A DNA stretch of 64,000 bases from positions 930,001 through 994,000 of the forward strand of contig NZ_CP047951.1 of NCBI RefSeq assembly GCF_014279755.1, read 5' to 3'. This DNA comes from Synechococcus sp. PROS-U-1 (GTDB taxonomy: Bacteria; Cyanobacteriota; Cyanobacteriia; PCC-6307; Cyanobiaceae). Made by a program: the position numbers and the translations under genes. Under the pieces are notes generated by a model. It was given only the letters and a program-made list of their open reading frames with translations. It had not been told where the DNA came from and searched no databases. Every line of letters starts with the position of its first letter. Within the stretch, counting starts at the first letter, position 1. Positions 1 to 64,000 of this stretch are shown piece after piece.

Positions 1-1
1 G

Positions 2-634
2 ATCCCGATTCTCACAATCAACACCGGTCATCTGGGATTTCTGGCCGAGGCCTATCTGGACGATCTCGACCGGGCCCTCGACGTGGTGCTCACCCAGCAA
101 TGGACGATCGAGGAACGCAGCAACCTCGTGGTGAGTGTGATGCGAGGTGACCAGCGCCGCTGGGAGGCGCTGTCCCTCAACGAAATGGCGCTGCACCGGG
201 AGCCGCTCACGAGCATGTGTCATTTCGAGATCGCCATCGGTCGCCATGCCCCGGTGGACATTGCTGCCGATGGCGTGATCCTCTCCACGCCGACGGGATC
301 GACGGCCTATGCCCTCAGCTCCGGCGGGCCGGTGATCACGCCGGATTGTCCGGTGCTGCAACTCACCCCGATCGCACCCCATTCCCTGGCGTCCCGAGCT
401 CTGGTGTTCAGTGACCGTGAACCGGTCACGGTGTTCCCGGCAACGCCGGAGCGCCTGATGATGGTGGTAGATGGAAGTGCTGGTTGCTACGTCTGGCCTG
501 AAGACCGGGTTTTGATTCGTCGCAGCGACCACCCAGTGCACTTTGTTCGCCTCGCCGACCATGAGTTCTTCCAGGTGCTGCGCAACAAACTGGGTTGGGG
601 TCTGCCCCACATCGCCAAGCCTGAGCGGGAATGA
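2..634 (+). CDS. nadK: NAD kinase, C-terminal part (5' end outside window)
   Basis: NAD kinase phosphorylates NAD+ to NADP+ using ATP, setting the NADPH pool. The frame is open from the first bases of the window, so roughly the first 90 residues, including the GGDGT nucleotide motif, lie upstream. Visible family motifs are NTGHLGFL near the start and the [17 protein letters not shown] substrate loop about 90 residues further on. The TGA overlaps the ATG of the next gene (ATGA), so the two are probably translationally coupled. Family assignment is secure; only the truncation limits it. Confidence 0.95.
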
Positions 635-1308
635 TCGCTGAGCCGTTGTTGCTTCTTGCAGGACCTTCGGCGTTGTCCCTGGCGCCTCGTCTGGCCGCGT
701 CGGGGTACGCCACTCTCGATTGGCTCAGCGCCGGGCCCTCGGCCCATGCCTCTGAACCCGGTGAATCCCCGGTGGCTGCCGTTCTGGCGGCCAATCAGGC
801 CGCTTTGATTCAGGACCTGCGCAAACGCTTTGGGGCCATGCCGATCCTGCTGGATCTGGAACGCGACAGCGTTGAGGCGCGTGCTGCCTGTCTGGGATCC
901 GGCGCGGACGATTTCTGGCTGTCGGACATCGGGCCCAGCGATCTGCTGCTGCGTCTGCGCCTGCACCGCACGATTCAGCAGCGGCTGGGCGAGCGTTCGG
1001 TGCTGCTTCAGCTGGATGATCTCAGTCTTGATCCCACCACCCGGATGGTGCGACGGGGAGGTCGTGTCGTGGCATTGACGGCCCGGGAATTCATGCTTTT
1101 GCAGGTGCTGTTGTGTCGCCGTGGCCAGGTGTTGAGTCGCGACCTGTTGCTCCAGGAGGTCTGGCAAGGAGAGCGTTCCAGCAGCAATGTTGTTGAGGTG
1201 TATGTGCGGTATCTGCGCCAGAAGCTGGAGGCAGACGGCGAGCGCCGTCTTCTGCATACCGTTCGCGGTCGGGGCTACTGCCTTGGCCAGGTGTTGCCGG
1301 AGGATTGA
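631..1308 (+). CDS. OmpR-type response regulator with atypical receiver domain
   Basis: A 225-residue two-domain protein. The C-terminal ~100 residues form a winged-helix DNA-binding domain of the OmpR/PhoB class ([10 protein letters not shown], then [11 protein letters not shown] and TVRGRGY). The N-terminal half has the length of a receiver, but its first strand reads LLLLAGPS without the usual acidic pair, and the only candidate phospho-acceptor is the Asp in ILLDLERD. It may therefore be a pseudo-receiver that works without classical phosphorylation; this is inferred. It overlaps nadK by 4 bases and is followed 6 bases later by the DUF192 gene. No partner kinase is nearby. Confidence 0.85.
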
Positions 1309-1314
1309 GCGGGC

Positions 1315-1758
1315 ATGGATGCTCTGCCCCCTGAGCCTCCCCCTCAGTGGTTGCCGGTTGGCGCCCGTTGGTGTGTGGCTCCCCAGCGATGCATCGATCT
1401 CGAGGTGGCCCGCAGTTCGGAGCAACAGCGGCTGGGGTTGATGCGGCGGCCGGCCCTGCCGCCTTTGCGGGGCATGTGGTTCCCTTTTTCCACGCCTCAA
1501 CCGCAGCGGTTCTGGATGTTCAACACCCTCGCTCCTCTGGACATGATCTTTGTGCGAGATGGACGCGTGCTCGATCTGGTCCGGGCTGTTCCAACCTGTG
1601 CTGCGTTGCCTTGTCGCTCCTACGCCGCTGATGCGGATGGCAACGGACGGGCTGATTTCGTTGATGCGGTGATCGAGGTCGGTGCGGGGGAGGCTCAGCG
1701 GCTTGGGATTACCGTCGGCGACCCCGTTCGGATTGAGCCGGTCATGGCTTCGGATTGA
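1315..1758 (+). CDS. DUF192 family protein
   Basis: A 147-residue protein matching the DUF192 fold: the central FWMFNTLAPLDMIFV and the C-terminal EVGAGEAQRLGITVGD are the family signatures. The function of DUF192 is not established, and many members are exported small beta-rich proteins. This copy has no obvious signal peptide from the chosen ATG. It follows the response regulator after 6 bases and probably shares its transcript. It is convergent with cobL, with only 7 bases between the stop codons. Confidence 0.85.
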   Translation: MDALPPEPPPQWLPVGARWCVAPQRCIDLEVARSSEQQRLGLMRRPALPPLRGMWFPFSTPQPQRFWMFNTLAPLDMIFVRDGRVLDLVRAVPTCAALPCRSYAADADGNGRADFVDAVIEVGAGEAQRLGITVGDPVRIEPVMASD

Positions 1759-1765
1759 AGCCGCC

Positions 1766-3025
1766 TCAACCCGGCTTCGTTCCAGTCACGATCAAGGTTG
1801 GGTTCATCGGAGCCAGCCGAGTGCCGTCCCCCAGCGGTTGTCCTCGCCAGGCCTGCAGCTGTTGCACGCGCACCGCCAACCCAGCGTTCTCAAGCAGCCG
1901 CCGAACGCCGGCCAACGCTTCCACGCTCGCTAAGGGAATCACCACAACACCCCCAGACCTCAGACGCGCCAAAACCTCCTGCAGCAAATGCTCCCGTTGC
2001 GCCCCTCCGCCTCCGAGCAGCACACGGTCGGGGTGATTGAGCTCCGTGGGAAGGGTGCCGTTCATCACCTGAATAGCGTCTGCTTCCAGCACCGCTGCGG
2101 GGTTGACCCCGAGCCGTTGTGCATTGCGCTGGATCAGTTGCGCGCCACCGGCACGACGTTCCACCGCCAGCAGTTGCAGCTGTGGACGCAGACGCAGAGC
2201 TTCAAGGCCGATGCTGCCGGTGCCCGCTCCCAGATCCCAGAGCACGCCGCACTCCGGGAGGGCGAGGTCGGCCAGCAGTTGAATGCGCACCTCGCGCTTG
2301 GTCATCAGCCCCGGGTGATCGCTGTGCTGCAGGTAGAGCCCGTCATCAAGCCCGAACAACGGCAGGTCGTGCGGATCCGGTGCTGCAGGTTCCCTGGCAA
2401 TCAGCAGTGCAATCAGCAGCGGATGCAGATCATCTGGCAGGGGGGCGCCTGGGGCGATCTGCTGCACCCGCTCATCGGCGTGCCCGAGGTTTTCGCAAAG
2501 CCAAAGTTCCGTGCTGGCTTCCAGGCCGCTGCCGCGCAACATGCGCTGCACGGTGCTGGCGCCCCCCTGGTTCGGGTCCGTCAGCACCGCCAGGGCAGCC
2601 GGTCGCTTCTGCATTGCGCTGGCCAGGATCTCGGGGTCCCGTCCGTGCAAGCTGACCCAGTCGGAGTCCTGCCAGGGGCGACCGATGCGGGCGAAGGCCA
2701 GTTGCAGGGATGTGGGGGCGGGGTGAAACCGCAGCCGCTCCGAACCGATGCGGTCGCAAAGGATGCGCCCCAGGCCGAACCAGAGCGGATCGCCGCTGGC
2801 CAGCACCACCACAGACCTTTCAGCAGGTTGTGATTGCAGGCTTCCCACCAAAGCCCGCGGGTCATCGCTGCTGATCAGGTCCGGCAGTGCATCTCCCAAC
2901 CAGCCCCTCAGCGCGGCTTGCAACCGTTGCGGCGCTGCGATCAGGGTGGCAGCTCGTAACAGCTTCTGCTGTGGAGCGGGCAGCGAGGCCGGAGCCCCGG
3001 CATCGGTGCCGATCACGTCGATCAT
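1766..3025 (-). CDS. cobL: Precorrin-6Y C5,15-methyltransferase (decarboxylating)
   Basis: A fusion of a CbiE-like N-terminal SAM methyltransferase (VIGTDAGAPAS start; VLASGDPLWFGLG and VSLHGRD typical of tetrapyrrole methylases) and a CbiT-like C-terminal Rossmann methyltransferase (VLWDLGAGTGSIGLEAL). It methylates C5 and C15 and decarboxylates the ring C side chain in corrin (B12) biosynthesis, in the cytoplasm. The start at 3025 gives 419 residues and begins directly at the domain. An ATG 39 bases upstream also exists but would overlap the divergent sulfotransferase start. Confidence 0.92.
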   Translation of the reverse strand: MIDVIGTDAGAPASLPAPQQKLLRAATLIAAPQRLQAALRGWLGDALPDLISSDDPRALVGSLQSQPAERSVVVLASGDPLWFGLGRILCDRIGSERLRFHPAPTSLQLAFARIGRPWQDSDWVSLHGRDPEILASAMQKRPAALAVLTDPNQGGASTVQRMLRGSGLEASTELWLCENLGHADERVQQIAPGAPLPDDLHPLLIALLIAREPAAPDPHDLPLFGLDDGLYLQHSDHPGLMTKREVRIQLLADLALPECGVLWDLGAGTGSIGLEALRLRPQLQLLAVERRAGGAQLIQRNAQRLGVNPAAVLEADAIQVMNGTLPTELNHPDRVLLGGGGAQREHLLQEVLARLRSGGVVVIPLASVEALAGVRRLLENAGLAVRVQQLQAWRGQPLGDGTRLAPMNPTLIVTGTKPG

Positions 3026-3057
3026 CCCGTCATTCTGGTGTGAGGGTTTGTTGGGCC

Positions 3058-4131
3058 ATGGCACGGAGTGACCTGCTTTCGGATCGCTTGGTGGCTGGCG
3101 GTTTCGTCCGCCCGTTGGTGCTTCTTCAAGGTTTGCAGCTGCGCCGCCCGTCCCTCTCCTGCTGGAGGGTGAGCTTGCTCATGGGGATCAGCGGGCTGTT
3201 GGTTGAGCCTTTGGCGTGGATCCAGTCATGGCTGTTTGCACGTCGTCTGCACAAGGCTGAGCTTCCGGATGATCCGATTGTGGTGATCGGTCACTGGCGC
3301 AGCGGCACCACCTATCTGCATCAGTTGCTGGCTTGTGATCCCTCGCTGGCGACGGCGCGCAATTGCCTCACCATGGCCCCGCAGGTGGCATTGCTGCTGA
3401 AGCCCTTGCTTCGTTCAGCACTCAAAAGGTGGATGACACGGCAGCGGCCGATTGATGCAGTGCCATGGGGGCCGGATGATCCCCAGGAGGATGAGCTTGG
3501 TCTGGCCCGTCTCACCATGGACACCAACATGGCGGGCATGGCCTTCCCCCGGGCCTATTCATGGTTTTTCCGTCGCAACGTTCTGGGGTTGTCCCGTGCG
3601 TTTGAGCGAGAGTGGCTGCTCTTCACCAAGCTCACCTGGCTCCACGACGGCCCGGGCAAGACGGGGTTGCTGATCAAGAACAGTGCTCATTCCGCCCGGG
3701 TGGAGCTGGTGCTGCGGCATTTCCCCAAGGCGCGGTTCGTGGTGCTGTCTCGTGATCCGCAGGCTTCGATTCGCTCGTTGGTTCAGGTGAAGCAACGTTT
3801 GGGTGGTTTGGTGGGGCTCCAGCCTGTGCCCGATGCCGTGACCCAGGTGGAGGATACGGTGGCGGCCCATGGTCAGCTTCTCCAGGCGTTTGAGGCGTCT
3901 CGGCATCGGATCCCTCCGGGTCAGTTGCTTGAGCTGCCCTACGACGTGTTGGTTCGCCAACCCCTCGCTTCGGTGAAGCGGATTTATGACGAGCTCGGGC
4001 TCAGGAGTTGGTCGTTGGTGGAAGCACCGCTGCAGGCTCGGATTGCCCAGGCCCGCAGCTACACCGCTGATCCGGTGACCCTGCCCCTCGCAGCGCAACA
4101 GCGCCTGCACGACCTGATGGAGGAGGCATGA
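3058..4131 (+). CDS. PAPS-dependent sulfotransferase family protein
   Basis: A 357-residue protein. GHWRSGTTYLHQLL near residue 75 is the 5'-phosphosulfate-binding loop of sulfotransferases (Sulfotransfer_3 class), and FVVLSRDPQASIRS fits the 3'-phosphate-binding segment. It probably transfers sulfate from PAPS to a sugar, lipid or polyketide; the acceptor cannot be read from the sequence. The frame is open further upstream, but 3058 is the first ATG that clears the divergent cobL start. Its stop overlaps the next small gene (ATGA). Confidence 0.85.
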   Translation: MARSDLLSDRLVAGGFVRPLVLLQGLQLRRPSLSCWRVSLLMGISGLLVEPLAWIQSWLFARRLHKAELPDDPIVVIGHWRSGTTYLHQLLACDPSLATARNCLTMAPQVALLLKPLLRSALKRWMTRQRPIDAVPWGPDDPQEDELGLARLTMDTNMAGMAFPRAYSWFFRRNVLGLSRAFEREWLLFTKLTWLHDGPGKTGLLIKNSAHSARVELVLRHFPKARFVVLSRDPQASIRSLVQVKQRLGGLVGLQPVPDAVTQVEDTVAAHGQLLQAFEASRHRIPPGQLLELPYDVLVRQPLASVKRIYDELGLRSWSLVEAPLQARIAQARSYTADPVTLPLAAQQRLHDLMEEA

Positions 4132-4370
4132 GCCCAGCCCACGATCGCCGTCAACGGTTGCATGAACTTGTCATCGCCTTGATTGCGCGAGAAGACGACC
4201 TTCCCTTGCTGGATCCCGATCAGCCTGACCTCGATGGGGCAGCCCCTGGCCGCTGGTTGGATCAGAACCGCCGCAGCCTGCAGCGCTATCAAGCCTTGGT
4301 TCGCACAGCGGTCACGCTGGATGCCCTGCTGGACGCCGAGGACAATCCATCACCCTTGTCCGCGAACTGA
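4128..4370 (+). CDS. Small conserved-type hypothetical protein
   Basis: An 80-residue acidic, mostly helical soluble protein. It has no membrane segment, metal-ligand cluster or motif I recognise. It starts in an ATGA overlap with the sulfotransferase stop, which is the best evidence that it is real and cotranslated with that gene. Its function is unknown; an accessory role to the sulfotransferase is only suggested by position. Confidence 0.6.
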   Translation: MSPAHDRRQRLHELVIALIAREDDLPLLDPDQPDLDGAAPGRWLDQNRRSLQRYQALVRTAVTLDALLDAEDNPSPLSAN

Positions 4371-4429
4371 TCTGAACCGCTGGCTGATCGCGGCAAACCT
4401 GGCAATCTGGGGCGACTCTCGGCCCCTGC

Positions 4430-6928
4430 ATGGCTTCGTTCGGTTGGTCCGCTCTGAACTCCCTGCTGGGCCGCGGCGCCAAAGCCTCGCCATGGCGGCC
4501 CCCGGAGGCCTGCTGGAGCCGTCCCTTCGGCCTGGGCTGGGACAAGCCCTACACGGTGCGCTATGCCAGCAACCTCGACGACGGCCCCAACCACGGCATG
4601 CCGCTTGGAGGCTTCGGGGCGGGCTGCTTCGGTCGAGCTCCCGACGGCAACATCAACCTCTGGCATCTCGATGGCGGTGAGCACTGGTTCGGTGTCTTGC
4701 CCGACTGCCAATTCGCCCTGTTTGAGGGAAACGAACGGGGCAAGCGGGCCCATGCCCTGGCGGTTCAGCCAGACCAGGACGCCTCGCGTCCGGAGGCTGG
4801 TCAGCCGCTGAAGGCCTGGACGTGGTATCCAGCAAGTACGCCAGAGCGCAGCACCGGCACCTACGCCGCCCGTTATCCGCTGAGTTGGACCAGCTACGAG
4901 GGGGTCTATGACGCCGAAGTGCGATGTGAGGCCTTCAGCCCGATCCTGCCGGGTGACTACCAGCGCACCAGCTATCCGGTGGCGGTGTTCGTCTGGACGC
5001 TGCGCAACCCCACTGACCAGCCATTGGACTTGTCGTTGTTGCTGAGTTGGCGCAATAGCACCGGCTGGTTCACCAACACTGATGCCTCAGCAGAAGTCCA
5101 CTTCCGCGATGACGGCAGCCCGGAGCACAATTACGCCCCGGCCATTGGCATGACCAACGGTCAGCGCAATCGTTGCGTTGAGGATGGTTCCCTCAAGGGA
5201 GTGGTGCTGGAGGGCAACGTCTCCAAACCCGTCGCCGAAGGCGAGGGGCAGTGGTGCATTGCCACGGTGGAGCAGCCCGGTGTAACCATTCAGCGCTGCA
5301 GCCGCTGGAATCCCAGTGGTGATGGCCGTGAGCTCTGGGACAGCTTCAGTGTCGATGGCTCCATTCCCGAGAGCAACAATGATCGACGCAGTGGATCCGA
5401 TGATCCCCTCAGTGCAGCGCTGGCGGTGCAGTGTCAGCTGGCACCCGGGCAGAGCATCGAGATTCCGGTGGTGATCAGCTGGGATCTCCCCGTGACGGCT
5501 TTTGCAACCGGCAGCCAGGCCCTGCGCCGCTATACCGACTTCTTCGGTACTGATGGCAATCAGGCGGTTGCCATTGCTGCTGAAGCGCTTCGCGACTGGC
5601 AGACGTGGCGCCAGCAGATTGAGGCCTGGCAGCAGCCGGTGCTGCAACGCCAGGACCTGCCGGAACCGCTGCGGATGGCTCTGTTCAATGAGCTCTACGA
5701 CCTCTGCAGTGGCGGCAGTCTCTGGAGCGCGGCCTCACCCGATGATCCCCACGGCCGCTTCGGCGTTTTGGAGTGCCTCGACTACGCCTGGTACGAGAGC
5801 CTCGATGTTCGTCTTTATGGATCCTTTGCTCTGCTGCAGCTCTGGCCTGAACTCGACAAGGCCGTGTTGCGCAGTTTTGCCCGAGCGATTCCGGCGGCAG
5901 ATGCCACCCAGAGGCCGATCGGTTGGTATTTCACCCAGGGCAAAGGCCGGGTTGAGGCCGACCGCAAGGTGAAGGGTGCCACGCCCCATGATCTGGGGGC
6001 TCCCAACGAAATTCCCTGGGATGCAACCAACTACACCGCTTATCAGGACTGCAACCTCTGGAAAGATCTCGGCAGTGATTTTGTTCTGCAGGTGTGGCGC
6101 ACGTTCAAGCTGGCGCCCAGCGGTGAAGACATCCGTTTCCTTGCCGATTGCTGGCCGGCGTCTGTCGAGGCTCTGCGTTACCTCAAAACCTTCGACGTCA
6201 ACGATGATGGGCTTCCAGACAACGGTGGGGCTCCGGATCAGACCTTTGATGACTGGCCCCTGAAAGGGGTGAGTGCCTATTGCGGTGCTCTCTGGATCGC
6301 TGCTCTCGAGGCTGCTCTTGCCATTGCCCAGACCCTCCAGCTCAGCACTGGTCTGGATACCTCCGCTGAGCAGAGGGAATTCAGCGGTTGGCTGGAGCAA
6401 TCCCGTGGCAACTTCGACAAGCTGCTCTGGAATGGCGAGTACTACGACATCGATGCCGAGAGCGGTACGCCGGTGGTGATGGCCGATCAGCTCTGCGGAG
6501 ATTTCTACGCAAGGCTGTTGGGTCTGCCCCCGGTGGTGAGCGACAGCAACAGTCGCAGCACGTTGAAAGCCGTGAAAGAGGCTTGCTTCGAGGCCTTTGA
6601 TGGCGGTTCCCTGGGGGTGGCCAACGGCTTACGCCGTGATGGAACACCGTTGGATCCCAATGGCACCCACCCCCTGGAGGTGTGGACTGGGATCAACTTC
6701 GGGATTGCCAGTTACTACCGATTGATGGGCGAGAAGCAGACGGCGGAAGCCATCTGCTCAGCGGTGGTTGAGCAAGTGTATGGCGGCGGTCTGCAGTTCC
6801 GCACCCCTGAAGCCATCACCGCAGTCAACACCTACAGGGCGTGCCACTACCTCCGGGCCATGGCGATCTGGGGGCTCTGGGCAACGGAGACCGACTGGAG
6901 TCTCATCCCCGGGTCGGATTCCCGTTGA
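4430..6928 (+). CDS. GH116 family beta-glucosidase (GBA2/DUF608 type)
   Basis: An 832-residue protein with the two-domain layout of GH116: an N-terminal beta-sandwich (GMPLGGFGAGCFGR near residue 55; FSPILPGDYQRTSYPVAVF) and a C-terminal (alpha/alpha)6 barrel. In the barrel, LECLDYAWYESLDVRLYGSF corresponds to the nucleophile region and PDQTFDDWPLKG to the acid/base region. The family hydrolyses beta-glucosides such as glucosylceramide or bile-acid glucosides; the substrate in this organism is unknown. There is no signal peptide, so it is probably cytoplasmic. Its last 82 bases overlap the convergent AraC gene. Confidence 0.92.
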   Translation: MASFGWSALNSLLGRGAKASPWRPPEACWSRPFGLGWDKPYTVRYASNLDDGPNHGMPLGGFGAGCFGRAPDGNINLWHLDGGEHWFGVLPDCQFALFEGNERGKRAHALAVQPDQDASRPEAGQPLKAWTWYPASTPERSTGTYAARYPLSWTSYEGVYDAEVRCEAFSPILPGDYQRTSYPVAVFVWTLRNPTDQPLDLSLLLSWRNSTGWFTNTDASAEVHFRDDGSPEHNYAPAIGMTNGQRNRCVEDGSLKGVVLEGNVSKPVAEGEGQWCIATVEQPGVTIQRCSRWNPSGDGRELWDSFSVDGSIPESNNDRRSGSDDPLSAALAVQCQLAPGQSIEIPVVISWDLPVTAFATGSQALRRYTDFFGTDGNQAVAIAAEALRDWQTWRQQIEAWQQPVLQRQDLPEPLRMALFNELYDLCSGGSLWSAASPDDPHGRFGVLECLDYAWYESLDVRLYGSFALLQLWPELDKAVLRSFARAIPAADATQRPIGWYFTQGKGRVEADRKVKGATPHDLGAPNEIPWDATNYTAYQDCNLWKDLGSDFVLQVWRTFKLAPSGEDIRFLADCWPASVEALRYLKTFDVNDDGLPDNGGAPDQTFDDWPLKGVSAYCGALWIAALEAALAIAQTLQLSTGLDTSAEQREFSGWLEQSRGNFDKLLWNGEYYDIDAESGTPVVMADQLCGDFYARLLGLPPVVSDSNSRSTLKAVKEACFEAFDGGSLGVANGLRRDGTPLDPNGTHPLEVWTGINFGIASYYRLMGEKQTAEAICSAVVEQVYGGGLQFRTPEAITAVNTYRACHYLRAMAIWGLWATETDWSLIPGSDSR

Positions 6929-7827
6929 AGCGTCGCGCTGGGGGATTCCCCGAATTGGTTGCGGTAATCCCGAGCGAAGTGGTTGCGGCTTGGAAAGCCG
7001 TAATGGGAGGCAATCTCTTGCACCGTGCGGCAGCCGATGGCCTGTTGCACCTTTGAAGAGCCCAGGGCGTGCTGCACCTGGGCGAGCCGGATCTGTTTGA
7101 GCAGAGTCATGGGACCGGTGCCAAAGGTCTGACGACAGTGCTGAACGATGGAGGAGCGTGAGGCGAAGATCGTCGCGCTTAGATCGTCAAGCCTGATGGC
7201 TTGGCGGGTGTTCTCGAAGCCCCAGCTGACCAGATCTTTCATCAGGGCGCTCCCCACGCCGAGTTCACCACTGGTTGTTCCCCTGAGCTCTTGCGGGGAC
7301 AATGCCTCCAGCGTCGCCGCTTGAATCAGATCTTCCTGGTCGGCCCCCATCAGCTGCGCCTGGATCAACGCGCTGATCTGTGCAAACCGCTGCGGGCTGA
7401 GGTTGGCGGAATTCGACCCTTGAATGAGATCGAGCACCTGGTGCTCGCCGGTGCTGCAGGCGAGCTGTTCAAACCGCGTTTGGGAGACGAGCGCCACCTG
7501 GATGTGAGCTCCTGCGGGAAGCTGAACAAACGTATCGCTCAAGCTGGCGTGAAAACCATGCAGGGAGCCCTGCTGCGTCTCTTCGCCGCGAACCACCGGA
7601 TTTTGGTCGGAGGTGTTCAAGCTGATGGGCAAAACGCCAGGCCGTCGGTTGCCGTGAAGTACGAGGTCTTGATTGGTCTGGATCGAGAACACCGGCAGCT
7701 GCCGCGAACCGCCCAGGCGGAAGACTCCATTGAGAGCGCCCTGGCTCAATTGAGCCACATCCATCTCAAAGCCGAGTGTTCGGAGGGTCGCGCTGAGTCC
7801 CCGAGCTGAGTTGAAGTCGAGCTTCAT
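6847..7827 (-). CDS. AraC/XylS family transcriptional regulator
   Basis: A 326-residue protein with a C-terminal double helix-turn-helix (about residues 205–310). SSIVQHCRQTFGTGPMTLLKQ is in the first HTH, and IASHYGFPSRNHFARDYRN is the diagnostic second one. The N-terminal ~200 residues are a sensor-like region resembling the AraC-binding-domain-like class, ligand unknown. The 3' end runs 82 bases antisense into the GH116 gene. It is divergent from the DUF3122 gene across a 71-base spacer carrying a 12-bp palindrome, so autoregulation or control of DUF3122 is plausible. Confidence 0.9.
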   Translation of the reverse strand: MKLDFNSARGLSATLRTLGFEMDVAQLSQGALNGVFRLGGSRQLPVFSIQTNQDLVLHGNRRPGVLPISLNTSDQNPVVRGEETQQGSLHGFHASLSDTFVQLPAGAHIQVALVSQTRFEQLACSTGEHQVLDLIQGSNSANLSPQRFAQISALIQAQLMGADQEDLIQAATLEALSPQELRGTTSGELGVGSALMKDLVSWGFENTRQAIRLDDLSATIFASRSSIVQHCRQTFGTGPMTLLKQIRLAQVQHALGSSKVQQAIGCRTVQEIASHYGFPSRNHFARDYRNQFGESPSATLQRESDPGMRLQSVSVAQSPQIAMARR

Positions 7828-7870
7828 TGGTCAATTGTTGGTCAAAGTCGCCTGTTGGGATGATTTGTTG

Positions 7871-7882
7871 TGAGAATTCTCA
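7871..7882. promoter_or_regulatory. 12-bp perfect palindrome in divergent promoter region
   Basis: TGAGAATTCTCA is a perfect dyad in the 71-base spacer between the AraC regulator and the DUF3122 gene. The same spacer also has GGTCAA twice, 5 bases apart, next to the regulator start. Either could be an operator. This rests on symmetry and position only, and AraC proteins usually bind direct rather than inverted repeats. Confidence 0.35.
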
Positions 7883-7898
7883 GATTGATCCCATCCGT

Positions 7899-8387
7899 AT
7901 GCGCCGTCTCCTCTGTTGTCTGGTGGCTGCCTTAGTTCTGTTGTTGCTCACGCCAGGGATGGCCTGGGCCCAGGTTCATCAGCATGAGAGTGAGACAGGT
8001 GTCGCCATGGTGCGCTCTCTGGAGAGCTTGCGGGATCTCGATTACGACAGTTGGCAGGCGGTGGCCTATCGCGAGGGGCCTCCGGGGCAGCCTGTGGTGT
8101 TGCGCGTTGTGGGCTATCCCGGAAAACTGCGTTTGGATCATCCGGTCAGTCTTCAAGTGCTGGCGGGTCGGCGCGAATGGCAGCTGGATGACATCACTCT
8201 GGCCAATCCGGTGCTGGCCTCGGACGGTCGTGAAGCTGCGGCCGAATTCGCGCTCGATCCTTTGCTGGACGATCTCAGCAACAACCGTCCGCTGCGCATG
8301 GTCTTGCCCGGAGTGTTCACCGAGTTGCCTGTGCCTCCGTACGTCGTTGGTGAATGGCGCTCGCTGCAGGAGTTGCCCCTGAGCTGA
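7899..8387 (+). CDS. DUF3122 family secreted protein
   Basis: A 162-residue protein with a clear signal peptide (MRRLLCCLVAALVLLLL then an Ala-Trp-Ala cleavage region), followed by a beta-rich domain. LRDLDYDSWQAVAYR and LRLDHPVSLQV match the cyanobacterial DUF3122 family of unknown function. It is probably periplasmic. ATG 7899 is chosen because it begins the signal peptide; an upstream ATG at 7827 would add an implausible Cys-rich leader. Its TGA overlaps the ribD ATG (TGATG). Confidence 0.8.
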   Translation: MRRLLCCLVAALVLLLLTPGMAWAQVHQHESETGVAMVRSLESLRDLDYDSWQAVAYREGPPGQPVVLRVVGYPGKLRLDHPVSLQVLAGRREWQLDDITLANPVLASDGREAAAEFALDPLLDDLSNNRPLRMVLPGVFTELPVPPYVVGEWRSLQELPLS

Positions 8388-9451
8388 TGTGGGAGCTCTG
8401 GATGAGTCGGGCCTTGGCTTTGGCCGCCCTCGCCGAAGGTCACACCAGCCCCAACCCCCTGGTGGGGGCTGTGGTTCTGGATCGTAATGGGCGCCTTGTG
8501 GGAGAGGGCTTTCACGCCCGCTGTGGGCAACCCCATGCCGAAGTGGGTGCCCTGAGGCAGGCGGGAGCTACGGCCCGTGGTGGAACGCTTGTGGTGACCC
8601 TGGAACCCTGTTGCCACCACGGCCGCACGCCCCCCTGCAGTGAGGCGGTGGTGAAGGCCGGTATCCGTCGGGTTGTGGTGGCTCTGGAGGATCCTGACCC
8701 TCGTGTGGATGGAGGCGGAATTCGCCAGCTGCGTGAGGCTGGCCTGGAGGTGATCAGCGGCGTGCTCCGCGATGAGGCCCGCCAGCAGAACAGGGCTTTT
8801 CTGCATCGCATCCGTACCGGCCGGCCCTTCGGAATTCTCAAGTGGGCCATGAGCCTGGATGGCCGTACCGCCCTGCCGAATGGCGTGAGCCAGTGGATCA
8901 GCAGCCCACCAGCCCGCGATTGGGTGCATCAGCTGCGCAGTGGCATGGATGCTGTGATCGTGGGGGGCGGCACGGTTCGCGCCGATGATCCGCTGCTCAC
9001 GAGCAGGGGCAGGCGTTCACCGGAACCGCTGCGGGTGGTGCTGAGCCAGAGCTTGGATCTGCCCAATCAGATGCAGCTCTGGGATACCGCGGTGGCGCCG
9101 ACCCTAGTGGCCTATGGGCCCGATGCTGATCCCCAGCGTCTGCCATGCGGCCCAGAGGGGCTTGGGCTTTCGGCCTGTGATCCATTGCATCTGATGGAGG
9201 CCCTTGCGGAGCGCGGTTGCAACCAAGTGTTGTGGGAATGCGGCCCCGAGTTAGCGGCTGCAGCGATCCGACAGGGTTGTGTGCAGGAGATCGCGGCGGT
9301 GGTGGCTCCGAAGCTGATGGGGGGGACAGCAGCCCGCACTCCCCTGGGGGAGCTGAACTTCAGTGCTATGGAGGAGGTGCTGCAGGGGGACTGGCATCAG
9401 TGCGAGCTGCTTGGGCAGGACTGGCTGCTGCGCTGGCGAATCGGCTCTTAA
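8387..9451 (+). CDS. ribD: Bifunctional riboflavin biosynthesis deaminase/reductase
   Basis: A 354-residue protein with an N-terminal zinc deaminase (PHAEVGAL and PCCHHGRTPPC, the H-A-E and P-C-x8-C ligands) and a C-terminal RibD reductase (LKWAMSLDGRTA; VIVGGGTVRADDPLLTSR). It deaminates 2,5-diamino-6-ribosylamino-pyrimidinone phosphate and reduces the ribosyl group, the second and third steps of riboflavin synthesis. The start overlaps the DUF3122 stop. Residues and length are normal for the family. Confidence 0.95.
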   Translation: MWELWMSRALALAALAEGHTSPNPLVGAVVLDRNGRLVGEGFHARCGQPHAEVGALRQAGATARGGTLVVTLEPCCHHGRTPPCSEAVVKAGIRRVVVALEDPDPRVDGGGIRQLREAGLEVISGVLRDEARQQNRAFLHRIRTGRPFGILKWAMSLDGRTALPNGVSQWISSPPARDWVHQLRSGMDAVIVGGGTVRADDPLLTSRGRRSPEPLRVVLSQSLDLPNQMQLWDTAVAPTLVAYGPDADPQRLPCGPEGLGLSACDPLHLMEALAERGCNQVLWECGPELAAAAIRQGCVQEIAAVVAPKLMGGTAARTPLGELNFSAMEEVLQGDWHQCELLGQDWLLRWRIGS

Positions 9452-9537
9452 TCCAAGCCTCTGCAGAGGTCGCACACCTTGAGCGACAGACAAATCAGGG
9501 GATCTCGTCTAGGAGACGAGCGGTTTTACCTCGAACA

Positions 9538-9852
9538 ATGCAGCTCTACAACGTGACCTGGCAGTTTCCTGAGATCGAAGGCCAGAAGGCTGCTTACGCG
9601 AAACTGATTGATTACATGGCCAGTGGAGCAGAAGCGGATTGCTTCGACGGCTTCGAGCTGATCAGCCGTACCCACTGTCCACAAACCGGCAGCGGTGTGG
9701 TGATCTGCAAGGCCCGGGGCACCAAGGAGCTGTTCAAGCATTTCGCTCCCTGGCGCGCCATGTTCGGGGTTGAGTTCGACATGCAACCAGCCTTCAGCGA
9801 TGAAGAGGTGTGTGAATGCCACAAGGAGCTGTTTGAGTCGATGGTGGGCTGA
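9538..9852 (+). CDS. DUF3303 family small protein
   Basis: A 104-residue soluble protein beginning MQLYNVTWQFP. The pattern of a short beta strand, a helix with EGQKAAYAKLIDYM, then GSGVVICKARGTKELFKHFAPW fits the DUF3303/ferredoxin-like dimeric alpha-beta barrel family. Function is unknown. It follows ribD by 86 bases on the same strand. Family assignment is from memory of the pattern. Confidence 0.7.
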   Translation: MQLYNVTWQFPEIEGQKAAYAKLIDYMASGAEADCFDGFELISRTHCPQTGSGVVICKARGTKELFKHFAPWRAMFGVEFDMQPAFSDEEVCECHKELFESMVG

Positions 9853-10229
9853 TTCCTTCAGCTCTCCTGGCTCTGGCGGTTGAGGCTGCTGGCACAGCAG
9901 TTTGGTTGTCTCAGTTTTGCAAGGGCATTGCCAAGCAATCCACATGACTGAGCAGTTGCAGCGATCAGCTGATCAGGGCCTGACCACTCGATTTTGAACA
10001 AAACCCAACGCAAGACGACTCATGGACGTGCTGGATGTGCTCTTGTTGTTCTCCTGTGGTTTTCAGGCGGTGATTCTTCCAATCGTTTTGTCAAAGTCTG
10101 TTGACCGGTGAGCAATCAGCCATTGAAGGCCTGATGCAAAGCCGTCAGTTTGAAGCAACAACAAGACGCTGAAGGGGGAGTGAACAGACAAGACGGGATT
10201 GTGCCTGAATCTCAATAAAAAATGATGAG
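9853..10229. other. Intergenic region, no confident gene
   Basis: This 377-base stretch separates the plus-strand DUF3303 gene from the 3' end of isiA. The only thing seen is a 29-codon plus-strand reading frame at 10022–10111 that would encode a hydrophobic peptide (MDVLDVLLLFSCGFQ start). It lacks a convincing ribosome binding site. There is no flavodoxin gene here, although isiB often follows isiA in other cyanobacteria. Confidence 0.5.
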
Positions 10230-10256
10230 ACCCCCCATCTCACTGAGACGAGGGGT
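10230..10256 (-). terminator. Rho-independent-type terminator of isiA
   Basis: Read on the minus strand, ACCCCTCGTCT and AGATGGGGGGT pair over 11 positions, counting G-U wobbles, around a 5-base loop. A run of T residues follows about 8 bases later. The site lies 35–60 bases past the isiA stop, so it is a good candidate for ending that transcript. Confidence 0.65.
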
Positions 10257-10290
10257 GCTTCGATAATGTTAATCAATATCGTCAGATCAA

Positions 10291-11328
10291 TTAAGCACTC
10301 ACCTTGCTGTTGCCCATGTTGTCAAGCGCTTCAGAAACGCGCTTGAAATCAAAGCCCATGCCACGTAGAGCATGCCAAAAATGACCTTGAAGGAAGAAGA
10401 AGGCAAGGTAAAAGTGCGTATTCGCCAGCCAAGCGCGTGCAGTGTGTGCATCGCCTGGGAGAGCAGTCGTATCACTGAAGTAGGGAGAGAATGCAAAACC
10501 CAACTTCAATGGTTCTCCATATAGTTCAACCGGATAAATGGCTGTGTTTTGGGCACACCAAACGCTGGTTACAAAGCCCATCAACGCCACACCAGCAAGC
10601 GAGTACGACAAGATCGACTCACCGTTGTAAATCAGCAGTTTCTTGAAGGGACCGAAAGGGCTCGTGATGATGTGCCAAACGCCACCAATGGTGAGAATAA
10701 AGGCCAACACGGCATGACCACCCATCACATCCTCGAGGCTGCTAATTGAGAGGAAATTGGCTTGATAACCCCAGACCATTCCAAGGTCGATATTCGGCTC
10801 AACCCGACGAACAGCTCCCAAAGCACTGTCATAAATGCCATGCCGTTTTGCCCATTCCACAAAGGCAATCGCTCCAAGGCCAAGAAAGATCAGATGATGC
10901 CCCAGGATGAAAGTGAGCTGTTTGGCATCACTCCAGTCGAAATGAAACTTCTGGGCACGACCTTCAGCAGTCGAAAGATCTTTCGGAGCCCGGAGTGTAT
11001 GCCAAATACCAGCTGCTCCCAAAACAGCAGATGAAACCAGATGAAAGGCTGCGACCGTGACGAGGGGTTGCACATCTGAGATCACACCACCCTCCCCAAC
11101 ACCCAAACCGAGACCGGCAAGATGAGGAATCAAAATTAGTCCTTGCTCACCCATCGGCAACGCGCTGTTGTAGCGAGCAAGCTCAAACAAGGTGAAAGCG
11201 CCCGCCCAAAACATGATCAATCCTGCATGGGCTGCATGCGCTGCGATGAAAGAGCCGCTTCGTTTAGCCACTCCTGCATTTCCCGCCCACCAGTCATAAC
11301 TGACTGATGGACTTCCATAAGACTGCAT
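10291..11328 (-). CDS. isiA: Iron stress-induced chlorophyll-binding antenna protein (CP43')
   Basis: A 345-residue member of the CP43/Pcb six-helix family. SYDWWAGNAGVAKRSG and FIAAHAAHAGLIMFWAGAF at the N-terminus, LGHHLIFLGLGAIAFVEW mid-protein and FYLAFFFLQGHFWHALRG at the end are hallmark segments with the chlorophyll-liganding histidines. The length fits IsiA, which lacks the large lumenal loop of CP43 (about 460 residues). It forms thylakoid antenna rings around photosystem I under iron limitation. A Pcb-type antenna role cannot be excluded. It stands alone on its strand, with a long AT-rich leader containing inverted repeats. Confidence 0.9.
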   Translation of the reverse strand: MQSYGSPSVSYDWWAGNAGVAKRSGSFIAAHAAHAGLIMFWAGAFTLFELARYNSALPMGEQGLILIPHLAGLGLGVGEGGVISDVQPLVTVAAFHLVSSAVLGAAGIWHTLRAPKDLSTAEGRAQKFHFDWSDAKQLTFILGHHLIFLGLGAIAFVEWAKRHGIYDSALGAVRRVEPNIDLGMVWGYQANFLSISSLEDVMGGHAVLAFILTIGGVWHIITSPFGPFKKLLIYNGESILSYSLAGVALMGFVTSVWCAQNTAIYPVELYGEPLKLGFAFSPYFSDTTALPGDAHTARAWLANTHFYLAFFFLQGHFWHALRGMGFDFKRVSEALDNMGNSKVSA

Positions 11329-11361
11329 CTTAAAAAAAAATGTGGCAATTGCAAGCTAAGG

Positions 11362-11412
11362 ATTAAGCCCTTCAAATCTGATCCGTTTTTACATTACTTT
11401 TTAGGGCTCAAT
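11362..11412. promoter_or_regulatory. Inverted repeat in isiA upstream region
   Basis: ATTAAGCCCT at 11362–11371 and AGGGCTCAAT at 11403–11412 are complementary at 9 of 10 positions, 31 bases apart and 34 bases upstream of the isiA start. It could form a stem in the isiA leader RNA or be a regulator site. No clear Fur-box match was found by eye. Confidence 0.4.
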
Positions 11413-11454
11413 CTTATTTGACGAGCGAAAGAGTCATTTGATCTGATTGGTTTT

Positions 11455-11471
11455 TTGATTGAATCAATCAA
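11455..11471. promoter_or_regulatory. 8-1-8 perfect palindrome upstream of isiA
   Basis: TTGATTGA-A-TCAATCAA is a perfect 17-base dyad located about 127 bases upstream of isiA. The size and symmetry are typical of a dimeric repressor site. Which regulator binds it, if any, is unknown. It does not match the canonical GATAAT-type Fur consensus. Confidence 0.4.
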
Positions 11472-11719
11472 GACGGGAGGCTCGATCAATAGATATGAAA
11501 AAAAAGTTCAATTGAAACAAGATAGGCAGTTGCGCACTGTTGAAAACCAATAATTCTTCGTGGCTGGTATAAATTAATTGAGGGCAATAGAAGTATCAAA
11601 TGAACCCACAGGCAAAGTGGAGTACCCTCTAGCTTTTGCTTGAGCTTGCAGGGGTTTTGCAGGCTCAGGCAAGCCGTGGTTCATCCACCCATGGCTTGTC
11701 TTGCATGCAAACGCTAGAA

Positions 11720-11765
11720 AAAGAGATTTATCTCCCGTCATTACTGACGAGAGATAAATCTCTTT
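11720..11765. repeat. Large near-perfect hairpin in intergenic region
   Basis: AAAGAGATTTATCTC (11720–11734) plus CGTCA pair with TGACG plus GAGATAAATCTCTTT (11751–11765). The result is a 21-bp stem with a single C/A mismatch and a 4-base TTAC loop. A second, weaker hairpin (CAAGCCGTGG against CCATGGCTTG) lies 20–45 bases before it. The stem could be a bidirectional terminator, a small RNA or a transposable-element relic. The flanking reading frames look non-coding. Confidence 0.7.
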
Positions 11766-11907
11766 CATTGTTGTCAAACCCCGTCCAAGGGCGACCATAC
11801 CATTGTCAAGGCTTGACAGCCATAGGATGTCAATAACGCATCAAATGCGTGTTAGATCTAGAACATGCGTTGAATCAATTGATCAAGCATGGAATGTATT
11901 TCTGTGT

Positions 11908-12603
11908 TTAAAGCTTTTCCCATTCGGAAGGCAAAATATTCGCGATGATCTCAAAGCTGTTTTTCCCATCGGGGTGAAGGATATAAGCGATGCCTTGTGG
12001 TTCTGGGTAGATTCCTGTTGCAGACTCAAAAATATCATCATGACCAATAATGACAGTGTTAGTGCCTGGTAGTGGAGGTTGGGTCAACAACGGTGTGACA
12101 TTCTTTTTCATCAGCGCAATGTGATCGTCTGTATAGTCTTCATAGGGTAAAAAGTTTAATCGTGAATCTTTTTGTGTCCACTCCCCAAATGCGAAATTGG
12201 CAGTTTTCCATGATCGGCAATACTCGCTAACGATGATTCGACCAACTGGAATTGCTTTTGAACTAAAGGCCATTCCAATCTCGTGAGACTCCCGTATACC
12301 TTGGAGGCTTAGTTTCCTCTGTGAATTACAATCATCAAGACTCATCAGAGGATCGGCTTGGTCTGCATAATCGTTTTCCGTTGTTGCATGTCGAAAATAA
12401 ATGATGAAGCCTCCATCTTTAAGGGATTTCAGTAGTGAAGATCTGTCAGCCTTCCGAACGGAAGGCTTGTTAGAGGAACTTCTTTGATTGGTCGCTTTGA
12501 TCGATTGGTCCTGACTATCTTTAGGCGAAGATTGTGGTGCCTGACTTAGCCCGCAAGAAGTAAGAAGCATTGTTGCGAGTAATGCAACAAGAGTTTTTGA
12601 CAT
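11908..12603 (-). CDS. Histidine phosphatase-like lipoprotein
   Basis: A 231-residue protein. The N-terminus has a lipoprotein signal with the lipobox LLTSC, Cys17 being the lipidated residue, followed by a Ser/Gln-rich linker. The domain then carries FRHA (Arg71, His72), an EYCRSWKTA segment and VIIGHDD, matching the RHG, Arg and second-His elements of the histidine phosphatase superfamily. The motif is RHA rather than RHG. The substrate is unknown, and the protein is probably anchored in the periplasm. It lies in the AT-richer island. Confidence 0.75.
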   Translation of the reverse strand: MSKTLVALLATMLLTSCGLSQAPQSSPKDSQDQSIKATNQRSSSNKPSVRKADRSSLLKSLKDGGFIIYFRHATTENDYADQADPLMSLDDCNSQRKLSLQGIRESHEIGMAFSSKAIPVGRIIVSEYCRSWKTANFAFGEWTQKDSRLNFLPYEDYTDDHIALMKKNVTPLLTQPPLPGTNTVIIGHDDIFESATGIYPEPQGIAYILHPDGKNSFEIIANILPSEWEKL

Positions 12604-12646
12604 TGGTTGGATTGATAGTCTGCTTATTCAACTGTTGAGCGACTGT

Positions 12647-12835
12647 TCATTCTTTAGTATCTTTATTTTGCTGTTTGGTTGCTTGAGTTGGCTTGGCTGA
12701 AACTTTTTTGGGTTTCAGGTTGGAAGAATCCAGCCGTTGCTCGCCAAATGTTTTGTAGGCAAGTAGGAATAAACTGCTCGTTATTGGAATCGATGTGATC
12801 CCTCCAACAGCTATTTCAAATTCTGAAAGTGACAT
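12647..12835 (-). CDS. Small putative membrane protein
   Basis: A 62-residue reading frame. Residues ~8–27 form one hydrophobic segment (VGGITSIPITSSLFLLAY), followed by a Lys/Gln-rich soluble tail. That topology is typical of small thylakoid or plasma-membrane proteins, but I do not recognise a family. It lies just upstream of the phosphatase-like lipoprotein on the same strand, with a 43-base gap. Confidence 0.45.
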   Translation of the reverse strand: MSLSEFEIAVGGITSIPITSSLFLLAYKTFGEQRLDSSNLKPKKVSAKPTQATKQQNKDTKE

Positions 12836-12939
12836 AGAAATTACGCGAGAATTCTAACTTCAACACGCACTGCTCAGTCTTGTATTCAGGATGACGCTTC
12901 TTTGTAGTTCAAAAATTACAGACAAGAAGTCTGAAGGGT

Positions 12940-13155
12940 TCAGTTTGCAAAATTTGGGTTGAACTCTGGATTGTTGGAGCCATAGCGAGTGGAGGGGCGC
13001 AAAACACGGCGGCGCTCAACCACACATCGAACTGTGGTCTGATGGGCTTGTGCAATCGCATCAACAAGGCCTATCGGCCATTCTGAACCGCAGCGCATTT
13101 CAGCTTCCATCACCGATGCATCAAGGTTGGCGAGACGGGTCGATTTGCGGGACAT
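12940..13155 (-). CDS. Hypothetical small protein
   Basis: A 71-residue basic protein. The middle segment (WPIGLVDAIAQAHQTTVRCVVERRR) could form helices. No known motif is seen. Its GC content is higher than the flanking DNA, which favours real coding. It is listed with low confidence. Confidence 0.35.
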   Translation of the reverse strand: MSRKSTRLANLDASVMEAEMRCGSEWPIGLVDAIAQAHQTTVRCVVERRRVLRPSTRYGSNNPEFNPNFAN

Positions 13156-13489
13156 CAGAAGACAGATGCAAATTGGAACGAATCAACACCAGTTATTGAC
13201 CGGTGTAAAGGAGTGGAACAATGGAAATCAATATTGATTTTCACTCTTATAAACGCCTGCCTGACTCTTGAACCTGGAGGGAAGAAGAGTCAGGTGACGC
13301 CCAATAAATCCGACAGCATCGAATTCATTGTGTGAACAGCTCCGGCTGGAATGAACTGTCCTGATCAATGTTCGCTGCTTCAATGGAAAGAGATGCTGCC
13401 TATGCCGCAAGAGCGGCATAGTTTTGATCTAGTCAGACGTGACCGATGTCATCTCAGGCACGAATGAATCGCGGTTTATTTCTCTATCG

Positions 13490-13612
13490 ATGAGCGCACT
13501 GATGTTGCCACTCGCGATGAACTCCCGAAGTCAAGCTGCCAAGTCTTTATTGGGGAAACTAGGCGGTGAAGGATGCCGTGGAGACCTCAACGGTATTTGT
13601 TATGTCTGTTGA
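13490..13612 (+). CDS. 40-residue Cys-containing peptide with Gly-Gly motif
   Basis: ATG 13490 opens a 40-codon frame ending in TGA at 13612. The peptide has a helical N-terminal half (SRSQAAKSLLGKL), a Gly-Gly pair at residues 24–25, and a 15-residue tail with cysteines at 28, 37 and 40 (EGCRGDLNGICYVC). The leader, double-glycine and Cys-rich core layout resembles a small secreted or modified peptide precursor. No ribosome binding site is obvious, and ATG codons at 13502 or 13517 could be the start. No processing or export gene is adjacent, so this is inference from layout. Confidence 0.45.
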   Translation: MSALMLPLAMNSRSQAAKSLLGKLGGEGCRGDLNGICYVC

Positions 13613-13718
13613 AAGCTAGATCCTCTCTCTTCCTTGCTTAGAGCATTGCAGGTGGCAATTTCTCTCGGTTCAGGATATTCATTCCGATTTCAATATTCCT
13701 CTTCTGGGAAGCTTGGGA

Positions 13719-13916
13719 TCATTCCAGTTTGGTTCTTTGTAATTTATTGTCGAGTCGCTCTTTGACCAATTCTGCAAAGTCGCAGTAACTGATGTCTTCC
13801 GTTTTTGTGTCGCTCATGATTTCCTGAGCCTCTTTCATTAAATAGTCGTATGTGGTCTTGTCAGTCGTTCTGTTCGCCAGATCAATAATGTGAGCAAATG
13901 CTTCGATGTTGGTCAT
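13719..13916 (-). CDS. Small acidic hypothetical protein
   Basis: A 65-residue helical protein beginning MTNIEAFAHIIDLANRTTD, with a charged C-terminus. The amino-acid composition looks protein-like and there is no membrane segment. I do not recognise a family. It is isolated in the island between the peptide frame and rpmG. Confidence 0.5.
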   Translation of the reverse strand: MTNIEAFAHIIDLANRTTDKTTYDYLMKEAQEIMSDTKTEDISYCDFAELVKERLDNKLQRTKLE

Positions 13917-14277
13917 GATTGTAGTGTATTCTCACCAAAAATAGCTGGTATGAGTTTCATGGCTTGCCTTAAAGTTTACCGACAATTGATCGCATTGATA
14001 CGCTGATTGTTGGCTGAAAATTCTACGGAGTGTGAGATTTGAGCGCTCGCCTATTGGCTTGCGGTTGTCTGCATGAAGTCTGGAAATGCTTTTTGATAGG
14101 CTGCCTTTCGCGTGTTGTCAGCTTGTCTTTTTGTATGATAACTTGCTCAAGAATTGAGCTCTGAGTGATACTTGGCTTTTGCAAGTTGCTGTCTTCGTCG
14201 TTAATTTTGTGGTCCTATTTTAAGGCTTTTGCTTATCTGCTCGTGCTTTGCTTCGTATGAGAAAACTTGTGGCCCTA

Positions 14278-14478
14278 TTATTTGATTTCGCGATGCAGCG
14301 TCATCTTGTTGAGCTGAGGGCAGAATTTCATGAGCTCAAGTCGTTCAGGATTATTCCTTCGATTCTTGGTGGTGGTGTATCGCGACACGCCGGGTGTTCG
14401 CTTTTCCGAAGCTGATGCTGTTCTGCATTCTGTGCATTCGAGAGTTACGATAATACGAACGCCTTTGCTCTTGGCCAT
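14278..14478 (-). CDS. rpmG: Ribosomal protein L33-like, divergent copy
   Basis: A 66-residue protein clearly of the bL33 family ([10 protein letters not shown] start; ECTEC at 14–18; [14 protein letters not shown]). bL33 sits near the 50S E site. The first zinc pair, Cys15 and Cys18, is intact. The second pair, usually CPHC, reads CPQL: Cys53 is kept and the partner is Leu56. The zinc ribbon is therefore partly lost. The usual cyanobacterial rpmG lies next to rpsR; this one is alone in an AT-rich island beside the hairpin array, so it looks like a paralogue or decaying copy. Function on the ribosome is uncertain. Confidence 0.8.
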
Positions 14479-14513
14479 AACGATTTGACACTTTGTTTAG
14501 GGTATGGGTGACT

Positions 14514-15005
14514 GGACTGACCCCTCCGGTTGAGAAGAGGAGTCAGTTGTAACCCCAGCGCGATGACCCGGATAAGTCATCGGATTGAAGGTGCCTCGCG
14601 AGTACCTTCAAATCCACAATGCCTATATTCACGCAGAGAATTTGTGCAAACGAGGTGTTGGCAGAGCTCAAATGAAACGAGGCCTTGTCGCAGAGTTGTC
14701 AATGAACAAAGCCGTATCGCTGGACTGACTCTTCGTCGCTCAAGAAGAAGAGTCAGTTCTGCTCCAGCGCCCGATGGCTCGCCAGAATCATCGGGTTGAA
14801 GAGGTGCTGTCAAGCTTCCCTTCGCAAAAACAATGACCTGGGCCAATGAAAAGTGCCGTTCCGATGAGGCAATCAACTTGTCCAAATGAAACGGGGCTCA
14901 GTTGCAATGCCACTCATCTCAATAGAGGAAACGCCGGACTGACTCCTCCTGCGACGAAGAAGCCAGTTGGTGTACCAGCGCCCGATGGCACGATCAGCCA
15001 TCGAT
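14514..15005. repeat. Three diverged ~210-bp tandem units, each with two hairpins
   Basis: Units begin with GGACTGAC at 14514, 14722 and 14936 (spacing 208 and 214). Each has hairpin 1, ACTGACTCTTC paired with GAAGAGTCAGT (perfect in unit 2 at 14724–14757, one mismatch in unit 1, several in unit 3). A conserved CCAGCGC follows, then hairpin 2: CGATGAC/GTCATCG at 14561–14582, CCCGATG/CATCGGG at 14770–14795 and CGATGGC/GCCATCG at 14983–15003. The A-T to G-C change between units 1 and 3 keeps the pair. The inter-hairpin parts also align (CAAATGAAACG). No coding frame is conserved. It lies 36 bases upstream of the divergent rpmG copy. Confidence 0.8.
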
Positions 15006-15361
15006 TTGGATGCTTCTCCAAGCGTCCTACCTCACTATTGCCTTGTTCCTTCTGGCCGTTGTTCCAATGCGTCACTGGAGTGGTTCAAAAGAGTCAAGGC
15101 CTTGTATCAACGAACTTGGCACTCCCATGCGTTGCCTCTGTCGCTTATTCGAGAAAATAACTCTCATGCAGGCCAGTTTTGGCATTTACTTTCTTTTTGA
15201 TTTTTGCTCAAGGCTGCTTGCCTAGCGACCTGGTGTTCTTGTTGATGCAGCTGTTTTAAAGGCATCTTTGCGCAGTTCTGTGCGCGTATTTAGGGCATCG
15301 ATGGCCTTCGATCAGGACCACGTATCTGGCCCAGTCGAGATGATGACATCAGGGGATCCGC
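15006..15361. other. Intergenic region before the PfkB gene
   Basis: This is about 350 bases with no convincing gene. The first ~150 bases may be a decayed continuation of the third repeat unit (a GTCAAGGCCTTG segment resembles the tail of unit 1). The rest is a T-rich stretch leading to the kinase gene. Confidence 0.4.
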
Positions 15362-16273
15362 ATGGGTCATGAGCTGCCGCAGCGGTCAGTCGGTTTCGGG
15401 CCGAATCACCAGAGAGGATGGGACTCCAGAGGTCTGGGATTGCCGTTGTCTTCTGCTTCAGCTCTGCCGCCGCTGCGCTTGGCCGTCGTCGGCCATGTCG
15501 AGTGGGTGGAATTTCTGGCGGTGGATCAATTGCCCCGTCCCGGTGCTATCGGTCACGCTTTGCGGACCCTGCAGGAACCCGCAGGTGGTGGTGCCGTCAC
15601 TGCTGTGCAGATGGCACGGTTGCAGCGGCAGCCTGTCCAGTTCTTTACAGCCCTTGGCCGCGATTCGCTCGGACAAGCCTGCGTTAACCGGCTCGAGCGT
15701 CTGGGCGTTGAGGTGCATGTCGCCTGGAGAGAGGCGCCAACCCGGCGGGGCCTGAGCTTGGTCGATGGCGAGGGAGACCGGGCGATCACCGTGATCGGCG
15801 AGCGGCTGACCCCATCACTCGACGACGATCTTCCTTGGCAGGCCCTCGGCGAGTGCGACGGCCTCTTCGTCACGGCAGCTGATGCGCCTTTGTTGAAAGC
15901 CTGCCGATCTGCTGCTGTCCTGGCCGCGACTCCGCGGGTTCGATTGCCTGTGCTTCAGGAGGCCAAGGTGTGCCTCGACGCTTTGATTGGCAGTGGGCTT
16001 GATCCGGGTGAACGCGTGGAGCCGGATCAGTTGAATCCAGCTCCTCAAACTCTCCTTCGCACAGAGGGTGCCGCAGGAGGGCTCAGTCTTCCGGGCGGGC
16101 GCTACGAACCAGCGCCACTTCCGGGGCCCATGGTGGAGAGCTATGGCTGCGGTGACAGCTTTGCAGCGGGGGTGGTCACAGCCCTTGCTGCCCGCTGGTC
16201 CTTGGCGGAGGCCATTGCTTTGGGTGCTCAGTGTGGTGCGGCATGTGCCACGCGCTTTGGACCCTACGGCTAG
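15362..16273 (+). CDS. PfkB/ribokinase family carbohydrate kinase
   Basis: A protein of up to 303 residues of the PfkB sugar-kinase family. The core starts LRLAVVGHVEWVEF; GGGAVTAVQMARLQ lies in the substrate region, and the C-terminal SYGCGDSFAAGV is the PfkB signature 2 with the catalytic Asp (usually GAGDxF; here GCGD). The substrate is unknown. The first ~38 residues before LRLAVVGH are not typical, so translation may begin at a TTG near 15434 instead. The gene follows the repeat island. Confidence 0.8.
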   Translation: MGHELPQRSVGFGPNHQRGWDSRGLGLPLSSASALPPLRLAVVGHVEWVEFLAVDQLPRPGAIGHALRTLQEPAGGGAVTAVQMARLQRQPVQFFTALGRDSLGQACVNRLERLGVEVHVAWREAPTRRGLSLVDGEGDRAITVIGERLTPSLDDDLPWQALGECDGLFVTAADAPLLKACRSAAVLAATPRVRLPVLQEAKVCLDALIGSGLDPGERVEPDQLNPAPQTLLRTEGAAGGLSLPGGRYEPAPLPGPMVESYGCGDSFAAGVVTALAARWSLAEAIALGAQCGAACATRFGPYG

Positions 16274-16445
16274 TCAACTTGGACGGTTCACCTATCACCT
16301 TGCTCAGTGATTCCCTCCAAAGCCATGGGGCTGTTGTCGGCGTTAAGCGGCTCGGCTTTGTCGTTTTGAACGTCAGATTTCGGAGGGTGGCAGCGCACGG
16401 GAGGCGCTAAATGCCGCGAAGATGGCTGGATAAGTCTGTTTTTCA

Positions 16446-16742
16446 ATGGCACCCAGTGAAAGAGAGATCCTCGCCGCATCAGCAGGCTGGGTCGCCGTCA
16501 CCTTGAACGTGGTTCCGGGTTTAGGCGCTGGTTACCTCTATCAACGCCGCTGGAAGGCGTACTGGATCACATCTGCTCTGGCAACGACCTGGTTCGTACT
16601 CGGTGCAGTTCTTGGACAAGGAGCAGAAGCTGGTGAAGACATCCAAAACCAATTGATTGGCTTACTCGGACTCGTCGCTCTTGCTGCTGGAACGGCAGTT
16701 GAAGCCGGGCTCGCCGCGAAGAAATCTCGTGAGCAGAACTAA
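16446..16742 (+). CDS. Small membrane protein, hypothetical
   Basis: A 98-residue protein with about three hydrophobic segments (AGWVAVTLNVVPGLGAGYLY, ALATTWFVLGAVLG, IGLLGLVALAAGTAVEAGL) and a Lys/Arg-rich C-terminus. VPGLGAGYLYQRRWKAYW resembles the loop of small membrane proteins of the TM2-like type. It is probably in the inner or thylakoid membrane. Function is unknown. Confidence 0.65.
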   Translation: MAPSEREILAASAGWVAVTLNVVPGLGAGYLYQRRWKAYWITSALATTWFVLGAVLGQGAEAGEDIQNQLIGLLGLVALAAGTAVEAGLAAKKSREQN

Positions 16743-17190
16743 GACGGGTTGAGGCAACACAACTCTCAGTTGAGCTTCAGAACAGATCTGAAAAATGCTC
16801 TTGAACTGGTAGAGCAACGAGACATACGAACCAGGTGACCCCTCTTCCCTCCTGGTTTTTTGATTGCTTAAGCAGAGCTGGCAACACGCAGGGCAGTCGC
16901 GTTAAACCTCTGTATCAAGACACTCACGTTGCCCTGTTCCTATTGGAGCAACTGGTTGCAGCACGACGAGCCAATGTCCCTGAAGCGTTCAGACGGTGGT
17001 TGTCAGGCAGGGTGTAAAACCTTGGAGAATCAGCGGTGGAGGAGCTTTTGCTGGACTGGCTCAACTCGTTTCTGTCCATAGACGAGCAGCGCAGGCTGTT
17101 GGGTTGGCACCTGGGGGTAAGCCTCCTGCTAGACACCCTCGGCCAACAAAACCAGTGGTTAACGTTTCTTCATATCCGGTTCAACGTCTC
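16743..17190. other. Intergenic region, no confident gene
   Basis: About 450 bases. Two plus-strand frames exist (16835–17017 and 17036–17233). The first has Ala/Arg-rich stretches that look protein-like (EQLVAARRANVPEAF), but neither has a supporting ribosome binding site or a recognisable motif. They may be remnants of a decayed gene. Confidence 0.35.
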
Positions 17191-17424
17191 GTGCTTTCAG
17201 GTCTTTTCCCTCTCGCTTACGCCGCCGTCTTGACGTGCTTGCTTCTCCAAGCGTTTCGGATGATGCGTCTTTCGTCTGCGTCGGCGGTTAGCGCTCCGAG
17301 CGACCGAACAGGGCTGAAAACCATTCATCCAGAGCTGTTGGATGAGAACGGTGTGATGACCAACGAAGAGCTATGGGCTGTGCGTTTCTCTGACAAGCAA
17401 GGTGTTGTACTTCCTGAGGCTTGA
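17191..17424 (+). CDS. DUF2973 family protein
   Basis: A 77-residue protein. An N-terminal transmembrane helix (LFPLAYAAVLTCLLLQAFRM) is followed by DRTGLKTIHPELLDENG and TNEELWAVRF, the conserved signature of the cyanobacterial DUF2973 family of unknown function. The GTG at 17191 places the start at the membrane helix; an ATG at 16996 would add about 65 unrelated residues. It is likely anchored in the thylakoid or plasma membrane. Confidence 0.75.
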   Translation: MLSGLFPLAYAAVLTCLLLQAFRMMRLSSASAVSAPSDRTGLKTIHPELLDENGVMTNEELWAVRFSDKQGVVLPEA

Positions 17425-17443
17425 GCATGACCATTGATTCCCG

Positions 17444-17620
17444 ATACAGGGCAGGATGCTGGGTCGCTGCCTGGGGGAAAGCCTTGAACCAGGCGGGGGA
17501 TGCGAAGCCCCGAAATCTGGCAAAACAACCCACCTGATGGGGGAGGAAATTTCCAGCTGGAATGGCGATGGTGTGTTTATGGGGTGAGAGTCCTACACGT
17601 CACACGCATTGCATGAAGCT
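17444..17620. ncRNA. Candidate structured RNA of unknown identity
   Basis: No coding frame fits this stretch, but it is dense in short complementary arms. GCCTGG pairs with CCAGGC across a GGGAAAGCCTTGAA loop, GGGG/CCCC encloses ATGCGAAG, and GGAAATTTCC is a palindrome. The final GGGGTGAGAGTCCTACACG recalls the GGTGAAAGTC-type elements of group II intron domain I and of some riboswitches. It is not a match to tmRNA, RNase P RNA, 6S or SRP RNA that I can recognise. The strand is uncertain; plus is assumed from the motif direction. Confidence 0.35.
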
Positions 17621-17975
17621 TTTCAAATCGATCGCTGCTCATGCTGCTGTTAACTCTTGCTATCTAGGTCAACCAAGGCTTGCAGAATCTGCAGTAGACC
17701 AGGGTTAAGCATTGGACGATGAATTACCTCGTCAGGTAAGTCTCTCGTCGGGAAGCCTGATTGATGCACATTGTCTGAAAGCAATGCAAGCCCTTTCGGG
17801 GAAAAGCAGGGGGCGTCGATTGTTGTGATCCGGCTACCGACAAGAACCTCATACGGTTATCACCAATATCGGTGATCTTGATCACAGAACCAATTCGAAT
17901 ATAATGAAACTATCGAAGAACGCGATTGGACCGCAGGTCACGACGCGAGATTCACTCATAACCAAGGAGAACACA

Positions 17976-18143
17976 ATGAGCCGGCGAGGAATTCATCCAC
18001 TACTCATGGGTCTTGATCGCCCCGAACGATCAGTTGCCCCCAGACACCCATTGCAAACATCCGGACTGGAGTCAGCGCAACGAAAGCGTTACCTCCGTTC
18101 AGAAGCCGAAAAATCCGAGACATCAACTCCCGTTGAGGGATGA
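17976..18143 (+). CDS. Small basic hypothetical protein
   Basis: A 55-residue protein rich in Arg, Ser and Pro (MSRRGIHPLLMGLDRPERS start), with no membrane segment. ATG 17976 is preceded by AAGGAG at good spacing, the strongest ribosome binding site nearby. An in-frame ATG at 17904 lacks one. The frame ends just before a strong terminator hairpin. Family is not recognised. Confidence 0.6.
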   Translation: MSRRGIHPLLMGLDRPERSVAPRHPLQTSGLESAQRKRYLRSEAEKSETSTPVEG

Positions 18144-18178
18144 AGCCTAACCAACTTCAATGCCACTCCCCCCGTCAG

Positions 18179-18221
18179 AAATGGATGGGGTTCTTTGTTG
18201 TTTAAAGAACCCCATCCATTT
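18179..18221. terminator. Strong hairpin with perfect 18-bp stem
   Basis: The arms AAATGGATGGGGTTCTTT (18179–18196) and its exact reverse complement (18204–18221) enclose a 7-base GTTGTTT loop, 36 bases past the small basic gene. It is symmetric with no long T run on either side. It may be a bidirectional terminator or a transcript-stabilising stem. Confidence 0.75.
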
Positions 18222-18299
18222 ATGCTCGATCCTTCCTCAAGATACTCGCATTGACCTGCTTCCAGTGTTATTGCTAGGTACAAAGGAACAGGCGTTGCG

Positions 18300-18497
18300 G
18301 TGAGTCGAGCGAGTCTTGACCTCAGAAAGCTCTTGTCAATAGCACTTTTTGCTGCTGCCCTATCGCTTTTATCTGCAGCGAAGTCGGTTGAGGATAAAGG
18401 AACCTGCTATTTTAACTCAAACGGAATGCCATGTTGTGTTTCTCATGACCCTTTTGCTTTGACGATGCATTGGTCTGATGGTGTGACCGAGACCTAA
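18300..18497 (+). CDS. Small putative secreted protein
   Basis: A 65-residue frame with a GTG start. An N-terminal hydrophobic stretch (LLSIALFAAALSLLSAAKS) looks like a signal peptide, and the remaining ~32 residues hold three cysteines (GTCYFNSNGMPCCV), so a disulfide-bonded exported peptide is possible. No family is recognised. It begins 79 bases after the strong hairpin. Confidence 0.45.
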   Translation: MSRASLDLRKLLSIALFAAALSLLSAAKSVEDKGTCYFNSNGMPCCVSHDPFALTMHWSDGVTET

Positions 18498-18638
18498 TAG
18501 CCATCAAGGCGATGTATTTCTGCAAGTGACTGATCTACGAGGCGGCTAAAAAGTGATTTATGCGGAACCCAGTGCCCCGTCGCTTTTGTGGACGTAAGCA
18601 ATGTTTCGTGATTTGTTTGATGAAGTCGCTTCCGTGGA

Positions 18639-18974
18639 TTATTCCCTCTCTCTTGCTGGAGAACACTCTGTGAAGCCTGTCTCGTTTTGAAGGGCTTTGT
18701 TTGATGCTCCAAGCACAGGAATGCTTTCCGCTTGCTTAAAGGATCGGAAGGGCCATAATAGCTTGCTGCCACATCTCGTCTGGGTGCAGCTGCAGATGTA
18801 GCGAGGCCCCTTCAGCCCTTTTTGATCCCATTCCAACAAGATTTCATCCAGAGGAATATTCTTCTGGATGAAGCGCTTGGTTGCTGGTTGTTGTTGCCAA
18901 GTTCTCCGTTGTTCGATGAAGAGAGCACAGGCGATGACGAAGATCAAGGCGGGTGGAATGTATGCAAATTTCAT
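18639..18974 (-). CDS. Putative small membrane-anchored protein
   Basis: A 111-residue frame with an N-terminal helix (YIPPALIFVIACALFIE) and then a basic soluble part containing CSCTQTRCG. It begins 6 bases after the ion-channel stop on the same strand, which suggests one transcript. The last ~40 residues look low in information, so a frameshift or decayed 3' end is possible. Function is unknown. Confidence 0.45.
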   Translation of the reverse strand: MKFAYIPPALIFVIACALFIEQRRTWQQQPATKRFIQKNIPLDEILLEWDQKGLKGPRYICSCTQTRCGSKLLWPFRSFKQAESIPVLGASNKALQNETGFTECSPARERE

Positions 18975-18980
18975 GTGTGT

Positions 18981-19709
18981 TCAGTGGTTTTGGTTCTCCC
19001 GATCGAGGCTGCTTGCATAACGGCCGATCAGCACGCCCATCACGGCAGCGAGGTAGAGCGGTCCGGCGACGCTGGTGGCCACACTCACCATGCGAGAAAG
19101 GGGCAGCATCGGACTGATGTCTCCGAAACCAACGGTGGTTAGGCATACAAATGCGTAGTAATTGAGTGCCGAGAAGATTCGGGCGCTGGCCAGAACGCTT
19201 GTTTCGCTGGTGCTAGCCAGTTCCAAGGGCTCAAAGCTGCCGGGTTGGATGGTTTCGAGGGCACTCATGACCAGCCCTGCGGTGAGTCCGATATGGAGAT
19301 ACCCCGCTGTGGCGCCCATCAGCAGCGCTTCGGTGACGCGTTTTGTGCTGGCCAATCGTGTCACCAGACGGATGACGCTCCAGCCCACCAGCACGCTCCA
19401 GCTCAGGGCCAGCGGCATGCCGCTGTAGATCAGTTCCAGGGGCGTGAGAAGCCAGAGCCACATGGTGGCAACGGCAACAAGTCCCAGTCCGCGGTACAAC
19501 ACATCGCTCCAATCCGGAGCGTTGCTGCTCCCCACCATCACCTGCGTCAGCAGCAAGACGATCAGTGAGTAGCCGATGTAAGTCGCCCAGACCAGGCGAG
19601 GGAAGGCGAAGCCCACGGTGGCGATCAAGGTGCAGAGCAGCAGAAGCTTCAGCTGTGTGTCATCACGCCGCAAGATTCGCTGAACCAGTCCCACCAGCAC
19701 CTTGGTCAC
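18981..19709 (-). CDS. Two-pore-helix potassium channel family protein
   Basis: A 242-residue membrane protein with several helices and a single pore loop carrying the K+ selectivity filter TTVGFGD at residues 191–197, followed by a last helix. The N-terminal ~110 residues add extra membrane segments beyond a minimal two-helix channel. It likely conducts K+ across the plasma or thylakoid membrane; no RCK or nucleotide-binding domain is present. The start is GTG at 19709. A small membrane protein gene follows closely. Confidence 0.85.
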   Translation of the reverse strand: MTKVLVGLVQRILRRDDTQLKLLLLCTLIATVGFAFPRLVWATYIGYSLIVLLLTQVMVGSSNAPDWSDVLYRGLGLVAVATMWLWLLTPLELIYSGMPLALSWSVLVGWSVIRLVTRLASTKRVTEALLMGATAGYLHIGLTAGLVMSALETIQPGSFEPLELASTSETSVLASARIFSALNYYAFVCLTTVGFGDISPMLPLSRMVSVATSVAGPLYLAAVMGVLIGRYASSLDRENQNH

Positions 19710-19733
19710 TGCGGTTGCCCTTAGGTTCGGCTG

Positions 19734-20414
19734 CTAGCGACCGCTGTCAAGCGTTGCTCCATCCAAGAGGGAGAGCTGCTGATGTCTGTTCTTTTGAGGG
19801 GTTGGCCTGAGCGGTTGGCATTCCCACGGCTCGGGTGGTGATGGCGTGAGCATCGGCTCGAGGGCACGACGATGTGCACCATCCCCAGGTTCGAGCCAGA
19901 TGCTTTCCAGCCCGTCGGGAATGATCACCGGCATTCGATCGTGCAACGGTTCGATCAGGCTGTTCGGACGAGTTGTGATCACGCAGCAGGTCTCGACTTC
20001 ACTGCCATCGGGTCCGATCCAGCGGTCCCAGACACCGGCGAGCCAGAACAGTTGCCGGTCTCTGCGACGGATCAGATGCCCCTTCTCAAAAAAACCCGTG
20101 CTGGGAAGAAGACAGCGGTGATGACGCCACGGACCGCGAAAGGAGGCCTTCTCAGCAATGGTTTCCGCGCGTGCGTTAATCGGCCGGTGTGACTCAAGTG
20201 GGTCTTTGACCCAGCCCGGCAACAGCCCCCAAAGCATGTGGGAAAGACGATCTGCTCCGTGTTCACGCCGCATGGCTAGCACCGGCTCATGTGGGCGAAT
20301 CAGGTCGCGGGGGGCGTAATGGGCCAGCCATGCGCCGTCGTCCGGCCGGAGCCAGCTGTTCAGCACCCGCTGAAGCTCAGCGCGAGACGTGTCGAGGCGA
20401 TAGCGACCGCACAT
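19734..20414 (-). CDS. SOS response-associated SRAP protein (YedK/HMCES family)
   Basis: A 226-residue protein that starts MCGRY, so Cys2 becomes the N-terminal catalytic residue that forms a thiazolidine crosslink to abasic sites in single-stranded DNA. PINARAETIAEKASFR and RRCLLPSTGFFE-type segments (here HRCLLPSTGFFEKG) are the family signatures with the active Asn and Glu. It shields abasic sites during replication. lexA is about 5 kb away, but no LexA box is seen before this gene. Confidence 0.93.
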   Translation of the reverse strand: MCGRYRLDTSRAELQRVLNSWLRPDDGAWLAHYAPRDLIRPHEPVLAMRREHGADRLSHMLWGLLPGWVKDPLESHRPINARAETIAEKASFRGPWRHHRCLLPSTGFFEKGHLIRRRDRQLFWLAGVWDRWIGPDGSEVETCCVITTRPNSLIEPLHDRMPVIIPDGLESIWLEPGDGAHRRALEPMLTPSPPEPWECQPLRPTPQKNRHQQLSLLDGATLDSGR

Positions 20415-20468
20415 GGTTTCGCATTCTCCTCAACACACTGATGATGCCTCGATAAATCTCCTTCTGGC

Positions 20469-21722
20469 TTGGCCTATTCCGCAAAATTGCCTCAACGCTG
20501 GTGCAGCGTTCCTGATTTCACTGGTCTGACGCCGCTTCGACTGATCACGACGGTTTCGGAATCCTTGCAATGCAGCGGTGAAGTGATTGTCGGTGATCCC
20601 TGCGAGCTCCTGCTGATGCAGTGGGTTTGGTTCGCAGGCCAGGAGGAGAAGCATTTTTTGCTCAGCCCTGAGCAACGTTGGATCTGGTTGTGTTCAAGGG
20701 ACCGTCGGGAGCTGCATCACTTTTATGGACGGGATGCCCGCAACGCTTTTTTTAAGTTTTCTGGTGAATGTCCTCGAAGTGTGCACATCAACTGGCCTGG
20801 GTTCCCTGCCGCGTCGATTCCGCATTTGCATCACCAGCCTGTGTTGGTCCCGATGCGACCGTTCAATGAATACTGCACTACCCATTTCGGCCATTTTGTT
20901 GTGGAGTTGCTTCCGTTGCTCTTGGTTGCGGAGTTGTTGTCTCTGCCCCTCTTGGTGAGCCGGCCACTGCCCCCATGGGCTGTGGATTTAATGGACGGAG
21001 TTGGCGTAAGCCAACTCCGCAACTACTGCCTGCCGGTTTCCCCTGCGTCGTCTGTTTCCGCAGAGCTGGGCCGTGCTGAGATCCGGCTGCACAGTCTTCA
21101 GGCGCGGTTGCTGCGGGTGCAGCCAGCATTGGCGGCGGCTCTACTGCGAGGTCTTTCGATGCAGTCGCCGACCCCCCAGATTGTGTCTTGCGAAGAGCGC
21201 TTGCATGTAGATGTGCTTAGCCGTCAGCGGTTATCGCGTCATCACCGATGGACCAATGAAGAGGCCCTCTACACCGGTTTGCGGACACACTTTTATCACC
21301 AACTATCTCCTGAGACCTTGGGCGTAGTGGGTCTGCGGGAGCGGTTGTGCGATCGCGATGTTGCGGTCGTTGTGGCTGCTATCGGTTCTGCCGTTTATCA
21401 GCTGTTTCTAAATCGCACATTTGGATGTGTGGTGGTTCTGCTCTGTGGAGATTTCGATCCCGAAGCCCCATCGAAATGGTTTTCTACCTTTGCTCCTTTT
21501 AAGCATCGCTTCTGGTTGCTGTATCGGAGTGGCTCTGATGTCACGGACTGGAATGCACCCTTCGTTCATCACCCCGAACATGTGGACCGCGCTGTTTCGA
21601 TTGCTGCTGTAGGGCAGCGATGGAGCTGTCGTAGTCCCATTCCTCTGGCAGATGACATTCACTTGTTGCCACCAGAGGCTCCATTGGGATCCATGCCGTC
21701 CTTTGGCATCGACTTCGACTAA
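20469..21722 (+). CDS. Glycosyltransferase family 61-like protein
   Basis: A 417-residue protein. TTHFGHFVVELLPLLLVAEL in the middle and VDVLSRQRLSRHHRWTNEEAL plus VAAIGSAVYQLFLNRTFG later follow the GT61/DUF563 pattern (GHF..E..P, then S/R-rich and N-E, then GS..N). The enzymes transfer xylose, arabinose or GlcNAc in eukaryotes; bacterial substrates are mostly unknown, with cell-surface polysaccharide likely. The start is TTG at 20469 in the chosen frame, so the exact N-terminus is uncertain. Identity is moderately secure. Confidence 0.65.
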   Translation: MAYSAKLPQRWCSVPDFTGLTPLRLITTVSESLQCSGEVIVGDPCELLLMQWVWFAGQEEKHFLLSPEQRWIWLCSRDRRELHHFYGRDARNAFFKFSGECPRSVHINWPGFPAASIPHLHHQPVLVPMRPFNEYCTTHFGHFVVELLPLLLVAELLSLPLLVSRPLPPWAVDLMDGVGVSQLRNYCLPVSPASSVSAELGRAEIRLHSLQARLLRVQPALAAALLRGLSMQSPTPQIVSCEERLHVDVLSRQRLSRHHRWTNEEALYTGLRTHFYHQLSPETLGVVGLRERLCDRDVAVVVAAIGSAVYQLFLNRTFGCVVVLLCGDFDPEAPSKWFSTFAPFKHRFWLLYRSGSDVTDWNAPFVHHPEHVDRAVSIAAVGQRWSCRSPIPLADDIHLLPPEAPLGSMPSFGIDFD

Positions 21723-21794
21723 TGAGCCGTTCGGTTCTCACACCCGTTGGTTGCGAGAGATCCCTCGTAGCGTGGCAAGACTTTCAGGCCATCC

Positions 21795-23669
21795 ATGCCG
21801 ATCCGCCAGGACGACAACCAGCCGAACCGTCGCTTCGGGATCATCAATCTGGTGCTGATTGGCTTCGGGGTGCTGCTGTTGCTCAGCAGCTTCATTCCCA
21901 GCAATGGCATGCAGCAGGTGCCTCGAGTTCCTTACTCGCTGTTTATTGACCAGGTCAATGACGGTGCGGTGAAGCGGGCGTTCATCACGCAGGACCAGAT
22001 CCGCTACGAGCTGAGTGATCCCGAAGAGGGCACGCCTCCGGTGCTGGCCACCACGCCGATTTTCGACATGGATCTGCCTCAGCGCCTGGAGACCAAGGGC
22101 GTTGAATTTGCTGCAGCCCCCCCGAAGAAGCCCAACATCTTCACCACCATTCTGAGCTGGGTGGTGCCCCCCTTGATCTTCATCCTGGTGCTTCAGTTCT
22201 TCGCCCGCCGTTCGATGGGTGGTGGAGCGCAGGGAGCTTTGAGCTTCACCAAGAGCAAAGCCAAGGTGTATGTGCCCGATGAGGAGTCGCGGATCACCTT
22301 CGCTGATGTGGCGGGTGTTGATGAGGCCAAGCAAGAACTCACGGAGATTGTTGATTTCCTGAAGCGGCCAGAGCGTTATGCCGAGATCGGGGCACGTATT
22401 CCAAAAGGGGTGTTGCTCGTCGGCCCCCCTGGCACTGGCAAGACCCTCCTGTCCAAGGCCGTCGCTGGCGAAGCGGAGGTGCCGTTCTTCATCATTTCCG
22501 GTTCGGAGTTCGTGGAACTCTTTGTTGGTGCCGGTGCCGCCCGTGTTCGGGATTTGTTTGAAGAAGCGAAGAAGAAGGCGCCTTGCATCATTTTTATTGA
22601 CGAACTCGATGCCATCGGCAAGAGCCGTTCGGGCTCGATGGGTGTCGTCGGAGGCAATGACGAACGGGAGCAGACCCTCAACCAGCTGCTCACCGAGATG
22701 GATGGTTTCACCGCTCAGGACAAGCCAGTGATTGTTCTGGCGGCCACCAACCAGCCTGAGGTGCTGGATGCTGCTCTGCTGCGTCCCGGTCGTTTCGACC
22801 GTCAGGTGTTGGTCGACCGTCCGGATCTCTCGGGCCGGAAAACCATCCTCGAGATCTATGCCAAGAAGGTGAAGTTGGCACCGGGGGTTGACCTCGACAG
22901 CGTTGCTCAGGCCACCAGCGGTTTTGCTGGAGCTGATCTCGCCAACCTGGTGAACGAAGCTGCCTTGCTGGCGGCTCGTGCAATGCGCACCAGCGTCGAG
23001 CAGCAAGACCTGGGAGAGGCGATCGAACGGGTGGTGGCTGGATTGGAGAAAAAGAGCCGGGTGTTGCAGGACGATGAGAAGAAGGTGGTCGCGTATCACG
23101 AAGTGGGCCACGCGATCGTGGGTCACCTCATGCCAGGCGGCAGCAAAGTTGCCAAGATCTCGATCGTTCCGCGCGGCATGAGTGCCCTCGGTTACACGTT
23201 GCAGCTGCCCACAGAGGAGCGTTTCCTCAATTCCAAGGAGGAACTGCAGGGTCAGATTGCAACGCTGCTGGGTGGTCGCTCCGCGGAGGAGATTGTGTTC
23301 GGCAAGATCACCACAGGGGCTGCGAATGACCTGCAGCGGGCCACCGATCTGGCGGAGCAGATGGTGGGCACCTACGGCATGAGTGACACCCTTGGTCCAC
23401 TCGCTTACGACAAGCAGGGGGGAGGTCGTTTCCTCGGAGGCGGCAACAATCCACGGCGGTCTGTGAGCGATGCCACGGCCCAAGCCATTGATAAAGAGGT
23501 TCGCGGGCTTGTGGATCAGGCTCACGATGATGCGCTTGCCATCCTTAGGGAGAACATGGCGTTGCTCGAGACGATCGCCCAGAAGATCCTTGAAAAAGAG
23601 GTCATCGAGGGTGATGACCTCAAGCACATGCTCGAAGCGAGTGTGTTGCCGTCAGGCGTGACCGCTTGA
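21795..23669 (+). CDS. ftsH: ATP-dependent zinc metalloprotease FtsH
   Basis: A 624-residue protein with two N-terminal membrane helices ([17 protein letters not shown] and [15 protein letters not shown]) flanking a lumenal or periplasmic domain. An AAA+ module follows (GPPGTGKT at 210–217; second region of homology GATNQP-type, here AATNQPE), then the zinc protease HEVGH (His435, Glu436, His439). Cyanobacterial FtsH hexamers degrade damaged photosystem II D1 and quality-control other membrane proteins. Which paralogue this is cannot be fixed here. argF follows after 45 bases. Confidence 0.97.
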
Positions 23670-23714
23670 CGGCAACGGGCCTCATCCCCGATAACAGTCC
23701 TTTGAACCGTCGCG

Positions 23715-24671
23715 ATGGCTACCGCTTCTGCGGGTGTTGCTGCTGTCCTGTCTCCGCTTTGCGGGCGTGATTTCCTGTCATCAGCGGATTGTTCCGCTGA
23801 TGAAACAGCGGCGCTGCTGGATCTGGCTGCACAACTGAAGAGCGGCGATCGTCGGATTGATCTCGGCAACCGTGTGCTGGGTTTGATCTTCAGTAAGGCG
23901 TCCACGCGAACCCGTGTCAGTTTTCAGGTGGCGATGGCTCGCCTCGGCGGCCAGACGGTTGACCTCAACCCTTCTGTGACGCAGCTCGGACGCGGAGAGC
24001 CTCTTGAAGACACGGCCCGCGTCCTCAGTCGTTACTGCGACGTGCTGGCGATCCGAACCTTCGCTCAGCAGGAGCTGATGGACTATGCCCACTGGGCGTC
24101 CGTGCCAGTGATCAATGCCCTGACCGATCTAGAGCATCCCTGCCAGGCCTTGGCTGACTTCCTCACCATGCAGGAAGCCCATGGTGATCTTCCCGGTCAG
24201 ACCCTTGCCTATGTGGGCGATGGGAACAATGTCGCCCACTCCCTGATGCTGTGCGGCGCCTTGTTGGGGGTGAATGTGCGGATCGGCTGTCCGGAGGGTT
24301 TCGAGCCTTTGCCGGGAGTTCTTGAGCAGGCCCGATCCCTGGCTCAGCACGGGGCATCCATTGATGTGGTGACAGACCCCCGTGAAGCTGTTGCAGGCGC
24401 ACAGGCCGTTTACACCGACGTATGGGCCTCGATGGGCCAGGAAGACGAGCAGATGCAGCGGGAGCAGGCCTTTGCCGGCTTCTGTGTGGATCAACCGCTG
24501 ATGGACCATGCGTCTGCTGATGCGATTGTTTTGCACTGCCTGCCTGCCCACCGCGGTGAGGAAATCAGCCCTGAGGTGATGGAGGGGGCAGCAAGCCGCA
24601 TCTTCGATCAAGCAGAAAACCGTCTGCATGCGCAGCAGGCCCTGCTGGCGGTGTTGATGGGTGGTCTGTGA
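23715..24671 (+). CDS. argF: Ornithine carbamoyltransferase
   Basis: A 318-residue enzyme with the carbamoyl-phosphate motif STRTR, HPCQALADF for ornithine-class carbamoyltransferases and HCLPAHRG near the C-terminus. It makes citrulline from ornithine and carbamoyl phosphate in arginine synthesis. The length is normal. The stop overlaps the GTG of the next small gene by four bases. Confidence 0.96.
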   Translation: MATASAGVAAVLSPLCGRDFLSSADCSADETAALLDLAAQLKSGDRRIDLGNRVLGLIFSKASTRTRVSFQVAMARLGGQTVDLNPSVTQLGRGEPLEDTARVLSRYCDVLAIRTFAQQELMDYAHWASVPVINALTDLEHPCQALADFLTMQEAHGDLPGQTLAYVGDGNNVAHSLMLCGALLGVNVRIGCPEGFEPLPGVLEQARSLAQHGASIDVVTDPREAVAGAQAVYTDVWASMGQEDEQMQREQAFAGFCVDQPLMDHASADAIVLHCLPAHRGEEISPEVMEGAASRIFDQAENRLHAQQALLAVLMGGL

Positions 24672-24985
24672 CCGTGATGCGGCATTTGCTAACGCTGTTG
24701 CTGGTCAGCGCTAGCGCGGAGGCGGCGGTGCACGCGACCAACAAGGATCAGCAGAGCACCATTGCCCGATGGACCGGAGAAAAGATCTGCGAGATGGGTG
24801 TAGATGCCTTTTATGCGTTGCCGGACCCTGAGCTGAAAATCATGTATGAGCAAGACACGTCGATGCTCTACGAGGACATCCCCACTGCACCGAATGATCA
24901 GGTGAAAGCCCGCATCACTGGGCAATTGATGGGTTATCTGATGGCTGCTTGCCCGCAACAGCTTGAGAACTACAAAAACCGCTGA
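24668..24985 (+). CDS. Small putative secreted protein
   Basis: A 105-residue protein starting at GTG in a GTGA overlap with argF. The N-terminal LLTLLLVSASAEAAV looks like a signal peptide cleaved after Ala; the rest is soluble, with two cysteines. No family is recognised. Overlap with argF supports cotranslation but says little about function. Confidence 0.55.
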   Translation: MTVMRHLLTLLLVSASAEAAVHATNKDQQSTIARWTGEKICEMGVDAFYALPDPELKIMYEQDTSMLYEDIPTAPNDQVKARITGQLMGYLMAACPQQLENYKNR

Positions 24986-24996
24986 AGAGCTTCGCG

Positions 24997-25221
24997 ATGC
25001 GCAAGGAACGGTGCTGGGTCTGGTTCAAAGGGGGGTTGTCGGAGGAGGGGCATTGGATGTCGGGCTGGGTGGCGACGCAAACCGATGAACCGGGGTTGTT
25101 AATCGAGCATCCCGGTTACGTGACCTGCCGGGTCCCTGAATGGCGCGTGGTCTTCAAGGAACCCAAAGATCTCAATGTGGGGCCGAGCATCCCCGACGCT
25201 GCGGTATGGAAGCTGGTTTGA
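24997..25221 (+). CDS. Small hypothetical protein
   Basis: A 74-residue protein with five Trp residues (CWVWFKGG, HWMSGWV, EWRVVFK), suggesting a compact beta-sheet fold. It lies 11 bases after the previous gene and 66 bases before lexA. A translated family in marine cyanobacteria is likely, but the family is not recognised. Confidence 0.6.
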   Translation: MRKERCWVWFKGGLSEEGHWMSGWVATQTDEPGLLIEHPGYVTCRVPEWRVVFKEPKDLNVGPSIPDAAVWKLV

Positions 25222-25255
25222 TCTAATCCAGCGGTTGCGTAGCAAGACGAGGAAC

Positions 25256-25269
25256 GGTACAAATGTATT
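25256..25269. promoter_or_regulatory. Putative LexA box upstream of lexA
   Basis: GGTACAAATGTATT lies 19 bases before the lexA start. It agrees with the cyanobacterial LexA pattern RGTACNNNDGTWCB except for the penultimate C. This suggests lexA autoregulation, as is usual for SOS repressors. No second copy was found by eye near the SRAP gene. Confidence 0.6.
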
Positions 25270-25287
25270 GCCCGAACCTTTTCCGCG

Positions 25288-25911
25288 GTGACCCGTGCCC
25301 TTCAGGAGCCTCTCACCACTGCTCAGCAGGAGCTTTACGACTGGCTAGCGGATTACATCGGCACGCACCGTCACAGTCCATCGATTCGCCAGATGATGCA
25401 GGCGATGGGGCTGCGATCCCCCGCTCCCATCCAAAGCCGATTGCGTCATCTCCAGCAGAAAGGATGGATCACCTGGCAGGAAGGCCAGGCCCGCACCCTG
25501 CAGCTGCTGGGAGACATGGTGGGTGCCGCGGGGATTCCCGTGCTGGGGGCTGTTGCTGCTGGTGGTCTCGTCACGGCCTTTGATGACGTGCAGGAGCATC
25601 TCGACTTAGCGCCGGTGCTGGAGACCCGTGGCTTGTTTGCGCTGACGGTGAATGGGGATTCGATGGTCGATTCCCACATCGCCGACGGAGATGTGGTGTT
25701 GATGGAGCCCGTGCACGATCCCCAGCGGTTGCGCAACGGAACAGTGGTCAGCGCGTTGGTGGCCGGCAGCGGCACCACGCTCAAGCACTTCCATCGCCAA
25801 GGAGCAACGGTGGTTCTTGAAGCTGCCAATCCCGCTTATCAACCGATTGAGCTTCCGGCTGAACAGGTGGAGGTGCAGGGCCGTCTTGTTGCCGTCTGGC
25901 GTCAGGTCTGA
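25288..25911 (+). CDS. lexA: LexA repressor
   Basis: A 207-residue SOS repressor with a winged-helix N-terminal DNA-binding domain (PSIRQMMQAMGLRSPAPIQS) and a C-terminal S24 self-cleaving domain. The scissile Ala91-Gly92 bond lies in GAVAAGG, the catalytic Ser125 in GDSM and the Lys166 in TLKHF, so it should be cleavable; some cyanobacterial LexA proteins have lost these residues. It represses DNA-repair genes until RecA filament-stimulated autocleavage. The start is GTG 25288, just after the putative LexA box. Confidence 0.95.
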   Translation: MTRALQEPLTTAQQELYDWLADYIGTHRHSPSIRQMMQAMGLRSPAPIQSRLRHLQQKGWITWQEGQARTLQLLGDMVGAAGIPVLGAVAAGGLVTAFDDVQEHLDLAPVLETRGLFALTVNGDSMVDSHIADGDVVLMEPVHDPQRLRNGTVVSALVAGSGTTLKHFHRQGATVVLEAANPAYQPIELPAEQVEVQGRLVAVWRQV

Positions 25912-25972
25912 AGCCCTTGCGGTGTAAGCTGTCACACGACGAACGGCGGTTTTGAAGCCACCACGTCGTAAT

Positions 25973-26045
25973 GGGGCCATAGCTCAGCTGGTAGAGCACC
26001 TGCATGGCATGCAGGGGGTCAGGAGTTCGAGTCTCCTTGGCTCCA
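25973..26045 (+). tRNA. tRNA-Ala (anticodon GGC)
   Basis: A 73-base cloverleaf. The acceptor arms GGGGCCA and TGGCTCC pair, allowing one wobble; the D-arm has AGCTCAGCTGGTAGAGC; the anticodon loop ATGGCAT reads GGC; and the T-loop is GTTCGAGTC. CCA is not encoded. A GC-rich stem follows 14 bases later. Confidence 0.95.
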
Positions 26046-26058
26046 TTGAATGAGAGAA

Positions 26059-26078
26059 AGCCCGGCGGAAGCCGGGCT
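26059..26078 (+). terminator. Hairpin after tRNA-Ala
   Basis: AGCCCGGC and GCCGGGCT form a perfect 8-bp stem around a GGAA tetraloop, 14 bases after the tRNA. The following bases are T-poor, so it is either a weak terminator or a processing stem. Confidence 0.55.
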
Positions 26079-26366
26079 ATGTATTGCACCCTCACGCCGC
26101 TTTCGGCAGGCCTGCTCACGCTCAATCGCGTGAGCCTCACAGCGATCTCGCCCAAGGCCCCCATTGGTCGCGGGCAACGAAAGCCAGCCAACGACAGCAC
26201 GCCCTAAAGAGCTTGTATCACTCTGCTTTCCATGCTTCTCATGGTGATTTAAATCCAGGTGAAAACTTCTGAAGAGAAAGCTTAAGGAAATATAATTACC
26301 TAGTTTAGTAATATGTAGCAACGTCATTGTCTCCTTGGAAAAGCTGCTTAAGTGCCCCCATGTTTG
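26079..26366. other. Intergenic region, no gene recognised
   Basis: About 290 bases. The first half is GC-rich with a GCTCACGC/GCGTGAGC inverted repeat around 26115–26131; the second half is AT-rich. No protein or RNA gene is seen. Confidence 0.45.
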
Positions 26367-26594
26367 ATGGAGTTGGGTGTGGCTACTTTGCAGAAATCAC
26401 AGGCTTGCTTTCTTCACTGGACGGTTCGCAAAGTTGCGGACCGGCTCTATGCGGTTGCGGCCACAATTGATGGAGATCAATATGATTTTGTGGGCAATTT
26501 CAAAAGTGTGCGTGAAGCCCAGAATGCAGGTCGGCGTTACGCTTCAGATCTTGTTCACAACTCGCTCTCTGGAGGCCGTCTGGCCTTTAAGTAG
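26367..26594 (+). CDS. Small hypothetical protein
   Basis: A 75-residue protein with the charged, soluble pattern VRKVADRLYAVAATIDGDQYDF followed by FKSVREAQNAGRRYASDLVHN. This looks like a genuine small alpha/beta fold. ATG 26367 is favoured over 26352 because the shorter form begins nearer the conserved-looking part. The family is not recognised. Confidence 0.55.
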   Translation: MELGVATLQKSQACFLHWTVRKVADRLYAVAATIDGDQYDFVGNFKSVREAQNAGRRYASDLVHNSLSGGRLAFK

Positions 26595-26976
26595 ATCATT
26601 GTTGTGCGAATGGTCTTCTGTGAGTTAGCGCAGCTTTTGCATGATCAGAAAGCTTGCTCAAGATTTCAAGGACGGAAGCATGCCTCCCTCGTGAGTTGGG
26701 ATGCTCTATGTCCGCTGTTTAATTGAATTTAAGCAATAGCACCGCTTCGATTCCCTAGCGGAGATTATGGACCTCTCATGAATATCCTTTCGGCCACCTT
26801 TTGGTGACATGCCATCAATGCCTATGCGCATGGATCTTGTTGAATCAAGCAATGTCAACTGGATGGTTCAGGCGAATACAGAAAAGTTGTAGTTTTGGCT
26901 ACTCGGATGAAGCTCGATGACGAGATCCGCGGTTTGCAATTGCCTCCGATAAATTATTTGAAATGTAAAGGTCACT
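26595..26976. other. Intergenic region, no confident gene
   Basis: About 380 AT-rich bases with stops in all frames. A 27-codon plus-strand frame at 26809–26892 (MPSMPMRMDLVES start) is the only noticeable reading frame and lacks support. Confidence 0.4.
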
Positions 26977-27147
26977 ATGAATGATTCAAGCCGGTTGCTT
27001 GTTCCATCCCATCTTGCGGAAACTTTGCGGTATCGGCAATACAAATTGAGAAAAACAGCCTCACTCCACCGATTGGCCATGCAAGTTGCGACTGGAGAAC
27101 GCGATAACGTCGGATTTTTGAATAGTCCGTTGGAGGCTTTGGAGTAA
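26977..27147 (+). CDS. 56-residue basic hypothetical protein
   Basis: ATG 26977 follows AAAGG at 5-base spacing, and the frame runs 56 codons to TAA 27147. The protein is helical and basic (LAETLRYRQYKLRKTASLHRL), with no membrane segment. It was found by reading the intergenic DNA; the ribosome binding site and composition support it. Function is unknown. Confidence 0.45.
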   Translation: MNDSSRLLVPSHLAETLRYRQYKLRKTASLHRLAMQVATGERDNVGFLNSPLEALE

Positions 27148-27267
27148 GGTCACGAAATCGGGCTCCACTACTGCCTTTGATTTTTGTCTTGTGATCTCAT
27201 GCCACTTTGGCGCGATTGGTCGACTGGTTGTGCATATCAAAGCTGATCATTTCTCCTTGGAATCCTC

Positions 27268-28182
27268 CTATTCAGGGATTTTTTGTCCTGCTTCCGTGTG
27301 GCTTCGTATGTACTCCCAGGCCTCCTCTGCGGTGTCAGAAAAATGAATGAGTTCCAAGTCATCGTCTGAAATCAAGCCGGTTTCTGTTAGGTATTCAAAA
27401 TCCACCAGTCGCGTCCAGAAGTTCTGTCCGAATAGGACGATTGGCATGCTTCCTTTTGTTCCAACTTGCCGTAAGGTCAGAAGTTCGAAGAGTTCGTCGA
27501 GTGTGCCAAAGCCACCTGGAAAGAGAATAGCTCCAACAGAGCGCATGACAAAATGAAATTTTCGAAGAGAGAAATAGTTGAACTTAAAGCAAAGCTCTGG
27601 TGTGATGTAGGGATTGGGGTGTTGTTCAAATGGTAGCGAGATGTTGAGCCCAATTGATCGGCATCCTGCTTCGAACGCGCCACGATTTGCCGCTTCCATG
27701 ATTCCTGGCCCACCGCCGGTCACGATCACATGTGATGAGCACCCGTTGTTTTGATCACTGTTTGCTTGGCCGTGCTGAGAGGCTAGAAAGGCGAATTTTT
27801 GGGCTGAATCGTAAAAACGAGACAGTTCCAGTAAATGTTGATGATGAATGACCTTCCTCTTTAAGGCTGTTGACTTTGGATTTTTGCTTAAGCATTTTTC
27901 TGCTTCTTTCAATCTCTGTGCTGCAGTTTCTCTATCAACGATTCTGGCTCCACCAAAAACAATAATGGTCGATTCAATGCCGGCTGTTTCTAGACCCAGA
28001 TCAGGTTTGGTGATTTCAAGAAGCATGCGCACCCCTCGCATGGCGTTGCTGTTCAGCAACGTTGGGTCTTCGTGCGCAATCCTGTAGGTGGGTGATTTCA
28101 GAATCGCGTCCAGATTTGATGTTTGAGTGTTGACTTGATCAGCGACTTGAGCCATGTGTTGATACTCCGGGTTTGTTTTCAT
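27268..28182 (-). CDS. LOG family Rossmann-fold protein (TIGR00730-like)
   Basis: A 304-residue protein with VTGGGPGIMEAANRGA and PGGFGTLDELFELLTLRQ, the nucleotide-binding and catalytic motifs of LOG-type nucleoside-5'-monophosphate phosphoribohydrolases, long misannotated as lysine decarboxylases. The N-terminal ~85 residues are an extension not found in short LOG enzymes. It may release a free base from AMP-like nucleotides; the substrate is inferred. It lies 3 bases after the PhoH gene on the same strand, so they likely form an operon. Confidence 0.88.
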   Translation of the reverse strand: MKTNPEYQHMAQVADQVNTQTSNLDAILKSPTYRIAHEDPTLLNSNAMRGVRMLLEITKPDLGLETAGIESTIIVFGGARIVDRETAAQRLKEAEKCLSKNPKSTALKRKVIHHQHLLELSRFYDSAQKFAFLASQHGQANSDQNNGCSSHVIVTGGGPGIMEAANRGAFEAGCRSIGLNISLPFEQHPNPYITPELCFKFNYFSLRKFHFVMRSVGAILFPGGFGTLDELFELLTLRQVGTKGSMPIVLFGQNFWTRLVDFEYLTETGLISDDDLELIHFSDTAEEAWEYIRSHTEAGQKIPE

Positions 28183-28185
28183 GAT

Positions 28186-29574
28186 TCAGAGAATGTTGGC
28201 TGCCAGTTCTGCTAGTTCACTTCGCTCCCCTTTCGTGAGGGTCATGTGACCCACCAGGGGCTGATCTTTGAGCTTGTCGACCAGCCATGTGAGCCCGTTG
28301 CATTCAGCGTCGACATAGGGGTTGTCGATTTGATACGGATCACCCGTGAAAACAACTTTTGTTCCTTCTCCAACCCGAGTGACGATCGTCTTCACTTCCA
28401 ATGGAGTCAGGTTTTGAGCCTCATCCACCACAAGGAACTGATTTGGAATCGAGCGGCCCCGAATCGTGTTGATGGCTTCAACCTCCAGTAAGCCCATTCC
28501 TTGAAGGTCAGCCCAGGCGTTGCGTGGTTCTCGGTTCTTCTGTCTCTTCGTCTGGTCAGACTTGTCGCCAGGAGCGGCGCCGGTGATGAAGTCAATGTTG
28601 TCAATGATCGGCTTCATCCAGGGGCCGAGCTTCTCCTCAAGTGTGCCGGGCAGGTAGCCAATGTCTTTCCCGAGTGATATCGGAGGACGCGTCACCAACA
28701 GCCGTGTGTATTGGTGGGTATCGGCGACCTGGTGCAAACCCGCTGCAAGGGCCAGCATGGTTTTTCCCGTCCCTGCCTTGCCAACCAAGGTCACAAGGGC
28801 GATTGATGGATCGAGAAGTAAGTCAAGGGAAAAACTTTGTTCCCGGTTTCTCGCTTTGATGCGCCCTAAGTGGGATCGCTTCAGCCAGTGCAGCGGTTTG
28901 AGGGTTTTACTGGTCCCTTGAAGCCGGGTAAGCAGTGTGTGGCTGTTGTTTTGTTGATCCACCATCACGACGCCTTCATTGGGTGTGAGTTGCTCTCCCT
29001 CAATAGTTCCTAATGACGCGATGGAGAGTTGATCTTCGTCAAGCAGTGTCTTCATCGTTTCAGCATCCGCGTTGAGTTCACGGAAGCCTGTGTAGAGGTT
29101 GTCGATTGAGACGTTGTCGTTGATGTAGTCCTCAGCCTGGAGCCCTACAGCATCTGCTTTGATTCTTAGATTGATGTCTTTGCTAATGAGGACAACTTCC
29201 GGTGCATCTTTGAGTCCGCTGCATTGGCTCTGCTCGAGCGCTACCGCGAGGATGTTGTTGTCTCCTCCTCCTCCCTGCAGCTCGACGGGTAAGTCTTTCA
29301 GGGCATTTGCCTGACAGAACACCACCTGCAGAATTCCATTGGTGTTGCCCTCGATCGCAACGCCATCGGCCAGGCTTCCCCGCCGGCGGTACGCATCCAG
29401 GAGTCTGGCAACTCGTCGGGCATTCCTTCCCCTCTCAGAGTGATCTTTTTTGAATCGATCGATCTCTTCGATAACCTGCATTGGGATCACAACTCTCAGA
29501 TCCCCAAAACGCTTTGGTGCATCTGGGTCGTGTAGAAGCACGTTGGTGTCTAGAACGACAATTTTCTCTTTCAT
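28186..29574 (-). CDS. PIN–PhoH2 family protein (RNase/ATPase)
   Basis: A 462-residue fusion. An N-terminal PIN domain (VVLDTNVLLHDP; EIDRFKK) is the endoribonuclease part; a C-terminal PhoH P-loop ATPase (LVGKAGTGKTMLALAAG, then FLVVDEAQNLTPLEVK) is helicase-like. PhoH2 proteins of this architecture unwind and cut RNA and are linked to toxin-antitoxin-like regulation. ATG 29574 begins the PIN domain directly; an upstream ATG would add 19 atypical residues. The LOG-family gene follows. Confidence 0.92.
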   Translation of the reverse strand: MKEKIVVLDTNVLLHDPDAPKRFGDLRVVIPMQVIEEIDRFKKDHSERGRNARRVARLLDAYRRRGSLADGVAIEGNTNGILQVVFCQANALKDLPVELQGGGGDNNILAVALEQSQCSGLKDAPEVVLISKDINLRIKADAVGLQAEDYINDNVSIDNLYTGFRELNADAETMKTLLDEDQLSIASLGTIEGEQLTPNEGVVMVDQQNNSHTLLTRLQGTSKTLKPLHWLKRSHLGRIKARNREQSFSLDLLLDPSIALVTLVGKAGTGKTMLALAAGLHQVADTHQYTRLLVTRPPISLGKDIGYLPGTLEEKLGPWMKPIIDNIDFITGAAPGDKSDQTKRQKNREPRNAWADLQGMGLLEVEAINTIRGRSIPNQFLVVDEAQNLTPLEVKTIVTRVGEGTKVVFTGDPYQIDNPYVDAECNGLTWLVDKLKDQPLVGHMTLTKGERSELAELAANIL

Positions 29575-29678
29575 TTGACTTTTGCTTGTTTGCTTTATGT
29601 CGAATGTAGATTTAATTCTTCTGTTATTCATTCAAGCAAGTTTCAAAACTCGCTCCCAGTCGTGAGTGTTTGGGATGC

Positions 29679-29795
29679 TTAGGCCTTGCCTTTCAGTTTC
29701 TCTTTTAAGGAGGTTCCCAGGTACTTGTTCTTTTTGTCGTTGGGATGATTTCGAGCCAGCCAGGTCGTTGCGCTGTTGTTGATACTGTCCCTCAT
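29679..29795 (-). CDS. 38-residue basic protein
   Basis: Minus-strand ATG 29795 is preceded by AGAGAGGAAAA, a strong ribosome binding site, and opens 38 codons ending in TAA at 29679. The peptide starts MRDSINNSATTWLARNHPND and ends in a Lys-rich helix (LKEKLKGKA). It lies about 100 bases upstream of the PhoH2 gene in the same direction, where antitoxin genes can occur, but no antitoxin fold is recognisable. Confidence 0.55.
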   Translation of the reverse strand: MRDSINNSATTWLARNHPNDKKNKYLGTSLKEKLKGKA

Positions 29796-30030
29796 TTTTC
29801 CTCTCTCGGCTGTATCTTCTCTACTCCTTTCATGGTTTAACGCAATAGGTACTTAACCTGTTGCGTAACATTCGCAGTGATGTGCTCCATGGTGGATTGT
29901 TGACGTGGGTGACTTGGCCTCCATTCTTTTTGTTTCTTAGATCTATTCGAGATGCAATCTTGCTCAGGTTTTTGTCTGTTCTTGATTGTTATTCAAATGT
30001 TCAAATTGTGATTCGTTCGGTCTCCCGCTT

Positions 30031-30237
30031 TTAATCGGCCTTCTTATGGGCATGGGTGTCTGGATTCAGGTGCGCTGTTTGCTCGCTTCTTGCGTGTTGG
30101 TGGATCAACAAGCTTTCAGGATGGTGTTGTCTCGGATCCTGACCATCGCGCCAGGGGGTGAACAACAGGAAATTTCCTGCCACCAGGCCTGCCGTCACGA
30201 TCACGGCGGCGAGTTGCTCCAGCTGTTCAATCTCCAT
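30031..30237 (-). CDS. Putative small membrane protein
   Basis: A 68-residue frame with one N-terminal helix (LAAVIVTAGLVAGNFLLF) and a His-rich polar tail (nine His). It lies 42 bases downstream of another small membrane-protein frame on the same strand, as if cotranscribed. His-rich tails can bind metals, but this is speculation. The opposite strand also has a frame here; the minus-strand one has the more protein-like composition. Confidence 0.4.
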   Translation of the reverse strand: MEIEQLEQLAAVIVTAGLVAGNFLLFTPWRDGQDPRQHHPESLLIHQHARSEQTAHLNPDTHAHKKAD

Positions 30238-30279
30238 TCCTGCATTGTCACGCTCCCTTGAGCTGTAAGCAGGTCTGGA

Positions 30280-30453
30280 TCAAGGACGGTGAAGCCGACT
30301 GATCAAGGGCAAGCGGTGACCCGTTTGCGGGTTGAGGTTCAGCTCTGCCTGCTCTGCCAGGCAGAGGGCAGCCCCCACCAACAGCGTGACGACGGCGAGA
30401 CAGTGGGTCAACTTGAACTGCCGTTGTTGCTTGCGGAAAATACAGCGGGTCAT
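30280..30453 (-). CDS. 57-residue putative membrane protein
   Basis: Minus-strand ATG 30453 opens 57 codons to TGA 30280. After a basic N-terminus (TRCIFRKQQRQFKL) comes one hydrophobic helix (CLAVVTLLVGAALCLAE) and a short polar tail. A purine-rich AGG lies ~10 bases upstream. It was found by reading the gap; the topology is that of a small single-pass membrane protein. Function is unknown. Confidence 0.4.
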   Translation of the reverse strand: MTRCIFRKQQRQFKLTHCLAVVTLLVGAALCLAEQAELNLNPQTGHRLPLISRLHRP

Positions 30454-30551
30454 CCCTAGACCTTGCTTCTCACCCTGGTTTAACTGTGTATTTCGCTTGA
30501 AAATGAAGCGTTCGCCTAGTGGTGTATGGGAACCCTCTGAGTTGATCAGTT

Positions 30552-30779
30552 TCAGGTTTCCTGAGGCTTTTCCAGATCGCGGCGGATGAGGGCCAGCAGG
30601 TAGGAGGGAGATTTGTAGCGGGTAGGAAGGCAGCGGTTCAGCGTTTCCAGATGTCCCCAGCAGACGGTGCGTTCAATGTCTTGAGCTGTTTTTCCCTGCT
30701 GGAGGAGACGCCTCAGTGCCTTGCAATACATCGGATAGCCCGCCTCTAATTCACCGATGGTGAGTTTCGCCTGAGGCAT
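30552..30779 (-). CDS. DUF3136-like small protein, copy 1
   Basis: A 75-residue helical protein with KLTIGELEAGYPMYCKALRRLL and RTVCWGHLETLNRCLP. It is a paralogue of the gene at 55529–55744, sharing LTIG-LEAG, YC-ALRRL and RTVCW. The pattern matches a cyanobacteria-restricted small family I recall as DUF3136, function unknown. It is separated from ridA by 45 bases on the same strand. Confidence 0.65.
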   Translation of the reverse strand: MPQAKLTIGELEAGYPMYCKALRRLLQQGKTAQDIERTVCWGHLETLNRCLPTRYKSPSYLLALIRRDLEKPQET

Positions 30780-30824
30780 GGAACCACTGAAGCCTTTTCC
30801 AACCTATGCCCCCGTGGGTCAGGC

Positions 30825-31217
30825 TCAGGTCCCAAGCCAAGCGACACAGTCGATTTCCACCCGTGCTCCCTTGGGTAGCGCTGCCACTTGAACGCAGGCC
30901 CGTGCAGGGCTGACACCGCTTCCAAACACCTCGGCGTAAATGCCATTAACGGTTTGAAAGTCACCGAGGTCCGCCAGGAAGACCGTGGTGCGCACCACCT
31001 GAGCAGGGGTAGCACCGGCTTCGCTCAACACAGCGACCATGTTTTTCAGAACCTGCTTGGTTTCCGCGGCAACATCACCGTTTCCCACCATCTCGCCAGT
31101 GCTTGGATCGAGCGGAATTTGCCCTGAGCAGTAGAGCCACTCGCCTGCAAGAACGGCCTGGTTGTAGGGCCCAACCGGTGCAGGTGCGTCTTCGGTGGTA
31201 ATGGCCTTGGCGCTCAT
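30825..31217 (-). CDS. ridA: RidA family reactive intermediate deaminase
   Basis: A 130-residue YjgF/YER057c/UK114 member. APAPVGPYNQAVLAGEWLYCSGQI near the start and ARACVQVAALPKGARVEID at the end are the signatures, including the active-site Arg in PARAC. It hydrolyses enamine/imine intermediates from PLP enzymes. The start MSAKAITT at 31217 matches the family's usual length; an upstream ATG at 31241 is possible. Confidence 0.94.
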   Translation of the reverse strand: MSAKAITTEDAPAPVGPYNQAVLAGEWLYCSGQIPLDPSTGEMVGNGDVAAETKQVLKNMVAVLSEAGATPAQVVRTTVFLADLGDFQTVNGIYAEVFGSGVSPARACVQVAALPKGARVEIDCVAWLGT

Positions 31218-31280
31218 GGGGAGAGTCTTCACAGCGATCACCAGATCATCGCCGTTGACGATCCCGTTTCTGGCGATCTG

Positions 31281-32030
31281 TCACGCCGGCCGCCACTGAT
31301 CCTTGTGGTTGCGCAGTTCTCCTAACTCCGTGGCCGTCTTGGCCTGCATGAACAGGTTGGTGCGACGTTCCAACCCGATGCTGCTGGGAAGGCTGAGGCC
31401 GCCTGTGGAGCGAAGGGCCTGAACCTCCCGCAAACGGTCGGCCAACACCGTTTCGTCAGGCCGTTGCTCAACAGCCCATTTCAGGTTGGCCTCGGTGTAC
31501 TCGTGGGCGCAACAAACCTTGGTTTCCTCGGGGAGTTCGGCCAGCTTCCGTAAGGCCTGATGCATCTGTTCGGCTGTGCCTTCGAAGAGACGGCCACAGC
31601 CAGCCCCAAACAAGGTGTCGCCGCAGAACAAAACAGGGCCCATGACCGCGTCCTGCGACTTCGGGATGAAGAAAGCGATGTGGGCCCTGGTGTGGGCGGC
31701 CACATCCAGTACATCCACCTGTACCCCCAACACGGTGATCCGGTCACCATCCCGCACCGGCATGGTCTGGAAAGGAATCCGCTCCCGGTCATCTCTGGAT
31801 GCCATGACCTCGGCTTTGGGCCATCGCTTCAGCAGCTCCGGTGTTCCACCGATGTGGTCGGCATGGTGATGGGTCTGGAGCACAGCGACCAGGTTCAACT
31901 GGCGTTGCTCCAGCCAGTCACGCACCGGAGAGGCCATGGCGGGGTCGATCACCACGGCCTCTGCTCCCCTCACCCAGACCCAGATCACGTTGTCCTGCAG
32001 CACCGGCAGGGCATGAAGTGAGGAATGCAT
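31281..32030 (-). CDS. gloB: Hydroxyacylglutathione hydrolase (glyoxalase II)
   Basis: A 249-residue metallo-beta-lactamase-fold enzyme with THHHADH (binuclear metal site), [16 protein letters not shown] and [10 protein letters not shown], the glyoxalase II pattern. It hydrolyses S-lactoylglutathione to D-lactate and glutathione in methylglyoxal detoxification. It is divergent from hisG with a 40-base gap. Confidence 0.95.
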
Positions 32031-32070
32031 CGTTAAAGTCCTGCCTGGTTAACCGGTCAGCGCTGGACCC

Positions 32071-32724
32071 ATGATCACCGTCGCGTTGGCCAAGGGAGCG
32101 CTGCTTAAGGATTCGGTCGCCCGATTTGCAGCAGCCGGCCTGGATTTCTCAGCAGTTCTCGACAAGAACAATCGCCAGCTCATGGTGCCCACCCCCTGCG
32201 GACGTGCCCGGGCCCTGTTGGTTCGCAATGGTGATGTGCCCACTTATGTGGCCTACGGCCAGGCCCAACTGGGCGTGGTGGGATACGACGTGCTCAAGGA
32301 GCATCAGCTCCCCGTCGCCCAACTGGTGGATCTTGGCTTTGGAGGATGCCGCATGTCCGTGGCGGTTCAGGAGAGCAGTGGTTACACCCGTGCTGCTGAT
32401 CTGCCGCCCCATTGCCGGGTGGCCAGCAAATTCACCCACTGCGCCCGGGAATATTTCGATGCACTCGATCTTCCCGTCGAGTTGGTGCACCTCAATGGTT
32501 CGGTGGAGCTGGGGCCGATCACAGGGATGTCGGAGGCGATTGTGGATCTGGTCGCGACCGGTCGAACCCTGCGGGACAACGGCTTGGTCGCTATCGAAGA
32601 CCTCTTCCAGTCGACGGCTCGACTGGTGGGGCACCCCCTGTCCGTTCGCCTGGACAACGGCCCCCTGGCCTCCATCGTGGAAGCGATCCGCGCAGCAGGA
32701 ACACCCGTCGGGAGCTCCAGCTGA
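32071..32724 (+). CDS. hisG: ATP phosphoribosyltransferase, short form
   Basis: A 217-residue enzyme of the short HisG class, which normally needs the HisZ regulatory subunit. [14 protein letters not shown] opens the protein, and [22 protein letters not shown] is the PRPP/ATP-binding segment. It catalyses the first step of histidine synthesis. No hisZ is in the window. Its TGA overlaps the ABC transporter ATG (TGATG). Confidence 0.95.
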
Positions 32725-34502
32725 TGGGAGCTGTCGCGGACTGGCGCAGGGTCCGTCGTCTGGGCCGTTATCTCGTTCGAGATCGCAGGCGGCTTCTGGT
32801 CGCCCTGCTGTTGCTGGTTCCCTTGGCTTTTGCCGGAGCTCTGCAGCCCGTGCTGCTGGGGCAGGCCGTCAGCGTCCTGCGTGGAGAGCCGAGTCTCCCT
32901 TGGCTGTCGGGGTTGAGTCTTTCCGAATCGATTCGCGTCATCATCGGGCTCTATTTCGTCTCGGTGTTGCTGCGGCTCGGCCTGCAGGGTGTGCAGACCT
33001 TCAGCATCCAGGCCGTCGGTCAACGTCTCACCGCGCGCATCCGCGACGACCTCTTCGAACATTCCCTGTCTCTGTCGCTGCGCTTCCACGACCGCATGCC
33101 GGTGGGCAAGTTGCTCACACGGCTCACCAGTGATGTGGATGCCCTGGCTGAGGTGTTTGCAAGTGGTGCCGTGGGAGTGCTCAGTGATCTGGTGAGCCTG
33201 CTGGTGCTGGCTTCAACGATGTTGTTCATCGAGTGGAGGCTGGGGCTGCTGCTGTTGTTCACGCAGGTGCCCGTCACCCTGGCCGTGATTTGGCTGCAGC
33301 GTCGCTACCGAAAGGCCAACTATCGCGTTCGTGAAGAGCTTTCGCAGCTCAATGCCGACTTCCAAGAGAACCTCCAGGGCCTTGAGGTGGTTCAGATGTA
33401 TGGCCGTGAAACGGTCAACAGTGCCCGCTTCCTGCGCACCGGAAAGGATTACCGCAGCGCTGTGAACGGAACGATCTTCTACGACAGCAGCATCTCAGCC
33501 TTTTTGGAATGGGTGGCTCTGGCCGCCATTGCCCTGGTTCTGGCCCTTGGCGGCTTGATGGTGACCAATGGCGCAATGGGCTTGGGCACCCTCACCACCT
33601 TCATCCTTGCCTCCCAGCGACTGTTCGACCCTCTGCGTCAGCTGGCCGAGCGTTTCACCCAGATTCAGGGTGGCCTAACGGCTGTGGAACGCATTGGCGA
33701 GTTGATGGAGGAGCCCCTCGAGATTGCTGAGGCAGACGGTGCGCGTCCTCACGTTGCTGGCGGTGGCGGCGAAGTGATCTTTGAGAACGTGAGCTTTGCC
33801 TACCGTCCGGATGATCCGATCCTCCGCAACCTTTCCTTCCGCATCGCTCCTGGAGAGCATGTGGCGCTGGTGGGCCCCACGGGGTCGGGCAAGAGCACCA
33901 TCATTCGTTTGTTGTGCCGCCTGTATGAACCTCAGCAGGGGCGCATCCTTCTGGATGGACGTGACATTCGCACGATCCCGATGGCCGATCTCCGCCGTGA
34001 ACTGGGGGTCGTGCTGCAAGACACCTTCCTGTTCAGCGGCAATGTGGCTGACAATCTGCGGCTTAATGCTGCGGTGAGTGATCAGGAGCTTGTTCAGGTT
34101 TGTGCTGATCTCGGGCTCAACGATCTGTTGTCCCGACTTCCCAAGGGGCTGGAGACGGAATTGCGCGAGCGTGGCGGCAATCTCTCGTCAGGAGAACGGC
34201 AATTGCTGGCCGTGGCCCGTGTGGCGATCCGCAATCCAACGGTGTTGGTGATGGATGAGGCCACCGCCTTCATGGATCCCTCAACCGAGGCAACACTCCA
34301 GGCCGATCTTGACCGTCTGTTGCAGAAGCGCACCGCCATCGTGATTGCCCATCGCTTGGCCACGGTGGAAGCCTCCGATCGCATCCTTGTGCTGCGTCGG
34401 GGTGAACTGATTGAACAGGGCACCCATCATGAGCTCAGGGCTCGAGGTGGGCTCTATGCACAGCTCGCAGAGCTGCAGGAGCGGGGGTTGGCGCGCCTGT
34501 GA
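32724..34502 (+). CDS. ABC exporter, fused membrane and ATPase (MsbA-like)
   Basis: A 592-residue half-transporter: six membrane helices in the first ~320 residues, then a nucleotide-binding domain with GPTGSGKST (Walker A), LSSGERQ (signature) and VLVMDEATA (Walker B). It dimerises to export lipids, glycolipids or drugs across the inner membrane; the substrate cannot be read from the sequence. The start ATG overlaps the hisG stop, and the stop overlaps the GTG of the GNAT gene, so the three genes are translationally coupled. Confidence 0.94.
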   Translation: MGAVADWRRVRRLGRYLVRDRRRLLVALLLLVPLAFAGALQPVLLGQAVSVLRGEPSLPWLSGLSLSESIRVIIGLYFVSVLLRLGLQGVQTFSIQAVGQRLTARIRDDLFEHSLSLSLRFHDRMPVGKLLTRLTSDVDALAEVFASGAVGVLSDLVSLLVLASTMLFIEWRLGLLLLFTQVPVTLAVIWLQRRYRKANYRVREELSQLNADFQENLQGLEVVQMYGRETVNSARFLRTGKDYRSAVNGTIFYDSSISAFLEWVALAAIALVLALGGLMVTNGAMGLGTLTTFILASQRLFDPLRQLAERFTQIQGGLTAVERIGELMEEPLEIAEADGARPHVAGGGGEVIFENVSFAYRPDDPILRNLSFRIAPGEHVALVGPTGSGKSTIIRLLCRLYEPQQGRILLDGRDIRTIPMADLRRELGVVLQDTFLFSGNVADNLRLNAAVSDQELVQVCADLGLNDLLSRLPKGLETELRERGGNLSSGERQLLAVARVAIRNPTVLVMDEATAFMDPSTEATLQADLDRLLQKRTAIVIAHRLATVEASDRILVLRRGELIEQGTHHELRARGGLYAQLAELQERGLARL

Positions 34503-35005
34503 TTGGCTCCTCCCTGCCCATCCCAGCAGAACCCCTACTGCAGCAGTACGGCCAGGGGGCTCGTCTCTGCCCCTGTGCCAATGAACAGCTCACCTTGGTG
34601 TTCAGCCAGGAGTATCCCTTTGATCTGGTGGAGCTCGAGCAACTGCTGGAGGCGGTTGGCTGGAGTCGACGGCCCATTCGCCGGGTGCGCAAAGCGCTCA
34701 CCCACAGCCTGCTCAAGGTGGGCCTGTGGCGTCACGATCCCAGGATCCCCCGGTTGGTGGGTTTTGCGCGTTGCACCGGCGATGGTGTGTTCGAAGCCAC
34801 CGTCTGGGATGTTGCCGTGCACCCCCTCTACCAGGGAAATGGTCTGGGCAAACAGATGATGTCCTACATCCTCGACGCTCTCGATCAGATGGGCACGGAG
34901 CGCGTCAGCTTGTTCGCTGACCCTGGTGTCGTGAACTTCTATCAAGGCCAGGGTTGGAATCTGGAGCCTCAGGGCCATCGCTGTGCCTTCTGGTACGCCA
35001 GCTGA
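34499..35005 (+). CDS. GNAT family acetyltransferase (Ycf52/NSI-like)
   Basis: A 168-residue protein with a GNAT acetyl-CoA fold. WDVAVHPLYQGNGLGKQMMSY is the motif A region (Q/R-x-x-G-x-G/A) and FADPGVVNFYQGQGW is motif B. It resembles plastid GNAT/Ycf52 enzymes, which acetylate proteins at Lys or N-termini. The start is GTG in a 4-base overlap with the ABC gene. Substrate is unknown. Confidence 0.85.
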   Translation: MIGSSLPIPAEPLLQQYGQGARLCPCANEQLTLVFSQEYPFDLVELEQLLEAVGWSRRPIRRVRKALTHSLLKVGLWRHDPRIPRLVGFARCTGDGVFEATVWDVAVHPLYQGNGLGKQMMSYILDALDQMGTERVSLFADPGVVNFYQGQGWNLEPQGHRCAFWYAS

Positions 35006-35014
35006 GCGAATTAT

Positions 35015-35704
35015 CTAGCGCTGATAGATCCGCAACAGCTGATCCGTTGATCGTCCTTGACGCCACAGCCACCGCAGCCGAGCGTTGCGCCAGGCCTGCA
35101 TCAGCACACTCCGATGCTGCCAGCGCGCAGCGCTCGTCAGCAGGGCACAGTTCAATGAGCGAATGGTCGCAACCTTGCTGAGGCGTTCCATCAGGTCCAG
35201 GTCTTCCATCAGAGCCAGGGGCCGGTAGCCGCCGATGCGCTGATACAGCTCACGGTGAATTAACAGCCCTTGGTCTCCGTAGGGACGCTGCAGCCACCGA
35301 CTGCGCAGGTTCACCATCCGCTCCAGCAGCCACAGCATCGGGCGCGCCTCCTTATCCACTTTGAAGTCGAAGGCCCAGGCACTGAAGCGGGCGTCCGACG
35401 TTCTCAACATCTGCTCCACCCTGTGGTGCCAGTTGCCGGGGAGTCGGCTGTCGGCATGCAGCACCAGCACCCAGGCATGACAGCTGTGGTCAATGCCCCA
35501 GCGCAGTTGGGGACCCCGTCCTGACGTTGGGCTTTCCAGCACGGTTGCACCCGCCAGGTGAGCCACGTGGCGGGTCTGATCCGCGCTTCCGCCGTCAGAG
35601 ACGACGATCTCCAACTCCCCTGGCCAGCACTGAAGATCCGCAAGCAGCAACGGCAGCCTGCTGGCCTCCTCCAGGGTCGGAATCACAACGCTCAGCCCTG
35701 CCAT
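35015..35704 (-). CDS. TIGR04283-type family 2 glycosyltransferase (arsenosugar-type)
   Basis: A 229-residue GT2 enzyme with the opening SVVIPTLEEASRLP, DGGSADQT and VLVLHADSRLP (D-x-D-like metal/donor site). Its partner gene, TIGR04282-like, overlaps its start by 13 bases on the same strand. In bacteria this pair is often annotated for arsenosugar biosynthesis, by association with arsenic genes; no arsM or other arsenic gene is in this window, so the role is inferred. Confidence 0.85.
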   Translation of the reverse strand: MAGLSVVIPTLEEASRLPLLLADLQCWPGELEIVVSDGGSADQTRHVAHLAGATVLESPTSGRGPQLRWGIDHSCHAWVLVLHADSRLPGNWHHRVEQMLRTSDARFSAWAFDFKVDKEARPMLWLLERMVNLRSRWLQRPYGDQGLLIHRELYQRIGGYRPLALMEDLDLMERLSKVATIRSLNCALLTSAARWQHRSVLMQAWRNARLRWLWRQGRSTDQLLRIYQR

Positions 35705-36333
35705 GGACTCAGATCGCTCCAGTGATCCAGATCATTCCGCCTGGGCAGGAGAGTGCTGGAGAGCTGATGCGCTCTGGCAGCTGTCAGCGTCTCCTCCAGC
35801 ACCGACGGTCCTCCCCAGGGAATGCCATTCAGCGGCCAGTGCTGCGGGCTGCGGATCAGGTTCCCCCCGATCCCCAGCAACCAGTAGCCCCCATCCGAGG
35901 CTGGCCCCAGCACCAAGTCGTGGTGTTCCAACTGCTCGATGGCCTGCTTCAAGTCATCGGAATTGAGTTCGGGCAGATCTGTTCCGATCACAAGGGAGGG
36001 CATGCCAAAGCGATGGCCGTGCATCAACTGCCGCCGCAATCGTGTGCCGAGTTGCCCTCTCCCCTGCAGCCGCACGAGCGGAAGCCCCAGCTGCTGCCTC
36101 CAGCGTTCCGCTGCGCTGGGCCCGAGGCCGCTCACCGCCAGCACTGGCTCGAACGCCATCGCGTCGGCGAGGCCGCGCACCACAGCTGAGGTGTGCTGGG
36201 TCAGACGCGTCTGGATCCGCGTGGCGCGTTCGCTGCTGTTGGGCAAGCCCAGCGTGTTGCGGAGATCGCGGGCTAAACGGCGTTTGCATCGGCCCGGTGA
36301 TGGCCAGCGGGCCATCACGATGATCTGCAGCAT
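35692..36333 (-). CDS. TIGR04282-type glycosyltransferase (DUF2064)
   Basis: A 213-residue nucleotidyl-diphospho-sugar-transferase fold. IIVMARWPSPGRCKRRLA opens the protein (the AKxPxxGxxKTRL-like element), and IGTDLPELNSDDLKQA plus LGPASDGGYWLLG form the donor pocket. It lies upstream of the TIGR04283-like gene with a 13-base overlap. The pair probably acts in one glycosylation pathway, arsenosugar by analogy. Confidence 0.85.
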   Translation of the reverse strand: MLQIIVMARWPSPGRCKRRLARDLRNTLGLPNSSERATRIQTRLTQHTSAVVRGLADAMAFEPVLAVSGLGPSAAERWRQQLGLPLVRLQGRGQLGTRLRRQLMHGHRFGMPSLVIGTDLPELNSDDLKQAIEQLEHHDLVLGPASDGGYWLLGIGGNLIRSPQHWPLNGIPWGGPSVLEETLTAARAHQLSSTLLPRRNDLDHWSDLSPWQG

Positions 36334-36334
36334 C

Positions 36335-37462
36335 TCAGTTGTTCCGGGGCAGTTCCCGAGGGCGCACCTCCACGATCAGCTCCTCTCCATCGCGTTGGAG
36401 GGTGAGCTCCATCGGTTCACCCACCTGGCCGCGGTCCACGGCGAGTTGCACCTCGGTGGGCGTCTGAACCGATTTGTTCTCCACCTTCAGAATCAAGTCA
36501 CACTGGCGGATTCCAGCGGTGGCTGCCGGCGTGCCGCTCACCACATCCTTCACCAGGACGCCATTCACTTCGGGAACCGTACAGGCGCTGTTGGTGGCGT
36601 TGATCTCGCGAGCCAGCTGCGGGGTGAGGTCCATCAGCTGCACTCCGATGAAGGGATGGGAGGCCTGGCCTGTGCTCACAATCTGCTGCGCGATGCGCTT
36701 GGCCAGGTTGATGGGAACGGCAAAACTCAAGCCGCCTCCAGGCGCGGTGCGGATCGCTGTGTTGATGCCAATCACCTGACCAGCTGCATTGATCAGGGGA
36801 CCGCCGCTGTTGCCGGGATTCACCGCCGCATCGGTCTGGATGTAGGGAACCCGCTGGCCTTCACTGATCGCATTCAGCCGGCCGACCGCGCTGATGATGC
36901 CGGCGGTCACGGTGTTGTTGAGGCCGAACGGGTTGCCGATGGCAATGGCCCATTCCCCTGGCCTGAGCTGATCGGAGTTGCCCAGGGCCGCCACTGGGAG
37001 GTTGTCAGCCACAACTTTGACCACAGCCACATCCGTGAGGGGGTCCGTACCAAGCACCTTGCCCTTGAAGCTTCGTCCGTCCGGAAGGGTCACCGCCACC
37101 TGATCGGCTCCTCGCACGACGTGCTCGTTGGTGAAGATCAGACCGCTACCCCGGGTGATGAAGCCGGATCCTTGGCCCTGCTGACGCTGGCTGGACGGCC
37201 CCATGCCAAAGATCCCGCCGAAGGGGTTGTTCACCTCTTTCACCACATCGATCCGCACCACGGCAGGTCCGACACGGTCCACCGCCTTCACGATCACGTT
37301 GTCTCCCGGTTGCAGCGGAGCGCTGCGGGGCTGATCGTGCACCACGGGAGGTGGTGTCACCGGTGGCTTGGGCGTCAGGCCCAGCTGGTCTCTCACCAGG
37401 CTGCAACCGGAGAGTGCGCTTCCGGCCAGGGCGATGGCGAACCAATGCTGGGCGTTGGGCAT
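36335..37462 (-). CDS. HtrA/Deg family serine protease with PDZ domain
   Basis: A 375-residue protein. It has a lipobox-like signal (SALSGC), a trypsin-like domain with the His in TNEHVV, the Asp in LTDVAVVKV and the Ser in NPGNSGGPL, and a C-terminal PDZ domain (VLVKDVVSGTPAATAGIRQCDLI). It degrades or refolds misfolded proteins in the periplasm or at the membrane. The start at 37462 is the one that gives a lipoprotein signal; a longer frame to 37513 would add 17 residues. It is divergent from dnaA. Confidence 0.93.
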   Translation of the reverse strand: MPNAQHWFAIALAGSALSGCSLVRDQLGLTPKPPVTPPPVVHDQPRSAPLQPGDNVIVKAVDRVGPAVVRIDVVKEVNNPFGGIFGMGPSSQRQQGQGSGFITRGSGLIFTNEHVVRGADQVAVTLPDGRSFKGKVLGTDPLTDVAVVKVVADNLPVAALGNSDQLRPGEWAIAIGNPFGLNNTVTAGIISAVGRLNAISEGQRVPYIQTDAAVNPGNSGGPLINAAGQVIGINTAIRTAPGGGLSFAVPINLAKRIAQQIVSTGQASHPFIGVQLMDLTPQLAREINATNSACTVPEVNGVLVKDVVSGTPAATAGIRQCDLILKVENKSVQTPTEVQLAVDRGQVGEPMELTLQRDGEELIVEVRPRELPRNN

Positions 37463-37536
37463 CACGACGAGATGTGTGCTGATGCATTTAAGACGGACTG
37501 AGCGGATCGGCATGCGTAGATTCGGCGCTCGGGCGA

Positions 37537-38943
37537 ATGGCGGTTTTGGTGCAGACGGGCGAAGAGCTCTGGATCAAGGTGCGGGATGGGTTGCAAGCCA
37601 AGCTGAGCAAGCCCACCTTTGAGACCTTCATTCGCCCGACGGGTTGCCGCGGCTTTGCCAATGGGGAGCTGAAGCTTCTGGCTCCCAATCCCTTCGCCAG
37701 CGTGCGTCTGCGGGAGCAGCTGCTTCCCACGATTGCGGAGATGGCTAGCAGCATCAGCGGTCAGCCTGTTCACGTGACGGTCCTGGCGGAAACCGCCTTG
37801 CCCGTGCCGGACACCAGTGATGAGGCTTCAGCCGCCGGGGATGCGGCTCCGCCGCCAGCCGCCCAGGAGTCGGTGGCGGCTCCGGCTCGGAGCGGCTCTC
37901 CACGGCGCTACCTGCCCGGGCTCAACCCCCGCTACGTGTTTGGCCGCTTTGTGGTCGGCCCCAACAGCCGGATGGCCCATGCGGCCGCTCTGGCCGTGGC
38001 CGAAGCGCCAGGCCGGGAGTTCAATCCCCTGTTCATCTGCGGTGGTGTGGGCCTGGGAAAAACCCACCTGATGCAAGCCATCGGTCACTACCGGCTTGAA
38101 ATTGATCCCGGGGCTCGGGTGGCCTACGTCTCCACCGAGACCTTCACCAACGACTTGATTCAGGCCATCCGCAAGGACGGCATGCAGGCCTTTCGCGATC
38201 GCTATCGCGCCGCCGATCTGATCCTCGTGGATGACATCCAATTCATCGAAGGCAAGGAGTACACCCAGGAGGAGTTCTTCCATACCTTCAATGCCCTGCA
38301 CGAGGCTGGGCGTCAGGTGGTGATCGCCAGTGATCGTCCCCCCAGCCAGATTCCGCGCTTGCAGCAGCGGCTGATCTCCCGTTTCCAGATGGGGCTCATC
38401 GCTGACATTCAGTCGCCTGATCTGGAGACCCGCATGGCGATTCTTCAGAAGAAAGCGGAGCAGGAACGCATGTCTCTGCCCCGTGATCTGATTCAGTACA
38501 TCGCTGGTCGCTTCACCTCGAACATCCGCGAGTTGGAGGGGGCCCTGACCCGGGCGGTGGCTTTTGCCTCGATCACGGGCTTGCCGATGACCGTTGAATC
38601 CGTGGCGCCGATGCTGGACCCCACCGGTCAGGGGGTGGAGGTCACACCGCAGCAGGTGATTGACAAGGTGTCCGAGGTGTTTAATGTCACGGCTGAGGAA
38701 ATGTGCAGCAGCACCCGTCGCCGCGCCGTGAGTCAGGCACGGCAGGTGGGGATGTATCTCATGCGCCAGGGCACCGACCTCAGCCTGCCGAGGATCGGCG
38801 ACAACTTTGGCGGAAAGGATCACACCACAGTGATGTATGCGATTGAGCAGGTGGAGAAAAAGCTGGCGTCCGACCCCCAGCTCGCGGGTCAGGTGCAGAA
38901 AGTGAAGGATCTGCTTCAGATTGATTCCCGCAAGAAACGCTGA
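37537..38943 (+). CDS. dnaA: Chromosomal replication initiator DnaA
   Basis: A 468-residue initiator with an N-terminal helicase-loading domain ([20 protein letters not shown]), a low-complexity Ala/Pro linker (~95–120), an AAA+ ATPase ([23 protein letters not shown]) and a C-terminal DNA-binding helix-turn-helix ([18 protein letters not shown], the DnaA signature). It melts oriC in most bacteria and is dispensable in some cyanobacteria. dnaN is not adjacent, and no cluster of TTATCCACA boxes is seen nearby, as usual for cyanobacteria, so this is not evidence of the origin. Confidence 0.96.
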
Positions 38944-39612
38944 TCAGCGGCAGGCTTTCTTGTTGCCTTTCCAGCCCGGCATCGCTTGGGCTGCCGCGGA
39001 GCAGACCAGCTGGCGTGCTGCCGCGAGTGCCGGGTCCAGCCGCTTCGAGCTGAACGGTGGCAGGGGGCGGCTGCGCAGCCAGGCGGCCCAACGAAATTCG
39101 TGATACGGGATCAGCGGCTGTGGCTTGATCCATCCCTCTTGCTTGAGCTTCCAGACCAGGCTCCGGTAGGGATCGTCCTCGAGACCCAGCAGACTGGTGG
39201 GCAGCTGATCGGCTGGGCGGGGGCCGTTGCCCCGACCGTCGTAGAGATAAAGCCACCCCTGGCTTTGCAGAAACGACAACACAGCATGTCTCTCTGCTGT
39301 CGGGATCTCCTGCACCACGTAAGCCCAGGTGGTGGCCCCGGGATCAATGCCGATCAGGCCCCGCAGGCGATGGTGACGATCCAGCATCCACATGGCGCCA
39401 TCGGCAGAGCGGATCAGGGGTACGGGTTTGCCGCGCAGGTAGGCGAGACGCTGCTGGCGTGTGTCTTGGGCGAAATCCCTCTCGCGCGACCAGATCTCAG
39501 CCAGTCCCACACACCATTGGGTTGGCTGCAACTGTGCCGCTGACACCTCGATCAGTTCGGCCTTCTGGTCGGGGGCCGGAATCGGGTGGTAGGCGGGCAG
39601 CCGCAGGGGCAC
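38944..39612 (-). CDS. ParB-like nuclease superfamily protein
   Basis: A 222-residue protein. MWMLDRHHRLRGLIG matches the ParB/Srx-fold ParBc_2 class (D-R/G-H-H-R), a family usually described as putative ParB-like nucleases of unknown role. The rest is a Trp- and Arg-rich domain. It lies immediately after the convergent dnaA stop with no gap. It is not a ParA/ParB partition protein by organisation. Confidence 0.7.
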   Translation of the reverse strand: MPLRLPAYHPIPAPDQKAELIEVSAAQLQPTQWCVGLAEIWSRERDFAQDTRQQRLAYLRGKPVPLIRSADGAMWMLDRHHRLRGLIGIDPGATTWAYVVQEIPTAERHAVLSFLQSQGWLYLYDGRGNGPRPADQLPTSLLGLEDDPYRSLVWKLKQEGWIKPQPLIPYHEFRWAAWLRSRPLPPFSSKRLDPALAAARQLVCSAAAQAMPGWKGNKKACR

Positions 39613-39635
39613 GACTCAGCTTTGACGCCCCCGCA

Positions 39636-40868
39636 CTATGACCCACTGATGAAGGGTCGGGGATCCTGATCAAAGCGATCCCGCACGGGGAGCGGGGTGG
39701 CTTGCTCAGGTCCGTCCAGCTGCGCGGTGGTTTCAAGGGCCTGGCGCAGCAGACGCGCCGCTGGCAGGGGCATGTCCCTGGGAACGGAAATTCGATCGCG
39801 CAGGTAGCGGAGCCCGGCGGCACTCCCAGATGGAGGAGGGCAGGGCGTGTTGCGGATCAACTGGGTCAGTGCACAGCGCAGGGGCTGGTCAAAGGCTTCA
39901 GCACCCATCGGATTGACCTCCCGCAGCCGCTGCTGATGACGGAGGACCCGGCCGAGGGCGATGGCGGCCTGATCGGTTGGATTCACTCCATCCCAGCAGC
40001 CCTCGTCCTCACCAAGGCCATCGCCTCGGTCGATCTGTTCGGCCAGGCGTTGCGCTTCTGCTCCATCGTCCGACCAGCAGCCGCCCATCTGAGGAGGAAG
40101 GTCGTGGGCATGGGTGTGAAAGTCGCTTTGGGTGCCGCGGTAGGTCTCCAGTTGTTCTAGAGCCCGGAACCAGCGGTCAATGGCTGGATGTTCAGCCCTC
40201 AGCCGATATCCCTTGTAGTAGGCCAGCGAGGCATTCATTCGTTCCACGTAGGGAACGAAGATCAGATCCACGGTTTGCGGCTCCGGACCCCGCAGCCATG
40301 GGCCTTCCACTCGATTCAGCTCGCTTTCGAAGCGCTGGGCAACCCCTTGAAACTGCTCTCGGGCGAGGCCCTGTTGTCTCGGGCTCAGCCGTGGTGAACA
40401 CAGCCAGATGCACCAGGCCTGAAACAGCAGACGTTCAAGACGGCGGAGTTCAAGAGCCTCCGGCGTCGTCATCGCCATGCCGAGGGGGCCGAATTGCTGC
40501 TCGAGGGCCAGCAGGATGTCGTCGCTCTCCGTGATCAACTTTCCGTGCAGATCCAGGGCCGGCAACATTCCTGAGGGAACTTTCTCCAGGAACCACGGTT
40601 CCTTGGGTCCGTAGCACCGCATGGTGACTTTGCGGATCCGATAAGGGATTCGCTTGAACTCGAGCCAGAGCCATATTTTTTGGCAATAAGGGCACCAGGC
40701 GTGATGGTCGCGGTACAGCGTGACCATCAGGCTGGATTCAGGCTGCCCAAACAAGCGCAAGGTGGCCTGGGCATTGGTCGGCCCTTCAATCCGATTCGGT
40801 TCCGCCTTCGCCAGTCTGGTCAGTTCCGACCAACGCAGTGGTTCAGCTGATTCCGATGAAGGGGGCAT
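39636..40868 (-). CDS. Glutathione S-transferase family protein, large form
   Basis: A 410-residue protein. Its N-terminal thioredoxin-like domain carries YRDHHAWCPYCQKIWLWLEF (C-P-Y-C active-site motif), followed by a GST-C-type helical domain (WLRGPEPQTVDLIFVPYVERM) and a further ~170-residue C-terminal extension (IRNTPCPPPSG) not found in standard GSTs. It probably uses glutathione or a thiol in redox or conjugation chemistry. The start at 40868 avoids the overlap with the gene upstream. Confidence 0.8.
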   Translation of the reverse strand: MPPSSESAEPLRWSELTRLAKAEPNRIEGPTNAQATLRLFGQPESSLMVTLYRDHHAWCPYCQKIWLWLEFKRIPYRIRKVTMRCYGPKEPWFLEKVPSGMLPALDLHGKLITESDDILLALEQQFGPLGMAMTTPEALELRRLERLLFQAWCIWLCSPRLSPRQQGLAREQFQGVAQRFESELNRVEGPWLRGPEPQTVDLIFVPYVERMNASLAYYKGYRLRAEHPAIDRWFRALEQLETYRGTQSDFHTHAHDLPPQMGGCWSDDGAEAQRLAEQIDRGDGLGEDEGCWDGVNPTDQAAIALGRVLRHQQRLREVNPMGAEAFDQPLRCALTQLIRNTPCPPPSGSAAGLRYLRDRISVPRDMPLPAARLLRQALETTAQLDGPEQATPLPVRDRFDQDPRPFISGS

Positions 40869-41088
40869 GCAGGATTGGTGCAAGCGTTCTCCGTCCATAG
40901 GACTGCCAGTCGCCCAGCTCGTGCATCAGCGCCAGACAGTCCTCTTGGCGGCCCTGGTCAGCAAGCTGTTTGAGCCGCAGCTTCATGTCGTCGCTGGTGA
41001 TCATCATCACGATTTCGCGGCGTTGCGATCGCTTGATCCGCAGCTCAGGTTCAGGCGACTGCCTGCGGCGCTTGGAAGAACGGTTCAT
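40843..41088 (-). CDS. Small basic hypothetical protein
   Basis: An 81-residue basic protein (MNRSSKRRRQSPEPEL start) with a helical middle (MKLRLKQLADQGRQEDCLALMHELGDW). It overlaps the GST start by 26 bases on the same strand, consistent with coupling. The family is not recognised. Confidence 0.5.
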   Translation of the reverse strand: MNRSSKRRRQSPEPELRIKRSQRREIVMMITSDDMKLRLKQLADQGRQEDCLALMHELGDWQSYGRRTLAPILHAPFIGIS

Positions 41089-41233
41089 TGTTTAAGGACG
41101 CGGTTGAAATACGACCGATTCGTCTTGGGCTTCTACGGCCCTCTTCCCCGGACCATAACGCCATCTTTACGAATATGCCCGTCGTCTCGGTCACCCCCAT
41201 CGGAAGAAGAATGGAGGGAAGCAAACCGCTGTC

Positions 41234-42592
41234 ATGGGCACTGATTTGGATCTGATTGTTCTTGGGGCGGGCTCCGGTGGGCTTGCCGCTGCAAAACGCG
41301 CTGCCAGCCATGGAGCCCGCGTCGCGATCGTGGAGGGAGATCGTGTCGGGGGGACCTGCGTGATCCGCGGCTGTGTTCCCAAGAAGCTTTTGGTGTACGG
41401 CGCCCAGGCTCGGCATCAACTGGCGGATGCATCGGCCTATGGGCTGCACATCCAATCGGTGCGCTCCGATGTGCCTGACCTGTTGCGGCGCGTGCGCGCC
41501 GAGGTGGATCGGCTGAATGCGCTCCACCTTGGATTTCTGGAGAAGGCCGGCGTTCAGCTGATCTCCGGTTGGGGCCGCTTCACGGCAGCGGATCGCATCG
41601 GTATCTCCAATCAACGCGGTGGGCCCGTTCAGACGGAGCTTTCAGCAACCCGTTTTCTGGTGGCAGTGGGTGGCCGTCCGGCACGGCCTGAGATCCCAGG
41701 GATTGAAAAAACTTGGGTGAGTGATGACATGTTCCAGCTTGAGGATGTCCCTGCGACCGTGGTGGTGGTCGGCGCAGGATTCATCGCCTGTGAATTCGCC
41801 TGCATCCTGCGAGGCCTCGGTGTGGCGGTCACCCAGGTGGTGCGCGGCCCCCGTCTTCTGCGCGGGTTTGATGCGGAGTTGGCGGATGCTGTCTTGAACG
41901 GGATGCGTGACCAGGGCATTGAGGTGCTGCTGGGCCAGACGGTGGTGGCCGTGGAGGGGACTCCCGGTGCGTTGATCGCGCAACTGGGGAACAGTCAGTC
42001 CCTGAATTGTGGAGGGGTGTTGATGGCCACCGGTCGTCGCCCCTGGCTTGCGGATCTGGGTCTGGAGGCTGCCGGCGTGGCTGTGGACAACGGGCGAATC
42101 AGGGTGGATGACAACTCCTGCACCTCGGTCGCGCACATTCATGCCGTCGGCGATGTCACCGACCGGGTCAACCTCACGCCTGTCGCCATTGATGAAGGTC
42201 GTGCTTTTGCCGACAGTGTGTTTGGTTCGCGTCCGCGGCAAGTCGACCACGACCTGGTGGCCAGTGCCGTGTTCAGTGATCCAGAGCTGGCGACCGTTGG
42301 CTTGTCTGAAGAGCAGGCGACGGAACGCTATGGCGAGGAAGGCGTTGTTGTTCATCGCGCCCGCTTCCGTTCAATGGCGCGGGCGCTGCCAGGCTCCGGC
42401 CCCCGTTGCCTACTGAAGTTGGTGGTGGAGAAGCAGACCGATCGGGTGCTGGGGTGCCACATGGTTGGCGAGCATGCGGCGGAGATCATTCAGATGGCCG
42501 CCATTGCCGTTGGGATGGGCGCCACCAAAGCTGATTTCGATCGCACCATGGCGTTGCATCCCTCCGTTTCAGAGGAGTTCGTGACGATGTAA
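41234..42592 (+). CDS. gor: Glutathione-disulfide reductase
   Basis: A 452-residue FAD-dependent disulfide reductase. The N-terminal FAD site is VLGAGSGGLAAAKRA, and GGTCVIRGCVPKK is the redox CxxxxC. The NAD(P) motif is VVVGAGFIACEFA. The C-terminal interface ends with the His-Pro of ALHPSVSEEF. It reduces glutathione disulfide with NADPH in the cytoplasm. It sits next to GST and gloB-region genes but has its own strand and promoter. Confidence 0.93.
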   Translation: MGTDLDLIVLGAGSGGLAAAKRAASHGARVAIVEGDRVGGTCVIRGCVPKKLLVYGAQARHQLADASAYGLHIQSVRSDVPDLLRRVRAEVDRLNALHLGFLEKAGVQLISGWGRFTAADRIGISNQRGGPVQTELSATRFLVAVGGRPARPEIPGIEKTWVSDDMFQLEDVPATVVVVGAGFIACEFACILRGLGVAVTQVVRGPRLLRGFDAELADAVLNGMRDQGIEVLLGQTVVAVEGTPGALIAQLGNSQSLNCGGVLMATGRRPWLADLGLEAAGVAVDNGRIRVDDNSCTSVAHIHAVGDVTDRVNLTPVAIDEGRAFADSVFGSRPRQVDHDLVASAVFSDPELATVGLSEEQATERYGEEGVVVHRARFRSMARALPGSGPRCLLKLVVEKQTDRVLGCHMVGEHAAEIIQMAAIAVGMGATKADFDRTMALHPSVSEEFVTM

Positions 42593-42607
42593 GCAACGGT
42601 GCCCCAA

Positions 42608-44113
42608 TCAGGCCAGGTGATCGGCCAGCCGCAGTGCCAGGGCGATCACCGTCAGCCCGGGGCCAATGCTTGGGCAACTGGGAAAAATGCTGCTGTCGGC
42701 GATGTAGAGGTTCTCCAGTTCATGGCATTTGCCGTTGGGGTCCACCACCGCGTTGGATGGGTCCTCGCCCATGCGACAGGTGCCGCAGCTGTAGCCCACG
42801 ACACTCAAGGGAGCTTCTCCGCGCGCATGGGTAGGTGCCTTTAAAACGACTTTGGTCAACGGATCGCTCTCCACGGCTTTCAGCGTGTCGATCCAGCGGT
42901 ACACAAGGCGATCATGGGCTTCCCGGTTGTTGGGGATGTAGTTGATCCGGATCTGTTCGTTGTTGAGCCACACCTTGTTGTGGGGATCTGGACGCACCTC
43001 CGTCATGGCCCACCAGGCCACCGAGCGGGAGGCCAGCCGCTCGAGGCCGAAGTCGGGGATCAGCTTGGTCACCAGGGACAGCACCGGTGGTGACTCGGCG
43101 AACAGTGCATCCTGAAGAACGCCACCGGCGGCTTGAATGTGCCCCAGTGGAAAACTGACGTTCTTGTCTCCCCAGTAGTAGTCGTTGATTCCCAGGGAGC
43201 GTCCGTAGCGGCCGCTGTTGCGCTCTGTGGCCAGCTGCAGAATTGAGGTGAGCTGCAGATTCATCAGATTCCGCCCCACCTGATCCGATCCGTTGCCGAT
43301 GCCCTTGGGATGGTGAGCATTGTCCGAGCGCATCAGGATGGCCGGCGTGTTGATGGCACCGGCGGCAATGACCACGACATCGGCACTGAACAGCCAGGCA
43401 TCGCCGTTCACCTCAGCTTCCACGCCGCGGATGGCTCTGCCACCTGGATTCACATGCAGGCGCAGGACGCGGGCGTTGTCACGCACGGTGAGCCTTTCGG
43501 GATCACCCACCTGCAGTCCAAACAACTGGGAATCGCCGCTGGGATCGTCCCGGTCGTCTGACCAGCTGATCGGCATGTCGTAGGGCTGGCAGCCTTGGCG
43601 TTGGAGAGCGGAACGCAGGGGTTCCAGAAAGGGTTCCACCGGTTTGGGTGCACGCTCATAGCCTGAGCTGCGCTGGGGCTCGCAGGGGTCAACGCCTGCT
43701 TTGCCGTGAACCCTGTAGAGGGTCTCGGCCTGCTCGTAGTACGGCGCCAGTTCGGCGTAATCCAAGGGCCACGCCGGCGATACTCCGTCCTGAAGGGCTA
43801 CTTCGTTGAAATCCTGTTCGCGCATGCGTTCCAATACCGCCCCCCAGATCTTGGTGTTGCCTCCCCGTGCGTAGGTGGTTTGCGGTGCAAAGGGATCGCC
43901 GTCGGGTCCGAACCAGCGCTCACTCTTGGGGTGATACCGATCCTTGCGGAACAAATCCACGTCGGCGACGTTCTGGTCTTCGAGGGCCATCGCCCCGCCG
44001 CGTTCCAGCACCAGCACGTTCTTGCCTTTGCGGCTCAAAGCCCCGGCCAGGGTGCCACCCCCGGCACCGCTGCCGATGACGATGACGTCGTAGTGGTTGT
44101 CGTCGATGATCAT
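42608..44113 (-). CDS. GMC family flavoprotein oxidoreductase
   Basis: A 501-residue GMC (glucose-methanol-choline) family protein with the FAD dinucleotide motif VIVIGSGAGGGTLAGAL, the GGNTKIWGAVL loop and the C-terminal CGTCRMGED plus ADSSIFPSCPSIGPGLT segments. In the C-terminal motif the usual NP of canonical GMC enzymes reads GP, so catalytic residues may differ. It starts 4 bases after the subunit III stop, as the last gene of the oxidase operon. It may oxidise an alcohol or sugar and pass electrons toward the quinone pool; that is inferred from linkage only. Confidence 0.85.
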   Translation of the reverse strand: MIIDDNHYDVIVIGSGAGGGTLAGALSRKGKNVLVLERGGAMALEDQNVADVDLFRKDRYHPKSERWFGPDGDPFAPQTTYARGGNTKIWGAVLERMREQDFNEVALQDGVSPAWPLDYAELAPYYEQAETLYRVHGKAGVDPCEPQRSSGYERAPKPVEPFLEPLRSALQRQGCQPYDMPISWSDDRDDPSGDSQLFGLQVGDPERLTVRDNARVLRLHVNPGGRAIRGVEAEVNGDAWLFSADVVVIAAGAINTPAILMRSDNAHHPKGIGNGSDQVGRNLMNLQLTSILQLATERNSGRYGRSLGINDYYWGDKNVSFPLGHIQAAGGVLQDALFAESPPVLSLVTKLIPDFGLERLASRSVAWWAMTEVRPDPHNKVWLNNEQIRINYIPNNREAHDRLVYRWIDTLKAVESDPLTKVVLKAPTHARGEAPLSVVGYSCGTCRMGEDPSNAVVDPNGKCHELENLYIADSSIFPSCPSIGPGLTVIALALRLADHLA

Positions 44114-44117
44114 GGAG

Positions 44118-44714
44118 TTACTGCCAGACGTAGATCAGAAGGAAGAGAAGAATCCAGATCACGTCGACGAAGTGCCAGAACAGGCTCACCGCAGCGACGC
44201 CCATCTCGCCTTTGTCGTAGTTCCCTGGGATGAAAGACCGCGCCAACATCAACCCCATCAGCAGGATCCCGGTGATCACGTGCAGACCGTGAAATCCCGT
44301 GAGCAGATAGAACAATCCTCCGAACACACCTGTGCTGAGGCTGAAACTGAGTTCGGACCACTCCAGGTATTGGCCGTAAACGAAGTAGGAGCCCATGGTC
44401 ATGGTGAGCAGCCAGACCGCGCGGAAGCCCCAGAGGTTGCCCTTGTGCAGAAATCGCTCAGCGACATAAGCCACGAAACTTGAGCTCACCAAGACCACGC
44501 TGTTGATCAGGGGCATGCGCACCTCCAACCCCTCCACGCCGTCCGGCAGCCACTGCGGAGCTGTGAGCTTCAACACCGCGTAGCCGGCGAAGAAAGCGAG
44601 GAAGATGACGCTCTCAGAGCAGAGGAAAATCACAAAGCCGGTCATGTTGTGGCCGTCGTGCTTCACATGGCCTGGGGTGTGATTCATGGGCAGGTCGGGA
44701 TTGACACTGGTCAT
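44118..44714 (-). CDS. ctaE: Terminal oxidase subunit III (ARTO type)
   Basis: A 198-residue multi-helix membrane protein of the CtaE/CoxC family (FVIFLCSESVIFLAFFAGY; GLFYLLTGFHGLHVITG; FWHFVDVIWILLFLLIYVW at the end). Subunit III stabilises the oxidase and assists proton uptake. It lies 4 bases after subunit I and 4 before the GMC gene. ATG 44714 is preferred because the longer frame reads into the previous gene. Confidence 0.92.
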   Translation of the reverse strand: MTSVNPDLPMNHTPGHVKHDGHNMTGFVIFLCSESVIFLAFFAGYAVLKLTAPQWLPDGVEGLEVRMPLINSVVLVSSSFVAYVAERFLHKGNLWGFRAVWLLTMTMGSYFVYGQYLEWSELSFSLSTGVFGGLFYLLTGFHGLHVITGILLMGLMLARSFIPGNYDKGEMGVAAVSLFWHFVDVIWILLFLLIYVWQ

Positions 44715-44718
44715 CGGT

Positions 44719-46407
44719 TCAGGCCTCCTGGGAACGGCGCACGTAGAACTCCTCGTCCTCAACGAGGGGGTGCCCGAGGCCGTAGCCGTAGGGCTCACTG
44801 ATCACGGTGGGGATGTCGTCTTCGAAGTTTTCGGCCGGTGGCGGTGAGGGCAGCAGCCATTCCAGGCCGATGGCTCTCCAGGGGTTGGGGGGAGCCTGCG
44901 GACCCCGGGCCCAGGAGCTCACCATGTTGAGAATGAAGGGGATGGAGGCGACGCCGAGCATGAAGGCACCGATGCTGCCGAGCACGTTCCAGATCGCGAA
45001 TTCAGGGTCGTAGGACGCGACCCGGCGCGGCATCCCCAGCAGCCCGGCCCAGTGCAAGGGCAACCAGTTGAGGGTGGCCCCGATGAAGGTGAGCACGAAG
45101 TGCACTTTGCCTAAGCCCTCGTAGTACATCCGGCCCGTGAATTTGGGGAACCAGTGGTAAATCCCGGCGAAGACCCCGAAGCCGATTGTGTTGAAGATCA
45201 CGTAGTGGAAGTGGGCCACCACGAAGTAGGTGTTGCCCACGTGAATATCGATCGGCACGGTGGCCAGCATCACGCCGGTGATCCCGGCGAAGATGAAGTT
45301 AAACAAGCCACCCAGGCAGAACAGCATCGGAGTGTTCAGGCGCAGATTGCCCTGCCAGAGCGTTCCGAGCCAGGCGAACACCTTCACTCCGGTGGGAACG
45401 GCGATCAGCATCGTGGTGAACATGAAGATATGGCGCATCCAGTTCGGCGTGCCGGTATAGAACATGTGGTGCGCCCACACGATCAGGCTGAGGAAGGTGA
45501 TGCCGAAGGAGGCGATCGCCACGAATCGGTAGCCGAACAGTGGCTTGCGGGCATACACAGGGAACAGTTCGGAGAAGATGCCGAACACCGGCAACACCAG
45601 CACGTACACCGCTGGGTGGGAATAGAACCAGAAGAAGTGTTGAAACAGCACCGGATCACCGCCGCCTTCAGGGCGGAAAAAGCTGGTGCCGAAGCTGAGG
45701 TCGAACAGCAGCATCACCGCACCACCGGTGAGGGCTGGCAGCCCCACCAGTTGGATGGTCTGGGCGGCCCAAGCGGTCCAGACAAACACCGGCATCTTGA
45801 AAAAGCCCATGCCGGGCGCCCTCATCCGGATGATCGTCGTCACGAAATTGACGGCACCCATGATCGAGGAGATGCCCGACAGGGCCACAGCAAGGATCCA
45901 GAGGAATTCACCATTGATGAAGTGCCCCAGAGGGTTCTGCAGACTCATCGGTGGGTATGACCACCATCCCGATGACGCCGGCCCACCGGGTGCGAAGAAG
46001 CTGCCCATCAGCACCGCGGCAAACACGGGCACCAGCCAAAAAGCGGCCGCATTGAGCTTCGGAAACGCCATGTCTGGCGCGCCGATCATCGTGGGGATCA
46101 ACAGGTTGTTGAAGCCATTGAGGATCGGAAACAGGAACAGGAACAGCATCACTGTTCCGTGCATGGTGTAGAGGCCGTTGTAGACGCTCGGATCCACCAG
46201 ATCCGCGGGCGGTGTGATCAGTTCACCCCGCACGATCATCGCCAGCAGGCCTCCCACCAAAAGGAAGAACAACGACGTGGCGATGTATTGGATGCCGATC
46301 ACCTTGGCATCGGTGTTGAAGCTGAAGAAGCGCTTCCAGTTGTCCGGTGCACCCGGGACCGGGTGGGGGGCCTTGAGGATGCGCGGGTCGTAGTTCGTGG
46401 ATGTCAT
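44719..46407 (-). CDS. ctaD: Heme-copper oxidase subunit I, A2-like
   Basis: A 562-residue 12-helix subunit I. It has the heme ligand His83 (MHGTVMLFLF), the CuB region FYSHPAVYVL (His264; cross-link Tyr268), WAHHMF (His313, His314) and VAHFHYV (His399, His401). The E of the common GHPEVY motif is replaced: YSHPA (262–266) is the A2-family hallmark, meaning the D-channel ends in Tyr-Ser instead of Glu. Asp112 of the D-channel entrance is kept. This is the catalytic, proton-pumping core of an oxygen reductase. Confidence 0.95.
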   Translation of the reverse strand: MTSTNYDPRILKAPHPVPGAPDNWKRFFSFNTDAKVIGIQYIATSLFFLLVGGLLAMIVRGELITPPADLVDPSVYNGLYTMHGTVMLFLFLFPILNGFNNLLIPTMIGAPDMAFPKLNAAAFWLVPVFAAVLMGSFFAPGGPASSGWWSYPPMSLQNPLGHFINGEFLWILAVALSGISSIMGAVNFVTTIIRMRAPGMGFFKMPVFVWTAWAAQTIQLVGLPALTGGAVMLLFDLSFGTSFFRPEGGGDPVLFQHFFWFYSHPAVYVLVLPVFGIFSELFPVYARKPLFGYRFVAIASFGITFLSLIVWAHHMFYTGTPNWMRHIFMFTTMLIAVPTGVKVFAWLGTLWQGNLRLNTPMLFCLGGLFNFIFAGITGVMLATVPIDIHVGNTYFVVAHFHYVIFNTIGFGVFAGIYHWFPKFTGRMYYEGLGKVHFVLTFIGATLNWLPLHWAGLLGMPRRVASYDPEFAIWNVLGSIGAFMLGVASIPFILNMVSSWARGPQAPPNPWRAIGLEWLLPSPPPAENFEDDIPTVISEPYGYGLGHPLVEDEEFYVRRSQEA

Positions 46408-46415
46408 GGCGCGTC

Positions 46416-47351
46416 TCAGGCGTCGTGGGGGATGGAGGGATCGCCGGGGTCGTTCACCATCGGGGCCGGAGCGGGAGGAACCGTGGCCCAGCCTTTGTCT
46501 CCTCGACTGAGACGTCGGTCGTACAGCGGCCGCCCTGGATCGAGACCGGGCTGCAGTGGCTTGTTGGCTGTGGCCTTCAGCCAGCCGTCGTAGGCCTGCT
46601 CGGATTCGACGATGACGTCGGTCTGGTTCTGGGAGAAGTAGGCGCCGCTGAACATGGCGTCCCTCAACCGGAACCTCCCCTCCTTGGTGGGGGTGAGGCT
46701 GTAGGAAATGATGCTGCCGGGGATGATGTCTTGCTTCAGACGGAAGGCCGGTACAAAGAAGCTGTGCAGCACGTCTTCCGAAATCAGCCTGAGATTCACC
46801 CGTTGATCCACCGGGATGTGGAGTTCTGAACTGCGCACACCGCTGGGATAGACGAATTCCCAGCTCCACTGGCGGGCAATTACATCAATCGGTCCGATGT
46901 CAGCGGTGGGATCGACTGCAATCAGTGCGGTGGGGTCGGTGCCGATGGCGTACTTCTGCTTCGGACCAAGGGTCTGAAGCTTCATGTTCACGTTCATCGT
47001 GTACGTGGCGATCACGAAGACCGTCACCAAGGGGATGATCGTCCAGATGATCTCCAGCTTGGTGTTGCCCTCAATCGGCGCACCATCGCTTTCGTCGTAT
47101 TTGCCGGCCCTGTTGAACAGCAGAACCCAGCCCATGACGCCGGTGCAGCCAAAGAAAATGAAGGAGCCGATGCCGGTCTCAAGGGCGAACAGATCGTCGA
47201 CGTAGGACGCTGCACTGGATGCCTGCGGTGGGAACCAGCTGTAGGACCATGTCGCCATCAGCTTGGCAATCACAAGATTGATCGCAACAGCGATGCTGAT
47301 GATCACGATGGCGCCGATGTTCGGGCCGTTCTTGGGGGAGGTGGTGGTCAT
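46416..47351 (-). CDS. ctaC: Terminal oxidase subunit II lacking CuA site (ARTO type)
   Basis: A 311-residue protein with two membrane helices (residues ~12–30 and ~60–80, plus ~102–118) and a cupredoxin-like domain (HSFFVPAF; His196). The CuA loop normally reads C-x-E-x-C-G-x-x-H-x-x-M; here the aligned stretch reads DAMFSGAYFSQN (231–242): both Cys, the Glu, His and Met are gone, while the Gly remains. It therefore cannot bind CuA and cannot accept electrons from cytochrome c in the usual way. This is the alternative respiratory terminal oxidase (ARTO) type, suggested to take electrons from quinol. Confidence 0.93.
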   Translation of the reverse strand: MTTTSPKNGPNIGAIVIISIAVAINLVIAKLMATWSYSWFPPQASSAASYVDDLFALETGIGSFIFFGCTGVMGWVLLFNRAGKYDESDGAPIEGNTKLEIIWTIIPLVTVFVIATYTMNVNMKLQTLGPKQKYAIGTDPTALIAVDPTADIGPIDVIARQWSWEFVYPSGVRSSELHIPVDQRVNLRLISEDVLHSFFVPAFRLKQDIIPGSIISYSLTPTKEGRFRLRDAMFSGAYFSQNQTDVIVESEQAYDGWLKATANKPLQPGLDPGRPLYDRRLSRGDKGWATVPPAPAPMVNDPGDPSIPHDA

Positions 47352-47968
47352 GGCAATGCCTCCTGCAGATCGGCACCGGCAGCAAGTAACTGATCTGCGG
47401 TGATGTGCACCCCGAAGTCGCTGGCCAACCAGGCGCCAAGGCTTCCGTGCAGACCCATGACCAGCAGCATGGCGGTGCCGGAAAGCAGATACAGCCAGGT
47501 CACCTGACGGCCAAGGTCCTTGCGCCAAACAAAACGTTGGTAGCCCCGCCAGATGGTCATGGCCACGATCACCAGCAGGATCGCGACGCCACCGATGGCA
47601 TGCCAGAGCATCGTGTCGATGGCAGTCTGGCCGAGGATGCTGCGAATGCCTGGCAATGGAACCGCCAGCAGCATTTCGTAGAACCCCGCTGCCACGGTGA
47701 AGAAGCTGATGCCGCTGCAGGCCACGAGGTTGTACCAGCCCACGTCGTGGAAGCCGCTGCGGGTCACTGGCAGAGCCAGAAAGCGGAAGACCCGTTTTTC
47801 CAACGGATAGAACGCACCGGCGACGTCGAAGGCGATGGCGATCGCAAACAACCCGATGGTGAGGTGCACCAGGTTGGGGTGCAGCGGGATGGCGTAGGGA
47901 AGATTGTTGGCGCCGAGGGAGTCGGCGATGTCGTTGATCGGCGATGCGATCGTGGCGAAGAGCGTCAC
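47348..47968 (-). CDS. DUF2231 membrane protein, second in oxidase operon
   Basis: A 206-residue protein with about four to five membrane helices, beginning MTLFATIASPINDIADSLGA. PLHPNLVHLTIGLFAIAIAFD is the DUF2231 motif (H-P-x-x-V-H). Function is unknown. Its stop overlaps the subunit II start (ATGA), and its start overlaps the previous DUF2231 gene, so it belongs to the oxidase operon. The conserved His pair could bind a heme or metal. Confidence 0.88.
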   Translation of the reverse strand: MTLFATIASPINDIADSLGANNLPYAIPLHPNLVHLTIGLFAIAIAFDVAGAFYPLEKRVFRFLALPVTRSGFHDVGWYNLVACSGISFFTVAAGFYEMLLAVPLPGIRSILGQTAIDTMLWHAIGGVAILLVIVAMTIWRGYQRFVWRKDLGRQVTWLYLLSGTAMLLVMGLHGSLGAWLASDFGVHITADQLLAAGADLQEALP

Positions 47969-48492
47969 GACACCACCCCCTGACGGATGGCCTCAACCAC
48001 GGGGACCGTGTGCAGGCCATAAACCCAGACGAGCTTGTCGCCGAGGTACACCTGCGTGATCACGAGACCCGCCAGCACGACGTCAAAGATGAGGAAGCCC
48101 TTGGGCAAGATTGCTGGGTCTTTTTGTCGGGCGACGTAGCGCCAGCTCGTGAGCAGGGCCAGTACACCGGCGAGGGACCATCCGATGGTGCTGTGGATAT
48201 TGAGGATGTCCCGTGATGCGCCGTAGGGATTGGCGAGACCGGCTTCCACTTGGCCGAAGATGATGGCCACGAAGATCGCGACGGTGGCCACGATCAAATT
48301 CCAGAAGCTCACCTCAAAAAGGTTTTTCTTGCCGCTGATCACACCAATGACGTCGAACACAACCGTGATCAATGCCATCGCGATCACGAAGTGAACAACG
48401 ATGGGGTGAATGACGTCGAGCCAGGGAAGATTTTTGTCGTTGAGCGGGGGAAGCAGCTCAAGCATCGGCAGGCCGAGCATCATCTGGCTCAA
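47965..48492 (-). CDS. DUF2231 membrane protein, first in oxidase operon
   Basis: A 175-residue protein with about four helices and IHPIVVHFVIAMALITVVFD, the DUF2231 H-P-x-x-V-H motif. It is the first gene of the operon that runs on through a second DUF2231 protein and the three oxidase subunits to the GMC gene. It overlaps the next gene by 4 bases. Function is unknown; electron transfer into the oxidase or assembly are reasonable guesses. Confidence 0.88.
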   Translation of the reverse strand: MSQMMLGLPMLELLPPLNDKNLPWLDVIHPIVVHFVIAMALITVVFDVIGVISGKKNLFEVSFWNLIVATVAIFVAIIFGQVEAGLANPYGASRDILNIHSTIGWSLAGVLALLTSWRYVARQKDPAILPKGFLIFDVVLAGLVITQVYLGDKLVWVYGLHTVPVVEAIRQGVVS

Positions 48493-48587
48493 GGATGAAC
48501 ACGGTTGATCAGGCGGTCATCCCTGGATGAGGAAATACAACTCCATTCGTCTCATCACCGGTCATCACCGGTGTTGCTCTGATCCCG

Positions 48588-49673
48588 CTAGCTCCTTGTT
48601 CTCCAGAACACAAGCGCCTGGGTCATGATCACGATCATCACGATCGGCAGCACAAGGCACAACATCAAGAGCCGGAATTCGTCCGACCAACTGGCGAGAG
48701 ATGTCCTGGGAAGAACGTTGTCAACGATGTAAAGGATGTAGAGACCCAGCAACAATCCACCCTCCAGTCGACTGATCTGTCCTCGCGTCCAGAAGATCGG
48801 CAGGCAAGCCAGGCTGGTGAGCAGCATGACCGGCAGGTCCTCCCGAATTAATTCTGGGCTGACCTCCAGGCCGCGGCCAGCGGCGGCCAAGGCTCCGCCG
48901 CCAAGCACCAGCAGCAGGTTGAGTAGGCAGCTGCCCACCACGTTGCCAATCGCCAGATCGGTTCTACCCCTCAGGGCAGCAACGAGGGAGGTGATCAATT
49001 CCGGCATGGAGGTTCCGGCTGAAACGATGGTCAGACCGATCACCGCTTCACTCACCCCCAGATAGGTGGCGGCGGATGTGGCTCCACTCACCAGCACCCT
49101 TGATCCGATGGTGAGGATGCCGATTCCTCCGATCAGGCGCAGGGTGGCCAGGCTCCAGCCACCGCTCGCTGCGTTGTCTTCGATATCGGGTTCAGCACTC
49201 CCACTGTCGTCCGGTTGTTCTCGGGCGGTGCGGATCTCCCAGATGGTGTTGATCACAAGCCCCAAGAACAGGGCCAGGCCCGCTTGCCAGGTGACCCGTC
49301 CTGCTGAGGCCATTCCCCAGACCGCAGCAGAAATCGCAATCATTAGTGGAACGTCGCGCCGCACAAGGCGGCTTTCCACGCGCAACGGCAGCACGAGGGC
49401 GCTGCTGCCGAGCACCACCATCACATTGAAAATATTGCTACCCACAACATTGCTCACCGCGAGGGCGTCGGACCCTTGAAGCACCGAACTCAGGCTCACG
49501 AACAGTTCCGGGGCGCTGGTGCCCAGTGAAACCACCGTGAGCCCGATCACGAGCTGGGGAATGCCGAAGATCACCGCCATGGCGACGGCGCCCTGAACGA
49601 AGAGCTCTCCGCCACCAAACAGCAGTCCGATTCCCAGCAGCACTTGGATCGAGGCCTGTAGAAATTCAGGCAT
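48588..49673 (-). CDS. CaCA family Na+/Ca2+ exchanger
   Basis: A 361-residue membrane transporter with the two inverted alpha-repeats that define CaCA exchangers: SLGTSAPELFVSL in the N-terminal half and SAGTSMPELITSL in the C-terminal half, each with SNVVGSNIFN- or GNVVGSCLLN-type helices. There are about ten helices with an acidic cytoplasmic loop in the middle. It extrudes Ca2+ in exchange for Na+ or H+; the ion is inferred. Confidence 0.93.
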   Translation of the reverse strand: MPEFLQASIQVLLGIGLLFGGGELFVQGAVAMAVIFGIPQLVIGLTVVSLGTSAPELFVSLSSVLQGSDALAVSNVVGSNIFNVMVVLGSSALVLPLRVESRLVRRDVPLMIAISAAVWGMASAGRVTWQAGLALFLGLVINTIWEIRTAREQPDDSGSAEPDIEDNAASGGWSLATLRLIGGIGILTIGSRVLVSGATSAATYLGVSEAVIGLTIVSAGTSMPELITSLVAALRGRTDLAIGNVVGSCLLNLLLVLGGGALAAAGRGLEVSPELIREDLPVMLLTSLACLPIFWTRGQISRLEGGLLLGLYILYIVDNVLPRTSLASWSDEFRLLMLCLVLPIVMIVIMTQALVFWRTRS

Positions 49674-49754
49674 GGGGAGAGATCAGGTGTGTGGGGATTC
49701 TGCTTTGCCGTGACTCCACTTAATGTAGGGCGCTGCCATTGAGTTCCAGAACTC

Positions 49755-51404
49755 TTGTTGAATCGGATCACCACAAGCAATCTTCGCGGCGACGCCTTCG
49801 GCGGCGTGACCGCCGCGGTGATTGCCCTTCCGATGGCCTTGGCCTTTGGAGTCGCCGCGACGGGCGACCCTGCTCCTGGCCTTTGGGGAGCCGTGATCAT
49901 CGGTTTGGTGGCCGCCGTCTTCGGCGGTACGCCCACCTTGATCTCCGAACCCACCGGTCCGATGACCGTGGTGTTCACCTCAGTGATCCTCAGTTTCACC
50001 GCCACGGCCCCGGACAAGGAAACGGCCATGGCCATGGCCTTCACCGTGGTCATCCTGGCGGGCCTGTTTCAAATTCTCTTCGGCGTGTTCCGTCTGGGGC
50101 GTTACATCACCCAGATGCCCTACACGGTGATCTCCGGCTTCATGTCGGGGATCGGAGCCATCCTTGTCATTCTCCAGCTGCCGGCTTTCCTCGGTCAGAC
50201 CGCCTCCGGCGGGGTCATGGGAACCCTGTCCAATTTGCCCGGGTTGATCGCTGGTGTGCAGCCGATGGAGCTGGCTCTGGCCTTGATCACCGTCGCGATC
50301 CTCTGGTTCACCCCAGCAAGCGTCAAGCGTTTCTGTCCGCCACAGCTCCTGGCTTTGGTCTTGGGAACGGTTCTGTCGATGACTTTGTTTCACGACGCTG
50401 GCCTTAATACCATTCCTCCCTTCAACGCCGAGCTCCCCAGCCTTCATGTGCCCACCTTCTCGGGAGGGCAGCTGCGTTTGATGTTTGTTGATGCGGCTGT
50501 GTTGGGCATGCTCGGCTGCATCGATGCGCTGCTCACCTCCGTGGTGGCCGACAGCCTGACCCGCACCGAGCACAACTCGAACAAGGAACTGGTGGGTCAA
50601 GGACTGGCGAACATCGCCTCGGGTGTTTTTGGAGGTCTCCCTGGTGCGGGCGCCACCATGGGCACCGTGGTCAACATCCAGGCTGGCGGGCGTTCGGCCC
50701 TCTCTGGAATTATCCGAGCGGTGATTTTGGTGGTGGTTGTTCTGGCCGCTGCCCCCCTCGCTTCCACGATCCCCCTCGCTGTACTGGCTGGGATCGCCCT
50801 GAAGGTGGGTATCGACATCATCGACTGGGATTTCCTTCAACGCGCCCATCACCTTTCGGTGAAGGCTGCAGTGATCACCTACGGCGTGATTGCCCTCACG
50901 GTGTTGGTGGATCTGATTACCGCGGTGGGCATTGGCGTCTTCGTGGCCAATGTGCTCACCATCGATCGGATGAGCGCGTTGCAGTCCAGAAAAGTGAAAA
51001 CGATCAGCACCGCCGATGACGATGTGGAGCTGACTGAAGAAGAACAGGTGTTGCTGGATCAGGCCTCCGGCAAGGTCCTGTTGTTTCAGCTCGCCGGTCC
51101 GATGATCTTCGGTGTAGCCAAAGCCATTGCGCGCGAACACAACGCCATCGGCAATTGTCAGGCGGTGGTCTTCGACCTCTCAGAGGTATCCCACTTGGGG
51201 GTCACCGCTGCGATCGCTCTCGAGAATGCGGTCAAGGAAGCGATTGAAGAAGGCCGCCAGGTCTACCTGGTCGTTGCGACGGGAAGCACAGAGAATCGGC
51301 TTCAGAAGTTGAAACTGCTTGATCGGGTTCCCAAGAGTCACATCAGTGCTGATCGCCTCGTGGCCTTGCGTCTTGCCGTGAATAGCTTGTCGCTGAATGA
51401 CTGA
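49755..51404 (+). CDS. SulP family anion transporter with STAS domain (BicA-like)
   Basis: A 549-residue protein. [21 protein letters not shown] is the SulP core motif, with 10–14 helices, then a C-terminal STAS domain ([26 protein letters not shown]). The N-terminus and length resemble BicA, the Na+-dependent bicarbonate transporter of marine cyanobacteria, but sulfate or another anion is possible. The start is TTG 49755 (a second TTG at 49758 also fits). It overlaps pyrC by 8 bases. Confidence 0.9.
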
Positions 51405-52443
51405 CCAGATCTCGATCATCGCTCCAGATGATTGGCACGTGCATCTCCGTGATGCCGAGATGCTCCAGCAGGTCGTGGCCCATACAGCCCGTCGCTTTCG
51501 TCGGGCGATCGTGATGCCCAATCTGCGTCCTCCGGTGACAACCGTTGCTGCAGCACGGGCATACCGCGAGCGCATCAAGGCCGCGTGCCCCGCTGATCTG
51601 GAGTTCACGCCGTTGATGACGGCCTACCTCACGGACTCGATTGAACCTTCTGAGCTCGAGACTGGATTCGACGAGGGAGTGTTTGCTGCGGCCAAGCTGT
51701 ATCCAGCCAACGCCACCACCAATTCGTCAGCAGGGGTGACGGATCTGCTGCAGATTGATCCAGTGCTGGAGACGATGGCCCGGATCGGAATGCCGTTGCT
51801 GATCCACGGAGAGGTCACGGATGCCGAGATCGATATTTTCGACCGTGAGGCGGTGTTCATCGAACGCCATTTGGCACCGCTGCGGGACCGTCATCCTGCG
51901 CTGAAGGTTGTGTTCGAGCACATCACCACTGAGCAGGCGGTGCAGTACGTCAGCTCCGCGGGTCACCACCTAGCGGCCACCATCACCCCCCACCACCTGC
52001 ACATCAACCGCAATGCAATGTTTGCCGGGGGGTTGCGCAGCGATTTCTACTGCCTTCCTGTCGCCAAGCGGGAATGTCACCGTCAGGCCCTACGCCGGGC
52101 GGCGACCAGCGGTGACCCCCGCTTCTTTCTCGGCACTGACACAGCGCCTCACGAGCGGGCATCAAAGGAGAGTTCCTGCGGTTGTGCCGGTATTTTCAAT
52201 GCTCCCTTCGCTTTGGAGAGCTACGCCCAGGTCTTCGATGAAGAGGGTGCTCTTGCCCATCTGGAAGCTTTCACCAGCCTGAATGGGCCGGCCTTCTACG
52301 ACCTGCCAGCGAACAGCCAACGCATCACCCTGCAGCGGCGTGATCATTTGGTTCCGGAACTTGTGAATGGACTGGTTCCTTTCCATGCTGGAGAGATCCT
52401 CTCCTGGGCCGTCGCCGATGCACCTGATCAAGTTCAGCTCTGA
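51397..52443 (+). CDS. pyrC: Dihydroorotase, class II
   Basis: A 348-residue amidohydrolase with DWHVHLRD (metal-binding H-x-H), [11 protein letters not shown] (the carboxylated Lys), [11 protein letters not shown] and GTDTAPH. It closes carbamoyl aspartate to dihydroorotate in pyrimidine synthesis. It overlaps the SulP gene at its start and the thioredoxin-like gene at its end by 26 bases. Confidence 0.95.
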
Positions 52444-52720
52444 AGACTGCGGAACCTGTCACCGCATGAGTCATTACGACGGAAAGGTGGCTGAGGAACT
52501 CGGCTGCAGCTTCATCTCAGTGATGCTGCAAGACACCGAGATGTACCGCAAATACAGAAAGATCCTGCTCAAGCAGTACCCCAACAAGGAGGGTATGGGG
52601 TGGCCGACCTACCTGCTGGTGAGCGATCCCGATGGCGATTTCTCGATCGAGGGGGAATTGAAGGGCGGTATGCCCAAGGGAGATTTCCGCACCAGGCTCG
52701 CCGAGTTGCTGCCGTCCTGA
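52418..52720 (+). CDS. Thioredoxin-like protein with CxxC
   Basis: A 100-residue thioredoxin fold. [16 protein letters not shown] has the active CGTC, and [13 protein letters not shown] carries the cis-Pro. The active-site spacing is typical, but the sequence is unlike thioredoxin A, so it may be a specialised disulfide reductase. ATG 52418 lies inside the 3' end of pyrC; the upstream frame is pyrC in another phase. Confidence 0.8.
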
Positions 52721-52730
52721 ACGCGGGTGG

Positions 52731-52816
52731 TGGGGGCAGGGGGACTTGAACCCCCACAGGCCTTTCGGCCCGAGCGATTTTAAGTCGCGTGCGTCTACCG
52801 ATTCCGCCATGCCCCC
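52731..52816 (-). tRNA. tRNA-Leu (anticodon UAA)
   Basis: An 86-base class II tRNA on the minus strand. Acceptor GGGGGCA pairs with TGCCCCC; the anticodon loop CTTAAAA gives UAA; a long variable arm (CGGGCCGAAAGGCCTG) and GGTTCAAGTCC T-loop fit tRNA-Leu. The base pair at the base of the anticodon stem is mismatched. CCA follows the discriminator base in the genome. No group I intron is present, unlike many cyanobacterial tRNA-Leu(UAA) genes. Confidence 0.94.
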
Positions 52817-52855
52817 GCCCGGACATCTTAGATTTCCCCCAGCTGTCCTCAGGCC

Positions 52856-53107
52856 TTGGACCTCTCGTCCCTGCTCCATCAAGTCCCACAGGACACACTG
52901 CTGGTTCTTTTGGCCTACGTCGCGCTGGGCGGTCTGTACCTAGTGGTCATTCCGCTAGCCCTTTTTGCCTGGATGAATCAGCGTTGGCATCGGATGGGCA
53001 AGCTGGAGCGACTGGGGATTTATGGGATGGTCTTTTTCTTTTTCCCGGGCTTGATTCTGTTTGCTCCGTTCCTCAATTTCCGCCTGAGCGGGCAGGGAGA
53101 CGTCTGA
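52856..53107 (+). CDS. ndhL: NAD(P)H-quinone oxidoreductase subunit L
   Basis: An 83-residue membrane protein with two helices ([26 protein letters not shown] and [23 protein letters not shown]), matching NdhL, a cyanobacterial and plastid NDH-1 subunit near the membrane base that aids ferredoxin-linked cyclic electron flow. The start is TTG. It is followed by DUF3007 and trpA, the usual cyanobacterial order. Confidence 0.9.
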
Positions 53108-53108
53108 A

Positions 53109-53465
53109 TTGACGCGTGGAAAGGTTCTCCTGATCGGACTCGCCGTCCTTCTGCTGGGAGGGATAGGGCAAGTGGGCTTTCGAGCTGCTGGATTTGAGGG
53201 TTTCTCAGCAGGGATTGCTGCCCAGACACTGCTGGTGGTGATCGTTGTGATCTGGACGAGTTCCTATCTGTTTCGGGTTGTGACCGGACAGATGACCTAC
53301 ATGAATCAGCGGCGTCGCTACCGCGAGGTGTACGACAAGGAGGAGGCTGAAGCGCTTCAGGCTCGTTTTGATGCTCTCCCAGAGGAAGAGCAGCAGGCGC
53401 TACTGCGCAAGATCGGAGCTGATGCCACGGTTTCTGTGGACGGTGACGCCCCCGCCGACTCATAG
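53109..53465 (+). CDS. DUF3007 family membrane protein
   Basis: A 118-residue protein with two N-terminal helices ([41 protein letters not shown]) and a charged C-terminal coiled part ([16 protein letters not shown]). It fits the cyanobacterial DUF3007 family that sits between ndhL and trpA. The start is TTG one base after the ndhL stop. A thylakoid role linked to NDH-1 is suspected from position only. Confidence 0.85.
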
Positions 53466-53499
53466 GCTTTCGAGGTTTGTTCCTGGTCGGTTGACCGAG

Positions 53500-54315
53500 A
53501 TGCCCAATCAGCAGTCCTCTTCCATCGCCCAGCGCTTTGAGCAGCTGAAGCAGGACGGTCGCCTCGCTCTGATGCCGTTCCTGATGGCTGGCGACCCTGA
53601 TCTCGCTGTGACCGCTGAGGTGCTCCTCAGCCTGCAAAGCGCCGGGGCCGACATGGTGGAACTGGGGATGCCCTACAGCGATCCCCTCGCTGATGGACCA
53701 GTCATTCAGGCCGCAGCCTCCCGGGCTCTTGCCGCTGGAACCACGCCCAGTGCGGTTCTTGACATGCTGCGGTCCTTGAAAGGGACATTGCAGATCCCCG
53801 TGATCCTGTTCACGTATTCCAATCCCCTGCTCAATGTAGGAATGGAGGCGTTCTGCCAGTCCGCAGCGGAGGCTGGTGCAGCGGGGCTGGTGGTTCCTGA
53901 TTTACCGCTCGAAGAGGCGGAGCGGTTGTCGACAATTGCAGAGCGCCACGGATTGGATCTCGTGCTTCTCGTTGCACCCACCACACCCAAAGATCGAATG
54001 GGTCGGATTGCGACATGCAGCCGAGGTTTCACTTATCTGGTGAGTGTCACTGGTGTCACCGGTGAGCGGGCCCAAATGGAAAGCAGAGTCGAAGGGTTGG
54101 TCCAGCAACTCAAACAAACCTCACCCGTCCCAGTCGCCGTTGGTTTCGGAATTTCAGGCTCGGAGCAGGTGCGCCAGGTTCGTGGCTGGGGTGCTGATGG
54201 AGCGATTGTGGGCAGTGCACTTGTGAAAAGGATGGCTGCAGCATCTCCTGGTGAAATCGCTCAGGAGGCTGGTCGTTTTTGCGCTGAGTTGCGCCTCGCT
54301 GCTGATCAGCCTTAG
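53500..54315 (+). CDS. trpA: Tryptophan synthase alpha chain
   Basis: A 271-residue TIM-barrel enzyme. [16 protein letters not shown] includes the catalytic Glu, and [12 protein letters not shown] and [13 protein letters not shown] are loop and phosphate-site motifs. It cleaves indole-3-glycerol phosphate to indole, which goes to TrpB. The start is ATG 53500 at MPNQQ; a longer frame into DUF3007 is not real. Confidence 0.96.
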
Positions 54316-54420
54316 TTGGATCTATCACGCTGATCGCATGAAAAAAAAACCGACGAAGATCGGGGTTGAAGGGTCTCGACCTGAGACAGAACGCTGGCGC
54401 TTACAGCGCCTGTGGCTGCA

Positions 54421-54792
54421 TCACTCTTCGTCTTCGTCACTCCCACCAACAGGCGTCAAACGAATTTGTTTGCGGCCCAGTTTGATATCAAATTCATCCC
54501 CTGGATTGAGGTCAAGAAGGGCAGTGTAGGCCTTGCCGATCAACAAGTTGCCATTGCCTTGCACTGTGGCCACATAGCTGAGTTTGCGCCCACCCTTGCC
54601 GACACCGCCCACACCACCGACGCCAAGGTTGACGCCTTTGGCTTCCAGCAGCGCTTCATAGAAAGTGGTGAAATTCAAACGTTCGCCACCATCCTTTTTC
54701 GTGGAGACATAGCCACAGGCACGCACCAGATCAGACTTGCTGACATCACCTAGATCTTTGACTTTATTGAGAAGGTCGCCCCCAGTGAGCAT
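54421..54792 (-). CDS. cyAbrB-type transcriptional regulator
   Basis: A 123-residue protein with an N-terminal helical part (LTGGDLLNKVKDLGDVSKSDLV) and a C-terminal AbrB-like domain (GNLLIGKAYTALLDLNPGDEFDIKLGRKQIRLTP). Cyanobacterial AbrB proteins differ from Bacillus AbrB by having the domain at the C-terminus. They control carbon and nitrogen balance and antenna genes. A glycine-rich linker (LGVGGVGGVGKGG) joins the parts. Confidence 0.88.
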   Translation of the reverse strand: MLTGGDLLNKVKDLGDVSKSDLVRACGYVSTKKDGGERLNFTTFYEALLEAKGVNLGVGGVGGVGKGGRKLSYVATVQGNGNLLIGKAYTALLDLNPGDEFDIKLGRKQIRLTPVGGSDEDEE

Positions 54793-54889
54793 CGCTTTCT
54801 TGAGAAATCAACCTTCACAACATAGCGTTTGTTCTAGCCGTTATGCCATCCTTTCTAGTGAAAAGTTCTTTGGTATTTCATCCTTCGCT

Positions 54890-55159
54890 ATGGCACGTTT
54901 CGTCTTGTGGGGCACTTACTGTGAGGATGCTCTTGTGAAGCGTGCTCCCTATCGAGATGAGCACCTTGCTCGCCTCAAGGACCTTAAAGCGCAGGGAACG
55001 CTTGTCACGCTTGGTCCCACCGAAGGGAGTACCCACATATTTGGAATCTTCGAGGCGGACAACATCGCCTTCGTTCGCAAGCTTGTTGAGGATGATATTT
55101 ACTGGAAGCAAGGTATCTGGACGGCTCTTGAGGTTTATCAATGGGTCCAGGCATTTTGA
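54890..55159 (+). CDS. YCII-related (YciI) domain protein
   Basis: An 89-residue protein of the YciI dimeric alpha/beta barrel family. The middle has YRDEHLARLKDLKAQGTLVTLGPTEGS and the end FVRKLVEDDIYWKQGIW, close to the active-site histidine and Asp pattern. The function is unclear; some members are dehalogenases or binding proteins. Its 3' end overlaps the cytochrome gene by 22 bases on the opposite strand. Confidence 0.82.
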   Translation: MARFVLWGTYCEDALVKRAPYRDEHLARLKDLKAQGTLVTLGPTEGSTHIFGIFEADNIAFVRKLVEDDIYWKQGIWTALEVYQWVQAF

Positions 55160-55491
55160 GCCTGCATCAGGATCCATTCGGCCACAAGCTGATCACCATC
55201 CGCCCCTAGAACGTCTGCATAACCGCTCATCTGGCCTCGCCCTTCACGGGCGATGGCTGCGATGGCATCCACCGTTGCGATGTCATCACGCTCGAGGGTC
55301 TTCAGCTTCAGATTTTTCCCACGGCGAATGATGTTGCCGCCGTTGATGTGGCATCCCGCGCAGTGCTGTTCGAACAACACTGCTCCTTGGCTAGAGCCTT
55401 CAAGGGCAGCGGGTGTGGCCTTGGCTGTCCCAAGGTTCAGCAGCAGCAGCAGAAACGCACCAACGCAGTACCGCAAGACATTCGTCAGCAC
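55138..55491 (-). CDS. c-type cytochrome, cytochrome c6-like
   Basis: A 117-residue protein with a signal peptide (FLLLLLNLGTAKATPA) and a single heme site CAGCH (Cys44, Cys47, His48); Met88 in GQMSGY is the likely axial ligand. The spacing and C-terminus (LVAEWILMQAQN) resemble cytochrome c6 or its c6B/c6C relatives. It would carry electrons in the thylakoid lumen. Which paralogue it is cannot be decided. It overlaps the YciI gene convergently. Confidence 0.85.
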   Translation of the reverse strand: MLTNVLRYCVGAFLLLLLNLGTAKATPAALEGSSQGAVLFEQHCAGCHINGGNIIRRGKNLKLKTLERDDIATVDAIAAIAREGRGQMSGYADVLGADGDQLVAEWILMQAQNAWTH

Positions 55492-55528
55492 AGGGATGTT
55501 GTGGCTTGGATCAGTCTGCTTGAGCAGC

Positions 55529-55744
55529 TCAAGCCTCCCTTCGGTAGCGCTGGATTAGGTCATCAGGGGAGCGGTAATCCTGCGGAAGTGAGGTGTGCAG
55601 TCTGTTCAGGTAATCCCAGCAGACCGTCCGGCGAATGGCATCCAGGTCGCGTCCATCCGCGACAAGGCGCCTGAGGGCCTGGCAGTAGGCGGAGAAGCCT
55701 GCTTCCAGATCGCCGATGGTGAGTTCCTTGGCTGCAGACGGCAT
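55529..55744 (-). CDS. DUF3136-like small protein, copy 2
   Basis: A 71-residue helical protein with LTIGDLEAGFSAYCQALRRL and IRRTVCWDYLNRLHTSLPQ. It is a clear paralogue of the protein at 30552–30779, sharing LTIG-LEAG, YC-ALRRL, RTVCW and a YRSP-type end. It lies 37 bases upstream of the cytochrome on the same strand. Function is unknown. Confidence 0.65.
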   Translation of the reverse strand: MPSAAKELTIGDLEAGFSAYCQALRRLVADGRDLDAIRRTVCWDYLNRLHTSLPQDYRSPDDLIQRYRREA

Positions 55745-55833
55745 GAAAGAGAACGTCAGGATCTTCTAACTTTTGCGCCTGTTCCTGAATTGGTCTGTTG
55801 TCAGGATCACTCTTGGAGCCGTGCAGTCGCTCG

Positions 55834-56355
55834 ATGGCGGAACAGGATCTGATCCGTTTCCTCAGCAAAATCTCCCAACTTCAGTCTCTTGCGGATCGTG
55901 TCCAGCAGGACTCCGTCAGTCGTGAACAATTGGCGGCCTGTGCCGATCACAACCAGGTTGTGGAGTTGGCTCAATCCTGGGGCTTCGATATTGGTCGGCG
56001 TTGGGGAGAGCGTGACCATGGGCCGGGGGGGGAGACCAATCTGCTGGCGACTGCTTGTCCTCCTCCTGGTGAGGAATCAATGCATGTGTTGGCGTCGGCT
56101 GAGACGTGGAGATTGCTGCTGATTGCATCGAACGACTATCGATCCCCCAGCGGCGAATGGATGGACCAGTCCGACCATGAATGGGTGCTTGTTCTGCGGG
56201 GTAGTGCCTGTATCGCGCTGGAGAACCCTGATCGGATTGTGGATCTCAGTCCTGGGGATCATCTTTCGCTGTCGCCCCATCGGCGCCACCGGGTCGAGCG
56301 CACGGATGGCGACCCTGGAACGCTTTGGCTGGCCCTGCATTGGGATGAGAACTAA
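55834..56355 (+). CDS. Nif11 domain–cupin fusion protein
   Basis: A 173-residue fusion. Residues ~1–60 are a Nif11-like domain (IRFLSKISQLQSLADRV; VVELAQSWGFDIG), the fold used as the leader of many peptide precursors. Residues ~85–173 form a cupin (EWVLVLRGSACIALEN; LSPGDHLSLSPHRRHRVERT). The cupin His and Asp pattern can bind a metal. The joining of a leader-type domain to a cupin is known in marine Synechococcus, but the role is not. ATG 55834 begins the Nif11 domain. Confidence 0.8.
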   Translation: MAEQDLIRFLSKISQLQSLADRVQQDSVSREQLAACADHNQVVELAQSWGFDIGRRWGERDHGPGGETNLLATACPPPGEESMHVLASAETWRLLLIASNDYRSPSGEWMDQSDHEWVLVLRGSACIALENPDRIVDLSPGDHLSLSPHRRHRVERTDGDPGTLWLALHWDEN

Positions 56356-56478
56356 ATCTGCTTAGGCACGCCATTCCCACGATGGATCGTTCAAGCCCCA
56401 AAAGGCAATGAGCACGACAGCTGATTGCCGTTGGCCTGATCGCTAACGAGAGTGTGTTTATCGAGATCGGAGGAGCCC

Positions 56479-56755
56479 ATGACGGCCGACACTCCACCTG
56501 AGCAAATCAGAGAAGCAGACTGACTTTCTGGCCCCCTGCTCCAACAGTTTCCACCCATTCGTAAGCAAGTCGTCTGGCGCGACAACGAAGACCGTCAAGC
56601 CAGTCGAATCTCCTCTGCATCGTTTGGAGGTGCCCCGCAGGAGAGTTGCTTCACACCTGGACCCGATGGCCCCAGGGTGCCTTGAGTTAGACGCTTCGAC
56701 CTTTCCTGTCTCAGTTCCATTGCTGGAGGAGATTTCCCAAGGCATCAGACACTGA
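56479..56755 (+). pseudogene. Possible frameshifted small gene
   Basis: ATG 56479 follows GGAGGAGCCC, a strong ribosome binding site, but its frame stops after 14 codons at 56523. A second, open 78-codon frame (56519–56755, no start of its own) begins right there, one base out of phase, with protein-like composition (TTKTVKPVESPLHRLEVPRRR). One indel or slip near 56519 would join them into a ~90-residue protein. No family is recognised, so the call is tentative. Confidence 0.3.
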
Positions 56756-56792
56756 ATTTGAGGTCGATTGCAATGTGCAAACGAGCGAGTTA

Positions 56793-56820
56793 GGCCGTCT
56801 TTCCATCGGGAAGGGCGGCC
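56793..56820 (+). terminator. GC-rich terminator-like hairpin
   Basis: GGCCGTCTTTCC and GGGAAGGGCGGCC pair over ~12 positions (with wobbles and a bulge) around an ATC loop, followed by TTCCTCTT on the plus strand. It lies between the possible split frame and the convergent LprI-like gene. The T run is short, so strength is uncertain. Confidence 0.5.
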
Positions 56821-56877
56821 TTCCTCTTGGGCCGTTGCCCCTCAGCGCTGGTGGGTCATCCCTTCGTGCGCGTCGTC

Positions 56878-57195
56878 TCAGTTCCCCAGACGGGTGAATT
56901 CTTGAATGAGGGTTCGATTGAGCCGGTCGTCGCAACCAACGACCATCTGGGGATAGATGGTGCCTTGCCGGACGGGGGCATAGGCCGCAGCACAAACGTC
57001 ATGGGTCGCGCGTTTCCAGGTTGCCAAGGCTTCCGGTGAGAGCTTCTCCTGAAGTGACTTATTGGATTCCTCCCACTTTTGTGATGCACACCACCTCATC
57101 TCGATGGTGTTTTGTCCAGGGCAATGAATCTGAGGTGGATCTGCTTGTGCCGGAATGGCCGGAAGGAGCAGCACTGAAAGCAGGAACCGTTTCAT
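56878..57195 (-). CDS. LprI/DUF1311-like small secreted protein
   Basis: A 105-residue protein. A signal peptide (MKRFLLSVLLLPAIPAQA) is followed by a helical Cys-containing domain (CPGQNTIEMRWCASQKWEESNKS), resembling DUF1311/lysozyme inhibitor LprI-type proteins with paired Cys. It is probably periplasmic. ATG 57195 is chosen because it begins the signal peptide; a longer frame upstream is not supported. Confidence 0.7.
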   Translation of the reverse strand: MKRFLLSVLLLPAIPAQADPPQIHCPGQNTIEMRWCASQKWEESNKSLQEKLSPEALATWKRATHDVCAAAYAPVRQGTIYPQMVVGCDDRLNRTLIQEFTRLGN

Positions 57196-57214
57196 CTCGC
57201 CATGACAGTCATGT

Positions 57215-57706
57215 TCAGCTGTGGTTGTCAGGTTTGTTGGCAGCTTCACGCCCCAGGCCTGTCCTGGTGGGTGTTGCATTGGCACGTTTGACCAACCAGT
57301 ACGCAGCGGAGAGAGAGACAACCGCAATGCCAAGACCAACCAAGAGCTGGGGTTTGTTTTCAGCACCTGAGGGCAACACGATCACTTTTCTGGCCACTGC
57401 TGTGAGAGCCGTCACCAGAACCAGTTCGATTTGCACCACATGGCGCCGCAGATAACTGGTGATGTTTTGCAGAACCTCCAGAGCGATCAAAACCGTGAGC
57501 AGATCGCCGAGAATCTTGATCAGGTCGTCGCCCAACCAAGTTGCTGCTGATCCAGTCAGCAACTTGGAACCCAAAGAAATGATCAGCTGGATGATTGCTG
57601 CGCAGATCACAACAGCGGTGATCAGGGTGAGCATTCGGGCGACTTCGCGCTCACCAGCATCGACAAAACCAAGAAAACTTCGCTTGGATCGGATTGGTCC
57701 GCTCAC
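57215..57706 (-). CDS. PsiE-like membrane protein
   Basis: A 163-residue protein with about four hydrophobic helices (LITAVVICAAIIQLIISL; LGDLLTVLIALEVLQNITSY; VEIELV-type, here QIELVLVTALTAVARKVIVL; LLVGLGIAVVSLSAAYWLV). The layout and the ALEVLQNITSY element match the phosphate-starvation-inducible PsiE family, function unknown. It lies 19 bases upstream of the LprI-like gene on the same strand. Confidence 0.75.
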   Translation of the reverse strand: MSGPIRSKRSFLGFVDAGEREVARMLTLITAVVICAAIIQLIISLGSKLLTGSAATWLGDDLIKILGDLLTVLIALEVLQNITSYLRRHVVQIELVLVTALTAVARKVIVLPSGAENKPQLLVGLGIAVVSLSAAYWLVKRANATPTRTGLGREAANKPDNHS

Positions 57707-57710
57707 GGGG

Positions 57711-57956
57711 TCAGTCGTTGAAGGGGTTGTAGTAAGGACGCGCTGGTGTATCGCTGGCCGGGTTAACCACCTTGGTGTCGCAGGTGATCGAGCCGTCCTC
57801 TGCCGTGACGCAATTCGTGGCCTCGATCTTGCTGCCTTTGCCTGTTGCGCTGCCAGGTCCCCTTAGCCAGCCTTCGGTCTGGGCGAGTGCAGGCGATGCT
57901 CCAAACACCGACATCGTCAACAGGAAGGAGGCGCTGAGAAGTTGTGTAGGCGTCAT
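57711..57956 (-). CDS. Small putative secreted protein
   Basis: An 81-residue protein with a signal peptide (LLSASFLLTMSVFGASPALA) and a short soluble part (TEGWLRGPGSATGKGSK; two Cys in NCVTAEDGSITC). It starts MTPTQLLS at 57956 and ends in a Pro/Asn-rich tail. The family is not recognised. It lies 4 bases upstream of the PsiE-like gene, so they may be cotranscribed. Confidence 0.6.
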   Translation of the reverse strand: MTPTQLLSASFLLTMSVFGASPALAQTEGWLRGPGSATGKGSKIEATNCVTAEDGSITCDTKVVNPASDTPARPYYNPFND

Positions 57957-57996
57957 CGGGACGATGTCTAAGCCACCACTTTGCCGGTGAAGGCCC

Positions 57997-58317
57997 CTAC
58001 TCGGCACAGTCGTCTCGAATTTCCTGCAAAAGCAGATCAAGTTGACCGAACGGGTCGTCCTCGGCTGTCTTGGCGCCGACGCGATCTGCTGAGGGTTGGC
58101 CATGCCATTCGGCTTCAACAGCGCAGAGCCGCTCGGCCAGTCCCGATAGCCCATGCAGTTTGTATTCGCGTTCCAGCACCTCGAGCAGTGCGGGCATACG
58201 GGTCGACACGGCGCGCAGGTTTCGCCGCAGGTCGGCCTGCGTGCGCCCCTGGTGCTTCAACCAGTCTTTCAGCAGCAGAGTGAGATCCGCTTCAAATTCA
58301 GGGGTCCAGCCAGACAT
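57997..58317 (-). CDS. Conserved-type hypothetical protein
   Basis: A 106-residue, mostly helical soluble protein (MSGWTPEFEADLTLLLKDWLKHQ start; TRMPALLEVLEREYKLHGLSGL). It is rich in Leu and charged residues, without membrane segments. I recognise it as typical of marine Synechococcus but not a named family. It is preceded by a four-copy 13-bp repeat. Confidence 0.6.
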   Translation of the reverse strand: MSGWTPEFEADLTLLLKDWLKHQGRTQADLRRNLRAVSTRMPALLEVLEREYKLHGLSGLAERLCAVEAEWHGQPSADRVGAKTAEDDPFGQLDLLLQEIRDDCAE

Positions 58318-58328
58318 CAGTCAGCAAG

Positions 58329-58380
58329 TTCAGTTCAGCGATTCAGTTCAGAGATTCAGTTCAGAGATTCAGTTCAGCGA
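58329..58380. repeat. Four tandem copies of a 13-bp repeat
   Basis: TTCAGTTCAGCGA, TTCAGTTCAGAGA, TTCAGTTCAGAGA and TTCAGTTCAGCGA run head-to-tail from 58329 to 58380, in a 64-base gap between the YkvA-like gene and the next hypothetical gene. The unit itself contains TTCAG twice. It is probably a slippage-prone spacer; its copy number could vary between strains. Confidence 0.9.
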
Positions 58381-58381
58381 T

Positions 58382-58780
58382 TTAGTGCGCAACGGGAAAC
58401 CAGCGGTCCAGTTTGCGGCGAGCCCGCATCCGGATCTCCGGGGTGACGTGATTGCTCCAAAGTCCCACCATGGCTGAGATCGCAACCAGATCATCACTGA
58501 AGCCTGCAACGGGCAGCAGATCGGGAATGAGGTCAGCGGGCATCACCAAATAACTCAGGGCTGCGAGCATCGTCAGCCGCGCTGCTGAGGGAGTGCCGGG
58601 GTCAAGCATCAGCTCCAGGGCTTCCAGGGCAGGGGCTGCAAGGCCTCTGCCTGCCTTTTGCAACAGCCGGCGCAGCAGGTTCTCGTCGATCACCTCCCGC
58701 TCAAGCACGTCAGCTTCAACGGTTGTTCGAGCAGCATGGTCGGTCATGCGGAGGAAGCCGGAGAAGTCCACTCTCTCCAC
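58382..58780 (-). CDS. YkvA/DUF1232 family membrane protein
   Basis: A 132-residue protein whose middle is the DUF1232 motif LAALSYLVMPADLIPDLLPVAGFSDDLVAIS (membrane-associated, P-D-L-I-P-D). The N-terminal ~45 residues are soluble and charged. Function is unknown. An inner start at residue 12 (MTDHAART) is possible. The 13-bp repeat array lies one base beyond its stop. Confidence 0.85.
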   Translation of the reverse strand: MERVDFSGFLRMTDHAARTTVEADVLEREVIDENLLRRLLQKAGRGLAAPALEALELMLDPGTPSAARLTMLAALSYLVMPADLIPDLLPVAGFSDDLVAISAMVGLWSNHVTPEIRMRARRKLDRWFPVAH

Positions 58781-58815
58781 TTCAGCAGCAATGCGCTAGC
58801 TGGGTGAGCCGATGT

Positions 58816-59745
58816 TCAGAGTGTGGATTCCACGAGTCCGTTCTGAATTCCGGTTTTGCGCAGTTTGCGCAGGGCCCGCTGAACCACCTGGCGGCAATAT
58901 TCCCGTGAACAGTTCATGTGGCGAGCCACTTCTGCAAGGGTGCGCCATTCGTTGGTGCCATCCAGCCCGAAGCGCAAGGTCACGACGGTGTGTTCTTTCG
59001 GTGTGAGATTGGCTTTGGCCAGCAACGACCAGACCGAGGCTGTGCGCTCAGCGATTTCGGCCCGTTCCATCGGAGGCAGCTCCTCGCTGGGCAGCACGTC
59101 CACCAGCTCGGAAGGATCCGATTTGGATTTCACGACGCCCTGCAGGCTGACGGTGACGCTGCGGAGTTCACAGGCCAGGAGATCTTCCACCTCAGCGATG
59201 GGGATCTCCATGAACTCTGCCAGCTGTTCGCCGGTGGGGCTGAGGCCATTTCTCTGCATCAAGCGCGCCTTGGCTGCCCGCAGCTTGGTGAGCTTTTCGT
59301 TCACATTCACGGGAATGCGAATGGTGCGGCTTTGGGTGGAGAGCGCCCTGTTCAGGCCCTGACGGATCCACCAATAGGCATAGGTCGAAAAACGATGGCC
59401 GCGGGTGGGGTCGTATTTCTCCACAGCACGTGTCAGCCCGAGTGTTCCCTCCTGAATGAGATCAAGAAGATCCAAACCCTTGCCCTGATAGCGCTTCGCC
59501 AGATTTACAACAAGGCGAAGGTTTGAGGTGATCATCTGATTCTTGGCCCGTTCTCCACGGCGAATCACTCCTTTTTCTTTATCGCTGTATTCACATGCTG
59601 GGCCACTCCCGCCAGCAAGATGACAGCGTTCGGTGATGGCAACCATCGCCTGAACCTTCCTCCCCATCATCAGTTCTTGCTCTGGGGTGAGCAGCTGATG
59701 GCGACCAATTTCGCCGAGAAAAGCACTCAGAGAACTCGTCATCAT
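58816..59745 (-). CDS. Group 2 RNA polymerase sigma-70 factor
   Basis: A 309-residue sigma factor with regions 1.2 (LGEIGRHQLLTPEQE), 2 (DLIQEGTLGLTRAVEKYDPTRG; FSTYAYWWIRQGLNRAL, for -10 recognition), 3, and 4 (VARHMNCSREYCRQVVQRALRKLR helix-turn-helix). It lacks the long region 1.1 of RpoD, so it is a group 2, nonessential sigma factor, probably for light, nutrient or stress responses. It is divergent from DUF2214 with a ~140-base AT-rich spacer. Confidence 0.93.
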   Translation of the reverse strand: MMTSSLSAFLGEIGRHQLLTPEQELMMGRKVQAMVAITERCHLAGGSGPACEYSDKEKGVIRRGERAKNQMITSNLRLVVNLAKRYQGKGLDLLDLIQEGTLGLTRAVEKYDPTRGHRFSTYAYWWIRQGLNRALSTQSRTIRIPVNVNEKLTKLRAAKARLMQRNGLSPTGEQLAEFMEIPIAEVEDLLACELRSVTVSLQGVVKSKSDPSELVDVLPSEELPPMERAEIAERTASVWSLLAKANLTPKEHTVVTLRFGLDGTNEWRTLAEVARHMNCSREYCRQVVQRALRKLRKTGIQNGLVESTL

Positions 59746-59887
59746 GACGATACGGCTGAATTGAACCTAGAACCAAAGTGATTTTTTCTGGCGGTCATAA
59801 TTAAAGACTCCCGAATTAACACTTTTTGCGTTATTACACTCTTTCTTCCTGTTGATGAAGTGAATCTTTCATTGTTAATTCAATTGG

Positions 59888-60415
59888 GTGGCTAAGGTCG
59901 CCGCACCTTCTGTTGCTACGCCAATGCCCCTGGCCGTCGCTCTGACATCCGACATCGCCAAAAACGCTGGCGTTGCCTACGTTCACTACCTCAGCTTCAT
60001 GCTCTGTTTCGGCGCACTGGTGCTGGAGCGGAAGCTGATCAAAGCCGATCCGAATCGCCAGGAAGCAACGGCGATGGTGATCACCGACATCGTCTACGGC
60101 ATCGCTGCCCTGGCTTTGCTGGTCAGTGGAATTCTGCGGGTGATTCACTTCGGCCAGGGTGCCGAGTTCTATACCCAGAACCCCTTGTTCTGGTGGAAGG
60201 TCGGCCTTTACCTCTCCGTGGGGGGGCTGTCGCTGTATCCCACGATCACCTACATCCTCTGGGCGATTCCACTGCGCAAGGGCGAGCTGCCGAAAGTAAG
60301 CGAAGCTCTCGCAGGACGTCTGGCCTGGATCATCAACATTGAATTGGTCGGCTTCGCCAGCATTCCTCTGATGGCGACACTCATGGCCCGCGGCGTTGGT
60401 CTCCCCGCCGCCTGA
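59888..60415 (+). CDS. DUF2214 family membrane protein
   Basis: A 175-residue protein with four helices (YVHYLSFMLCFGALVLERKL; IVYGIAALALLVSGILRV; WWKVGLYLSVGGLSLYPTI; IELVGFASIPLMATLMARG). The AYVHYLSFM motif and layout match DUF2214, found in cyanobacteria and some proteobacteria, function unknown. The start is GTG 59888. Its stop overlaps the ATG of the protease gene. Confidence 0.85.
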   Translation: MAKVAAPSVATPMPLAVALTSDIAKNAGVAYVHYLSFMLCFGALVLERKLIKADPNRQEATAMVITDIVYGIAALALLVSGILRVIHFGQGAEFYTQNPLFWWKVGLYLSVGGLSLYPTITYILWAIPLRKGELPKVSEALAGRLAWIINIELVGFASIPLMATLMARGVGLPAA

Positions 60416-61080
60416 TGCAACCCGACCTCTGCCCTCCTCAACAGCAGATTCGAGCGCTGAAGGTTGCTTTGGAACGCCAGGGCTCGGATCAGCGTCCGGG
60501 CTACGCCTCCTCTCTCGCCACCACATCCCTGGGCCCGCCGGTGCTGAAGCACTGGTGCGTCTGGATTCAGCCCGCCGCCGCAACCCCTGCCAACCGTTGG
60601 GACCAACGCTGGTTGAAGGCGGTGTCTTCGGCGCTCACCACTTGGGGGGGCTTGGTTTCGCTCACGCGGGTGGACAGCCCGGAGCAGGCCAACGTCTTGA
60701 TCCATCGGCAGCGCCCGGCCCGCCGTCAGGTCGCTGGGGTCTGGAGGGCCAGCAACGGGCGAACACAGCTTCAGGTGGTTGATGTGCAGCGCCTGGGCCA
60801 GCGTCGGCTTGAGCCCAAGGTGACGGTGATGGTCTCCCCCGAGCTTCGGGCCGAAGCGCTTCAAGCCACGGCTCTGCATGAACTTGGCCACGCCTTCGGC
60901 CTCTGGGGCCATAGTTCTGACCCCAGCGATGCCTTGGCGGTGAGCCAGGGGCAGAGTCCGGTGTTGGTGCCTTCGCAGCGCGATCGCCTCACCCTGGACT
61001 GGGTGAGGCAGCAGCCCACCCGTTTCGGTTCCACGATTCGACAGCCCATCGAACCGGCTGAATCTGTGTCGCCTGAGTGA
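60415..61080 (+). CDS. Matrixin-like zinc metalloprotease
   Basis: A 221-residue protein with ALHELGHAFGLWGHSSD (155–166): the HExxH zinc site with a third His, spaced HExxHxxGxxxH, one residue longer than the usual metzincin motif; this GLWGH spacing is common in cyanobacterial matrixin-like peptidases. No signal peptide is obvious at the chosen start. It overlaps the DUF2214 stop (TGATG). Substrate is unknown. Confidence 0.8.
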   Translation: MQPDLCPPQQQIRALKVALERQGSDQRPGYASSLATTSLGPPVLKHWCVWIQPAAATPANRWDQRWLKAVSSALTTWGGLVSLTRVDSPEQANVLIHRQRPARRQVAGVWRASNGRTQLQVVDVQRLGQRRLEPKVTVMVSPELRAEALQATALHELGHAFGLWGHSSDPSDALAVSQGQSPVLVPSQRDRLTLDWVRQQPTRFGSTIRQPIEPAESVSPE

Positions 61081-61126
61081 CGTCGCCATCCGGGCGCGGC
61101 ATGCTGCCGGCAGTCGTGGTCGATGC

Positions 61127-61783
61127 ATGGACCTGGTCCGTTCTCTGGTGATGGCCGGCTTGCTGGTGAGCCTGGTGGGGTGCCGTTCTGACACCAGCAC
61201 CTCCCTGCAGGACCCCCAGGGGCGGGAACCGATTCGGATCCAGCTGGACGGCAGCAATCCGGCAGCCAGTGAAGGGGTGCTCGACCGTACTGAGGGGGCG
61301 TTGCGCTTCACCGTTGGCCATGGGCGCTACGGCATCGGCTGTGAGGGCACCACCTTTGAAGAGGGTGTCACGCCGCTCGGAACGTTTGAGGTCAACGCCA
61401 TCCTCAGCAACGACCGCTTCGAGATGGACCCCTCTCTGGTGGAGCAATCCGGGAAGACGGAGGAAGAGCTGCGCGAGACCCTCTTCAGCAATATGAACTC
61501 CATCGATTTCAAAGGTGATGGAGAAACCGGTGAATACGGCATCGGCTACATCAGCCTGGCTCCTGTCCCAGCCACAGAACAGCCCTTCCGCTTCAACACC
61601 TACGACGGCGTCTTCCGTTGGTACAGCTTTGCCATCCACGGCACCAACGATGAGACCCGGATCGGTCAGGCCGTGACCGGAGGTTGCATCAATGCCGGCA
61701 ATCTCACCATGGGGGTGCTGTTGGACACGGTGGAGCTCGGCGACGAAGTGGTGATCAGCAGCGACAGCCCCTGCCTGCCCTAG
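61127..61783 (+). CDS. L,D-transpeptidase-like lipoprotein
   Basis: A 218-residue protein. A lipobox (LVSLVGC, Cys19) ends the signal, so the protein is probably anchored to a membrane. The domain has TPLGTFEV (84–89 region), FAIHGTND (His171) and TGGCINAGN (Cys187), the His and Cys of the YkuD L,D-transpeptidase catalytic site. The usual Arg in GCIR reads GCIN, so activity may be altered. It likely edits peptidoglycan or is a degenerate relative. Confidence 0.7.
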
Positions 61784-62448
61784 TGCCGGCGCGGGGCGCC
61801 CCGTCGCGCTGCCAGCACGTCCTGCACCTGCCGCCAGCTGACGCCGTGATGGGCCAGGGCCACCTGCATGTGGAAGACGATGTCGGCGGCCTCTCCGGCG
61901 ATGTCGTCGGCGTTGTCGTCTTTGCAGGCCATCACGAATTCAGCGCTTTCCTCGCCGATTTTCTTGAGGATGCTGTTGTCTCCCCCCGTCAGCAGCTTGT
62001 TGGTGTAGCTGCCCTCTTCCGGATTGTCCCGTCTGCTCTCGATCACACGAAACAGTTCTGTGCAGGCATCCGCTGGTGGTGGCAGAGCCGCTGTGCCACC
62101 AGACGTTCGCCCGTCGCTGTTTTCGTAGAAACAACTGCGGGAGCCAGTGTGACAAGCCACGTCTCCGGCCTGCTCAACCGTTACCAGCAGGACGTCGGCA
62201 TCACAGTCGTAGCGAAGTTCTCGCATCGTCTGGATGTGACCACTGGTGGCCCCCTTGTGCCACAGCTCCTGGCGTGAGCGGCTCCAGTAGTGCACTTCAC
62301 CGCTCTGGAGAGTCGCTTCGATCGCCTCCCGGTTCATCCACGCCACCATCAACACGGCACCGTCCAGCCAGTCCTGCGCCACAGCTGGAATCAACCCCGC
62401 TTCGTTAAAACGGAGTTGGTCAATGAAGGCGGGGCTGAGGGGCTGCAT
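61780..62448 (-). CDS. hisIE: Bifunctional phosphoribosyl-AMP cyclohydrolase / phosphoribosyl-ATP pyrophosphatase
   Basis: A 222-residue fusion. The HisI domain ([36 protein letters not shown] metal site) opens the protein, and the HisE domain ([27 protein letters not shown]) follows. It carries out the second and third steps of histidine synthesis. The start MQPLSPAF at 62448 fits the family; a longer frame adds 17 atypical residues. It is convergent with the L,D-transpeptidase-like gene (4-base overlap). Confidence 0.95.
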
Positions 62449-62992
62449 CAGGCCTCGGACATTCGGGCAACGCCTGAATCTTCCCGCAGCGTGCTCCACA
62501 CCGCGTTTTCACCCCTTGCTCGTTTCTCCGACCCCCTACAGCTGCAGTAAAGCCTTCACCGGATATCCCTGCTGTCATCGGCAGTGGCGCCATGAAGGCC
62601 ATTGCCGCTTTGTGCATGGGTACAGCCGCAGTTTCAACCTCTGGTTCGCCGCAACCCAGCTGGATGCCTGCGGTTTTGTCGTTGATTTCTCCAGCCTTCG
62701 CCCTTTCGAACAACGGTTGCGGCAGCAGTTCGACCACACCTTTCTGGTCAATGCCGACGATCCATTGCTGGCGGAATGGCAGCGGCTGCACAACCTCGAG
62801 GCGCTTGATCTCCGCGTGATGGAGAACGTGGGCATGGAGGCGACGGCTGCCTTGATCTGGACCTGGGCCAACGAGCTGCTGCAGGAGAGGGATGGCGGTC
62901 GTACCTGTTGCTATGCCGTGGAGGCGCGGGAGAACAGCAGCAATGCGGCCAATTACAGCGCGGTTCCCCCGTGGTTCTCAGCGCAGAGCTAA
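62423..62992 (+). CDS. PTPS family protein (6-pyruvoyltetrahydropterin/carboxytetrahydropterin synthase-like)
   Basis: A protein of ~155–189 residues. [22 protein letters not shown] has the PTPS zinc-site pattern, with HGY where family members often have [19 protein letters not shown] and [20 protein letters not shown] follow. It probably acts in pterin or queuosine-type pathways. The start is unclear: ATG 62423 overlaps hisIE by 26 bases, and TTG 62516 would begin closer to the domain. The 3' end overlaps clpB by 15 bases. Confidence 0.75.
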
Positions 62993-64000
62993 CTGGTCGG
63001 CCTCCAGATCCACATTGATCGCCTGTCCCTCGCCGTAACGACCCGCCAGGATTGCCTTGGCAATGGGGGTTTCCAGTTCCCGTTGAACAGCCCGTTTCAG
63101 CGGTCGTGCCCCGTAAACAGGGTCGTATCCGGCATCGGCGAGCCAGTCGGCGGCCCCGTCACTCAGGCTGAGCTCCAGCTTGCGCTCAGCCAGGCGCTGG
63201 CGCAGGCGTTCCACCTGGAGGGTGACGATCTGGCGCAGTTCCTCCCGCCTGAGGCTGTGGAAGATGATCTGATCGTCCAGGCGATTCAGAAATTCTGGCC
63301 GGAAATGGGCCCGAAGAGCTTCATTCACCCGAGCTTCCATCGCTCCATGCTGCTCAGGATCGCCGGCCAGCTCCAGGATCGATTGGCTGCCGATGTTGCT
63401 GGTGAGAATCAGCACCGTGTTGGTGAAGTCCACGGTGCGGCCTTGCCCATCGGTGACGCGCCCGTCATCGAGGATCTGCAGCATCACATTGAAGACATCC
63501 GGGTGGGCTTTCTCCACCTCGTCGAAGAGGATCACGGCGTAGGGCCGACGACGCACCGCTTCGGTGAGCTGTCCACCGGCCTCATAACCCACGTAGCCGG
63601 GAGGAGCACCGATCAGACGACTGACGGTGTGCTTCTCCATGTACTCCGACATGTCGATCCGCACCATGGCGTCGTCGCTGTCGAACAGGCGGTTGGCGAG
63701 GGCTTTGGAGAGTTCGGTTTTGCCAACACCGGTGGGCCCCAGAAAGAGGAAGCTGGCAATGGGGCGGTTCGGGTCGCTTAGCCCTGCCCTGGAGCGTTGG
63801 ATCGCATCCGCCACGGCGGTCACGGCTTGGTCCTGGCCGATCACCCGTTGATGCAGGTCATCCTCCAGTTGGAGCAGCTTTTCCATTTCGCTCTGCACCA
63901 GCCGCGCCACGGGGATCCCGGTCCACTTGGCGATCACCTCGGCAATGTCGTCCTCACTCACCTCCTCCCGCAGCAAGCCTTTCTCGCCAGGCTCCTCCGA
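62978..64000 (-). CDS. clpB: Chaperone ClpB, C-terminal part (5' end outside window)
   Basis: A 340-residue part of ClpB, an AAA+ disaggregase acting with DnaK. It holds the second nucleotide-binding domain: [16 protein letters not shown] (Walker A2), [12 protein letters not shown] (Walker B) and ILTSNIGSQ, then [13 protein letters not shown] and the C-terminal [13 protein letters not shown]. The N-terminal domain, first ATPase and middle coiled coil lie beyond the window end. It could be one of two cyanobacterial ClpB proteins. Confidence 0.95.

Follow-up and report, generated by a model that had tools for sequence, protein, structure and literature searches.

The three direct repeats that precede an rpmG paralogue in the 64,000-nucleotide stretch of Synechococcus sp. 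PROS-U-1 analysed here (the window) are members of a family of units of about 190 nt, dispersed as well as tandem, which in our samples is confined to one genus of marine Synechococcus. The folded strand of the units is the minus strand, their covariation is strong, and the structured RNA family that they form is without a match in Rfam 15. In our judgement the chances are about even that the unit, which has been tandemly multiplied, acts in cis as a structured RNA leader of small genes in the islands.

The initial annotation had described three diverged direct repeats of about 210 bp, each with two hairpins. The repeats were confirmed, with spacings of 208 and 214 (Table 1), but the layout proved incomplete, as a third hairpin follows hairpin 2. 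The structured part continues into a part that is conserved in sequence and has no consensus fold (CAAATGA on the plus strand), so that the whole unit measures about 190–200 nt and the earlier size has to be corrected. The motif CCAGCGC is conserved as stated there, but is not free: it pairs with the sequence preceding hairpin 1, and the resulting outer stem is interrupted on one side by a bulge of about 6–9 nt. The arms given for hairpin 2 hold for unit 1 (CGATGAC/GTCATCG) and unit 3 (CGATGGC/GCCATCG), but unit 2 reads CGATGGC/ATCATCG, with one G-T replacing a G-C. On either strand the units fold much more stably than 200 dinucleotide shuffles: the plus strand gave z values of -4.01, -4.87 and -2.79 for units 1, 2 and 3, and the values for the minus strand are listed in Table 1. 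The absence of a conserved reading frame was upheld for the 5' part. Although a frame AHLVxAIASSER can be read in the 5' part of many units, stops are present and third positions are not more variable than the others (mean entropies of the codon positions 1.13, 1.26 and 1.25, in 94 of 121 units examined), and we rejected protein coding in this part.

Table 1. Features of the array and its neighbourhood in the window, with positions counted from its first letter. The z values are from minus-strand folding against 200 dinucleotide shuffles; R1 is the covariance model of the family, and units 1, 2 and 3 all belong to its training set.
Feature	Positions	Strand	Evidence
Unit 1 (the one closest to rpmG), structured part; order of hairpins in the RNA 3, 2, 1	14507..14615	-	R1 82.2 bits, z -5.03
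Unit 2, structured part	14715..14825	-	R1 76.0 bits, z -4.96
Unit 3, structured part	14929..15033	-	R1 64.3 bits, z -4.68
Conserved 5' core of unit 1, without a consensus fold; minus-strand motif of the CTCATTTG type	14669..14692	-	Direct repeat D1; unit alignments
Conserved 5' core of unit 2	14883..14906	-	Direct repeat D1, 79%
Conserved 5' core of unit 3, diverged	15086..15109	-	Direct repeat D1, 75%
Fourth copy beyond rpmG, weak, probably decayed	13251..13366	-	R1 24.7 bits, E 2.2e-4
rpmG paralogue, ribosomal protein L33, 66 aa	14278..14478	-	ORF; PF00471 E 5.2e-22

A first DNA search within the genus found matches in 10 of 34 genomes, and profile iteration on the matched loci revealed that a genome carries several arrays, whose period is close to 195 nt. 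One truncated unit was omitted from the first unit alignment, and loci L062, L063, L064, L066 and L072 were not included in the HMM gathering. Model R1 was derived from alignment A2, which comprises 50 minus-strand units (54 were listed, and four with a longer insert were omitted); it holds 16 pairs, fewer than the 31-pair structure tested later. The covariance search that the initial annotation had proposed placed the units in a larger family of marine Synechococcus, detected in 22 of the genus's 34 genomes (14 of the 19 good ones), with 0 to 26 copies each. The multi-copy nature suggested for the three units was thus borne out, with 13 copies in the window's own genome and the maximum of 26 in G002. 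Strong matches beyond the training set include G000 2126031-2126145 (101.6 bits) and one at G033 C12 (92.2 bits). A very similar subfamily of units was also seen in six genomes (L145, L150, L156, L157, L158 and L163 at 9973), in partly different flanks, and two of these genomes have a single R1 match.

Outside the genus the family was not recovered in the genomes sampled. Under stricter filters, with which weak matches are lost, R1 matched 17 of 300 genomes of the family, all from the window's genus (one of 59 genera), and six of 386 genomes of the phylum, again from one genus only (of 142). When 13 genomes from other genera were scanned with laxer filters, all matches were weak (best E 0.019), and three weak other-genus matches inspected by eye were taken as chance. 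An exact-pattern scan of named genomes returned 11 stretches, including ones from Synechococcus sp. MU1642, AG-670-A05, AG-670-B23 and an uncultured Synechococcus; two of the 11 are beta-proteobacterial and presumably due to chance. Phage records had no match to window positions 14450-15250, nor viral contigs to the exact pattern used on the named genomes. The earlier statement that no described family has this layout holds for Rfam 15, in which nothing matched the units at the gathering score or, between 14400 and 15300, at any E value up to 10. It holds likewise for the open literature searched, a set outside which most subscription papers lie and in which no description appeared.

A published RNA that invites comparison is Yfr103, which is likewise a multi-copy structured non-coding RNA of marine Synechococcus, and highly abundant, according to its description (PMC5069720). 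That the units are a form of Yfr103 is extremely improbable. The same description gives it a length of 290–328 nt and seven copies in CC9605, against about 190 nt and the 26 copies in G002 for the units, and reports it from WH7803, RCC307 and Prochlorococcus, whereas R1 found no other genus among the 300 family genomes and only chance-like matches in the 13 genomes scanned with laxer filters. On this published description, Yfr103 is set apart from the units by their shorter length, greater copy number and narrower host range.

The idea that selection acts on RNA structure gained support from both the alignment and the orthologues. When the 31-pair structure was imposed on A2, 92.5% of 1524 cells were paired, and in 14 of the pairs and 95 of the cells both sides had changed, a level that none of 500 shuffles reached. 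Pairing fell to at most 48.6% when partners were shifted by one to three columns. The number of further pair types, 39, did not exceed the shuffled mean of 38.8. Kinship among the units makes the shuffle test look stronger than it is, so that more weight falls on the slide control and on the comparison with orthologues. For the three units of the window, ten comparisons with orthologous units yielded 40 changed pairs in the minus-strand fold, 36 of which keep pairing, and 29 in the plus-strand fold, of which only four do. The orthologues thus preserve the pairing, contrary to the outcome that the initial annotation had named as a refutation. Counted as distinct states, 25 of 29 stem changes are kept on minus and 4 of 23 on plus. 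We therefore assign the folded strand to minus, resolving a point that had been left open.

The composition of mismatches also points to the minus strand. Among the first 54 units, plus-strand A-C (equivalent to G-U on minus) was more frequent than plus-strand G-U, at 107 against 40, and in a less similar set, reduced from 103 to 73 units by removal of similar ones, the stems of the minus-type strand held 216 G-U against 39 A-C. At unpaired conserved columns of the 73 units there was little difference between C and G (C to T 165 in 17 columns, G to A 101 in 12 columns), and T to C (100) exceeded A to G (49) at unpaired columns, whose number was not counted for this pair. Folding of the minus strand as single-stranded DNA would produce the same strand bias.

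With the strand resolved as minus, the array lies directly upstream of the rpmG paralogue and in its direction. The initial annotation had correctly placed the array upstream but had called the gene divergent; its start codon lies 29 nt beyond unit 1. In the window the frame of this copy, which had been described as degenerate, is open (Table 1), and its protein shows 75% identity with the main class of rpmG copies. A second rpmG copy occurs in eight of the 34 genomes and adjoins units every time, with three to eight units at the locus in the seven genomes mapped. It is present in G000, G002, G004, G015, G023 and G030; the copies of G027 and G028 are broken or truncated. The array also adjoins an isiA-type gene, named by eye, and the antisense RNA IsrR, which was located opposite that gene at window 10764-10935 (+, 54.9 bits). 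Further arrays are carried by a second island with a flavodoxin-like ORF (gene names again by eye). The same islands contain another family of dispersed repeats, which reach about 430 bp, at window 56364-56831 (-), at L073 2698-3121 and 11957-12380, at L079 10983-11411, and in L081 and L171.

Small genes follow the units at many other sites. We surveyed 74 units that end a run, representing 43 sites in 13 genomes, with carriers such as G015 and G020 outside the count; since many sites are orthologues, the independent cases of linkage between unit and ORF are fewer. Half of these units (37) are followed on the same strand by a recurring small ORF, whose start lies 11–103 nt later (in one case 133), and after the other 37 no ORF was recognised. 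The ORFs fall into seven families that are unrelated to one another: a short membrane peptide close to MVPLVLP (8 cases), L33 (7, two of them damaged), a MLEVVAAI membrane peptide (6), the VELLNYT protein (6), DUF3104 (5), MKRSLKII (3) and metallothionein (2). Pfam names, each taken from one member, could be given to DUF3104, L33 and metallothionein (PF02069, E 2.5e-13), and Pfam had no match for the MLEVVAAI, VELLNYT, MVPLVLP-like and MKRSLKII families. The distance from unit to start codon is nearly constant within an ORF family (27–29 nt for L33, 53–64 nt for DUF3104) and differs between families. For DUF3104, a unit lies within 300 nt upstream of only 7 of 123 matches; the domain is itself strongly multiplied across the genus, its 123 matches occurring in 33 of the 34 genomes and in none of 14 control genomes.

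In the VELLNYT family, unit and ORF form one block found at different places. An R1 unit lies directly upstream on the same strand in 12 of the 19 VELLNYT genes of the 34 genomes. Of the seven genes without one, two are in genomes that lack any R1 match (G001 and G014) and five in genomes with units elsewhere. The sequence common to the unit-bearing loci extends from the 5' core of the unit to the stop codon, and at several of these loci the flanking DNA is unrelated; what the genes without a unit share with these loci is the ORF only.

Such blocks, together with the unit subfamily found in partly different flanks, would be expected if the unit were a DNA element, folded as a single strand and recognised by a recombinase or transposase (an attachment site, a cassette site or a miniature mobile element) with the ORFs as cargo. 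Tyrosine-recombinase ORFs do adjoin a few units, at L146 (PF00589, 38.3 bits), at L168 with a score under the cut-off (21.3 bits) and, judged only by eye, at L164, and a fragment of one occurs at G020 C62. We regard this reading as unlikely. The genome of the window has only two PF00589 matches, neither of which is an integron integrase by NCBIfam (one scores 45.1 bits with TIGR02249 against a cut-off of 265, and the other has no TIGR02249 match), and no precise empty site was found for 28 isolated units, in a comparison with the units masked and limited to the loci collected here. At the L074 site, unit remains are present also in G008 and G015. Like integron attC arrays, the units are folded repeats that alternate with small ORFs in one direction; unlike attC, the unit has three hairpins in a row rather than one and precedes its ORF, the reverse of the cassette order, and this order together with the lack of an integrase in the window's genome rules out an integron array. 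REP/RAYT systems resemble the units in having dispersed and arrayed palindromic repeats, but the units are much longer, and the Y1 transposase (PF01797), present in four of the 34 genomes, is absent from that of the window, as well as from G000, G002, G015, G027 and G028, which excludes a REP/RAYT system there. Elsewhere in the window's genome, at L077 and 2.3 kb from a unit array, a XerC/D-like recombinase gene (14465-15550, -) adjoins and slightly overlaps a permuted tmRNA gene (15525-15811, -).

The initial annotation had left the choice between a small RNA and a leader, and the latter gains support from the small ORFs that follow half of the run-ending units in the same direction, the covarying structure lying on the coding strand of the downstream gene. 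The alternative, in which each unit is an independent gene for a trans-acting small RNA, multiplied in tandem like other multi-copy cyanobacterial sRNAs and with hairpin 1 as its 3' end, is one that we consider doubtful, though still to be reckoned with. The length of about 190 nt, the stable 3' hairpin, the tandem copies without intervening ORFs and the half of run-ending units without a recognised ORF all fit such a gene. The linkage to small ORFs would be unexpected, no conserved promoter-like pattern was found upstream of 46 first units, and the T tract after hairpin 1 is weak, 25 of 82 units having at least five T in eight positions. Scanning the locus for promoters and terminators gave results no better than shuffles, and a strong intrinsic terminator is, with the weak T tract, unsupported.

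Several observations count against a leader: half of the run-ending units lack a recognised ORF, few DUF3104 matches have a unit shortly upstream, and neither the region before the 46 first units nor the scan of the locus revealed a promoter. In some cases, moreover, the unit starts right at the stop codon of the gene before it, which would fit a 3' element too. The units could then be terminators or insulators that were duplicated long ago and mark where genes of the islands end, with the downstream small ORFs as chance neighbours, and the long stable hairpin 1 would suit that role. We hold this to be very unlikely, given the weak T tracts, the near-constant distance to the downstream ORF and the blocks that unit and ORF form jointly. 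In L146, L149 and L161 the gene whose stop codon coincides with the start of the unit is a small one ending in YGQK; at other loci a recombinase gene ends ahead of the unit.

If the units are leaders, each would be transcribed together with the downstream ORF as its 5' leader, and the hairpins may set the stability, processing or read-through of the transcript. In the window, three such putative leaders in a row would precede the rpmG paralogue on the minus strand, beside the isiA/IsrR locus. Conservation is concentrated in stem letters (mean 0.86) over loop letters (0.56), and of the 44 unpaired columns a single one comes close to invariance. This speaks against an aptamer, and a riboswitch aptamer was accordingly left unsupported. 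Start distances that are constant within ORF families and different between them argue against direct masking of the ribosome site. Taken together, the conserved stems and the family-dependent distances make a protein or nuclease that sees the helix likelier than a ligand aptamer or masking, and the likeliest guess is that such a factor would act on transcript stability or processing.

By position, the nearest known system is the Downstream-peptide/Glutamine-II RNA (RF01704), a structured RNA of marine cyanobacteria described in PMC2864571 as lying in potential 5' UTRs of short ORFs; according to the same paper, copies of glnA RNA (RF01739) can be tandem. The units share the position upstream of short ORFs, but match neither RF01704 nor RF01739, and differ from RF01704 in having their conserved letters in stems, in ORF families that include L33 and metallothionein, and in being limited to one genus. 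A Glutamine-II riboswitch (RF01704) is present elsewhere in the window's genome, at L073 9-70 (+, 62.4 bits).

Within the variable islands of a marine phototroph, the units link overlooked small genes, including those for the L33 paralogue, metallothionein, DUF3104 and short membrane peptides, and this linkage provides a testable reason why small island genes might be jointly controlled. It is conceivable, although quite a long shot, that the units represent a genus-specific system in which unrelated small genes were given one common RNA leader. Leader and ORF would have travelled as one cassette in the absence of an integron integrase, and leaders would then have accumulated in tandem. In iron-stress and other islands, a single structural control would thereby act on the L33 paralogue, metallothionein and several uncharacterised membrane peptides. 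The mechanism by which genes enter such islands is described in PMC2441476 as still to be elucidated, and the unit family bears on how genes come into the variable islands of these bacteria.
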